The position numbers and the translations under genes are program-made. A model generated the notes under the pieces. The model searched no databases. It was given only the letters and a program-made list of their open reading frames with translations, and was not told the origin of the DNA. Source: Phenylobacterium sp. (GTDB lineage: Bacteria; Pseudomonadota; Alphaproteobacteria; Caulobacterales; Caulobacteraceae). From it: a stretch of 41,750 nt of DNA. The number at the start of each line of letters is the position of its first letter. The stretch's first letter is position 1. This document shows, one piece after another, positions 1 to 41,750 of this stretch. The stretch lies in contig JADBYZ010000023.1 of NCBI GenBank assembly GCA_020402745.1, positions 1 to 41,750 on the forward strand, given 5' to 3'.

Positions 1-1485
1 CCCGTCGGGGCTGCGGACGTCGGCGCGAACCCATTTCAGGCCCGGCGCAGGTCGCAGTTCAGCCGTGACCTCCGGAAGGCCGCGAATCGGGGCCGGCGTG
101 CGGGTGGGTGGCTTGCCGTTCCCGCCGGTGACGAACTCGACAATGCCGTCCCGCAGCCCTGGGACCGTCGCCGTCAGGCGCAGAGGGGAGCCGCCCCGGA
201 CCCGGAGGCTCTCGCCCATGCCCGCCCGCACCTTGCCGGAGGCGATCGTCAGGTCGACCGAGGCCCCCGTTGGGGCGCCGAGGTCCACGAAGACCCGACC
301 GCGCCTCAGGCCCTCCAGGATCGCGGGCTGGGAGAGTTCGGGGGCGTAGACCACGGTGGCGGGCCGGCCGACGGGGGACTGGCCGCCGCCCTTGGCGTCG
401 GGGTCATGGTTGTCGCTTCCGGCGATTCCCGTGACGCGGCAGCCCCGGTCGAGAAGGCTCTCCCAGAAGGGCAGGCCGGACAGCGGGCCTTCAGCCGAAC
501 CGGTCATGCGAAGGCCGCCGCCGTTGGCGATCTCAACGGCGCCGATCCGCGAGCAGTCGGGTATGGGCGCGACCCAGCCGCATCCCATGCACGCTTCGCC
601 CGACGGCATGCCGGGATGATTGATCGACAAGAGGCCGCCTTCGGCCTCCACCGCGTCCAGCACGGCGTCGAGGCCCGGCGCGCGCGGGGAGCCGAGCTGG
701 AAGGGAAGGGCGCTGGTCACGCCGAAGACATTGGCGTGGCCCTGGAAGGTCGTGATCTCCCGCCCCGGCAGGACCAGCAGGGTGTCGTAATAGGCCTGCA
801 GCGCTCTCAGCTCGGGATGGACGGAGGTCGAGTTATGTTCGGTCAGGGCGATGAAATCCAGGCCCGCCGACCGGGCCGCCTCCAGCGTCCGGAAGACGGG
901 GCAGGGGACGCGGCGTCCGGAGAGGCTGTCGCAGCTGCCGTCGCTGTGGCCGGAATGGGTGTGAAGGTCGCCCCGGTACCAGCCCGGCCCAGTCCTGATC
1001 GCGCCCGTGTGGAAGGCCGATCCCGTCGACGGCGCCCCCTTGGGGTCGAGTTGGACCGTAGCGCGCCACGACGCCTCCACGCCCTTCCGGATGTTGGGGA
1101 CGCCCAGGATCAGCCGCCATTCGCCTGTGGGCAGGGTTCCGGGGATGTAGGCGGAGGTGGCGTCGCTGCTGGCCAGCGTGAAGGTCGACCTGTTCCCGCC
1201 GCTCCAGCCCCGGAAACCGTTCGGGTCGCGGATCCCGAGATCGATGACGGTCCTGTTCGCCCGGTCGTACTCGAAGGTCACGGTCAGCCGCTCGGTGTCC
1301 TCCGGGACGGTGAAGGGGACCTCGACATAGGTCTCGTGGTTCTCATGGGTGATCACGCCCCTGAGTTCGATCTCATTCGGGCCCGCACGCACGCCGCCGG
1401 GTGAGCCCAGCAGGCACAACAGGCCAAGCAGGAAGGCCCATGCCTGGGGATGAAGGCTGCGGCCCTCTGTCTGACGTCGGATCAT
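1..1485 (-). CDS. CehA/McbA-type PHP-domain metallohydrolase (C-terminus outside window)
   Basis: Probably a secreted or periplasmic metal-dependent hydrolase; the CehA/McbA group acts on phosphoester, carbamate or amide bonds, but this substrate is unknown. The frame is open for 495 codons from ATG 1485 to base 1, so the 3-prime end is missing. An N-terminal hydrophobic stretch (about residues 15-35) looks like a signal peptide. A beta-rich pre-domain follows, then the PHP domain with metal-ligand motifs: DLHTHSGHSDG near residue 173, ALTEHN near 213, INHPG near 288 and GSDNHD near 356. It lies 70 bp downstream of the deacylase-like gene on the same strand, so it is probably the third gene of the 5663-to-1 operon. 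The family is clear; the biological substrate cannot be read from the sequence. Confidence 0.85.
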   Translation of the reverse strand, partial: MIRRQTEGRSLHPQAWAFLLGLLCLLGSPGGVRAGPNEIELRGVITHENHETYVEVPFTVPEDTERLTVTFEYDRANRTVIDLGIRDPNGFRGWSGGNRSTFTLASSDATSAYIPGTLPTGEWRLILGVPNIRKGVEASWRATVQLDPKGAPSTGSAFHTGAIRTGPGWYRGDLHTHSGHSDGSCDSLSGRRVPCPVFRTLEAARSAGLDFIALTEHNSTSVHPELRALQAYYDTLLVLPGREITTFQGHANVFGVTSALPFQLGSPRAPGLDAVLDAVEAEGGLLSINHPGMPSGEACMGCGWVAPIPDCSRIGAVEIANGGGLRMTGSAEGPLSGLPFWESLLDRGCRVTGIAGSDNHDPDAKGGGQSPVGRPATVVYAPELSQPAILEGLRRGRVFVDLGAPTGASVDLTIASGKVRAGMGESLRVRGGSPLRLTATVPGLRDGIVEFVTGGNGKPPTRTPAPIRGLPEVTAELRPAPGLKWVRADVRSPDG

Positions 1486-1555
1486 GCTCTGTCTCCGGTC
1501 CCGGAGCGCGGAGTCTGGCGCCCCAGGATGACAGGATGATGCCGGCCGGGCGGGA

Positions 1556-3310
1556 TTACTCTGCCGCTTCGGCCAGGATCACCGCCTCGCGGCCGCCCCG
1601 GACCAGGCCGCCGGGCAGGGCGCCGGTGTGCTGGCCGTCCTCGAAGGTCACCTGGCCGGACTTGATCGTGTAGCGGTAGCCCTCGACGCGCTGGACGAGA
1701 CGGCGGCCGCCGGCCGGCAGGTCGTGGATGGCTTCGGGGCGGAACAGGCGCAGGGCCTCGAAGTCGATGACGTTGAGGTCAGCCAGCAGGCCCGGTGCGA
1801 TCCGGCCCCGGTCGTTCAAGCCGTAGGCCCGGGCGGTGTCGCTGGTCAGCTTGCGGACCAGGAACTCGAGGGGGAACTGCTCGCCCTTCACCCGGTCCCG
1901 GGCCCAGTGGGTGAGGATGAAGCTGGGCATGCCGGCGTCGGCGATGACCCCGCAATGGGCGCCCCCGTCAGACAGGCCGAACAGCACATTGGGGTGCTGC
2001 ATGTTCTTGCGGAAGAAGTCGAAGTTGTAGGTCTGGTAGCCGCCGAGGGGCTGGTAGAAGAGCTCGCGCCCGCCATCGCGCAGCAGCAGGTCGTACATCA
2101 TCTCCACCGGGGAGACGCCGGCGCACTCGGCCAGGCCCGCGACGCTGCCCTCGCGGTCGGGCTCGTAGTTCGGGCGCTCGCCCAGGGGGAAGATGCGCCA
2201 CAGGAGGCCATCGAGGCCGGCGACCTGGCCGCCCACCGGCGCCGAGGTGGCGGCGCGTATCAGGGGCGAGTCCTCGGAGAGCAGGGCGGCGCGGATCTCC
2301 GGCCGGCCCATGGCGGCGACCTTGTCCTCGACGGACAGGGCCTCAAGTTCCGATTTCCAGGTCGGGCTGGCCAGGAAGATGTGAAAGTTCGAGGTCAGGC
2401 CGTGCAGCACGCCCGTCGGCCGGCCGGCGATCTGCGGGCGGATGTCCATGCCCTTCTGGCGGGACTCCTCGGCGATGTTGAACATCTTGTCGCCCAGGTA
2501 GGCGCCGGCCGAGGTGGCCACGAGGGTGACAGGCAGGCTGGTTTCCTCCACGAAGCCCTTGACCCAGGCCCACTCGTCGTCATCGCCCAGGTGGTCGGAG
2601 ACCATCTCGAAGACGCCGTGTGTCAGGCCCTTCATGGACAGGCCCAGGGCCAGCATCTCGTCCGAACCGGCGAAGGTACCGGGCACGTGGACGCCATGGA
2701 CATCCTTGTGCAGCAGGGTGCGGGAGGTGGAGAAGCCCAGGGCGCCGGCGGCGACGCCCTCGCGCACGATCTGGGCCATTTCGGCGATCTCGGCGGCGTC
2801 AGGCCTGTAGTCGGTGTTGCAGCGGTCCCCGAGGACATAGGCCCGGACCGAGCCGTGGGGCACGTGGACGCCCACGTCGATGGTCCGTGGCTTGGACTCC
2901 AGGGCGTCGAGGTATTCGGGGAAGGTCTCCCACTTCCAGTCGATGCCTTCGGCCAGGGCGGCGCCGGGAATGTCCTCGACCCCTTCCATCAGCTCGATCA
3001 GGAAGTCCTGGCTGCCCGGGTGGACGGGGGCGAAGCCCACCCCGCAATTGCCCATGATGGCCGTGGTCACGCCATGCCAGCTGGAGGGCGCCATGACCGC
3101 ATCCCAGGTCGCCTGGCCGTCATAGTGGGTGTGGATGTCCACCCAGCCGGGGGTGACAATCAGGCCCCTGGCGTCGATCTCGCACCGGGCGGGGCCCTCG
3201 ACCTTACCCACGGCGACGATGCGATCGCCCTGGATCCCGATGTCCCCGACGACGGGCGCCGCGCCCGTCCCGTCCACCACAGTCCCGCCCCGGATGATCA
3301 GGTCCAGCAT
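1556..3310 (-). CDS. N-acyl-D-amino-acid deacylase-like amidohydrolase
   Basis: Member of the amidohydrolase superfamily, D-aminoacylase (amidohydrolase 3) branch, which hydrolyses N-acyl-D-amino acids or related amides and hydantoin-like compounds. From ATG 3310 the product is 584 aa, about the usual length. A short beta-sandwich segment ([13 protein letters not shown]) leads into the TIM barrel, with HTHYDG at residues 60-65 (metal ligands H60 and H62) and GNCGVGFAP near 88, whose Cys is a typical zinc ligand in D-aminoacylases. SDGGAHCG and SDTARAYGL lie near the C-terminus. The frame is open further upstream, but the family N-terminus begins at this ATG. No signal peptide is seen, so it is probably cytoplasmic. 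It sits 112 bp downstream of the arylsulfatase, in the same direction. Exact substrate is inferred from family only. Confidence 0.85.
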
Positions 3311-3422
3311 GTCGTTGTCTTCCCAAATGAGCGCCAGCCTCGAGCCGGTCTGAAATTCCAAACCACTGTAGGGCCGAAACCCGGCAGGTTTCCAGTCCTT
3401 TGCCCAACGACCCCTGGGGCCC

Positions 3423-5663
3423 CTACTGCCGGCGCAGGGCCGCCTCCAGACTGGCCTGCGGATCGGTCTGTTGGTCATCCCCGAGTTCGACCTCCACCCG
3501 GTGCAGGACGCCGGTGAAGGGGAAGGGTGCCTCGAAGTCGGAGACCGCCGGCCTGGGCGCCCGGCCGATCTCCATGCCGATGAAGGAGGCCTGGGCCCGG
3601 TAGGTCTGCGGCAGCACCGCCGACCCGCAGGGTTGATCGTCGATCCGCAGCTCGCCCTCGGCGGTGTATTCGCCGGTCTTGCGCACCACCCAGCTGAGGG
3701 TGTGGCGTCCCGCCGGCACGGGCTGGGCGGACCGGGCGACATAGTGGCGATTCACGAAGTTGTAGTCGTGGATGAGATGGCCGTCCTTCAGATAGAGGGC
3801 GTAGCCGCCGCACCAGTCGCCCTGGGCGATGAGCACGCCCTCGGCGCCGCCCTCCGGGATGTCGACATGGGCGGTGATCCGGTAGGAGCGGTTGCGGATG
3901 TCGGGCGCCGCCGCCTGCGGGATGCGGCCGCCCCCGGGCTGGAGCACCCAGTTCCGGCGCGACGCCACGCTGTGGGGGTTGGAGCTGACGAAGCGGTTCA
4001 GGGTGTCGTCCAGGGGCAGGACGTTGCAGGCCCCGGCTTCGGAGAACCAGCGCGCGATCATCGCCTGCAGGCGCGCCGGTTCCTGCCCGGCCAGGTCGTT
4101 CATCTCGTTGAAGTCCTGGTCCAGGTTGTAGAGCTCCCACTGGTCGGCGTCGAAGGCGGTCCCGGGCTTGTGCCAGGTCACCGCCTTCCAGCCCTCATGC
4201 CAGATGCCCCGGTGGCCGAGCATCTCGAAGTACTGGGTCCGCTTGCGGGTGGGTTCGTCGCCGCCACCGAAGGAGTAGGCGAAGCTGGTCCCCTCGATGG
4301 GCTGCTGGGTGACGCCGTGGATCTCGGCCGGGGCCTGCACGCCCGTGACCTCGAGCACGGTCGGCGTGATGTCGCAGACATGGTGGAACTGGTGACGGAT
4401 CTCGCCGCCCTGCGGGATCCCCGCCGGCCAGTGTACGATCATCGGATCGCGCACCCCGCCGCCGTGGGTGTTCTGCTTGTAGCGCTTGAGCGGGGTGTTG
4501 CCGGCCATGGCCCAGCCCAGCGGGTAGTTGTTGTTGAGGTGGGCCTCGCCGATCGCGTCGATGTGCTCGAGGTTCTCGGCCAGGGTGTCGCGCACGCCGT
4601 TGAAGTAGCGAAGGGCGTTCACCGTGCCGAAGGGCGAGCCCTCCTGGCTGGCGCCATTGTCTGAGATCAGGGTGATCAGGGTGTTCTCCAGGCAGCCCTG
4701 CTCGCGCAGCCAGTTGACCAGCCGGCCCACCTGCAGGTCGGCGTGCTCGAGCATGCCGGCGAAGGCCGCCTGGAGCCGCACGGCCAGGCGCCGCTCGTCG
4801 TCGCTCAGGGCGTCCCAGGGCTTCACCCCCGGATTGCGCCCGGGCAGGACGGTGTCGGCGGGGATAAGGCCCAGGGCCTTCTGACGGGCCAGGCGGTCGG
4901 CCCGGGTTGCGTCCCAGCCCTTTTCGAAGACGGACTCGTAGCGGTCGATGAAGGCCTTGGGCGCGTGGTGCGGCGCATGCTGGGCCCCCAGGCACATGTA
5001 GAGGAAGAAGGGCTTCTCGGGCGTGATGGCGCGCTGGGCGCGGATGAAGCCGATGGACTGGTCAACGATGTCCTCCGACAGGTGATAGCCCTCGTGGTCC
5101 GGCGCCTCGATGTGATGGTTGTCGAGCACCAGTTCGGGGTGCCACTGGCTGGTCTCGCCCTCCAGGAAGCCATAATAGCGGTCGAAGCCGCGCTGCAGGG
5201 GCCATTGGTCGAAGGGCCCGGCCTGCGAGGTCTCGAAGGTGGGCGTCAGGTGCCACTTGCCGGTGGCGAAGGTATTGTAGCCGGCGGGCCTCAGCATCTC
5301 GGCCAGGGTCCCGGCGCTGCGGGCGATGCGGCCGCGCATACCCGGAAAGCCCAGGTCCCAGTCGGCCAGACCACCCATGCCCACCGAGTGGTGGTTTCGT
5401 CCGGTCAGCAGGGCGGCGCGGGTCGGCGAGCACAGGGCGGTGGTGTGGAAGTTGGTATACCTGAGGCCGCTGGCGGCCAGGGCGTCGATGTTCGGCGTGG
5501 CGATCTCCGAGCCGTAGCAGCCGAGGTCCGCGAAGCCGAGGTCGTCGAAGACGATGCAGACCACGTTGGGCGCGCCGAGAGGCGCCTTGGCAGGCTCGGG
5601 CCAGAACGGCCGGGACTCGCTGGCGGTGAGACCGAGGCCGTTGCGGTTGGGCGTCTGGCTCAT
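3423..5663 (-). CDS. arylsulfatase (type I, formylglycine-dependent)
   Basis: Hydrolyses sulfate esters, probably of aryl or alkyl compounds. The 746-aa protein has the sulfatase N-terminal metal site (IVFDDLGFADLG, residues 38-48) and the signature CSPTRAALLTGR. C78 there is the residue converted to formylglycine, and C-x-P-x-R is the pattern read by the aerobic formylglycine-generating enzyme. The C-terminal part (about 560-740) is a beta-rich domain of the kind found in long PAS-like sulfatases. No signal peptide is visible, as in the cytosolic Pseudomonas AtsA type. The start is ATG 5663, preceded by an AAGGA-type ribosome site. It is first of three same-strand genes with an amidohydrolase and a PHP hydrolase, suggesting a catabolic operon. 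No sulfatase-maturing enzyme gene lies in the window. Confidence 0.93.
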   Translation of the reverse strand: MSQTPNRNGLGLTASESRPFWPEPAKAPLGAPNVVCIVFDDLGFADLGCYGSEIATPNIDALAASGLRYTNFHTTALCSPTRAALLTGRNHHSVGMGGLADWDLGFPGMRGRIARSAGTLAEMLRPAGYNTFATGKWHLTPTFETSQAGPFDQWPLQRGFDRYYGFLEGETSQWHPELVLDNHHIEAPDHEGYHLSEDIVDQSIGFIRAQRAITPEKPFFLYMCLGAQHAPHHAPKAFIDRYESVFEKGWDATRADRLARQKALGLIPADTVLPGRNPGVKPWDALSDDERRLAVRLQAAFAGMLEHADLQVGRLVNWLREQGCLENTLITLISDNGASQEGSPFGTVNALRYFNGVRDTLAENLEHIDAIGEAHLNNNYPLGWAMAGNTPLKRYKQNTHGGGVRDPMIVHWPAGIPQGGEIRHQFHHVCDITPTVLEVTGVQAPAEIHGVTQQPIEGTSFAYSFGGGDEPTRKRTQYFEMLGHRGIWHEGWKAVTWHKPGTAFDADQWELYNLDQDFNEMNDLAGQEPARLQAMIARWFSEAGACNVLPLDDTLNRFVSSNPHSVASRRNWVLQPGGGRIPQAAAPDIRNRSYRITAHVDIPEGGAEGVLIAQGDWCGGYALYLKDGHLIHDYNFVNRHYVARSAQPVPAGRHTLSWVVRKTGEYTAEGELRIDDQPCGSAVLPQTYRAQASFIGMEIGRAPRPAVSDFEAPFPFTGVLHRVEVELGDDQQTDPQASLEAALRRQ

Positions 5664-5900
5664 GGAGTGTCCTTTCGGGAGGGATCGCGCCGAAGTCCGG
5701 GCGGAGGGTCGGCGCAGAACGGGTCAGCGCACACCTTCCGGAGCCTGCCGCAGACACTCTCCGCCGGGCCGGAGTTGAGCCAAGGCTTGGCGCCATGGGC
5801 CTCCGCCAGATCACAGCGGCCAACCCTGCTCATCCTGCCCCCCTTGAGGGTCGTCTGTCCCTGCTGAGTTTATGACCGAACACGCCAGTTCGGCCAGAGG

Positions 5901-7283
5901 CTACCGGCCGAGATCACGGATCAGGGAGTCCCAGTGCACCAGAGCTCCGGGAATCGCGGCGAGGGGCGCCCGCTCGTTCAGCCCATGTGCGTAGGTGTCG
6001 CCCGCCTTGGAGAACAGGCCGGAGACGCCGTAGCTCGGCACGCCGGCGGCGCGAAAGTGCATGCTGTCGGTCGCCCCCGCCGACTGGGCCGGTACAACCT
6101 CCAGGCCGGGGTGGACGGCGTGCACCGCCCGCGTCACGGCCTTGACGACATCCGGCCGGAGCGGCGAGGGCGGACTGTCGATGGAGCCGTCGTCATTCCG
6201 TGTGATCGAGAGGGTCGGATCCGCCAGGACCTCGACCAGGGTCTGGCGCACGGCCTCCGAGGACGCCCCGGGGAAGATCCGGCAGTTGACCGTGGCCTCC
6301 GCCCGTTGCGGCAGGGCGTTGGGGGCGTGCCCGCCGCTGATCTGGGTGGCGACGCAGGTGGTCCGCAGATAGGGCGCCCAGGTGGGGCTTGAGGACAGGC
6401 GCTCCGCGGCTTCGGCGTCCGACGGATCCGCGGCGAACCGGCGCAGGGCTTCGCCCACCGGGCCCTCCATCTTGCGACCGCTGCCCGCCAGCGAGGCGCG
6501 TGTGATCTCATTCGACTGGACAGGGAACCGGTAGGCCTCCAGGCGCTCCAGCGCCCGGGACAGCCGGTAGATGGGATTGCCCGGGGTCGGGCGGCTGGAG
6601 TGGCCGCCGGGGTCGGTGGCCCTCAGGGTGAAGTCCGCGTAGGTTTTCTCGGCGCCCTGGATCCCATAGGACAGGGGCTTACCGTTGGGATCGAGGTCCC
6701 CGCCGCCAGCGTCTGAGTTCAGGACGAGGTCCGCATGCTTCAGTCGCTGGGCGAGGATGGCGCTGCTGCGCATCTGGGTCTCCTCGTCCCCCGACAGGGC
6801 CAGGATGACATCCCGGTTCGGTCGCCAGTTCTCGGCCTTCAGACGGGCCAGGGTGGTCACGACCATGGAGATGTCGAATTTGTTGTCCGTCGCTCCCCGG
6901 CCAAAGACGTAGCCGTTCTCGACCACCGGGGTGAAGGGATCACGGGTCCAGTCCTCGGCGCGGGCCTCGACCACGTCCATGTGCCCGGAGATGACCAGAG
7001 GCTTTCGGGCCGGATCGCGTCCGGGCAGACGGGCGACCAGGGTGGCGGTCCCGGCGACAGGCTCAACGAGGATGTCCTCCGGACGATAGCCCGCCTCGAC
7101 GAGGACGCCCTTGATCCAGCCCGCATAGGCCAGAAACGGCTCCGGGCCGGCGCTTGCGGTCGTCTTGTAACTGATGCCGGTCTTGAGGATCTCCAGCGCG
7201 CGGTCGCGATCCGCCGGCCCCGGGGGCGCGGCGAAGGCGGGATGAACGGCGAGGAGGGCTGCGGCCAGAACAAGGGTGCGCAT
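5901..7283 (-). CDS. secreted M20/M25/M40 family metallopeptidase
   Basis: Zinc exopeptidase of the M20 family (carboxypeptidase or dipeptidase type), 460 aa. It opens with a clear signal peptide (MRTLVLAAALLAVHPAFA), so it acts in the periplasm or outside. The di-zinc site is visible: SGHMDVVE (H101, D103), GRGATDNKFD (bridging D133) and GDEE (E167/E168). The dimerisation lid follows (GGHSSRP onward), and a late His in the C-terminal motif (TDSMHFRAAGVPSYG) completes the site. The gene stands alone, 58 bp from the uracil-DNA glycosylase upstream and about 240 bp from the sulfatase downstream; I saw nothing in the 5664-5900 gap. Whether it is an aminopeptidase, carboxypeptidase or dipeptidase cannot be decided. 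Confidence 0.9.
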   Translation of the reverse strand: MRTLVLAAALLAVHPAFAAPPGPADRDRALEILKTGISYKTTASAGPEPFLAYAGWIKGVLVEAGYRPEDILVEPVAGTATLVARLPGRDPARKPLVISGHMDVVEARAEDWTRDPFTPVVENGYVFGRGATDNKFDISMVVTTLARLKAENWRPNRDVILALSGDEETQMRSSAILAQRLKHADLVLNSDAGGGDLDPNGKPLSYGIQGAEKTYADFTLRATDPGGHSSRPTPGNPIYRLSRALERLEAYRFPVQSNEITRASLAGSGRKMEGPVGEALRRFAADPSDAEAAERLSSSPTWAPYLRTTCVATQISGGHAPNALPQRAEATVNCRIFPGASSEAVRQTLVEVLADPTLSITRNDDGSIDSPPSPLRPDVVKAVTRAVHAVHPGLEVVPAQSAGATDSMHFRAAGVPSYGVSGLFSKAGDTYAHGLNERAPLAAIPGALVHWDSLIRDLGR

Positions 7284-7340
7284 AGAGACTCCGGGGAGTG
7301 ATGGAGGGACGGTCCTGAATAGAGACCGGCCCAGGGCTTG

Positions 7341-8000
7341 TCAGCCGTCCAGAAGGGTTCTGGCCCGGTGGAAGACCGCCTCGAACATCTCAGGTGTCAG
7401 TCGCCCGGTGTTCGTGTTCAGTCGCGAGCAATGATAGCTGTTCAGCACCGTATAGGGGCCCGCCTGGAACTCCGCGCCATGGCCCGACACCCCTGCAGAA
7501 GCTGCAAGGCCCAGAGCCCTCAGGAGGTTTCGCCGTGCGACATCACCAAGTGTCACGACAACTTCCAGGCGGGGCAGGGCGGCCAGCCGGGCCGCCAGGA
7601 AGGGTCGGCAGGCGGCTTCCTCTGAGGTTTCCGGCTTGTTCCCGGGAGGCGCGCAGCGCACGGCGTTCGAGATCATGCAGTCAATGAGGATGAGCCCATC
7701 GTCCGGCCGGGCGTCGTAGCGTCCTCGGGCGAAACCCGTCGCGAGCAGGGTCTGGAACAGCAAGACGCCCGCGTGGTCGCCGGTGAAGGGGCGTCCTGTG
7801 CGGTTGGCCCCGGTGCGGCCGGGCGCCAGGCCCAGGACGAGAAGCCTCGCTTCGGCATCGCCAAAGGAGGGCGCCGGGCCATTCCACCAGTCCGGGTACT
7901 GGCTCCGGTTCTCCTTACGGTAGGCGACGAGGCGGGGGCACCGGTCGCATTCCCGACCGGGTTCGGGTGTGGCGGCGACCGTGAGCGCCGGCGAAGTCAC
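7341..8000 (-). CDS. uracil-DNA glycosylase, family 5 (UDGb type)
   Basis: DNA repair enzyme that removes uracil and other deaminated bases. The 219-aa protein has the iron-sulfur cysteine pattern of families 4 and 5: C18 and C21 (CDRCPRL), C116 and C131. Motif A, GLAPGRTGANRTGRPFTGD, has no catalytic Asn or Asp in the family-4 position, which points to family 5. The second motif is SYHCSRLNTNTG near residue 188, where many family-5 enzymes have HPS; H190 is kept. The start is GTG 8000, overlapping the NYN gene stop in a GTGA arrangement, so the two genes are probably translationally coupled. Confidence 0.88.
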   Translation of the reverse strand: MTSPALTVAATPEPGRECDRCPRLVAYRKENRSQYPDWWNGPAPSFGDAEARLLVLGLAPGRTGANRTGRPFTGDHAGVLLFQTLLATGFARGRYDARPDDGLILIDCMISNAVRCAPPGNKPETSEEAACRPFLAARLAALPRLEVVVTLGDVARRNLLRALGLAASAGVSGHGAEFQAGPYTVLNSYHCSRLNTNTGRLTPEMFEAVFHRARTLLDG

Positions 8001-8587
8001 GCGTCCGCGTCGTCGCGGTCGGCGTCCATTCGGCTCTCCTGCAGGAAGCGCGGCAGACGGGAGGGGCGGCCGATGAGGTCTGCGAGGTCAGCCAGGTCGA
8101 TGAACGAGTCCGCTTGCCGTCGGAGATCGTCCGAAGCCATAGGCGGCTGAGACTTGACCGTGGAGACCACGGTCACCCGGGAGCCGCGCCTCTGGACAGC
8201 TTCAAGCAGGACCCGGAAGTCGCCGTCTCCGGAGAACAGCACCAGATGGTCGGCGTGGGCGCTCATCTCCATCATGTCGACGGCGATCTCGACATCCATG
8301 TCGCCCCGCCAGCGCTTGCGTCCCTGGGAGTCAGTGAATTCACGCGCGGGCTTGGTGACAAGGCGGAACCCGTTGTAGTCCAGCCAGTCCACGAGGGGGC
8401 GGATCGGGGAATACTCCTGATCCTCCACCAGAGCGGTGTAGTAGTAGGCCCTGATGAGCACGCCGCGCTTGCGGAACTCGTCGAGGAGCTTGCGGTAGTC
8501 GATATCGAAGCCAAGTCCCTTGGCGGCGGAGTAGAGGTTGGCCCCGTCAATGAAGAGCGCCAGCCGGTCGGTAGGGTAGAAGGTCAT
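7997..8587 (-). CDS. NYN-domain (LabA/DUF88) protein, putative ribonuclease
   Basis: The 196-aa protein is almost entirely a NYN domain, a PIN-like nuclease fold. Conserved acidic positions are visible: LFIDGANLY (D14), RGDMDVEIAVDMM (about residue 95) and LFSGDGDF (about residue 117). These give a potential metal site, and RNA cleavage is the likely activity from family knowledge. LabA-like proteins were named for a cyanobacterial clock regulator, but most bacterial members have no known role. The start is ATG 8587 and the first catalytic motif begins ten residues in, as in relatives. Its stop overlaps the start of the glycosylase gene. Its start codon coincides with the divergent folK start, so the two promoters must lie inside each other's coding region. 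Confidence 0.85.
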   Translation of the reverse strand: MTFYPTDRLALFIDGANLYSAAKGLGFDIDYRKLLDEFRKRGVLIRAYYYTALVEDQEYSPIRPLVDWLDYNGFRLVTKPAREFTDSQGRKRWRGDMDVEIAVDMMEMSAHADHLVLFSGDGDFRVLLEAVQRRGSRVTVVSTVKSQPPMASDDLRRQADSFIDLADLADLIGRPSRLPRFLQESRMDADRDDADA

Positions 8588-9123
8588 TGGGTCAGGGTTT
8601 TCCGGAGTGTGGCGTCGGCGCTTCCCGGCCCGTTCGGGCGGTCGTTGCGCTGGGATCGAACCTTTCCGGCGACTACGGATCGCCGCTGGATCTGCTCGAA
8701 GCCGCTCTCTCTTTTTTCTCGCAGGCGGGATTGCCGGTGTTGCGTCGATCGTCCTGGTGGAGGTCTTCCGCCTGGCCGGATCTTTCCGCGAATGAGTATC
8801 GCAACGGGGTCGCCATTGTCGAGGCGACGATGGACGCTGAAGCGACGATTCAGCGTTTGCTGGAGATTGAGAGAAGGTTTGGTCGGATTCGCGGCCGCCG
8901 AAACGCTGATCGCACCCTTGATCTCGATCTGATCGATCATGGCGGTCGCCTCATGGAAACGTCTGTATTGACCCTTCCTCACCCCCGGGCTCATGAGCGT
9001 CGCTTTGTCATGGGGCCGCTCGCCGAGATCGCCCCTGACTGGCGTCATCCACGGCTGGGCCGTTCGGCGTCTGACTTTGCAGCGGAGGCTGTCATCGGGC
9101 TTGATGCGAGGCCGGTGCCATGA
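8587..9123 (+). CDS. folK: 2-amino-4-hydroxy-6-hydroxymethyldihydropteridine pyrophosphokinase
   Basis: HPPK transfers pyrophosphate from ATP to 6-hydroxymethyl-7,8-dihydropterin in folate synthesis. The 178-aa product has the family motifs: ALGSNL near residue 20, RIRGRRNADRTLDLDLI (metal and ATP site) and LPHPRAHERRFVMGPLAEI near the end. The only in-frame start codon before the first motif is TTG 8587; no ATG or GTG is available. That TTG shares its base with the ATG of the divergent NYN gene. Its stop overlaps a downstream ATG (ATGA at 9120-9123), but the HAD gene probably starts later. Confidence 0.88.
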   Translation: MGQGFPECGVGASRPVRAVVALGSNLSGDYGSPLDLLEAALSFFSQAGLPVLRRSSWWRSSAWPDLSANEYRNGVAIVEATMDAEATIQRLLEIERRFGRIRGRRNADRTLDLDLIDHGGRLMETSVLTLPHPRAHERRFVMGPLAEIAPDWRHPRLGRSASDFAAEAVIGLDARPVP

Positions 9124-9215
9124 TCCATCCAGCGACCCGGGGGCTGGCGCCGGGCGCCGCAATCGTGCAGAAACCCGGGCTGGGAGAGGGGGCGGGCCGC
9201 GCTTTATCGTCGCCC

Positions 9216-9220
9216 GGAGG
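9216..9220 (+). promoter_or_regulatory. Shine-Dalgarno site deciding a TTG start
   Basis: GGAGG at 9216-9220 stands 7 bases before TTG 9228. It supports the shorter HAD reading frame over the in-frame ATG at 9120, whose extra 36 residues show no family similarity. Confidence 0.65.
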
Positions 9221-9227
9221 AAACGGC

Positions 9228-9863
9228 TTGGCCTATCGGCTTGTCATCTTTGACTTCGACGGCACGCTCGCCGATAGCGCTGACTGGTTCATCAGCATGG
9301 CCAACGAGGTCGCGCGCCGTTTCCGGTTCCGCCAGATCTCCGATGATGAAGTCGCCATGCTGCGGGGTCGCTCGAGTCGGGAAGTCGTGGCCTACATGCG
9401 GGTTCCAGCCTGGAAGATGCCCTTCATCGCCCGCCATACCCGGCGGCTGGTGGCCGAGAACACCTCGGAAATCCCCCTGTTCCCGGAGTCTCCGACCCTT
9501 ATCCGGACTCTGCACGAGGCGGGTGTGGCCCTGGCCCTCGTCAGCTCCAACTCTGAGGCGAATGTCCGTAAGATTCTGGGTCCCGAACTCGCGGCATGCA
9601 TCGATCATTATGCTTGCGGGGCGTCTATGTTCGGCAAGTCGCCTCAGTTCCGGAAGGTGATCCGCAGGACCGGCGCAAGGCCCCCCGAGGTGCTGTCGAT
9701 CGGCGACGAGACCCGGGACATCGAGGCCGCCCACCGCGCTGGCATTGACTCCGGTGCGGTGACCTGGGGATACGCCCGTCCGGAAATCCTTGAGGCGCAC
9801 CGCCCAACCTTCCTCTTCAGCTCCATGCAGGACATCCCGAGGGTCATTCTCGGACAACGGTGA
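9228..9863 (+). CDS. HAD-superfamily hydrolase (phosphoglycolate phosphatase-like)
   Basis: Small-molecule phosphatase of the haloacid dehalogenase fold, 211 aa from TTG 9228. Motif I is [11 protein letters not shown] (nucleophile D9, acid/base D11), followed by a helical cap (residues about 20-85). Motif II lies in [10 protein letters not shown], motif III is the Lys of GKSPQFRKV, and motif IV is [15 protein letters not shown]. The sequence resembles the Gph/PpaX group, but no substrate can be assigned. The gene follows folK and precedes rpoZ in the same direction. An alternative start, ATG 9120, overlaps the folK stop. Confidence 0.8.
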
Positions 9864-9946
9864 GCTGGCGATGCGGCCCCTGCGGCGTTGCACAATCCCC
9901 CCCAAGGCTCTATGGGAAACCTTTGAATTCGCCTGTCGAGGTAGCT

Positions 9947-10306
9947 ATGGCCCGCGTCACCGTCGAAGACTGCATCGAGAAGGTCCCCAACCGCTTCAGC
10001 CTTGTGTTGCTCGCGGCGCATCGGGCGCGCGGAATCTCGTCGGGCGCCCCCCTCCTGGTGGATCGGGACAACGACAAGAATCCCGTCGTCGCGCTCCGTG
10101 AACTGGCCGACGACATGGTCGATCCCGAGGAGTTGAAGGAAGCTCTGATCGGCACGCTGCAGCGCGTCGATGAGCGATCAGAGGCCGAGGAGGAAGAAGA
10201 GACCCTCGCCCTTCTGGCCGACCCGACCCACATGCAGATGAGCGAACTTGAGCTGGTTCGGGCCCTGCAGAGCGACCGCGATGGCGGTCAGGAAGAGCGC
10301 TACTGA
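9947..10306 (+). CDS. rpoZ: DNA-directed RNA polymerase omega subunit
   Basis: Omega assists folding of beta-prime and assembly of RNA polymerase, and contributes a ppGpp site. The 119-aa product begins [17 protein letters not shown] and continues with the conserved core ([10 protein letters not shown], then [14 protein letters not shown]), then an acidic tail (EEEEE) typical of alphaproteobacterial omega. The start ATG 9947 has a GAGG ribosome site 5-8 bases upstream. It is followed within 75 bp by rel, a common pairing that links the ppGpp synthetase with a polymerase subunit. Confidence 0.96.
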
Positions 10307-10380
10307 GCCGGGACGCGCCAGCAGAACGCTTGCCTGAAGTTCAGGCTCCGGTCGCTGAGACCCAGGGCCCCCAGGCGGGG

Positions 10381-12600
10381 ATGACATTCGTCTCATCCCC
10401 TGCTGAAGCTGCGCCGCGTCGGCCCATGCTTCGCCAGTACGAGTTGATTGAGAAGGTCCGCTCCTACGACCCGAGCGCCGACGAGGCGACCCTCAACCGC
10501 GCATACGTCTACGCCATGCGCATGCATGGATCCCAGAAGCGCGCCTCGGGCGACCCCTACTTCGCCCATCCGATCCAGGTGGCGGGCATCCTCACCGAGT
10601 ACCGGATGGATGCGGCGACGATCATCACGGCCCTCCTGCACGACACGGTCGAGGACACCGAAGCCACCTCCGCCGAGATCGGCCGCCTGTTCGGGGAGGA
10701 GATCGCCGGGCTGGTGGAAGGGGTCACCAAGCTCACCAAGCTTGAGCTGAACAGCGAGCACACCCGCCAGGCCGAGAACCTCAGGAAGTTCATCCTGGCG
10801 ATATCGAAGGACGTGCGGGTCTTGCTGGTCAAGCTGGCCGATCGCCTGCACAACATGCGCACCCTCCAGCACATCAAGGCGCCGGCCAAGCGGGAGCGGA
10901 TCGCACGCGAGACTCTGGACATCTACGCCCCGCTCGCCCGGTCCATCGGCTGCCACAGGATCTGCACTGAGCTAGAGGAACTGGCCTTCACCCACCTCAA
11001 TCCGCTGGCCCGGGACGCCATTAACCGCCGGCTCGCGACCCTCCGAAACGATCAGGGCGGCGCGGTGGCCCTGGTATCGCAGGAGATCGTCAGCCGACTG
11101 GAATCCGCCGGCATTCCCAGCCGGGTCCTCGGCCGGGAGAAGAACGCCTATTCGATCTGGCGGAAGCTGCAGCGCAAGTCGATCGGCTTCTCGCAATTGT
11201 CGGACATCTACGCCTTCCGGGTGATCGTCGACACCGAGGAGGACTGCTATCGCGCCCTGGGCGTCGCCCACCGGGCCTGGCCCTCCGTGCCGGACCGCTT
11301 CAAGGACTACATCTCCACCCCCAAGCGGAACAACTACCGCTCCCTTCACACCACGGTGGTCGGGCCCCGTGGCATGCGCATCGAGATGCAGATCCGCACG
11401 GAATCCATGGACCGCATCGCTGAGGAAGGGGTGGCGGCCCACTGGCGTTACAAGGACGCCTCCTACGGCTTTGATGCCGAGCACCAGGCCGAGCAGGGCG
11501 GCCGTGATCCTTTGGTGAACCTCCGGCACCTGGTCCAGGTGCTTGAACACGGCGGCGACGTCGAGGAACTGGTGGAGCACGCCAAGCTCGAGATGTACCT
11601 CGACCAGACCTTTGTTTTTACACCCAAGGGCCGGCTGGTCAGCCTGCCCCGGGGCGGCCTGCCCCTTGACTTCGCCTACGCCCTGCACACCGACATCGGC
11701 GACACCTGCATCGGGGTCAAGATCAACGGTGAGCCGCGCCCCCTGCGCACGCCCCTGCAGAACGGCGACGTGGTGGAGGTGGTGCGTGGGCCCAAACCGG
11801 TGGTTCCGGCGGACTGGCGCTCACTGACCGTCACGGGCCGGGCCCGCTCGGCCATCCGCCGCCACATCCGCCAGACCGAAAAGGAAGAGTTCACGCGCCT
11901 CGGCCGGGCGGCCCTGGACCAGACCTTCAGCCGGGCTGGTAAGTCCCGAAGCGACGTCTCCCTGGCTCCGGCCCTGGAGCGTCTGGCTGTCGGCTCTGCT
12001 GACGAGCTGTTCGAAAGGGTTGGCCGGGGAAGCATCGCGCCGGCGGAGGTGCTGGATATCCTTTTCCCGCGGCTCGATGCGGCGGCGCGGGAGGCTGCGA
12101 CGGCGGTCCGACGCATCGAGGGCGGCACCGGCGCGCGCCTCTATGTCCGCGGCGGTGGCCTGACCCCGGGGGTCAGCCTGCATTTTGGGACCTGTTGCAC
12201 GCCTGTGCCCGGCGACCGGATTGTGGGAATCCTGGAGGGCGACGGGCACGGTCTGACGGTTCACACCATCGACTGCGCCGAGCTGGCCGCCTTCGAAGAG
12301 AAGGAGGACCTTTGGCGGGACCTGCAATGGACCCCCGAGGCCGAGCGCGACACCCTGACCCAGTCCCGGCTGACCGCGACCATCCGAAACGCCCCCGGTG
12401 TCCTGGGCCAGGCCTGCACCACAATTGGCGAGGCTGGCGGCAATATCGTCAACCTGCGCATGCACCGGCGAATGACGGACTTCTTCGATGTCGACTTCGA
12501 TATCGAGGTCAAGGACGCCCGGCATCTGACCAACATCGCTGCGGCCCTGCGCGCCAATCCCGCCATCGAGACGGTCGAGCGCTCCAAGCGGGCGGGGTAG
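10381..12600 (+). CDS. rel: bifunctional (p)ppGpp synthetase/hydrolase, long RSH
   Basis: Controls the stringent response by making and degrading (p)ppGpp. About 739 aa from ATG 10381. The order is HD hydrolase domain (HDTVEDT near residue 87, ADRLHNMRTL near 155), synthetase domain (YSIWRKLQRKS; YRSLHT near 319; EMQIRT near 339), TGS domain (about 404-470), helical region with a conserved Cys cluster (HFGTCCTPVPGD), and a C-terminal ACT domain (about 661-737). The HD motif is intact, so both activities are expected. Other in-frame starts exist at 10330 (TTG) and 10426 (ATG, just before LRQYELIEK); the choice is uncertain. It ends 4 bp before the stop of the convergent dioxygenase gene. Confidence 0.95.
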   Translation: MTFVSSPAEAAPRRPMLRQYELIEKVRSYDPSADEATLNRAYVYAMRMHGSQKRASGDPYFAHPIQVAGILTEYRMDAATIITALLHDTVEDTEATSAEIGRLFGEEIAGLVEGVTKLTKLELNSEHTRQAENLRKFILAISKDVRVLLVKLADRLHNMRTLQHIKAPAKRERIARETLDIYAPLARSIGCHRICTELEELAFTHLNPLARDAINRRLATLRNDQGGAVALVSQEIVSRLESAGIPSRVLGREKNAYSIWRKLQRKSIGFSQLSDIYAFRVIVDTEEDCYRALGVAHRAWPSVPDRFKDYISTPKRNNYRSLHTTVVGPRGMRIEMQIRTESMDRIAEEGVAAHWRYKDASYGFDAEHQAEQGGRDPLVNLRHLVQVLEHGGDVEELVEHAKLEMYLDQTFVFTPKGRLVSLPRGGLPLDFAYALHTDIGDTCIGVKINGEPRPLRTPLQNGDVVEVVRGPKPVVPADWRSLTVTGRARSAIRRHIRQTEKEEFTRLGRAALDQTFSRAGKSRSDVSLAPALERLAVGSADELFERVGRGSIAPAEVLDILFPRLDAAAREAATAVRRIEGGTGARLYVRGGGLTPGVSLHFGTCCTPVPGDRIVGILEGDGHGLTVHTIDCAELAAFEEKEDLWRDLQWTPEAERDTLTQSRLTATIRNAPGVLGQACTTIGEAGGNIVNLRMHRRMTDFFDVDFDIEVKDARHLTNIAAALRANPAIETVERSKRAG

Positions 12601-12604
12601 ATCG

Positions 12605-13432
12605 TCAGGCCGGATCGACCGTGACCCGGCGCATGTGCCGGCGCTGGCCGGGATAGTCGTTCAGGGCGAAATGCCAGACCTGCCGGTTGTCCCAGAAGGC
12701 CACCGAGCCCGGCCGCCAGTGGAAGCGACAGGTATACCCCTCATACCGGCAGTGCTGGAACAGGAAGTCGAGGAGAGGCCGGGACTCCCGCTGGGTCCAG
12801 CCCTCGAACCGCAGTGTGAAGGCGGGATTGACGTACAGCGCCTTTCGGCCCGACTCCGGGTGGACCAGGACCACCGGATGGATGTACTCGCCAACCGCCC
12901 CCTCGGCCTCAGTGACGCTCATGGAGGCCCGCTTCTGCGCCGAATGCCCCTGCGGGGAATACTCCCGGCCGGCGGAGTGGACGGCGCGCAGACCGTCCAG
13001 AGTGGCCTTCATCCCCGCCGAAAGGGCCTCGTAGGCGGCGACCTGGCTGGAGAACAGGGTGTCGCCGCCCCACTCCGGCAGGTCGGTGGCGTGCAGGATG
13101 GAGCCGATGGCCGGCCGCTCCAGGAACGACATGTCCGAATGCCAGCCCCCACCGAAGTTGGTCTTGTCGCCCGGCTCCTTGATGACCTCCATGACCTCTG
13201 GATGGTCGTCCATACCCCGCACATAGGGATGGATGTTCAGCGGCCCGAAACGCCGGCCGAAGGCGACCTGGCGGGCCGGGGTGAGGGCCTGGTCGCGGAA
13301 GAAGATGACCTGATGTTCAACCAGGGCCGCGCGGATTCCGGCGATCACAGCATCCGGCATGTCCTGCGACAGGTCGACGCCGGAAATCTCGGCGCCCAGC
13401 GCCCCGGCGACCTTGCGGATGGTCAAGCTCAT
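12605..13432 (-). CDS. TauD/TfdA-family alpha-ketoglutarate-dependent dioxygenase
   Basis: Non-heme Fe(II) oxygenase that couples 2-oxoglutarate decarboxylation to substrate oxidation. The 275-aa protein carries the iron ligands H98-x-D100 (GGWHSD) and H254 (QVWHFA), and a late Arg in GQRRHMRRVTV that would bind 2-oxoglutarate. The start ATG 13432 is set by GGAGG at 13438-13442, 5 bases away; an open extension upstream is not conserved. Family members act on taurine, 2,4-D or other carboxylates, and the substrate here is unknown. It stands alone, divergent from eamA with about 100 bp between starts. Confidence 0.88.
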   Translation of the reverse strand: MSLTIRKVAGALGAEISGVDLSQDMPDAVIAGIRAALVEHQVIFFRDQALTPARQVAFGRRFGPLNIHPYVRGMDDHPEVMEVIKEPGDKTNFGGGWHSDMSFLERPAIGSILHATDLPEWGGDTLFSSQVAAYEALSAGMKATLDGLRAVHSAGREYSPQGHSAQKRASMSVTEAEGAVGEYIHPVVLVHPESGRKALYVNPAFTLRFEGWTQRESRPLLDFLFQHCRYEGYTCRFHWRPGSVAFWDNRQVWHFALNDYPGQRRHMRRVTVDPA

Positions 13433-13533
13433 GCGGTCCTCCCTCAGACGGTCGCGCACCTTGCCTGTAAGCGCGAGGCTTGCAAAGCCGGGCGAAAGCC
13501 GCTTTCTCAGGCACGGCGCGGGGAGGGCGCGAT

Positions 13534-14430
13534 ATGACCGCAATGCCCTGGCGTCACGCCCTCCTAGCCCTCGCCGTGGTGGCGGTGTGGGGGACCAACT
13601 TCGCGGTCATCAAGTCCGCCCTGTCGCATCTTCCGCCCTTCACCTTCGCGACCCTGCGCTTCCTCTTCGCCTTCCTGCCCGCGGCCTTCTTCCTGAAGCG
13701 CCCGCAGGTTCCCTGGCGCAACCTGGCCGCCTACGGGATCCTGATCGGCGTCGGCCAGTTCGGGGTGCTGTACTTCGCCATGGACGGGCGGATCTCTCCA
13801 GGCCTGGCCTCGCTGGTGGTGCAGAGCCAGGTCTTCTTCACCATCGGCCTCGCCATCTGGCTGAAGGGCGAGAGGCTGAGCCTCCGGCAGGGAATCGCCC
13901 TGGTTCTGGCCGCGGCTGGCCTTGCCGTGATCCTCTCGAATGTGGACGCCGCGACCACCTCGGTCGGACTGGGCCTCGTCCTTGTCGCCGCCCTGAGCTG
14001 GGCGCTCGGGAACATGGTCCAGAGGGCGACCCCGGAGGCGCCCAGCCTGGCCTTCGTGGTCTGGGCCAGCCTGTTCTCCATCCCGCCGTTGCTGGTCCTC
14101 GCCCTGGTGTTCGAGGGGGCGCCGGCCCTGGTCTCGGCCGTGGCGACTATGACCCCGGTGGTCTGGGCCGAACTCCTCTACCAGTCCTTTGGCAACACCC
14201 TGTTCGGCTATGCCGCCTGGGGCTGGCTGCTCGCCCGCCATCCCGCCGCCATGGTCTCGCCCTGGGCCCTGCTGGTGCCCGTCTTCGGCCTGACCGTCTC
14301 GGCGCTCGCCCTGGGCGAGCCCCTGCCTCCCTGGAAGCTCGCAGCGGCCGCCCTGGTCATCGGGGGGCTGGCGCTGAACACCCTCCCGGCCTTCCGCCTG
14401 CGGCGTGACAGGACCGGCGCCGTGGGCTAA
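13534..14430 (+). CDS. eamA: EamA-family exporter, similar to O-acetylserine/cysteine exporter
   Basis: Inner-membrane drug/metabolite transporter with ten predicted helices in two EamA repeats (about residues 5-135 and 145-290). It resembles E. coli EamA closely from memory: [12 protein letters not shown] at the first helix, [13 protein letters not shown] at the second, [17 protein letters not shown] in the middle of repeat one, and a [11 protein letters not shown] stretch in repeat two. The start is ATG 13534 with a GGGGAGGG ribosome site; ATG 13543 is an alternative. It precedes pyrE by 23 bp in the same direction. Exported compound is inferred from similarity only. Confidence 0.83.
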
Positions 14431-14453
14431 TCCGGGCGCGCAAGGAGCGCCCC

Positions 14454-15038
14454 ATGAACACCGAACAGGTCCTCGACGAGTTCCGCGCCGCCGGCGCCCT
14501 GCGCGAAGGTCATTTCGTGCTGTCGAGCGGCCTGCACTCGGGGGTCTTCCTCCAGAAGAACCTGGTCTTCCAGCATCCGGATCGCACCGAGCGCCTCTGC
14601 CGCGCCCTGGCCGAGAAGATCCGCACGGCGGTTGGCGGGGTGGATATCTGCGTCTCCCCGGCGGTGGGAGGGATTATCCCCGGCTATGAGACGGCGCGTC
14701 AGCTGGGCGTGCCCTCGGTGTATGTCGAGCGGGAAGGGGGCGAGTTCCGCCTGCGCCGCGCCTTCGAGATCCCCAAGGGCGCCCGGGTCGCCATGGTCGA
14801 GGATATTGTCACCACAGGCCTGTCCTCCCGCGAGTGCGTCGAGGCGATCCGGAAGGCCGGCGGGAATGTCGTCGTGGCGGCCTGCATCGTGGACCGGTCC
14901 GGCGGCCGGGCCGACCCGGGGGCACCCCTGGTCTCGCTGGCCCAGCTGGACGTGCCGGCCTATCCCGCCGACCAGCTTCCCCCGGAACTGGCCGCCATCC
15001 CGGTGGAGGACCCGGGCAGCCGGCGGCTGTCGAAGTGA
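14454..15038 (+). CDS. pyrE: orotate phosphoribosyltransferase
   Basis: Converts orotate and PRPP to OMP in pyrimidine synthesis. The 194-aa protein has the type I PRTase PRPP loop [11 protein letters not shown] at about residues 112-122 and the upstream [11 protein letters not shown] segment. [11 protein letters not shown] at residues 17-27 is the orotate-side N-terminal motif. The start ATG 14454 has an AAGGAG ribosome site. Its stop overlaps the pdxJ start (GTGA), so the two are probably translationally coupled. Confidence 0.95.
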
Positions 15039-15793
15039 GCCGCCTTCGCCTCGGTGTGAACATCGACCACGTCGCGACCCTGCGGAACGCCCGGGGCGCC
15101 GACTATCCGAGTCCGATCCGCGCCGCCGAGCTGGCGATGGATGCGGGTTGCGACGGCATCACCGCCCATCTGCGCGAGGACCGCCGGCACATCTCTGACG
15201 CCGATATCGAGGCCCTCGCCGACCTCACCCGCAAGCGCGGTGTGCCGCTGAACTTCGAAATGGCCGTCACCGCTGAAATGGAGGCCATCGCGCTCCGGAG
15301 CCTGCCGCACGCGGCCTGCCTGGTGCCGGAACGGCGGGAAGAGGTCACGACTGAGGGCGGCCTCGATCTCCTGGGCGGGTTCAACCGGATCGCCCCGGTG
15401 GTCCAGCGCCTGGCGGGGGAGGGCGTTCGCGTTTCCTGCTTCATCGACGCCGATCCCGCTCAGGCTGCGGCGGCCCAGCGCGCCGGCGCCCAGGTGGTGG
15501 AGTTTCACACCGGCGCCTATTGCGACGCGGTGCGCGAACGGTCGCCCGAGGCGCCGGCCCTGCTGGAGCGATTGAAGATCGCCGCCTTTGAGGCGCAGCG
15601 CATGGGACTGGAGGTCCACGCCGGTCACGGGATCGACTTCGAGACGGTCACGCCGATCGCCGCCATTCCCCAGGTCGTCGAGTTGAACATTGGCCATTTT
15701 CTGGTGGGCGAGGCCGTCTTTATCGGACTGGCGCAGGCCATCCGCCGGATGCGGCTGCTGATGGATGAAGCCCGCTCCGGGCAGACGGCATGA
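15035..15793 (+). CDS. pdxJ: pyridoxine 5-phosphate synthase
   Basis: Condenses 1-deoxyxylulose 5-phosphate with 3-amino-2-oxopropyl phosphate to form pyridoxine 5-phosphate (DXP-dependent vitamin B6 route). The 252-aa TIM barrel begins [18 protein letters not shown], the diagnostic N-terminus, then [27 protein letters not shown] and VHAGHGIDF. The start is GTG 15035 overlapping the pyrE stop, and its stop overlaps the acpS start (ATGA). The continuous coupling suggests one polycistronic message from pyrE to at least acpS. Confidence 0.96.
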
Positions 15794-16191
15794 TCCTGGG
15801 CATCGGCTCGGACCTCAGCGACATCCGACGCATCCAGGCCAGCCTGGACCGCTTCGGCGACCGTTTCCGCAACCGGTGCTTCACCGAGATCGAGCGGCGC
15901 CGGTCCGAGGCCAAGCCCGACGCCGCCTCCAGCTATGCCAAGCGCTTCGCCGCCAAGGAGGCCTGCGCCAAGGCCCTGGGCACGGGCCTGCGGCGCGGGG
16001 TTTTCTGGCGGGATATGGGCGTGGTGAACCTGAGGTCGGGCCAGCCGACCCTGGCCCTGACCGGAGGCGCAGCCGCCCGCCTGGCGGAGATGACGCCCGC
16101 CGGCCACAGGGCGGTGATCCACCTGTCCATGACTGACGACCACCCCTACGCCCAGGCCTTCGTCATCATCGAGGCCCTGCCCGAAGGGTAG
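15790..16191 (+). CDS. acpS: holo-[acyl-carrier-protein] synthase
   Basis: Transfers 4-phosphopantetheine from CoA to apo-ACP. The 133-aa protein starts [15 protein letters not shown], with the Mg-binding Asp at residue 8, and carries the second motif [14 protein letters not shown] (Glu ligand) near residue 55. It overlaps pdxJ by 4 bases, and lepB follows after 73 bp. Confidence 0.96.
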
Positions 16192-16264
16192 GGCTTGCCA
16201 AGTTTTCACCCACGCGCGGGCCGGTTTGCGGTATGTCCCGGCGGTAAACTGAGCTGGATCCCTT

Positions 16265-17029
16265 ATGACCGAGACGACCGCCCCACTCCCGGCCGAGCGC
16301 AACGAGACGATCGAGATCATCAAGACGGTCGCCGTGGCCCTGGTGATCGCTCTTGTGCTGCGGGTTCTGCTCTTCCAGCCCTTCACCATTCCGTCGGCCT
16401 CAGAAGAGCCCAATCTCTATGAGGGCGACTACGTTATCGTCACCAAGTTCGACTATGGCTGGTCACGCCATTCCATGCCGTTCAGCCCAAGGATCTTCGA
16501 GGGAAGGATCCTCTCTCGGGCGCCCGAGCGGGGCGACATTATCGTCTTCAAGTTGCCGCGAGACGGCCGAACCGACTACATCAAGCGGCTGATCGGCGTG
16601 CCTGGAGACCGTGTGCAGATGCGCCAGGGCCTCCTTTATCTGAACGGACAGCCCGTGGAGCGTCGGCAGACGGAACTGGTCACCGAGACCGGCGGCAGCG
16701 GTCTCGTGCGCCCGGTCGCCCGGGTCGAAGAGACCCTGCCGGGGGGTCGGCGGTACATGACTAACGACTTCGGGACCGACGGGGACCTGGATGACACGCC
16801 GGAAGTCATCGTCCCGCCGGGGCACTATTTCTTCATGGGCGACAACAGGGACAACTCCGCGGACAGCCGGCTGCCCACAGAGATCGGCGTGGGCCTGGTC
16901 CCCGAGGAAAACCTGGTGGGCAAGGCCCGCCTGGTGCTCCTGTCCTGGTCGCCGGGCGCTTCCATCCTCAAGCCTTGGACCTGGATCCTGAACCTGAGGC
17001 CCAGCCGGTTTGGAAAGGTGCTGCACTGA
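16265..17029 (+). CDS. lepB: signal peptidase I with a Glu after the catalytic Ser
   Basis: Inner-membrane protease that removes signal peptides from exported proteins. 254 aa, with one N-terminal transmembrane segment (about residues 19-38) and a periplasmic catalytic domain. The Ser/Lys dyad is present: S46 in IPSASEEPNLYEGDY and K107 in YIKRLIGVPGD; GDNRDNSADSR near residue 195 is the conserved box E. The residue after the catalytic Ser is Glu; most family members have Met there (PSxSMxP). The other boxes are intact, so it is probably active. The position fits the usual lepB-rnc-era order. Confidence 0.94.
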   Translation: MTETTAPLPAERNETIEIIKTVAVALVIALVLRVLLFQPFTIPSASEEPNLYEGDYVIVTKFDYGWSRHSMPFSPRIFEGRILSRAPERGDIIVFKLPRDGRTDYIKRLIGVPGDRVQMRQGLLYLNGQPVERRQTELVTETGGSGLVRPVARVEETLPGGRRYMTNDFGTDGDLDDTPEVIVPPGHYFFMGDNRDNSADSRLPTEIGVGLVPEENLVGKARLVLLSWSPGASILKPWTWILNLRPSRFGKVLH

Positions 17030-17055
17030 CCCGGCCGGACAGGCGCAAGGCGGCC

Positions 17056-17733
17056 GTGGAGGCCCTTGAGGCGCGGCTAGGCCATGTCTTTTCGGACCGC
17101 GAACTCCTGGAACGGGCCCTGACGCACGCCAGCGTCGGTAATGGCGGTTCGCCGGGTCGGGACAATGAGCGCCTGGAGTTCCTGGGCGACCGGGTCCTGA
17201 ACCTGATGGCGGCCGAGCACCTGCTGGCCGCCTATCCCGCGGCCCGGGAGGGCGACCTGGCCCGTCGGCTGAACCGCCTGGTCAATTCCGGCGCCTGCGC
17301 CGAGGTGGCGCGAGACGTGGGCCTGCCCGAAGCCCTGCGCCTTGACGCCAGCGCGACCAAGGTCGGCGCCCGCGACAGCGAGCGGGTCCTGGGCGATGCT
17401 TGCGAGGCCCTGATGGCGGCCCTCTACCTGGACGGCGGCGCGGAGGCGGCCCGGGCCTTCTTCCGCACCGGCTGGCGCGACCTCGCCGACGCCCTGGACC
17501 GGGAGCCCGACCGCGACCCCAAGACCCGCCTGCAGGAATGGGCCATGGGCCTGGGCTTGCCGCCGCCGGACTATGTGGTGGTGCGCGCAGAGGGGCCGCC
17601 CCACGATCCGCGCTTCACCATCGAGGCTCGCCTGCCGGGCCTGGCCCCGGCGGCCGGCGCCGGACGCTCCAAGCGCGAGGCCGAGAAGGTCGCCGCCGCC
17701 CTGTTCCTTGAAAGGGAAAAGATCCAGCCATGA
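17056..17733 (+). CDS. rnc: ribonuclease III
   Basis: Double-strand-specific endoribonuclease for rRNA maturation and mRNA turnover. From GTG 17056 the product is 225 aa, the usual length, starting MEALEARLGHVFSD. The signature NERLEFLGDRVLNL and the second acidic motif GDACEALMAALYLDGG are intact. A C-terminal dsRNA-binding domain occupies about residues 145-222 (KTRLQEWAMG to KREAEKVAAALF). The frame is open upstream into lepB, with TTG 16975 possible; the homologous N-terminus favours a start between the lepB stop and 17056. The stop overlaps era by 4 bases (ATGA). Confidence 0.93.
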   Translation: MEALEARLGHVFSDRELLERALTHASVGNGGSPGRDNERLEFLGDRVLNLMAAEHLLAAYPAAREGDLARRLNRLVNSGACAEVARDVGLPEALRLDASATKVGARDSERVLGDACEALMAALYLDGGAEAARAFFRTGWRDLADALDREPDRDPKTRLQEWAMGLGLPPPDYVVVRAEGPPHDPRFTIEARLPGLAPAAGAGRSKREAEKVAAALFLEREKIQP

Positions 17734-18662
17734 CCCGCGCCGGTTTCGCCGCCATTATCGGCGCGCCCAATGCGGGCAAGTCCACCCTGACCAACCGCCT
17801 GGTGGGGGCCAAGGTGTCCATAGTCACCCGAAAGGTGCAGACGACCCGCTTTCCCGTGCGGGGCGTCGCCCTGTCCGGCGAGAGCCAGATCGTGCTGGTG
17901 GACACCCCCGGAATCTTTACCCCGCGCAGACGGCTGGACCGGGCGATGGTGCGGTCGGCCTGGGGCGGGGCGGAGGAGGCCGACGCCGTGGTTCACCTGG
18001 TGGATGTCCAGGCGGAGCTGGCTCTGGACGCCGGCGAAGCCCGTGGTGCGGACCGCAAGGCCCATGAGGATGTCGAGACCATCATTGAGGGGCTGCGCGC
18101 CTCTGGCCGCAAGGCCATCCTGGCCCTGAACAAGATCGACGGCGTTAAGCGCGAACGCCTCCTGGCCCTGTCCGCCCGCCTGTTCGATACAGGGGTCTAT
18201 TCCGAGGTCTTCATGATCTCGGCCGCCGATGGCTCCGGCGTCGACGACCTGTTGCAGAGGCTGGCGGAGATCGTCCCGGAGGGGCCCTGGCTCTATCCCG
18301 CCGACCAGACCGCCGACCTGCCGGTGCGTCTCCTCGCCGCCGAGATCACCCGCGAGAAGGTCTACCTGCGGGTCCATGAGGAGCTGCCCTACGCCGCCGC
18401 CGTGGAGACCACCGCCTTCAGCGAGCGCAAGGACGGGTCGGTGCGCATCGAGCAGACCCTCTATGTCGAGCGCGAAAGCCAGCGCCCCATCGTGCTGGGC
18501 AAGAACGGCCAGACCCTGAAGTGGATCGGCCAGAAGGCGCGCGAGGAGCTGACCGAATTGCTGGACCGACCTGTCCACCTTTTCCTGACCGTCAAGGTCG
18601 ACGAGCGCTGGGCCGACCGTCGGGAGTTCTACGGCGACGTCGGCCTCGACTTCGAGGCCTGA
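17730..18662 (+). CDS. era: GTPase Era
   Basis: Ribosome-associated GTPase that binds the 3-prime end of 16S rRNA during 30S maturation. 310 aa: G domain with P-loop GAPNAGKST (residues 10-18), switch II DTPGIF, and NKID at about residue 130, then a C-terminal KH domain (about 225-300) containing VLGKNGQTLKWIG. It overlaps rnc by 4 bases and precedes recO by 4 bases, consistent with one transcript. Confidence 0.96.
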   Translation: MTRAGFAAIIGAPNAGKSTLTNRLVGAKVSIVTRKVQTTRFPVRGVALSGESQIVLVDTPGIFTPRRRLDRAMVRSAWGGAEEADAVVHLVDVQAELALDAGEARGADRKAHEDVETIIEGLRASGRKAILALNKIDGVKRERLLALSARLFDTGVYSEVFMISAADGSGVDDLLQRLAEIVPEGPWLYPADQTADLPVRLLAAEITREKVYLRVHEELPYAAAVETTAFSERKDGSVRIEQTLYVERESQRPIVLGKNGQTLKWIGQKAREELTELLDRPVHLFLTVKVDERWADRREFYGDVGLDFEA

Positions 18663-18666
18663 GGGG

Positions 18667-19398
18667 GTGGAGTTCGAGGACGACGCCTTCGTCCTGACAG
18701 CCCGCGCCCACGGCGAGAACGGGGCCATCGCCGAGCTCCTGACCCGGGGCCACGGCCGCTATCCGGCCTTCGTCGCCGGCGGCGGCTCCCGGCGGATCCG
18801 GCCCCTGCTGCAGTCAGGCACCCGCATCACCGCCCGTTTCCGGGCCCGGACCAGCGAGCAGCTGGGCTCGGCGACCCTGGAGTCGTCCGGCGCCGGTCCC
18901 TCGGACCTGTTTGATGATCCCCTGGCCCTGGCGGGGCTCGGCTCCGCCGCCGCCGTTGCCGCCGGGGTCCTGCCCGAGCGCGAACCGCAGCCCGGCGCCT
19001 TCGCCGCCTTCGAGGCCCTGTCGGGCGCGCTTCGCCACGAGGCGATCTGGCCCGCCGTCTACGTCCGTTTCGAGGCCGGCGTGCTCCAGGCCATGGGTTT
19101 TGGGCTGGACCTGTCCCGGTGCGCCGCGACGGGCGCGGTCGATGACCTGGTCTGGGTCTCACCCCGGACGGGGCGGGCGGTGAGCCGGGCCGCCGGTGAG
19201 CCCTACCAGGACCGGCTCCTGCGCCTGCCGCCCTTTCTCCTGTCCGCCCAGGGAGGGCTTTCGCCGGGCGATATCGGCGATGGCCTGGTGCTGACCGGCC
19301 ACTTCCTGGACCGGTGCCTGTTCTCGGCCCTGAACCGTCCGCTTCCGGCCGCGCGGGTCTGGCTTGTGGACAAGCTGACCGAGGCGGGCCGGCTCTGA
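18667..19398 (+). CDS. recO: DNA repair protein RecO
   Basis: Recombination mediator that loads RecA through RecF-RecR. The 243-aa protein has the N-terminal OB fold (VLTARAHGENGAIAELLTRGHG, split here only for naming) and a helical C-terminal domain. RecO is poorly conserved; identity is supported by the rnc-era-recO order and by the ENGAIAELLT and HGRYPAFV core. The start is GTG 18667, only 4 bp after the era stop. The zinc-finger cysteines of some RecO proteins are not obvious; only one Cys is seen in the middle domain (LSRCAATG). Confidence 0.9.
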   Translation: MEFEDDAFVLTARAHGENGAIAELLTRGHGRYPAFVAGGGSRRIRPLLQSGTRITARFRARTSEQLGSATLESSGAGPSDLFDDPLALAGLGSAAAVAAGVLPEREPQPGAFAAFEALSGALRHEAIWPAVYVRFEAGVLQAMGFGLDLSRCAATGAVDDLVWVSPRTGRAVSRAAGEPYQDRLLRLPPFLLSAQGGLSPGDIGDGLVLTGHFLDRCLFSALNRPLPAARVWLVDKLTEAGRL

Positions 19399-19477
19399 TC
19401 GGGCGGGATGACGCCGCCGCACGCCCGGCCTAAGCAGGGGCGGGCGGCGCCGCCGCCGATTCGCCGCCGATCGCCAG

Positions 19478-21721
19478 ATGACCGACACCCTTGCTCCGCC
19501 CCCCGAGGGCGACCGCACCATTGATGAGCCGCTGAGCGAGGCCCTGTCGCGGCGGTATCTCGCCTACGCCCTGTCGACCATCACGGGCCGGGCCCTGCCG
19601 GACGTCCGCGACGGCCTGAAGCCCGTCCACCGGCGCCTCCTCTACGCCATGCGCCAGCTGCGGCTGGACCCGACGTCGACGGCCAAGAAGTGCGCCCGGG
19701 TCGTGGGCGATGTGATCGGCAAGTATCACCCGCACGGCGACTCCGCCGTCTATGAGGCCCTGGTCCGACTGGCCCAGGACTTCGCCCAGCGCTACCCCCT
19801 GGTCGACGGGCAGGGGAACTTCGGCAACATCGATGGCGATAACGCCGCGGCCATGCGCTACACCGAGTGCCGGCTGACCCTCGCCGCCCAGCTGCTGCTG
19901 GAGGGCATAGACGAGGACGCCGTCGACTTCCGCGCCACCTACGACGGCGAGGAGGAAGAGCCGGTCGTCCTCCCGGCCGGCTTCCCGAACCTCCTGGCCA
20001 ATGGCTCCAGCGGCATCGCCGTGGGCATGGCGACGTCCATTCCGCCGCACAATGTCTCCGAGCTGATCGAGGCCTGTCTGCGCCTGCTGGAACAGCCGGA
20101 CATCACGACGGCCGAGCTCCTGGCCCTGGCGCCGGGGCCCGACTTCCCGACCGGCGGCGTCATCGTGGAGTCGCAAACGAGCCTGCTCGAAGCCTACGAG
20201 ACCGGAAGGGGCGGGGTGCGGGTGCGGGCCCGCTGGACCCGGGAGGATCTGGGTCGGGGCCTATGGCGCATCGTCGTCACCGAGATCCCCTACCAGGTGA
20301 AGAAGGCCGACCTGGTCGAGCAGCTCGCAGACCTGATCGAGACCAAGAAGGCCCCCCTGCTGGGCGACGTGATGGACGAGAGCGCCGAGGACGTCCGCCT
20401 GGTGCTGGAGCCCAAGTCCCGGAATGTGGAGCCCGAGGTCCTGATGGAGAGCCTTTTCAGGCTGTCCGCCCTTGAGGCCCGGATCCCGGTCAACATGAAC
20501 GTCATCGACGCCCGGGGCGCTCCCGGCGTCATGGGGCTGAAGGGGCTGCTGCGGGCCTTCCTGGATCACCGGCGCGAGGTGGTGGTCCGCCGCGCCCGGC
20601 ACCGGCTGGCGCGCATCGAGTCCCGCCTGCACATCCTCGACGGCCTGATCATCGCCTTCCTGAACCTGGACGAGGTGATCCGGATCGTCCGCCAGGAGGA
20701 CGAGCCCAAGGCCCGTCTGATCGAGACCTTCGACCTGTCCGACCTGCAGGCCGAGGCCATTCTGAACACCCGCCTGCGCCAGCTGGCCCGGCTGGAGGAG
20801 ATGGAGCTCCGTCGTGAGCACGCCGACCTCGCCGAGGAGCGGGACGGTCTGAACGCCCTGCTGGGCTCCGACCGCGCCCAGTGGAAGCTGGTCGGGGTGG
20901 GGCTGCGCGACGTGCGTGAGCTCCTGGAGAAGGACGGCGCCCTGACGCGCCGGCGCTCGACCTTCGAGGTCGCGCCGACCGTCGATGCCGACGCCGCCCT
21001 GGAGGCCCTGGTGGTGCGCGAGCCCATCACTGTCATCCTCTCCGAGCGCGGCTGGATCCGGTCGGTGAAGGGCCGCGTCGAGGATCCCTCCGAGGTCAAG
21101 TACAAGGAAGGCGACGCCGAGGGCTTCATCGTGCCCGCCGAGACGACGGACAAGCTGCTGCTCTTCGCCTCGGACGGCCGGTTCTTCACCCTGGCCTGCG
21201 ACAAGCTGCCAGGGGGGCGTGGGAACGGCGAGCCCGTCCGCCTCATGCTGGAGCTGGACGATCGGACCGAGATCGTCGCGGTCTTCCCGCACCGCCCCGG
21301 GGCGAAGCGGTTCGTCGCCTCGAAGGAGGGCTACGGCTTCCTGCTGCCCGAGGCCGAGGCGGTGGCCATGCGCAAGGCCGGCAAGCAGGTCCTAACCGTC
21401 GGCAAGGGCGGCGCCGCCTTCGCTCTGCCGGTGGAGGGCGACCAGGTCGCCGTGGTCGGCGACAATGGCAAGATCCTGGTCTTCCCCCTCGAGGAGCTGC
21501 CCGAGATGCCCCGCGGCAAGGGGGTCAAGCTCCAGGCCTATCGCGAGGGCGGGCTGAGGGACGCCCTCGTCTTCCGGGCGGAGGAGGGCGCCGCCTGGAT
21601 CGATTCCGCCGGCCGCGCCCGGGCCTGGGCGGACTGGCGCGACTGGGCCGGTCGCCGGGCGGGCGCAGGGCGTCTGGCCCCACGCGGGTTCCCGACAAGC
21701 CGGCGGTTTCGACCGGGCTGA
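19478..21721 (+). CDS. parC: DNA topoisomerase IV subunit A
   Basis: Cleaves and rejoins DNA for decatenation with ParE. 747 aa from ATG 19478. The breakage domain has [37 protein letters not shown] and the catalytic Tyr at residue 128 (AMRYTE). A coiled-coil tower and gate (about 330-470) follow, then a beta-pinwheel C-terminal domain. Length and the shorter C-terminal domain fit ParC rather than GyrA, and the classical GyrA box is not evident. It follows recO by 80 bp. Confidence 0.94.
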
Positions 21722-21800
21722 GGACGGGGACTCAAATCGCGCCTTTGCGGCGGACCCGCCGCCCGGCTAGCCTGCCCTCCATTTGATAGGGGGGATTCCA

Positions 21801-23120
21801 TTGACTCAGTTTTTCCGCAGCCTGGCGTCGGCTGTCGCCGTCGCCGCACTCATTTCCGCGCCGCAGGCCCTGGCCGCGCCGCGCAAGGCCGCCGAGGTGA
21901 AGCCCGAGGCCGTCGGCTTCGACTCCGCCCGCCTGAAGCGCCTGGACGACGCCATGGCCAAGGTGGTGGCCGATGGCCGGGTCTCCGGCATGACGACCCT
22001 GCTGGTTCGCCACGGCCAGGTGGTCGGCTTCAAGACCTACGGCAAGAAGGACCTCGCCACCGGCGCGCCGATGGAGAAGGACACCATCTTCCGCATCTAT
22101 TCGATGTCCAAGCCCATCACCGGCGTGGCCATGATGATCCTCTTCGAGGAGGGCAAATGGAAGCTGGATGACCCGGTGACCAAGTTCATTCCCGAGTTCA
22201 AGACCCTGAAGGTGATGACCGGGGTGGACGACAAGGGGAACATGATCACAGTTCCCGCCGAGCGCCCGCCCACCATGCGCGAGATCATGAGCCATACGGC
22301 CGGCTTTGGTTACGGGCTGGGCGACCGCCACCCCGTGGACCGCATGTTCCAGGAAAAGCGGGTGCTGGGGGCCAACGGGCTCAACGACATGATCACCCGG
22401 ATCGCGGACATCCCGCTCATGTTCCAGCCGGGCACGGCCTGGTCCTACTCGGTGTCGGTCGACATCCAGGGGGCCATCGTCGAGCGGATCAGCGGCCAGA
22501 CCCTGGGCGCCTTCATGGAGGCGCGGATCTTCCGCCCGCTCAAGATGGTGGACACCGGGTTCTACGTCCCGGCAGGCCAGACGGATCGGCTGGCGACCCT
22601 CTACATGACGGATCCCAAGACCCGTCAGAACGCTGTTGCCGCCGCCATCTTCGGTAACCCGCCGCCGGACTATACCAAGGCGCCCAACATGGAGTCCGGC
22701 GGCGGGGGCCTGGTCTCCACCACCTCGGACTATGGCCGGTTCTCCCAGATGCTGCTGAACGGCGGAGAACTGGACGGCGCGCGGATCCTGGCGCCGGCGA
22801 CGGTGGAGCTGATGGGCACCAACATGATCCCCAAGAGCGTACTGGTGACCACCAACGGGACCTCGGGCTCCCGCTTCAACGAGGCGGTGGGCTTCGGCCT
22901 GGACTTCATGGTCAACCTTGACCCGCGCGCAGCGGGCAGCCTGGAGGGCAGGAACACCCTGAGCTGGGGCGGCGCGGCCGGGACCTGGTTCTGGGTGGAT
23001 CCGACCAATGACCTCTACTTCGTGGGCATGGTCCAGCGCCTTGGCGGCACCGGCGGCGATGACCTCGGCACGGCGGCCCGGACCCTGACCTACCAGGCCC
23101 TGGTCGATCCCAAGAAGTAG
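21801..23120 (+). CDS. serine beta-lactamase-like hydrolase (class C / EstB type), secreted
   Basis: Penicillin-binding-protein fold hydrolase, probably an esterase or D-aminopeptidase; a true beta-lactamase cannot be claimed. From TTG 21801 the product is 439 aa, starting with a signal peptide (about residues 5-26, ending ALA). The catalytic S-x-x-K is SMSK at residues 101-104, followed by HTAGF near 165 and the Tyr motif YSVS at residue 216. The third motif (GGAAGT) is near residue 392. The start is favoured because a GGGGGGA purine run ends 5 bases before TTG 21801. It lies between parC and aspS in the same direction. Confidence 0.87.
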
Positions 23121-23226
23121 GGTCCAAAGCAGCTCTGGTCGGCGTTCGCCGGGGGGCGGAAACCTTGACTTTCCGCCCCTTGCATGCGCCCTTCCGCGCC
23201 TTGAATTCCGGAGCCCTTGCGACCCC

Positions 23227-25005
23227 ATGCACGCCTATCGCACCCATACCTGCGGCGCCCTGCGCGCCGGCGACACCGGCCAGTCTGTCCGCCTGTCGGG
23301 GTGGATCAATCGCAAGCGCGACCATGGCGGCCTGGTCTTCGTGGACCTGCGCGATCACTACGGCCTGACCCAGCTGGTCTTTGCGCCGGAAACCCCGGGC
23401 TTCGCCACCATTGAGCGCCTGCGGGCCGAGAGCGTCATCCGGGTGGACGGCGAGGTCGTGGCCCGCACGCCGGAGACCGTGAACCCCAACCTTGGCACGG
23501 GTGAGGTCGAGGTGCGCGTGCGCGCCGTCGAAGTGCTGTCCGAGGCCGCAGAGCTACCCCTGCCGGTCTTTGGCGAGCCCGACTATCCGGAAGAGATCCG
23601 GCTCAAGCACCGGTACCTGGACCTGCGGCGCGAGACCCTGCACCGGAACATCGTCCTGCGCTCGAAGGTCATCCACTCGATCCGCAACCGGATGATCGGC
23701 CAGGGCTTCCTGGAGTACCAGACCCCGATCCTGACGGCTTCGTCGCCGGAAGGCGCCCGGGACTTCCTGGTGCCCTCGCGGGTGCATCCCGGCACCTTCT
23801 ACGCCCTTCCCCAGGCGCCCCAGCAGTTCAAGCAGCTGCTGATGGTCTCGGGCTTTGATCGCTACTTCCAGATCGCCCCCTGTTTCCGGGACGAGGACCT
23901 GCGCGCCGACCGCAGCCTGGAGTTCTATCAGCTCGACGTCGAGATGAGCTTCGTCACCCAGGAAGATGTGTTCGCCGCCATCGAGCCCGTCATGCACGGC
24001 GTGTTCGAGGAATTCGCTGAGGGCAAGCCGGTCACCCCCTATCCCTTCCCGCGCATCCCCTACCGGGAGGCCATGCAGAAGTACGGCTCCGACAAGCCGG
24101 ACCTGCGCAACCCCCTGGTCATGCAGGATGTCTCCGAGCCCTTCCGGGGCGGCGGCTTCGGCGTCTTCGCCCGCATGCTGGAAACCCCGAAGACCGCCAT
24201 CTGGGCCATCCCGGCGCCGGGCGGCGGCAGCCGGGCCTTCTGCGACCGCATGAACAGCTGGGCCCAGTCCGAGGGCCAGCCGGGCCTGGGCTACATCTTC
24301 TGGCGCGAGGGCGAGGAGGGCGGCGCGGGGCCGATCGCCAAGAACCTCGGCCCGGAGCGCACCGAAGCCATCCGCGAACAGCTGGGCCTGAAGGTCGGCG
24401 ACGCCGCCTTCTTCGTCGGCGGTGATCCCAAGGTCTTCACCAAGTTCGCCGGCCTCGCCCGCACCCGGGTCGGGACCGAGCTGGGCCTGGTGGACGAGAA
24501 CCGCTTCGAGTTCGTCTGGATCGTCGACTTCCCGATGTTCGAGCTGAACGAGGAGACGGGGCTGGTGGACTTCTCCCACAACCCCTTCTCCATGCCGCAG
24601 GGCGAGCTGGAGGCGCTGAACACCCGCGATCCGCTGGACATCCTGGCCTACCAGTACGACATCGTCTGCAACGGCTATGAGCTCTGCTCTGGCGCCATCC
24701 GGAACCACCGGGCGGACGTTATGCTCCGGGCCTTCGAGATCGTCGGCATGGGGGCCGAGGACGTGGAGAGCGCCTTTGGCGGCATGCTCAACGCCTTCCG
24801 CTACGGCGCGCCGCCGCACGGGGGCCTGGCGCCCGGCATCGACCGGATTGTCATGCTGCTGGCCGGCCAGACGGCCATCCGCGAGGTCATCGCCTTCCCG
24901 ATGAACCAGCAGGGCCAGGACCTCTTGATGAGCGCGCCTTCGGCGGTCGAGGACAAGCAGCTGAAAGAGCTGCACATCCGCACCGCCCTGCCGATCAAGG
25001 CCTGA
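23227..25005 (+). CDS. aspS: aspartyl-tRNA synthetase
   Basis: Charges tRNA-Asp. The 592-aa protein is the bacterial type: N-terminal OB fold anticodon-binding domain ([15 protein letters not shown]), class II catalytic core with motif 1 region ([16 protein letters not shown]), motif 2 ([16 protein letters not shown]), GAD insertion (about 285-415) and motif 3 ([13 protein letters not shown]). [10 protein letters not shown] is the conserved QLDxEMSF segment. Many alphaproteobacterial AspRS also charge tRNA-Asn; that cannot be settled here. It is convergent with the pentapeptide gene, 9 bp away. Confidence 0.97.
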
Positions 25006-25014
25006 AGCCGCAGG

Positions 25015-25566
25015 TCAGTCGCGGGGGCAGGGGCGCAGGGTGAGGCCCCGGGGCAGGCGGACGGTCCCGGTCGTACAGGCGCCGTCCAGCTGCTCCTGCT
25101 TCAGGTTGCGGGCATTGCTCAGATCGACCCCGGAAAAGGTCACGCCCCGCAGGCTGGCCCCTTCAAAGTCCGCCCCATCGAAGCTGACGCCGCGGACCCG
25201 TGCGCCATCGAGGCGCACGTCCTTCAGCTGGGCGCCGTCAAAGTCGGCCCCAGTGATGGCGGCGCCGGTCAGGTCGCTGCGGGTGAGGTCCGACTTGCTG
25301 AAGTCCGACCCGGTGAACTGGACATCCCGGAGATTGGCGCCGACGAGCGCTGAACCGGAGAAATCCGCTCCAAGGAAGCGTGCGCTGGGCAGTTGCCGGC
25401 CCGACAGGTCGCAACCGATGCAGGCTCCGCCGAAGCTGACCGTGCGGGGAATGTCCTTCGCGGGCATCAAGGTCAGCGCCTGCGCCATATGCGCCCCGCC
25501 GAGGGTGGCGAGGGCGGACAGGACGACGGCTCTGGAAACAAGACGCCGGAACGGGGGAGGGTTCAT
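25015..25566 (-). CDS. secreted pentapeptide-repeat protein
   Basis: 183 aa from ATG 25566. The N-terminus is a signal peptide-like stretch (about residues 7-31). About twenty tandem pentapeptides of the A(D/N)LXX form follow (for example ADFSG, ANLRD, SDFSK, ADFDG, ADFEG), which fold as a right-handed quadrilateral beta-helix. Paired cysteines (CIGC near residue 46) and two late cysteines suggest a disulfide. Function is unknown; cytoplasmic members include gyrase-protecting Qnr proteins, but this one appears exported, so that role is unlikely. The upstream ATG 25602 is less likely because the signal sequence starts at 25566. Confidence 0.78.
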   Translation of the reverse strand: MNPPPFRRLVSRAVVLSALATLGGAHMAQALTLMPAKDIPRTVSFGGACIGCDLSGRQLPSARFLGADFSGSALVGANLRDVQFTGSDFSKSDLTRSDLTGAAITGADFDGAQLKDVRLDGARVRGVSFDGADFEGASLRGVTFSGVDLSNARNLKQEQLDGACTTGTVRLPRGLTLRPCPRD

Positions 25567-25649
25567 GGGCGGCCTATGGGCCAGGCAGACGTGCCCCGCC
25601 ACTTAAATTGCTGTAACTCAATGCCTGCCGCCATCCTCGGAGCTGCGCC

Positions 25650-25970
25650 ATGAGCCTGCGTCCTCCCCGCCTTGGACAGACCTCCGCCCCGGACCGCGAG
25701 ACCGGACTGAGCGCTCTTGAGGCCGAGATGATGTCGGAGGCCGCTGCGGCCCTTGGCCGGGCCGGGAACCGCGCCGAGGCGGCCCTCGCCCGGCTGGCCG
25801 ATCCCGAAGCCCTCGCTGAGGCGGGGCGGGAGGTGCTCCTGCGCCAGGCTGCAGAAGCTGTCTGGAGCTTCTTCATCCAGCGGGAAGCCTGCGGGCTGAA
25901 GGACCAGCGGCAGGTGATCGCCGACCTGGGAATCCCCCGGGCCGTACTGGTCCGCCTGGGTGCCCGCTAG
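25650..25970 (+). CDS. small conserved protein, possible DUF6665 member
   Basis: 106 aa with no transmembrane segment or known catalytic motif. The middle is Ala/Leu/Glu-rich and helical (LEAEMMSEAAAALGRAG onward). The C-terminal half, FFIQREACGLKDQ with LGIPRAVLVRLGA, matches my memory of a family restricted to Caulobacterales and relatives, often labelled DUF6665; the label is uncertain. The gene is divergent from the pentapeptide gene with 83 bp between starts, and marks the last backbone gene before the accessory segment at 26118-29590. Confidence 0.6.
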   Translation: MSLRPPRLGQTSAPDRETGLSALEAEMMSEAAAALGRAGNRAEAALARLADPEALAEAGREVLLRQAAEAVWSFFIQREACGLKDQRQVIADLGIPRAVLVRLGAR

Positions 25971-26117
25971 GGGATAGAACCTGACATTGGAGACCCGTTG
26001 GGGACGGCTCGGCGAGGGTCCGCTTGCGGGCGACGAGGCAACGGGAAGAAGCGACCCGAAGCGGCGCCCCCGCCGGCAGCGGTTGCTGAGCTCAACGCGA
26101 TATGAAAACCTTGTTTG

Positions 26118-26852
26118 ATGGCTGATCTTCTCTTCGCCGATGCCGAACTTGCGGCGCTCTATGAAGCGATGAATCCCTGCCGGGACGACTACGACTTCTA
26201 CCGCCCAATGGTGATGGCCGCCCACTCGGTCCTGGACGTCGGCTGCGGGACCGGGTCCATGCTGCATGAGGCCCGCGACGCTGGGCATACCGGGCGGCTT
26301 TGTGGCCTCGATCCTGCACCGGGCATGTTGGCCCAAGCGCGCCGGCGCGACGATGTCGAATGGGTGCTCGGCGACCTTTCATCGGTCGCTTGGGACGCAG
26401 AGTTCGACCTGATCGTCATGACGGGGCACGCCTTCCAGGTCCTTTTAGGCGACGACGAACTGCGCGACGCCCTGGCAAGCATTCATGCAGCCCTGAGGCC
26501 GGGCGGCCGCTTCGCCTTTGATACACGCAATCCCTCCGCCCGGGCTTGGGAGACATGGGAAACCGAGGTTCGCGATGCCTTCGACGGCTCCCACGGCGAA
26601 AGGGTGCGGGTGAGCCGCAAAGTCACAACGCCCTTCAATGGACAGGTGGTGTCGTTCTCACACACGTTCCAGAGCGCAGTGTGGGACGCGCCGCGAGTCA
26701 GCAACAGCACCCTGCGGTTTTTCAGCAAGGCCGAGCTCGACGCCGAACTGGCGCGTGCGGGCTTGGCACCGGATGCTCAGTTCGGAGACTGGGACAAGAG
26801 CCCTCTCAGTGAGACTAGCCCCGAAATCATAACCATCGCCCGCCGGATATGA
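26118..26852 (+). CDS. class I SAM-dependent methyltransferase
   Basis: 244 aa from ATG 26118 (TTG 26115 directly before it is possible). The SAM-binding motif I is VLDVGCGTGSMLHEA near residue 38, motif II is GLDPAPGML, and later GDLSSVAWDAEFDLIVMTG and LRPGGRFAFDTRNPSARAWE complete the Rossmann fold. Target is unknown. Base composition looks lower in GC than the housekeeping block. It is the first of three accessory genes, and a repeat carrying the reductase 3-prime end begins 10 bp after its stop. The gap 25971-26117 shows nothing recognisable. Confidence 0.82.
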   Translation: MADLLFADAELAALYEAMNPCRDDYDFYRPMVMAAHSVLDVGCGTGSMLHEARDAGHTGRLCGLDPAPGMLAQARRRDDVEWVLGDLSSVAWDAEFDLIVMTGHAFQVLLGDDELRDALASIHAALRPGGRFAFDTRNPSARAWETWETEVRDAFDGSHGERVRVSRKVTTPFNGQVVSFSHTFQSAVWDAPRVSNSTLRFFSKAELDAELARAGLAPDAQFGDWDKSPLSETSPEIITIARRI

Positions 26853-26862
26853 GGTTCGCAAT

Positions 26863-27060
26863 CCCCCCATCTCGGAACTTCGGAAGGTCCGCTCACGGGT
26901 AGAACGCCCAAGTGGCGACTTCTGCAGTCGGGCCGCAGCTAGGCGGGTGCCAGGCCTCAGAAGCTATCCGCTGGATCAGGTTCCGATCGGCAGGAACTGG
27001 TCATCGGATCGAGACTTGATCGGGTTGTCTTGATGCAAAGCCGTCAGCCGGTGAAATTCG
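26863..27060. repeat. diverged copy of the reductase-gene 3-prime end (copy 1)
   Basis: Two blocks match the 3-prime region of the reductase-like gene at 29571-29680. Block a, 26863-26918, matches the sequence beyond that gene's stop (tctcggaacttcggaag then gctcacgggtagaacgcc) with few differences. Block b, about 27028-27060, matches the stop region (cttgatgca, then agccgtcagccggtga). About 105 bp unrelated to the other copies lies between the blocks. The rest of the 26853-27266 gap holds nothing I recognise, apart from the sugar-dehydrogenase ribosome site. Confidence 0.75.
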
Positions 27061-27266
27061 ACCCATTGCGGACATTGTCAGCCGCGTGCCGCTGATTCAA
27101 TATCCGGGGTGGGGAGCAAACTTGGAGGCGTCGTGAGCGATCCGGAACAAGCAAGAGCGAACCCGCTCAGAAACATCGAAGCGAAGACAGGGTCGTCGAT
27201 TAGCGGGATGCGCGCGGCAGTATCCGCGGCGGGCCACGATCTTAACCCCTCGACAGGTGACATCCC

Positions 27267-28475
27267 ATGATCAAGCCGACCTCGACTGTTACGAACAAGC
27301 CGGACCGTACTCCTCGTCCGTGGGCGATTGCGCTCGCCGCCGCATTCGTGCTGACCGGCGGGGCCGTCGCCGCCGTCGCGGCCCTAAAGCAGCCCTCAGC
27401 CCCACCCAACGCGCCGTTCCAGATCGAGGAAATCGCCGACCTCGACCAGCCCTGGGCCATGACCTTCTTGCCCGACGGCCGCATGTTGATCACCGAGAAG
27501 GCTGGCCAGCTGTTAATGCTCTCAGCAGACGGCAAACAGCGAAAGACCGTGACCGGCGCCCCCGCCGTGACATCCCAGGGACAGGGCGGGCTGATGGATG
27601 TCGTGCTTCACCCCCGGTTCGCCAAGAACCGGATGGTTTACCTCAGCTATTCGGAAGCCGCCGGGAAGGACTCGAGCCTGGTCCTGGCGCGCGGCGTGTT
27701 CAATGACGGAGACGCCCCGTCGCTAAGCAACGTGCAGACGCTTTTCCGCGGCCCCAAGTATGACGCCAGGGCGGGCCACTATTCTGGCCGCATCGCGTTC
27801 TCGCCCGAAGGCAAGCTGTTTTTCGCCGTCGGTGATCGCCAGCAGTGGGACGGTTTCCAGCGCACGGAGCCGCAGGATATCAGAATCCTCTCTGGCAAGG
27901 TTCTGCGCCTCAACGACGACGGCACGCCGGCAGCTGGCAATCCCCTGGCGGCGCGCGGCGGTGATCCCGCCATCTGGACCTATGGCCACCGCAACCTCCT
28001 CGGCCTGGCGTTCGACGCAAACGGCAACCTGTGGGAGCAGGAGATGGGCCCTCTGGCTGGGGACGAGGTCAATTTAATCCTGCCCGGCCGCAACTACGGA
28101 TGGCCGGTCGTCTCCAATGGCGACAACTACCCGGGCCCGCCGACCAATGGGGCGGCGATCCCGGATCATAGCCCTGGCGACGGCTTTGAGGCGCCGAAGG
28201 TCTGGTGGAATCCCGCGATATCGCCCGCGGGGATGATGGTCTATTCCGGCAAGCTCTGGCCGCAGTGGCGTGGCGATCTCTTCATCGGCGGTTTGTCCAG
28301 TCAGAGTCTGGTCAGGGTCGATGTCAACGGAACTGAGGCCACGAAGGGCGACCAGTTCGCGCTGGGTACGCGCATTCGCGAGCCGGAGGAGGGGCCTGAC
28401 GGCTCGATCTATCTTCTCACCGATGGCCGGCGCGGCTTCGACGGGAAGCTGGTGAAGCTGACGCCCAAGAGGTGA
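27267..28475 (+). CDS. PQQ-dependent aldose sugar dehydrogenase-like protein
   Basis: 402-aa protein of the soluble glucose/sorbosone dehydrogenase (YliI/Asd) family, a six-bladed beta-propeller that uses PQQ to oxidise sugars in the periplasm. The N-terminus has a hydrophobic signal or anchor (residues about 19-40). Family motifs are DQPWAMTFLPDGRMLITEK near residue 60, GQGGLMDVVLHPRF near 104 (catalytic His region), YSGRIAFSPEGKLFFAVGD near 172, IWTYGHRN, and NYGWPVVSNGDNY. It stands alone between two copies of the repeat. No PQQ synthesis genes are in the window, so the cofactor source is unknown. Confidence 0.88.
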   Translation: MIKPTSTVTNKPDRTPRPWAIALAAAFVLTGGAVAAVAALKQPSAPPNAPFQIEEIADLDQPWAMTFLPDGRMLITEKAGQLLMLSADGKQRKTVTGAPAVTSQGQGGLMDVVLHPRFAKNRMVYLSYSEAAGKDSSLVLARGVFNDGDAPSLSNVQTLFRGPKYDARAGHYSGRIAFSPEGKLFFAVGDRQQWDGFQRTEPQDIRILSGKVLRLNDDGTPAAGNPLAARGGDPAIWTYGHRNLLGLAFDANGNLWEQEMGPLAGDEVNLILPGRNYGWPVVSNGDNYPGPPTNGAAIPDHSPGDGFEAPKVWWNPAISPAGMMVYSGKLWPQWRGDLFIGGLSSQSLVRVDVNGTEATKGDQFALGTRIREPEEGPDGSIYLLTDGRRGFDGKLVKLTPKR

Positions 28476-28550
28476 CGCAAGGGGCCGTCCAAGAGTGACG
28501 CCTGGCGTACAGCGGACCGGCGCAACCTGGAGTTTTGCCCAGCGGAAGCG

Positions 28551-28680
28551 GGAAGGTCTGCTCACGGGTAGAACGCCCAAGCGGCCGCGACGTGATCTTG
28601 CTCTCTTGATGCAGAGCCGTCAGCCGGTGAGGTCGCCCTCGGCGCGGACGCCGCAGGTGTCGCAGATGAAGTCTGCACCC
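28551..28680. repeat. perfect 130-bp direct repeat, copy 2 (reductase 3-prime end)
   Basis: Identical over 130 bases to 29591-29720, offset 1040. It contains the last 19 codons and stop of the reductase-like gene in the same orientation (minus strand) plus about 69 bp beyond the stop. It carries no start and is not a gene. Identity ends abruptly at both sides. The remaining 28476-28775 gap holds nothing else recognised. Confidence 0.95.
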
Positions 28681-28775
28681 AGGTGCCGAGACAACGGTGA
28701 GGGTCGACCCATGGCGGACCTTCAGGTGGTCGCGGCGGGCTTGCCAAGCCACGCTGGCTCGGAACAAATTGGTCT

Positions 28776-29552
28776 ATGCGCCACTGGACCAAACAGACTC
28801 CGTTCACCGATCCAGGCGAAAGCGCAGCGATGCTCGCAACCATCGGCCCCGAACCCGAATGCGTCATCGCAGCGATACAGGGGTTTTTGATCCACGGTGG
28901 CGCCATCGAATACTATGGCCTAGCGCCACAAGAATTCAGCCGTGAAACCCTCTCGGTCGAAAGTCGGCTTGGGGCCATTCTGACGGAGGATGACCGTCCG
29001 TTAAGCATCGAGCGCTTGCCGCAAGATCGAGCTCTCGGCACCTGCCGAGACTATGCGGTCTTGGTCTGCGCTGCGATGCGAGAGCACCGGCGTCCAGCTC
29101 GGGTTCGTTGCGGCTTCGCCTCATATCTTGGCGGAGGGAAGTGGGAGGATCACTGGCTCTGCGAGCTTTGGTCAAGGGGCCGTTGGCAGCGCATTGACGC
29201 CCAGTTGGACCCTGTCCTCCAAGACGCGTTCCAAACTCAGTTCTCGCCTGCGGACGTACCGCAGGACGCGTTCCTCACCGGCGAGACCGCTTGGCGAGAA
29301 TGTCGCGCGGGTCGCCTAGATCCAGCAAGCTTGGGTCATGGCGACGCCACGGGACTGTGGTTTGTCTACGTAAACCTCGTCCGTGATCGGCTTGCACTTG
29401 AGGATCGAATAACCTCAATTTGGGACGACTGGCGCACGGCAGCATCGAACCCGCTCCACATGAGTGCAGAGATGTTGGCCTCGGCTGATGAATTGGCCAA
29501 CAACGACCCGATTGGGGCGTCGTCGATCATCCCCTGGTGGGTCAGGACGTAG
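28776..29552 (+). CDS. transglutaminase-like cysteine hydrolase
   Basis: 258 aa. The papain-like transglutaminase fold is indicated by a spaced triad: C90 in GTCRDYAVLVCAAMR, H126 in KWEDHWLCELW, and D141 in GRWQRIDAQLDP. The motif around the Cys resembles bacterial transglutaminase-core proteins that act as proteases or amidases. No signal peptide is seen. It is the only gene in the 910-bp interval between the two identical 130-bp repeats, and its base composition looks lower in GC than the core. The start ATG 28776 has only a weak GGA upstream. Confidence 0.75.
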   Translation: MRHWTKQTPFTDPGESAAMLATIGPEPECVIAAIQGFLIHGGAIEYYGLAPQEFSRETLSVESRLGAILTEDDRPLSIERLPQDRALGTCRDYAVLVCAAMREHRRPARVRCGFASYLGGGKWEDHWLCELWSRGRWQRIDAQLDPVLQDAFQTQFSPADVPQDAFLTGETAWRECRAGRLDPASLGHGDATGLWFVYVNLVRDRLALEDRITSIWDDWRTAASNPLHMSAEMLASADELANNDPIGASSIIPWWVRT

Positions 29553-29590
29553 AGACGGCGGGGACCGCTTTCCCCCCTTCTCGGAACTTC

Positions 29591-29720
29591 GGAAGGTCTG
29601 CTCACGGGTAGAACGCCCAAGCGGCCGCGACGTGATCTTGCTCTCTTGATGCAGAGCCGTCAGCCGGTGAGGTCGCCCTCGGCGCGGACGCCGCAGGTGT
29701 CGCAGATGAAGTCTGCACCC
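29591..29720. repeat. perfect 130-bp direct repeat, copy 3 (native reductase 3-prime end)
   Basis: The copy attached to the complete reductase-like gene, identical to 28551-28680. Its leftward flank (29571-29590, tctcggaacttcgg) is shared with copy 1 but is altered in copy 2 (agcggaagcg before the identity begins). Confidence 0.95.
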
Positions 29721-32125
29721 TTTCGCACGAGGGCCGTGTCGCCGCAGTCCGGGCAGACGTCAGCGTCCCTGCGCAGTCCGCCAAGCGCACCGCGCTCCTG
29801 CGCCGTCGGCAGGAAGACCAGGTTGTCGGGCGCCGCGCCCCGGGAAAAGCCCCGGGAGATGAAGCGCGAGACCGGCTGGGGGTCCTGCGCCTCCTGCGGC
29901 TGGCCATCGGCGGCGCCGCGACCGAGACCGTCGGCGTTCAGCTCTCCGTCGGCGTTCGCCAGGTCGTTCCGGCCCAGGTAGGAGATGCCAAGCTCCCGGA
30001 AGATATAGTCCAGGATCGAGGTCGCCGAGCGGACGCTGTCATTGCCGGTCACCTGCCCCGCGGGCTCGAAGCGGGTGAAGACGAAGGCGTCCACGAACTC
30101 GTCCAGGGGCACGCCGTATTGAAGGCCCAGCGAGATCGAGACGGCGAAGTTGTTCATCAGCGAGCGGAAGGCGGCGCCTTCCTTGTGCATGTCGATGAAG
30201 ATCTCGCCCAGCTCGCCGTCGTCATACTCCCCGGTGTGCAGGTAGACCTTGTGGCCGCCCACGGAGGCCTTCTGGATGTAGCCTTTGCGGCGATCCGGCA
30301 GCTTGCGCCGGGTGGGCGGGCGTTCGATCTCCACCCGCCTTTCGATGATGCGTTCTTCCGAAGGATCGACCTTCGGCGCTTCCCCCGAATGGGGCCCCAG
30401 CTTCGGATCGGGGCGGGCGGTGCTCTCGGAGGAAAGGATCGGCGGCCTGCGCTCGACCATCGGCCGAACGATGACGCCCTGCGCCTTGTCAAGCCTCGCC
30501 ACCAAGTCCCTCACCTCGGTTGCGGTGGCCGCCTTGAGCTCGACGACCGGCGGCATGGCGAGGAGGGGGGCGAGGGCGCAAGCCATGGCGATGCGCGCGG
30601 CGGGGCCGACCTCGTCTCCCAAGGTCAGCACTTCGATCTGCTCAGGCGACAGCCCGGGAAGATTGGACAGTTTCCCCGCGCCCAGGACCGCGGCGTCCGC
30701 CAGAGCCAGTTGCCCAGCGCTGAATCCCATCCGCACCGGCAGATTGAGCTCAGGGTCAGAGAGCTCGGTCTCGCTCAGGCCCAGGATATCGGTGAGAAAG
30801 CCCGGGTCGATCACCTTTGGGGAGAGGGCGTCGCCAAGCCGCTCGGCGAAGGGGAGGGCGGACTCCACGGCGGCGATCTCGTGATCGGTGAAACCCAGGG
30901 ACTCCAGGGCGCAACGATCAACTCCGGGGGCGGCGGCCAGCGTCCTGCACCCAAGGGCGTGAAGGCGAGCGTCCGCCGTATCGAGGCCCAGGGCCTCAAG
31001 CGCCCTGAGGGCGGGGCCCGACAGTGTGCGAAGACAGGACCCGTCAGAGGTCTCAATCCGAAGTATGGGGCCTCCGGATGGGCCTCCGGCGGTATCCGCC
31101 GCGCCGAGCCGAAGGGCGAGGTCCGGGTCGTTGAAGAGCGCGAGGCCGACATCCAAGCCCGCGGGGATGGCTCTCTGGGCGCGCTTGAAGAGGGATCGCG
31201 CAGTCTTGCGAGCCTTGTCGGAGTCAAAGGCTAACCCCTGGGCCAAGATCCAGTCGCCGAGGCCGGCCAGGGTGATCAGGCCCTTATGGCCAGATCCCGA
31301 GAGGGCCAGGGCCAGGTCTCTCACCGCCTGTTCGAAGGCGGCCGTTTCAAAATCTTCCCCGAGCCCGAACGCCGTGAGGTTGACGGCGGCGCGGACCCTT
31401 CCCGCTGCGGCGGCGAGGGCTGTGGCGGTTGCTACGGTATCCGCAATGCCAACTGCACTCACGAATACGGAGAGAGGAAGACTCGCGGAACTCGGAGAGA
31501 GCACGAGACGCAGGTGGGCCCTCGGAAGGTCTGGAACCGTCGATCGCCAGACCGTCTCGCCCGCGCGGGCCAATTCGAGGGCCTCGCCGATGAGATCCCC
31601 CGGGACTCCGATCGCCCTGGCGCCCTCGACGGCTCGGGCAAGCTTGGGATTGTCCCCTGGATTGGCGCAGGCATCGGGGTCGCCCTCGCATTGCGCGACA
31701 GCGTCAAGGATATCTTGCAGCCGTCCTGCTGCGACATCCGCTACGGCCTCGGCCAGCCTCTCCCCGCGTATGGTGGACAAGAGCGGCTCGAGACGCGCAT
31801 CGAGGTCTTCCGCTTGGGCGTCCACCAAGGTCGGCGCCGGACCCTCGGGTGAGCCAATCGCCGCCGCACCCTTCAACATCAGGGTTGCCAGACGGTCAGA
31901 CAGATCGCGTTCGTCCGCCTTTCCGCCCAAGCGGCCTTGTCCGCGACTGGCGGCGGCGATCCTGTCGGCCAGAGACCCGATGGCGCAACCAAGGTCCTCG
32001 GCGCCGCCGAGAACGTTCATCCAGGCCTCGACCTGGGCGTCGGTCCAGCTGGAGGGTGCGAGAACCTCCACGTATCGGTCCACCAGCTCGACTTCGCGTG
32101 GCTCAAGGATGGGTGGGGTGTGCAT
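29660..32125 (-). CDS. class II (B12-type) ribonucleotide reductase-like protein with degenerate catalytic core
   Basis: 821 aa from ATG 32125 (GGAGG 8 bases upstream); full alphaproteobacterial NrdJ is about 1200 aa. The C-terminal part is clearly NrdJ-like: basic [18 protein letters not shown] near residue 605, then a TSCPD-type domain ([67 protein letters not shown]) to about 723, and two terminal Cys pairs (CPDCG, CDTCG). Weaker matches to the NrdJ barrel remain ([46 protein letters not shown]). The reductase active-site motif N-x-C-x-E is absent, so activity is not expected. It is regulated by two NrdR-like boxes upstream, and its 3-prime end is the repeated insertion site. Confidence 0.75.
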
Positions 32126-32171
32126 CTCATAGGCCTCCAGAGGCGGAGGTTAGGGCGGCGGCTCAGGGCCG

Positions 32172-32219
32172 ACAATAGATGTTGCGGCCGCAGGGTCGGG
32201 CATCCACAAGATGTTGCGG
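32172..32219 (-). promoter_or_regulatory. tandem NrdR-like boxes upstream of the reductase-like gene
   Basis: Two related 16-bp near-palindromes: acaatagatgttgcgg at 32172-32187 and ccacaagatgttgcgg at 32204-32219. Their shared atgttgcgg halves are exactly 32 bp apart, three helical turns. This matches the known arrangement of paired NrdR boxes in front of ribonucleotide reductase genes. They lie 47-94 bp before ATG 32125. NrdR binding is inferred. Confidence 0.7.
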
Positions 32220-32231
32220 CGCCAGCATCGC

Positions 32232-32260
32232 TGGACGCTGAGAGCTGCGCCACATATAGT
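32232..32260 (+). promoter_or_regulatory. sigma-70-like promoter for NDUFA12-family gene
   Basis: TGGACG (32232-32237) and TATAGT (32255-32260) with a 17-base spacer, about 35 bp before the GTG at 32296. Predicted from sequence only; it lies just beside the NrdR-like boxes of the divergent gene. Confidence 0.45.
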
Positions 32261-32295
32261 CCGCTCGCGTTGAACCTAAGTGGAACTGTAAGGCC

Positions 32296-32691
32296 GTGCT
32301 GAGAGCAATCTTCACCTGGTGGAACGGGGCCACAATCGGCGCCGCTTTTCATATCAAGCGGCGGAGCGTCCTCGTCGGCGAGGACGATTTTGGCAACCGC
32401 TATTACGAGGCGCGCGACGCCAGCGACTCCTACGATGGCCGCCGCCGCCGCTGGGTGATCTACAGGGGTTATCCCGACGCTTCCAAGGTGCCGGCCGAGT
32501 GGCACGGCTGGCTTCACTACACTTTCGACGATCCGCCGACGGTGGCGCCCCTGAAGCGGCGCTCGTGGGAGAAGGACCATCAGCCGAATCTGACCGGCAC
32601 CGTTCACGCCTGGCGTCCCAAGGGCTCCATCACACGGGGTGGGGAACGCGCGCGCGCGTCTGGCGACTATGAGGCCTGGCGCCCTGAGTAG
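32296..32691 (+). CDS. NDUFA12-family complex I accessory subunit
   Basis: 131 aa. Alphaproteobacteria and mitochondria share this supernumerary subunit of NADH:ubiquinone oxidoreductase. Recognisable segments are VGEDDFGNRYYEARD near residue 28, RRRWVIYRGYPDASKVP near 49, and the C-terminal KDHQPNLTGTVHAWRPKGS. It probably supports assembly or stability on the membrane arm; no catalytic residues are expected. The start is GTG 32296. The next gene begins 2 bp after its stop, a pairing common in alphaproteobacteria. Confidence 0.92.
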   Translation: MLRAIFTWWNGATIGAAFHIKRRSVLVGEDDFGNRYYEARDASDSYDGRRRRWVIYRGYPDASKVPAEWHGWLHYTFDDPPTVAPLKRRSWEKDHQPNLTGTVHAWRPKGSITRGGERARASGDYEAWRPE

Positions 32692-32692
32692 G

Positions 32693-33364
32693 ATGCGACG
32701 GCCTCCGAAATCCAGGGTCCCGGTCGCGGTTGTTCTGGCGTCCTTCACGATTCTGATCTGGGGGGGGTGGGCTCCGGCGCAGCAGGCGCCGCCGCCGGCT
32801 GGACCGGAGACCCCGGATATGGGCGCGGCCCTTGTGGAAGAAGCGCCGCCGGCTGTCGTGCAGGCGCCTCCGCCAGCGGTTGCGCCTCCGCTTCCGGCCT
32901 CCGGAGTGGCCCCGGCTGAACCGCCTGCGCGTCGGGTTGCCGAGCGGCCGGCGGAGAGCCTCAAGCAGCGAGAGCGTTTCAACGCAGCGGTGCTTCAGGC
33001 CGTGGACAAGGTCACCGCGGAGACCATCCGCTTCGAGGCCCCGGTCGGGCAGCCCGTCCGTTACAAGTCGCTGATCCTGACGGTAAGAGCGTGCGAGCGA
33101 ACGGCGGTGGATGAACCCACCGAGGACTCGATCGCCTACCTGACCGTGGAGTCACAGCCGCGCAGTCAGGGAGGGCGTCCGGCTCCTGGACCGCGACAGG
33201 TTTTCCGGGGCTGGATCTACGCCTCCTCCCCCGGGCTGAACGGGCCCGAGCACCCGGTCTACGACGCCTGGCTGATCACCTGCAGGACTTCGACGCCGCT
33301 CAGGGCGGCGGGGGGATCCAGCACCCCCTCGACAGCCAAGGCTCCGGCCAGCCGCTCAAGGTAG
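32693..33364 (+). CDS. DUF2155-domain secreted protein
   Basis: 223 aa from ATG 32693, which immediately follows the NDUFA12 gene. An N-terminal signal or anchor (about residues 8-26) is followed by a long Pro/Ala-rich linker (residues 30-85). The DUF2155 domain has the typical YKSLILTVRACERT, VFRGWIYASSPGLNG and VYDAWLITC. Two cysteines (in RACER and LITCR) may pair. Function is unknown; the NDUFA12-DUF2155-aat cluster is recurrent in alphaproteobacteria. The last 35 codons, beyond LITC, are poorly conserved and overlap the convergent aat gene by 106 bp. Confidence 0.85.
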   Translation: MRRPPKSRVPVAVVLASFTILIWGGWAPAQQAPPPAGPETPDMGAALVEEAPPAVVQAPPPAVAPPLPASGVAPAEPPARRVAERPAESLKQRERFNAAVLQAVDKVTAETIRFEAPVGQPVRYKSLILTVRACERTAVDEPTEDSIAYLTVESQPRSQGGRPAPGPRQVFRGWIYASSPGLNGPEHPVYDAWLITCRTSTPLRAAGGSSTPSTAKAPASRSR

Positions 33365-33903
33365 GCGGAGCGCGGGATTTCCTCGGCGCCGAGGCTTGCC
33401 AGGTGATCGGTGATGAACTGGGCGTCCAGCAGCTGGAACCCGCCGAGGATGAGCCGCGCCGCCAGGTGGGCCAGGGCGACCTTGGAGGCGTCGGTCTCGA
33501 TCGAGAACATGCTCTCGCCGAAGAAGGCGCCCTTGAGGCTGACGCCGAAGAGCCCTCCGACCAGCCGCCCGTTCCTCCAGGTCTCCACGGAATGGGCGGA
33601 GCCGTCCGCGTGCATCGCCTGGTACATCCGCTTCAGGGCCGGATTGATCCAGGCGCCGGGCCGCTCCGGATCGGCGCAGGCGTCCAGCACCGCCTGGAAG
33701 GCCGAATTGACCCTGACCTCAAAGCGGTCCTGCCGAAGGGTCCGCTGCAGCCGGCGGGGGAGGGCGAGCCCCTTCAGGGGGAAGACCCCCCGGAACTCGG
33801 GTTCGACCAGGAAGACCGACGGGTCCGTCGGAGATTGGGCCATGGGGAAGACCCCACGGGCGTAGAAGTCCAATGCAGGGTGGGGACGCGGCCGTCGGCT
33901 CAC
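33259..33903 (-). CDS. aat: leucyl/phenylalanyl-tRNA-protein transferase
   Basis: Adds Leu or Phe to proteins with N-terminal Arg or Lys, making them substrates for ClpS-ClpAP (N-degron pathway). 214 aa, with the family segments [10 protein letters not shown] at residue 13, [32 protein letters not shown] and [17 protein letters not shown]. The start is GTG 33903, overlapping the accC stop (GTGA) and preceded by GGAGG at 33908-33912; it is probably translated by coupling with accC. Confidence 0.94.
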
Positions 33904-35252
33904 CCGGCCTCCGACTGATCCTTCAGCCATCGCTCCAGCCAGTGGATGGTGTAGTCGCCCATCAGGAAGTCCGGCTGCAGCAGGAGGTCCTGAAAGAGGG
34001 GAATGGTGGTTTCGACCCCGCTGACCACCATCTCGCCGAGACACCGGCTGAGGCGGGCGATGCACTCCTCCCGGTCCCGTCCGTGCACGATCAGCTTTCC
34101 GATCAGGCTGTCATAGAAGGGGGGGATGACGTATCCGGCGTAGATGGCGCTATCGAGGCGCACCCCCAGTCCGCCGGGGGCGTGGAAGTCCGAGATCAGG
34201 CCGGGCGAAGGCGTGAAGGTCTTGGGATTCTCGGCGTTGATCCGGCATTCGATGGCGTGGCCCTCGAAGGCGATGTCCTTCTGGGAGAAGGAGAGGGGCA
34301 GGCCGGCGGCGATCCGGATCTGCTCGCGCACCAGGTCGATGCCGGTGATGGCCTCGGTCACCGGATGCTCCACCTGCAGGCGGGTGTTCATCTCGATGAA
34401 GAAGAACTCCCCGTTCTCGTAGAGGAATTCGATGGTGCCGACGCCGAGGTAGCCGATCCGGCGCACGGCCTCGACCACGACATTTCCGATCTTCTTCCGG
34501 GCGGCGGCGTCGATCACCGGGGAGGGGGCTTCCTCAAGCACCTTCTGGTGGCGGCGCTGCAGGGAGCAGTCCCGTTCGCCAAGGTGGCAGACATTGCCGA
34601 ACCTGTCGGCGATGACCTGGAGCTCGATGTGCCGGGGTCCCTGGAGGTACCGCTCCATGTAGATGGCGTCGTCGCCGAACGCGGCCTTGGCTTCGGCCCG
34701 GGCGGTCGCGACCGCTTCGGCCAGGTCCTCCTCGGTCCGGGCCACCTTCATGCCCCGGCCGCCACCACCGGCTGCAGCCTTGATCAGGACCGGGAAACCG
34801 ATCTCCCGGGCGGCGGAGAAGGCCTCTTCCTCGGTCGTGATCGCGCCGTCGGACCCGGGCACCACCGGGATTCCGGCCTCCCGCACCGCCTGCTTTGCGG
34901 TGATCTTGTCGCCCATCATGGTGATGTGCTCGGGGAGGGGGCCGATGAAGGTGAAGCCGTGGGCGTTCACGATCTCGGCGAACCGGGCGTTCTCGGAGAG
35001 GAAGCCATAGCCGGGATGGATGGCCTGGGCGCCGGTGATCTCGGCGGCGGCGATAATGGCGGGGATATTCAGATAGCTCTTGGCGGCGGGTGCCGGACCG
35101 ATACAGACGCTTTCGTCCGCGAGACGGACCCACATGGCGCCGGCGTCGGCCTCGGAATGAACCGCAACCGTGGAGATGCCCATCTCCTTGCAGGCGCGGT
35201 GCACCCGCAGGGCGATCTCGCCCCGGTTGGCGATCAGGATCTTGTCGAACAT
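33900..35252 (-). CDS. accC: acetyl-CoA carboxylase, biotin carboxylase subunit
   Basis: Carboxylates the biotin on AccB with bicarbonate and ATP, the first step of fatty acid synthesis. 450 aa: biotin carboxylase N-domain ([20 protein letters not shown]), ATP-grasp domain with the Gly-rich loop [10 protein letters not shown] near residue 160, catalytic [17 protein letters not shown] near 285, and the C-terminal lid domain. It begins 3 bp after the accB stop, so the order accB-accC-aat is one operon on the minus strand. Confidence 0.97.
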
Positions 35253-35255
35253 GGC

Positions 35256-35738
35256 TTAACCGATGATCGCCAGGGGCTCGCCGAACTCGACCGGCTGGCC
35301 GTTGGCCACGATGATTTCGAGGATCTTTCCCGCCCGCGGAGCGGGAATGGGGTTCATGGTCTTCATGGCCTCGACAATCATCAGGGTCTGGCCCTCGGCG
35401 ACCGTGTCGCCGACCTTGACGAAGGAGGGCGCATCCGGCTGCGGCTGGAGATAGACGGTTCCGACCATCGGCGACTTCACGGCGTCACCGGCGGCGGCGG
35501 CCGGCGTCGGAGCGGCGGCGGCGGGTTCGGCGACGGGCGCGGGCGGAGGGGGCGCAGCGAACGCCGGAGCCGCCATGGCGACGGGCGCTGCGGCGGTCAG
35601 GGTGCGCGCGACGCGGATCTTCAGTCCGTCGTGCTCGACCTCGATCTCGGAGAGTCCCGTCTCGTTCAGGATGCCAGCGAGGCGGCGGACAAGACGTGCA
35701 TCGATCTGTTCGGCGGGAGCCTTCGGACTGGACGGCAT
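35256..35738 (-). CDS. accB: acetyl-CoA carboxylase, biotin carboxyl carrier protein
   Basis: 160 aa from ATG 35738, which has AGGA upstream. A short N-terminal helical region (LVRRLAGILNETGLSEIEVE) precedes an Ala/Pro-rich linker (about residues 48-84). The biotinyl domain follows, with the biotin attachment lysine K126 in EAMKTMN. First gene of accB-accC-aat. It is divergent from thiS, and the two starts are 217 bp apart, so the structured segment between them could affect either side. Confidence 0.95.
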   Translation of the reverse strand: MPSSPKAPAEQIDARLVRRLAGILNETGLSEIEVEHDGLKIRVARTLTAAAPVAMAAPAFAAPPPPAPVAEPAAAAPTPAAAAGDAVKSPMVGTVYLQPQPDAPSFVKVGDTVAEGQTLMIVEAMKTMNPIPAPRAGKILEIIVANGQPVEFGEPLAIIG

Positions 35739-35824
35739 GTGGGGATCCTGTGCTTCGTCGTCTCGGCGGCCGCGCGTGCGGCGGACGTCCTGACCTTCTA
35801 TCGAACCTGAGCCGACGCGAACAT

Positions 35825-35946
35825 GGGGAGGAGTCCCGCCCCGGACACATCGGCGTGAAGCCGAGGCCGTTTCCCGCCAGCAACCCTCCGGTAGGCGCGG
35901 ATGCGCTGAAACCGGATTCGCCGTCTTGTAACGGCGGGCGGCTGGG
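35825..35946 (+). ncRNA. candidate structured 5-prime leader of thiS (not a canonical TPP riboswitch)
   Basis: Several hairpins can be paired by eye on the plus strand just before thiS: GTCC/GGAC (35833-35836 with 35843-35846), TCGGC/GCCGA (35850-35854 with 35860-35864), a two-part stem CCGGT/ACCGG (35888-35892 with 35911-35915) enclosing GCGC/GCGC, and CGCCGT/ACGGCG (35919-35924 with 35931-35936). GGAGG at 35827 can also pair with CCTCC at 35885, competing with one stem. A segment gccagcaaccctcc joins the arms. The thiS ribosome site (GGGG at 35944) lies just beyond the last stem. Thiamine genes are often riboswitch-controlled, but TPP-riboswitch signature sequences are missing. Ligand and function are unknown. 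Confidence 0.5.
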
Positions 35947-35955
35947 GTCACAAGC

Positions 35956-36168
35956 ATGGGCATGAGTCTGAGCCTGGTCCTGAACGGTGAGAGCCGCGTC
36001 ATGGAGGCGGTCCGCACGGTGGCCGATCTGGTCGGCGCCCTGGGCCTTGATGCGCGCAAGGTGGCGGTGGAGCGGAACCTTGAGATCGTGCCCCGCTCCC
36101 TGTACGACCGCACCGAGCTGGCCGATGGGGACCGGCTTGAGATTGTCCACTTCATTGGCGGAGGCTGA
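35956..36168 (+). CDS. thiS: sulfur carrier protein ThiS
   Basis: 70-aa ubiquitin-like sulfur carrier for thiazole synthesis. It ends IVHFIGGG, so the mature GG C-terminus that becomes the thiocarboxylate is present. The fold is indicated by [20 protein letters not shown] at the start and [13 protein letters not shown] in the middle. The start ATG 35956 has GGGG 8 bases upstream; ATG 35962 is an alternative. thiG begins right after its stop, with a GGAGG near the end of thiS. Confidence 0.93.
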
Positions 36169-36169
36169 C

Positions 36170-36970
36170 ATGTCCGGCGACAGCATGGCCGGCGGGACGG
36201 CGGAGGACACCTGGACCGTGGCGGGCCGGACCTTCCGGTCCCGTCTCATCGTCGGCACCGGCAAGTACGCCGACTACGCCCAGAACGCCGCCGCGGCTGA
36301 GGCTGCGGGCGCGGAGATCGTCACCGTGGCCCTGCGCCGGGTGAACCTGCCCGATACGTCAAAGCCCATGCTGGCCGACTTCGTGAAACCGGAGCGCTTC
36401 ACCTACCTGCCCAATACGGCCGGCTGCTACACTGGCGAGGACGCCGTGCGCACCCTGCGGCTGGCCCGCGAGGCCGGCGGCTGGGATCTGGTGAAGCTGG
36501 AGGTCCTGTCCGAGACCCCGCACCTGCTGCCGGACATGGAGGAAACCCTTCGGGCGCTGAAGATGCTGGTCGCCGATGGCTTCCAGGTGATGGTCTATTG
36601 CAGCGACGATCCGGTCTACGCCCGCAAGCTTGAGGACGCCGGGGCTGCGGCCATCATGCCGGCGGCGGCCCCGATCGGGTCGGGGCGCGGCATCCAGAAC
36701 GCCCTGAACCTCGGCCTGATCCTGGAGCAGTCCAAGGTCCCGGTCCTCGTCGACGCCGGTGTCGGGACGGCCTCGGACGCGGTCATCGCCATGGAGATGG
36801 GCTGCGACGCCGTGCTCATGAACACCGCCATCGCCGAGGCGAAGGATCCGATCCGGATGGCCGACGCCATGAAGCACGCCGTCATCGCCGGCCGGCAGGC
36901 CTTCCTGGCCGGGCGGATGGCCGAGCGTCGCTATGGCGATCCCTCCTCACCCCTCGCCGGACGGATCTGA
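36170..36970 (+). CDS. thiG: thiazole synthase
   Basis: Forms the thiazole phosphate of thiamine from DXP, dehydroglycine and ThiS thiocarboxylate. 266-aa TIM barrel with [12 protein letters not shown] near residue 22, [15 protein letters not shown] near 80, the Schiff-base lysine K109 in DLVKLEVL, and [19 protein letters not shown] near 200. The start ATG 36170 is one base after the thiS stop. No thiazole-synthesis partner (thiO, thiH or thiF) is seen in the window. Confidence 0.96.
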
Positions 36971-37053
36971 TCGGCCGCAGTCCCGCCCGGGACGCTCGCG
37001 GGGGAAGCCGGGCGCGCCTATATCTGCGGCCTCGGTGTTTTTCAGGACCCCCC

Positions 37054-37320
37054 ATGAAACTTCCCATCGGCAAGCCCTGGTTCGGGCCCAGGCGGTTCGG
37101 CTTCGGCGTTTCACCCATGAACGGGCAGGGTTGGGCCTGTATTGGGCTCTACATCCTCACCATGGCGATGATCCCGTCCCTGATGGGTCGGGAGGCGAGG
37201 GGCGCCGACGCCCTTGGGATCCTGGCCGCGCTTCTGGGTTGCACGGCCCTGCTGCTGGTCGTGGTCTGGCTCAAGATGGACAGATCCAAACCCCTGCGCT
37301 GGCGCTGGGGCGAAGACTAA
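37054..37320 (+). CDS. small two-helix membrane protein, unknown function
   Basis: 88 aa. Two hydrophobic segments are visible: about residues 27-45 (CIGLYILTMAMIPSLMG) and 53-73 (LGILAALLGCTALLLVVVWL), followed by a basic, Trp-rich tail ending WRWGED. The start ATG 37054 has an AGGA ribosome site, and a TATATC sequence about 35 bp upstream may be its promoter -10. The 3-prime third of this gene is repeated at 40185-40294. I do not recognise the family. Confidence 0.6.
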   Translation: MKLPIGKPWFGPRRFGFGVSPMNGQGWACIGLYILTMAMIPSLMGREARGADALGILAALLGCTALLLVVVWLKMDRSKPLRWRWGED

Positions 37321-37434
37321 GCCTTGGATTCAGGGCTCAGTGTGGATCGAGCCGATGCATGACGGTGGCAGCGATGATGATGGCGGAGACGAAGGTGCGC
37401 GCGCATCGATCATCAATCGTTCGGGCATTGGCCC
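37211..37434. repeat. source copy of a duplicated segment (end of the 88-aa gene plus IS remnant)
   Basis: Matches 40185-40405 with about ten substitutions and one 3-bp gap in about 224 bp. It covers the last 36 codons of the small membrane-protein gene and the first part of the adjacent IS remnant. The other copy lacks the gene's 5-prime half. Confidence 0.9.
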
Positions 37435-37752
37435 TTGGCCGTCAGTTCGGGGAAGATGCGGTTGAAAACCCCAGGCTGGCTCCGGCGTACAAAGCGGTTG
37501 TAGATTATCATGTGCGGTCCGCACTCCCTCGGCGCATCGCGCCAGCGCAGGCCGTTCTTGATCACGAAGATGATCCCTGAGATCACGCGTCTGTCATCCA
37601 CTCGTGGACACCGCGAGACTGCGGGAAGCAAGGTTCGATCCGGCGTATCGGCGCTTCTGAAAGCTAAGACAGGTGACCCATGGCAGCCGCTTCCCGCCAC
37701 GAGTGAATCCGATCAAGAATGTTCCGGGAGTCCCTTTAATGGGTCCTGAGCG
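37327..37752 (-). mobile_element. internally deleted IS5-family remnant
   Basis: The minus strand encodes the N-terminal part of an IS5-type transposase (VDDRRVISGIIFVIKNGL, then YNRFVRRSQPGVFNRIFPEL). It then runs through RLMIDA directly into RCARTFVSAIIIAATV, a C-terminal transposase motif. The region between, with most of the DDE catalytic core, is deleted. Imperfect ends resemble gattcag..ctcag (37327) and gctcagg..cca read inward from 37752. It cannot encode an active transposase. Confidence 0.8.
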
Positions 37753-38072
37753 TAGGTCAGCGCAAAAACGGAGGTACGCCCGACGGCTTCACGGCTCGGG
37801 CGTATGACGATCTCCACGTCCTGCTCCAGGGCATTCAGGAAGCTCATCAGCTTCTCGACCGAGAAATGATCGAGCCGATAGTTGGCAAGCGCCGACACTT
37901 TGGATTGCGGGATGCGCAGGATGATCGCTGTAGCCGTCTGTTTGAGGCGACGTTCTTTCAGCAGAGCGTTCACGGCCATCGCCAGCCGCGTCTTGGTCTG
38001 ACGGTCTGCGGCGTCTGGGAGGCCCAGATCGGCGAAGACGTTGCCGGCGCCTTCGGTGATGTCACTTGCCAC
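37713..38072 (-). CDS. HTH-type antitoxin (HigA/HTH_37-like)
   Basis: 119 aa from GTG 38072 (ATG 38117 is an alternative). The domain from ASDITEGAGNVFADLGLP to NALEQDVEIVIRP matches the XRE-like HTH_37 antitoxin partner of Gp49-type toxins; the helix-turn-helix lies around ATAIILRIPQSKVSALANYR. It overlaps the end of the toxin frame by 11 bp, the common toxin-first order. The last 12 residues (AQDPLKGLPEHS) and the stop are read from the end of the adjacent IS remnant, so the native C-terminus was replaced. Its HTH domain is complete, so it may still bind the upstream operator. Confidence 0.75.
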   Translation of the reverse strand: MASDITEGAGNVFADLGLPDAADRQTKTRLAMAVNALLKERRLKQTATAIILRIPQSKVSALANYRLDHFSVEKLMSFLNALEQDVEIVIRPSREAVGRTSVFALTYAQDPLKGLPEHS

Positions 38073-38469
38073 GTTTGCCTGCCTTGCCCTTCGTGGGCTG
38101 TTGGTCGTTGCTCTCATAATGTTCGCGGGCGCGTTTCAGGCGCTCGCTAACCAGATCGATATCCGTCTGTGCCGTTCGGATGCCCGAGGGCGACTTCTTC
38201 TGAAAGACGTGGAGGACATAGACCACGCCCTCAAAGCGGACGGTGTAGATGCCGCGATAGGCGTTGCCCTCGAAGCTCTCCACGATTTCAAACACACCCG
38301 CGCCTTCGCCCTTTCAAGGCTTTGCCTGCGGGTGTTTGCCTCCTAGCTGAGCCAAGCCCAGCGCATAGCCCAGATCGCTCACCACTTCCTTCGGCAGCGC
38401 CAGCAGGTCGGATTTGGAAGACCCGATCCAATGGACGGGCTTCTCGTTGGCTGGCGGAAGGTGAAACAT
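38062..38469 (-). pseudogene. HigB-like (phage Gp49) toxin with internal stop
   Basis: Conceptual translation from ATG 38469 gives HWIGSSKSDLLALPKEVV and GYALGLAQLGGKHPQAKP, then a TGA at 38316-38314, then KGEGAGVFEIVESFEG and YVLHVFQKKSPSGIRTAQTD to 38062, all in one frame. Intact relatives have AKPLKG at this point, so one TTG-to-TGA change is enough to explain the stop. Codons on both sides are otherwise well kept, which implies a recent loss. RelE/HigB-type toxins cleave mRNA. A short protein restarting at GTG 38295 is possible but would lack the N-terminal helices. Confidence 0.8.
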
Positions 38470-38478
38470 ACGACCTCA

Positions 38479-38507
38479 TTTATACCCAATTTGGTATATT
38501 CTAGCAA
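38479..38507 (-). promoter_or_regulatory. toxin-antitoxin promoter with overlapping palindromic operator
   Basis: On the minus strand TTGCTA (38507-38502) and TATAAA (38484-38479) are spaced by exactly 17 bases. An imperfect 18-bp palindrome, tatacccaatttggtata at 38481-38498, fills the spacer and overlaps the -10. This is the usual autoregulation layout for an HTH antitoxin. The -10 is only 9 bp from ATG 38469, so the message would be nearly leaderless. Confidence 0.65.
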
Positions 38508-38604
38508 GTGAATAACTGGAGGGTCACTCCAATCCCCTGCAACAGCCGGCGCGCTTCGTCGGCGCTAGACGGCTGGGCGGGCCGCACAGGGATGGAGCGG
38601 GTTT

Positions 38605-38673
38605 ATGCAAGAGCGAATGACCTACCGCGTCAATGAAGTGCTGGCGATGACGGGGGTTACGGTGCTGGGTTAA
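38605..38673 (+). pseudogene. possible fragment of a MerR/AlpA-like DNA-binding protein
   Basis: A 22-codon frame from ATG 38605 reads MTYRVNEVLAMTGVTVLG after a short lead, similar to the first helix-turn-helix of MerR- or AlpA-type regulators, then stops at 38673. It is too short to be functional and the assignment is weak. The rest of 38508-38734 shows nothing clear apart from the shared segment near 38687. Confidence 0.3.
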
Positions 38674-38734
38674 GGTGACCCTGTCCGAAACTCCAGCTTG
38701 GTGCGACTGATTTCCTTCACCCTGGGGAGCTCCA

Positions 38735-38931
38735 CGGGCCAGAGTGGCTCACGTCGTTGTCCCAGGCCTGCCGCACCACGTCACCCTGAGAGGCAATCAC
38801 CGGCAGCCAGCCTTCTTCACGGTTTGCGGGCGACCTTTGCCGCAGCCCATCGCCGATATAGCGCCGGCATCCATGCCAGGCTCAAACTGACCGGCCATCT
38901 GTGGCAGGGCAGGTTCAGCTCCACGGTGTAA
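38735..38931 (+). pseudogene. decayed RAYT (REP-associated tyrosine transposase) fragment
   Basis: The first frame reads ARVAHVVVPGLPHHVTLRGN and HRQPAFF, the N-terminus of Y1/IS200-like RAYT proteins. After 38820 the match continues in another frame as AHRRYSAGIHARLKLTGHLW and QGRFSS. The part that would hold the catalytic HUH and the Tyr is deleted, with a frameshift. The product is not functional. RAYTs are linked to dispersed REP palindromes, none of which I identified here. Confidence 0.75.
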
Positions 38932-39091
38932 CTCTATTTCATGCAGCTTCACATGAACCACCAGTTCAGCCGATTTAAGCAAATCGGTCGTTGTATAGCG
39001 GCGAATATTCGTAGATCATTGGTATCTCAAGCCTAGCCACGCTTCGCAACCTTCGGCTATCTTAGGCAATGGTCAAATCAGGAGTGGGGTT

Positions 39092-39823
39092 TTGGCGAGT
39101 CCCAGAATCTGGCAGCACGCCATCGTTCTCACCGGCGCACTTCTGCTCACGCCCTTGTCCCCCGATGGGTCTAGGTCAGCTTGGGGGCAAGCTGCGTCGA
39201 GCGTTCCAGCGCTATCGCCCGTCGCCGCAAGTTGGCTCGAGAAGTGGCAGCTTGAAGCTTCCGAGGCTCGCGCCACCCGTGCCAAGACTGAGGTCGGTCT
39301 GACCGGCTTCAATCGCTTAGTGCCTGCCGCCGCCCTCGACCGCCGGCTTCGTGAGGGAGTTACAGAGCTGATGAAGAGCGATGTTCCGCCGACCGAGCGC
39401 GGGCAGGTGTTACGGGTGATGTTTGCGGTGATAAGCGCGGTGGATAGAGAGAACACCGAAATCTTGCGCGCCAACTTGCCTGCAACGGGTTGGTTTGTGG
39501 ACACGGCGATTGCCTCGGACGCGTGGCTGATCGCACAGCATTCGTCTGACCGCGAACTCCAGAAAGAAGTGTTGGGCCGTTTGGAGCGGACGGCACGCGC
39601 CGGAGCGTTCAACGGATGGGAGTACGCGCGTCTCTACGATCGACTGGAAATGTTCCAAGGGCGTCCGCAGCGGTACGGCAGCCAAGCGCGCTGTATTTCC
39701 GGTACTTGGAGTTTCGGCGAGGTCCCCAGCGAGCAGGAGGTTGAGAGGCAACGGGCTGTGATCGGGTGGACCGAGTCGCTGGAGCAGACAAAGATGCGAT
39801 TGAACATCGGCGCGCCCTGCTGA
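39092..39823 (+). CDS. DUF6624-like exported protein
   Basis: 243 aa from TTG 39092, chosen because AGGAG ends 7 bases upstream and a signal peptide-like stretch follows (about residues 8-33, ending WGQA). The C-terminal half holds the DUF6624-like pattern: DRENTEILRANLPATGW near residue 117, DAWLIAQHSSDRELQKEVL near 142, and ARLYDRLEMFQGRPQRYGSQ near 179. Function is unknown. It is the only intact gene between the decayed toxin region and the HlyD fragment, and its base composition is lower in GC than the core. Confidence 0.65.
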   Translation: MASPRIWQHAIVLTGALLLTPLSPDGSRSAWGQAASSVPALSPVAASWLEKWQLEASEARATRAKTEVGLTGFNRLVPAAALDRRLREGVTELMKSDVPPTERGQVLRVMFAVISAVDRENTEILRANLPATGWFVDTAIASDAWLIAQHSSDRELQKEVLGRLERTARAGAFNGWEYARLYDRLEMFQGRPQRYGSQARCISGTWSFGEVPSEQEVERQRAVIGWTESLEQTKMRLNIGAPC

Positions 39824-39850
39824 TCTGCAGTTGCATAAAGCGCTCCTCGA

Positions 39851-40132
39851 GTGACGAGCTTGTTCCGCCCGGAAGTCGCCCCACAGCGCGGAAATCGGCT
39901 GTCTGGGGAAGTCCTGCTGGCGACTCCGCTTTCAACGGGGGTGATCGTCGCGCTGCGATCTGCCTTGGTCGCTATAGTCGCCTGGGTCGTTGGCATGGGA
40001 TCTTGTGCCGCCTACGAGACGGTCCAGGGGCGACTGGTCCCGAATAAGGGACTCATCACAGTCGCGAGCAACTGATCTGGTGCAGTAACGCGCCTTGATG
40101 TCCGGGAAGGGGAAGGTGTCGCTGCGCGAGAG
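39851..40132 (+). pseudogene. N-terminal fragment of a HlyD-family secretion adaptor
   Basis: From GTG 39851 the frame reads SLFRPEVAPQRGNRLSGEVL, then a single transmembrane segment (VIVALRSALVAIVAWVVG) and ETVQGRLVPNKGLITVASN, ending at TGA 40073-40075. The same frame continues as SGAVTRLDVREGEGVAARE, still HlyD-like, to about 40132. Such adaptors normally have about 400 aa and pair with a bacteriocin-type ABC exporter; here the rest is missing. The frame then runs by chance into the duplicated end of the 88-aa gene, to TGA 40292. Confidence 0.75.
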
Positions 40133-40184
40133 GATTACGGTGATACCGTCCGAGACACCGGTCCTGAGCGACTGAGTTCCTTCG

Positions 40185-40405
40185 CCCTTGGGATCCTGGC
40201 CGCGCTCCTGGGATGCACGGCCCTGCTGCTGGTGGTTGTTTGGCTCAAGATGGACAGGTCCAAACCCCTCCGCTGGCGCTGGGGCGAAGACTGAGCCTTA
40301 GATTCAGGTCTCAGTGTGGATCGAGCCGATGCATGACGGTGGCAGCGATGATGATGGCGGAGACGAAGGTGCGCGCGCATCGATCAATCGTTCGGGCATT
40401 GGCCC
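40185..40405. repeat. partial duplicate of 37211-37434
   Basis: Repeats the last 36 codons of the 88-aa membrane protein (LGILAALLGCTALLLVVVWL onward to WRWGED) and the adjacent IS end, about 95 percent identical by eye. The 5-prime part of the gene is absent, and the segment follows the HlyD fragment instead. Confidence 0.9.
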
Positions 40406-40472
40406 CTTCGCCTCCCGCCACGAGGGAGTCCGATCACGAATGGTCTGGGAGTCCCTTCAGTGGATGCTGAGC
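40301..40472 (-). mobile_element. short IS5-family remnant
   Basis: Contains the same transposase C-terminal coding (RCARTFVSAIIIAATV) and the same outer ends as the remnant at 37327-37752, but the N-terminal transposase part is deleted too. Only the two IS ends and the junction remain. Its right end stops 8 bp from the prs stop codon. The 40295-40480 gap holds nothing else. Confidence 0.78.
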
Positions 40473-40480
40473 CTGGGTGC

Positions 40481-41425
40481 TCACACGCCCTCGAAGAGCG
40501 CGCTCACGGATTCCCCGTTGTGAATTCGCCGGATTGCTTCGGCCAGCGCAGGTGCAACGGATAGCACTTTGAGTTTGTCGCTGCGGATCGCCGCAGCGAC
40601 CGGAGCGGTGTTCGTGCAAACGATCTCCTGCACGTCGTCAAATGCACCAATCCGTTGGACGGCGCCGTCTGCGAAGAGGCCGTGCGTGCACGCAACTCGA
40701 ATGGATCTAACGTGATGCAGCTTCAAATGATGGATCAGTTCGACAACGGTCGAGCCCTTCGCGATCTCGTCGTCGAGAACGATGATATCTTTCCCAGCGA
40801 CATCGCCGATGATGGTGCTGATGCTGACCTTGTCATCGCTGAAGCGCTGTTTCGCCGCTGCAGCGACGCCCGTTCCGAGCATGCGCGCGAACGCCGCCGC
40901 TTCCTTGGCGTTTCCAAGGTCAGGGGACACTACGACCGTATTGGAGAGGTCATACTGGCGGAAGTGCCGCGCAAGTTCGTGCAGCGCATGCAGGTGGTCC
41001 ACCGGCACGCTGAAGAACCCATAGACCTGTGGGGAATGCAAGGTCGTGGTGAGCACACGGTTGGCGCCGGCTGTAACAAGGAGGTCCGCCACCAGGCGCC
41101 CGCCGAGCGAGATGCGCGGCCTGTCCTTCTTGTCTGACCTCGCATAAGCGAAATGCGGGATGACCGCCGTAATCCGCGCGGCCGAGGCGCCTCGCGCAGC
41201 ATTGATCATCAGGAATAGCTCAAAGAGATGCTCCTGAGCCGGGGCGACAATCGGTTGGATTATGAAAACGTCACGCTCTCGACAGTTCGCCTCCAATTGG
41301 ACTTCGAGGCAATCGTTGGCGAACCTCCTGAACGTGGCCGGCAGGAGCGGCACTCCCAGCTGGTCACAAATGTCCTTCGCCAACTCGGGGTGGGCGCTTC
41401 CGCTGAAGATCGCGGTCTGACTCAT
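40481..41425 (-). CDS. prs: ribose-phosphate pyrophosphokinase paralog, divergent active site
   Basis: Makes PRPP from ribose 5-phosphate and ATP if active. 314 aa from ATG 41425 (GGAG upstream), the full Prs length. Conserved parts include CRERDVFIIQPIVAPAQEH, ITAVIPHFAYARSDKKDRPR, VVVSPDLGNAKEAAAFAR and IIGDVAGKDIIVLDD. Differences from housekeeping enzymes: TLHSPQVYGFF in place of DLHxxQIQGFF (H130 kept, Asp lost), and the PRPP loop is DDEIAKGST rather than DDMIDTGGT. The gene lies between IS fragments, so it is probably an acquired second copy; a core prs elsewhere is expected. A specialised substrate or reduced activity is possible. Confidence 0.82.
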   Translation of the reverse strand: MSQTAIFSGSAHPELAKDICDQLGVPLLPATFRRFANDCLEVQLEANCRERDVFIIQPIVAPAQEHLFELFLMINAARGASAARITAVIPHFAYARSDKKDRPRISLGGRLVADLLVTAGANRVLTTTLHSPQVYGFFSVPVDHLHALHELARHFRQYDLSNTVVVSPDLGNAKEAAAFARMLGTGVAAAAKQRFSDDKVSISTIIGDVAGKDIIVLDDEIAKGSTVVELIHHLKLHHVRSIRVACTHGLFADGAVQRIGAFDDVQEIVCTNTAPVAAAIRSDKLKVLSVAPALAEAIRRIHNGESVSALFEGV

Positions 41426-41459
41426 TGCGCAAGTCTCCTCGGTTCTTCCGCAGTGACCA

Positions 41460-41548
41460 GGTTCAGAACTGATTGTGGATCGAGCCAGAATATGACGGTG
41501 GCTGCGATGATGATAGCGGAGAAGAAGGTGCGCGCGCATCGACCCTAG
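41460..41548 (-). mobile_element. IS5-family end fragment
   Basis: The minus strand reads RCARTFFSAIIIAATVIFWL then DPQSVL and a stop, the C-terminal tail of an IS5-type transposase. It is related to, but diverged from, the fragments at 37344 and 40318. It lies 35 bp upstream of the prs start, giving prs an IS fragment on each side, both in the same orientation. Confidence 0.75.
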
Positions 41549-41613
41549 TGGAAATGGATGCGCCACCAGTCCTTAGGTCTCCCAGACATGATCTCGACCT
41601 TGTGGCGCTGGCT

Positions 41614-41750
41614 CTAGGCTCTGGACTCAATCGGAGTCCACCAAGTGACGGCTGCGGCGAGTAGAACCGCGGACAGGAAGTTGTCTGCTCGTTTGTCGTA
41701 ACGGGTTGCGATGCGGCGGAAGTCTTTGAGACGACAGAACATTCGCTCGA
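41614..41750 (-). CDS. IS5-family transposase, C-terminal part (cut by window end)
   Basis: The minus strand reads ERMFCRLKDFRRIATRYDKR then ADNFLSAVLLAAAVTWW to TAG at 41616-41614, the standard IS5 C-terminus including the E of the DDE triad (ERMF) and the R-Y-D-K segment. The 5-prime part lies beyond base 41750. Its end sequence (ggctctggactcaat) differs from the remnants inside the window, so it is a separate element. Whether it is complete cannot be seen. Confidence 0.88.
   Translation of the reverse strand, partial: ERMFCRLKDFRRIATRYDKRADNFLSAVLLAAAVTWWTPIESRA

What the first reader, a model, noticed from the sequence alone, without database searches (positions are those of the whole stretch)
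26863..29720. Three accessory segments stacked at the 3-prime end of a reductase-like gene
Reading toward the native gene, copies of its 3-prime end alternate with single genes: methyltransferase, copy 1, sugar dehydrogenase, copy 2, transglutaminase-like gene, copy 3 attached to the full gene at 29660-32125. Each inserted unit carries one plus-strand gene and one copy of the target end. This resembles site-specific integration that rebuilds the target gene 3-prime end, as tRNA- or gene-end-targeting islands do, but no integrase or transposase is present. It may be a recombination hotspot for single-gene cargo, or a relic of tandem islands.
Basis: partly seen in the sequence, partly recalled or inferred. 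Interest (0 to 1): 0.75.

Follow-up and report, generated by a model that had tools for sequence, protein, structure and literature searches.

The report
Gene cassettes bounded by palindromic repeats
Next to a conserved bacterial gene, single foreign genes have been swapped in and out at a short palindromic DNA repeat, and a look-alike repeat marks where genes are shuffled on plasmids of quite different bacteria.

Summary
Copies 2 and 3 are a perfect 130-bp repeat (28551-28680, 29591-29720) carrying the last 61 nt of the TSCPD gene at 29660-32125; copy 1 is two diverged pieces with 11 nt of the gene. Of 16 related loci read, five have no insert between the two convergent flanking genes, three have only the sugar dehydrogenase, others carry different genes beside it, and one phosphotransferase cassette sits in two slots. 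The window's four junctions carry halves of a 54-bp palindromic element. A profile built from other loci gives six hits in the 41.75-kb window, all at three of these junctions; the fourth matches a half-site pattern. The profile matches 85 of 101 genus genomes; the core occurs in Caulobacter, Sphingomonas, Lysobacter and others. A sister form is common on enteric plasmids; on five Pantoea plasmid stretches 31 of 39 synteny breakpoints lie within 60 bp of it, 6.6 expected for random intergenic points. No searched paper prints either form. Best reading: integrase-less gene cassettes exchanged by recombination inside the element; the enzyme is not identified.

The parts
25650..25970 (+). DUF6665 gene, left flank of the hotspot
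   Evidence: Pfam PF20370, E 1.8e-16; next to the TSCPD gene without insert in G070, G017, G031, G060, G091
26017..26064 (+). element at the DUF6665 | methyltransferase junction
   Evidence: exact pattern match of 47 bp at 26018-26064; profile hits 26017-26042 (E 0.0011) and 26052-26064 (E 5.2)
26118..26852 (+). methyltransferase cargo gene
   Evidence: Pfam Methyltransf_25, E 4.5e-19; matches in 5 of 101 genus genomes including its own at E<=1e-25
   Evidence: profile hit 26886-26912, E 0.16
27057..27076 (+). right half-element before the sugar dehydrogenase
   Evidence: profile hit, E 0.00035
27267..28475 (+). glucose/sorbosone dehydrogenase (GSDH) cargo gene
   Evidence: Pfam GSDH, E 8.1e-115; found in 11 of 17 loci compared, window included
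28551..28680 (+). 130-bp repeat, copy 2: left half-element (28555-28581) and last 61 nt of the TSCPD gene (28620-28680)
   Evidence: identical to 29591-29720; profile E 1.1
28704..28723 (+). right half-element before the transglutaminase gene
   Evidence: profile hit, E 0.0026
28776..29552 (+). transglutaminase-like cargo gene
   Evidence: Pfam Transglut_core, E 7.8e-8; matches in 7 of 101 genus genomes including its own at E<=1e-10
29591..29720 (+). 130-bp repeat, copy 3: left half-element (29595-29609) and 3-prime end of the TSCPD gene
   Evidence: not reached by the profile at E<=10
29660..32125 (-). TSCPD-domain gene, right flank of the hotspot
   Evidence: Pfam TSCPD, E 3.5e-9; C-terminus found in 96 of 101 genus genomes at E<=1e-40

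Best explanation
The stretch is a hotspot of small gene cassettes between two convergent conserved genes. A cassette is one gene (sometimes two or three) bordered by a dispersed imperfect-palindrome element (majority consensus GGTCCGCTTTCGGGCnCnGAGCCnAnGACCGCTTTCGACCCATAGCGGACCTTC). Shown: cassette content differs between close relatives, sites without insert exist, borders tend to fall on the element, and one cassette occupies two slots. Inferred: cassettes are exchanged by recombination inside the element, which acts as portable short homology, without a recombinase gene of their own at the site. Crossovers near but not in the element drag neighbouring gene ends along; one such event left 130 bp of the TSCPD gene end on both sides of the transglutaminase cassette. 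I hold a general short-homology route, cellular or phage-encoded, more likely than a dedicated recombinase acting in trans.
For: Locus comparison in 16 relatives. Independent profile: 6 of 6 window hits at junctions, junction hits up to 27.1 bits in relatives. Breakpoints among ten loci: 41 of 68 within 30 bp of a half-element, 22.1 expected at random intergenic points, largest of 2000 trials 35. Hybrid element in G030: the GSDH-side arm GGTCTGC joined to the phosphotransferase-side CGACCCTCAGCGGAC that is whole in G092 and G114. Pantoea plasmids with the sister form: 31 of 39 breakpoints within 60 bp, 6.6 expected; intergenic gaps with an element are breakpoints in 26 of 43 cases, without in 4 of 89. 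Integron integrase passes its cut-off in 1 of 17 element-bearing genomes, not in the window's.
Against: Homologues of the methyltransferase and transglutaminase elsewhere in the genus (37-74% identity) have no profile hit beside them in 6 of 6 fetched loci. 27 of 68 breakpoints are not near a half-element, and the half-site pattern used there was drawn up from these same junctions. A test for whole cassettes shared between genomes outside the locus gave 35 of 236 ends near an element (8.2 expected) but rests mainly on one repeated gene family. An E. coli prophage pair diverges 223 bp beyond the element. No excision or circle was observed. That the alpha and enteric forms are one family is inferred from arms and layout.
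Confidence: 0.6

Rival explanations
1. A dedicated site-specific recombinase encoded elsewhere acts on the element, as IntI does on attC; the cassettes are true site-specific mobile units.
For: Fixed length: 50 of 52 matches are 47 bp although the spacer was left free from 12 to 42. Arms nearly invariant (copies picked by search). One-strand arrays. In four Pantoea copies the base after the palindrome follows the left neighbour and the next bases the right one.
Against: A fifth Pantoea copy with the same left neighbour (L217:10419) and the right border of another shared cassette do not follow that base rule. Crossovers at the window's locus scatter and include gene ends. No linked recombinase was found; none was sought systematically.
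Confidence: 0.27
2. Minimal-mobile-element style exchange: homologous recombination in the conserved flanking genes swaps whole gene blocks, and the palindromes are incidental terminator-like hairpins.
For: Two conserved convergent flanks with different whole-gene cargo in different species, as in the definition of that class (PMC3898611, passage).
Against: Cargo changes independently on either side of GSDH, and one cassette lies in two slots; breakpoints concentrate on elements in Pantoea.
Confidence: 0.07
3. Relic of tandem genomic islands or of a tandem duplication of the TSCPD gene end.
For: 130-bp perfect direct repeat; 306-nt TSCPD-end and 123-nt aspS-end copies in G091.
Against: Does not account for the element at borders without gene-end copies, such as DUF6665 | GSDH in G069 and G117.
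Confidence: 0.03
4. Integron cassettes without integrase (CALIN).
For: Single genes, repeated imperfect palindromes, one-strand arrays.
Against: No attC core-box pair in 0 of 34 element copies, 0 of 2 Pantoea strings, 0 of 4 window junctions (box consensus recalled); integrase over cut-off in 1 of 17 genomes.
Confidence: 0.02
5. Assembly error at the 130-bp perfect repeat.
For: The repeat is perfect; the transglutaminase slot was seen only in this genome.
Against: The same kinds of border recur in separately assembled relatives, such as G092 and the one-contig genome G069.
Confidence: 0.01

Closest known systems
Integron gene cassettes and CALINs
   Same: Mostly single-gene units in arrays, separated by a repeated imperfect palindrome; described in PMC8618304 (passages)
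   Different: No attC core boxes, no integron integrase except in 1 of 17 genomes tested; genes run in either direction by my reading of one array
Acinetobacter pdif (xrs) modules
   Same: Adaptive genes flanked by short recombination sites and no recombinase in the module; exchange inferred from comparison (PMC11705084, passages, which also reports that the tested cassettes were not excised)
   Different: Sequence not like dif: 7 and 8 of 28 positions shared with the E. coli dif (recalled)
Minimal mobile elements of Neisseria
   Same: Different whole-gene cassettes between two conserved genes in different strains, no mobility gene (PMC3898611, passage)
   Different: Here the borders lie on a dispersed element and not only on the conserved flanks
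PeSL motifs of T4-like phages
   Same: Repeated intergenic stem-loops held to mediate shuffling of genes (PMC4503421, passage; original papers not read)
   Different: PeSLs are promoter plus terminator motifs of T4-like phages; this element is mainly on chromosomes and plasmids, with a few phage records, and no promoter role was tested

Membership tests
Integron / CALIN | attC core boxes (RYYYAAC ... GTTRRRY, recalled consensus) | tested here: not met
   0 of 34 element copies, 0 of 2 Pantoea strings, 0 of 4 window junctions
Integron | integron integrase in the genome (TIGR02249 over cut-off) | tested here: not met
   1 of 17 element-bearing genomes over cut-off (a Rhodanobacter, G128), window's genome not
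Integron / CALIN | arrays of mostly single genes between repeats of one orientation | tested here: met
   L131 9 of 9, L157 8 of 8, L168 7 of 7 copies on one strand; cargo of one to three genes at the window's locus
pdif / Xer modules | 28-bp site resembling dif | tested here: not met
   7 and 8 of 28 positions shared with the recalled E. coli dif, no gaps; the hosts' own dif sites were not located
Minimal mobile element | different whole-gene cassettes between two conserved genes in different strains | tested here: met
   DUF6665 / TSCPD interval in 16 relatives, different species rather than strains
Minimal mobile element | incorporated solely by homologous recombination | not testable with these tools
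   needs recombination assays
PeSL | promoter joined to a stem-loop | not tested
   only single-strand folds of five stretches, z from -2.26 to 0.13
Known RNA family | Rfam match at gathering score | tested here: not met
   0 matches in window 24000-33500

The most novel reading that the evidence does not exclude
The element is the recombination site of an undescribed gene-cassette system spread over alpha-, beta- and gammaproteobacteria with its own trans-acting recombinase: an integron-like gene-shuffling system, present even in many E. coli genomes and enteric plasmids, that went unnamed because its sites lie in unannotated intergenic DNA.
Probability: 0.28. Interest if true: 0.95.

Novelty: new variant of a known kind. 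Interest (0 to 1): 0.8.

Why it matters
Single accessory genes often sit between core genes with no mobility gene in sight. A widespread border element at which such genes are swapped would explain many of these cases, would give a sequence handle for finding cassettes in chromosomes, plasmids and prophages, and makes the mechanism of integrase-less gene swapping testable in a laboratory E. coli strain.

Tried and rejected
Classical integron: rejected on attC boxes and integrase. XerCD/dif: the 11-6-11 layout of the core suggested it; the sequence does not support it. Rfam: nothing. Single-strand folding: z from -2.26 to 0.13 on five stretches, not decisive. Uptake-signal idea (arms recall the Actinobacillus uptake sequence, from memory): not pursued; the own genome has 1 profile match at E<=0.01. 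Whole cassettes shared between genomes outside the locus: weak. Methyltransferase and transglutaminase as cassettes elsewhere: no profile hit beside 6 of 6 homologues fetched, of 10 listed in other genomes. E. coli matches to the alpha form at 84-88% with E about 3 are near chance by themselves; the enteric-form search (E<=10) is stronger but includes short and weak matches, and many listed ones lie inside ydfV. Literature: ten searches. The two that searched for the element's strings returned 17 papers whose titles show other subjects; I opened none of these. The library lacks most subscription papers, so absence in print is not proven.
Full report
OBSERVATION. The stretch 25.6-32.7 kb reads: DUF6665 gene (+), methyltransferase (+), glucose/sorbosone dehydrogenase GSDH (+), transglutaminase-like gene (+), TSCPD-domain gene (-), NDUFA12 gene (+). 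Two 130-bp stretches, 28551-28680 and 29591-29720, are identical; the first holds 61 nt of the TSCPD gene end plus 69 bp downstream. Outside the window the own genome has no match to the repeat better than E 0.0165.

RELATIVES. The flanks were sought in 101 genomes of the genus: DUF6665 found in 82, the TSCPD C-terminus in 96. The genus is probably Phenylobacterium: a G078 locus (L102) is identical over 8 kb to a record titled Phenylobacterium sp. palsa_901 (L117). I compared 16 related loci with the window. DUF6665 and TSCPD stand tail to tail, 16-157 bp apart and without insert, in G070, G031, G060, G017 and G091. Only GSDH lies between them in G093, G069 and G117. GSDH has company in G007 (TonB receptor and NikR-like genes, right), G118 (fumarylacetoacetate-hydrolase-like gene, right, contig end), G062 (phytanoyl dioxygenase-like and amidohydrolase-like genes, right; its left side is cut by the contig end), G030 (acetyltransferase left, phosphotransferase right), G092 (the same phosphotransferase, left; no DUF6665 match) and the window (methyltransferase left, transglutaminase right). 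In G114 the phosphotransferase lies left of the GSDH flank at the contig end, after three further ORFs. In G091 GSDH sits instead between aspS and the pentapeptide gene, with a 306-nt copy of the TSCPD end and a 123-nt copy of the aspS end. G019 (L207) had no DUF6665 match; L204 is the TSCPD contig of G118. Names of genes that were not run against Pfam are my reading of the translations.

THE ELEMENT. The junctions share GGTCYGCT..CGGG and CGACCC...GCGGAC half-sites. A pattern of both halves with a free spacer gave 52 matches in 21 of 101 genus genomes against 6 for the reversed control; 50 of 52 were exactly 47 bp; 26 were in G078. In 20 fetched loci a fuzzy search gave 58 hits against 10 in reversed sequence; the 58 include palindromes scored on both strands. 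Thirty-four copies picked by these searches gave an alignment and a sequence profile R1; the window took no part. R1 gives six hits at E<=10 in the 41,750 bases of the window, at 26017, 26052, 26886, 27057, 28555 and 28704, all at three of the four junctions, the best with E 0.00035 and three of them weaker than E 0.1. The fourth junction (29595) is found only by the half-site pattern. In 15 of the related loci R1 scores up to 27.1 bits. In the genus 85 of 101 genomes match at E<=0.01; G078 reaches 57, the number scored. Of the five genomes without insert at the locus, G070 and G060 have no match, G017 and G031 three each, G091 two; G030, which has inserts, also shows none under that search's stricter filters.

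SPREAD. An exact scan of species genomes for the core gave 68 stretches, among them Phenylobacterium, Caulobacter, Brevundimonas, Sphingomonas, Lysobacter, Dyella, Rhodanobacter, Pseudomonas mosselii, Burkholderiales, Gallionella, Chromatiales and a Ca. Eremiobacteraeota record. They hold 212 copies at up to 2 substitutions against 0 in reversed sequence; 80 of the 212 are the seeds of the scan. Several stand in one-strand arrays: L131 9 of 9, L157 8 of 8, L168 7 of 7. In L131 (Caulobacter sp. 17J80-11) the copies border small ORFs that, by eye, run in both directions while the elements keep one orientation. Over L060-L183 neighbouring copies agree in strand 197 times and disagree 67 times; overlapping loci inflate these counts. 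IMG/VR gave 2 stretches.

A SECOND SYSTEM. A plasmid search with the core led to Pantoea, whose form is a pair of palindromes, GTCCGCTTCTGGCACAAAGCGGAC and GTCCGCTATGAGCGAAAAGCGGAC, about 15 bp apart, with single palindromes as well. That form matches 2818 plasmid records (E<=1; Klebsiella 1714), 3657 of 5426 E. coli genomes (E<=10; 770 of 3796 records at 95% identity or more over the matched part, which can be short) and 21 phage records, among them P2-like phages. On five Pantoea stretches, chosen because they hold the element, 57 copies were found against none in reversed sequence; 55 of 57 are intergenic. Pairwise comparison gives 39 breakpoints: 31 within 60 bp and 25 within 10 bp of a copy, against 6.6 and 2.6 for random intergenic points (largest of 2000 trials 15 and 9). 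Gaps with a copy are breakpoints in 26 of 43 cases, gaps without in 4 of 89. One event is seen from both plasmids, so the Fisher value (2.4e-12) overstates independence. At one palindrome, left neighbours (a 6-kb block or the DUF2268 gene) and right neighbours (a chemotaxis gene or others) occur in different combinations in L210, L217, L218 and L219. There the base after the palindrome follows the left neighbour and the next bases the right; a further copy with the DUF2268 neighbour (L217:10419) and the right border of the shared SDR cassette do not follow this. That this form and the window's are one family is inferred.

BREAKPOINTS AT THE LOCUS. I gave ten of the 17 loci (window and nine relatives; left out: the five without insert, L204 and L207). 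41 of 68 breakpoints lie within 30 bp of a half-element, 22.1 expected at random intergenic points (largest of 2000: 35), 6.1 over the whole zone. The half-site pattern came from these junctions, so this is less independent. The 27 misses lie mainly at the TSCPD stop codon, at the end of the 130-bp repeat inside that gene, just outside the 30-bp limit, at the G007 right border, and in G093 where the left element is missing.

MECHANISM. Shown: turnover of content, sites without insert, elements at borders, one cassette in two slots. Inferred: exchange by recombination in the element. In G030 the element left of the phosphotransferase is a hybrid of GSDH's arm GGTCTGC and the cassette's CGACCCTCAGCGGAC, as a crossover inside the element predicts. 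On the enzyme: integron integrase passes its cut-off in 1 of 17 element-bearing genomes and not in the window's; weaker matches, at the level of other tyrosine recombinases, occur in all 17 and in all 14 control genomes. Scattered crossovers and copied gene ends favour short-homology recombination; fixed element length and conserved arms favour a dedicated enzyme. I lean to the first.

AGAINST. Homologues of the methyltransferase and transglutaminase in other genus genomes have no profile hit beside them in 6 of 6 fetched loci. An E. coli prophage pair diverges 223 bp beyond the element. The cross-genome test gave 35 of 236 ends near an element, 8.2 expected, mostly from one gene family. No circle or excision was observed.

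KNOWN SYSTEMS. Compared from passages with integrons (PMC8618304), Xer modules (PMC11705084), minimal mobile elements (PMC3898611) and PeSLs (PMC4503421). It works like these but fails the site tests of the first two. In the searched library the element strings appear in no paper on such a repeat, judged by the listed titles.

Noticed in passing
L098 6749-7615 and 11300-12008; related stretches in L101, L103, L104, L108, L112: A family of genes beginning MDIHKPKPWHG... recurs in G078 and G099, often directly after an element, with a shared start and differing remainder.
   Followed up: partly
L168 4570-4755 and L182 441-626: Dyella tabacisoli and a Ca. Eremiobacteraeota record share 187 bp at 88% ending at an element: transfer between phyla, or a binning error.
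   Followed up: no
L197 1700-3790 (G091): GSDH lies between aspS and the pentapeptide gene with copies of the TSCPD and aspS gene ends: the cassette has moved, or a duplication was trimmed.
   Followed up: partly
L218 24388-24990: A 200-aa site-specific integrase gene is itself among the cargo between two elements on a Pantoea plasmid.
   Followed up: no
L214 4005-4028, L216 4005-4028, L230 3001-3026: Element-like palindromes sit beside extra genes (restriction endonuclease, NUDIX hydrolase) in P2-like prophages and a P2-like phage.
   Followed up: partly
window 29660-32125: The 821-aa flanking gene matches Pfam only by its TSCPD domain; its N-terminal part is far less conserved than its C-terminus among relatives.
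   Followed up: no
window about 37300-37450 and 41480-41550: ORF translations share a similar motif (MTVAAMMMAETKVRAH / MTVAAMMIAEKKVRAH), suggesting a repeated sequence near the window's right end.
   Followed up: no
window 4236-4250: One left half-site match lies inside a long minus-strand ORF (3423-5663), probably by chance.
   Followed up: no
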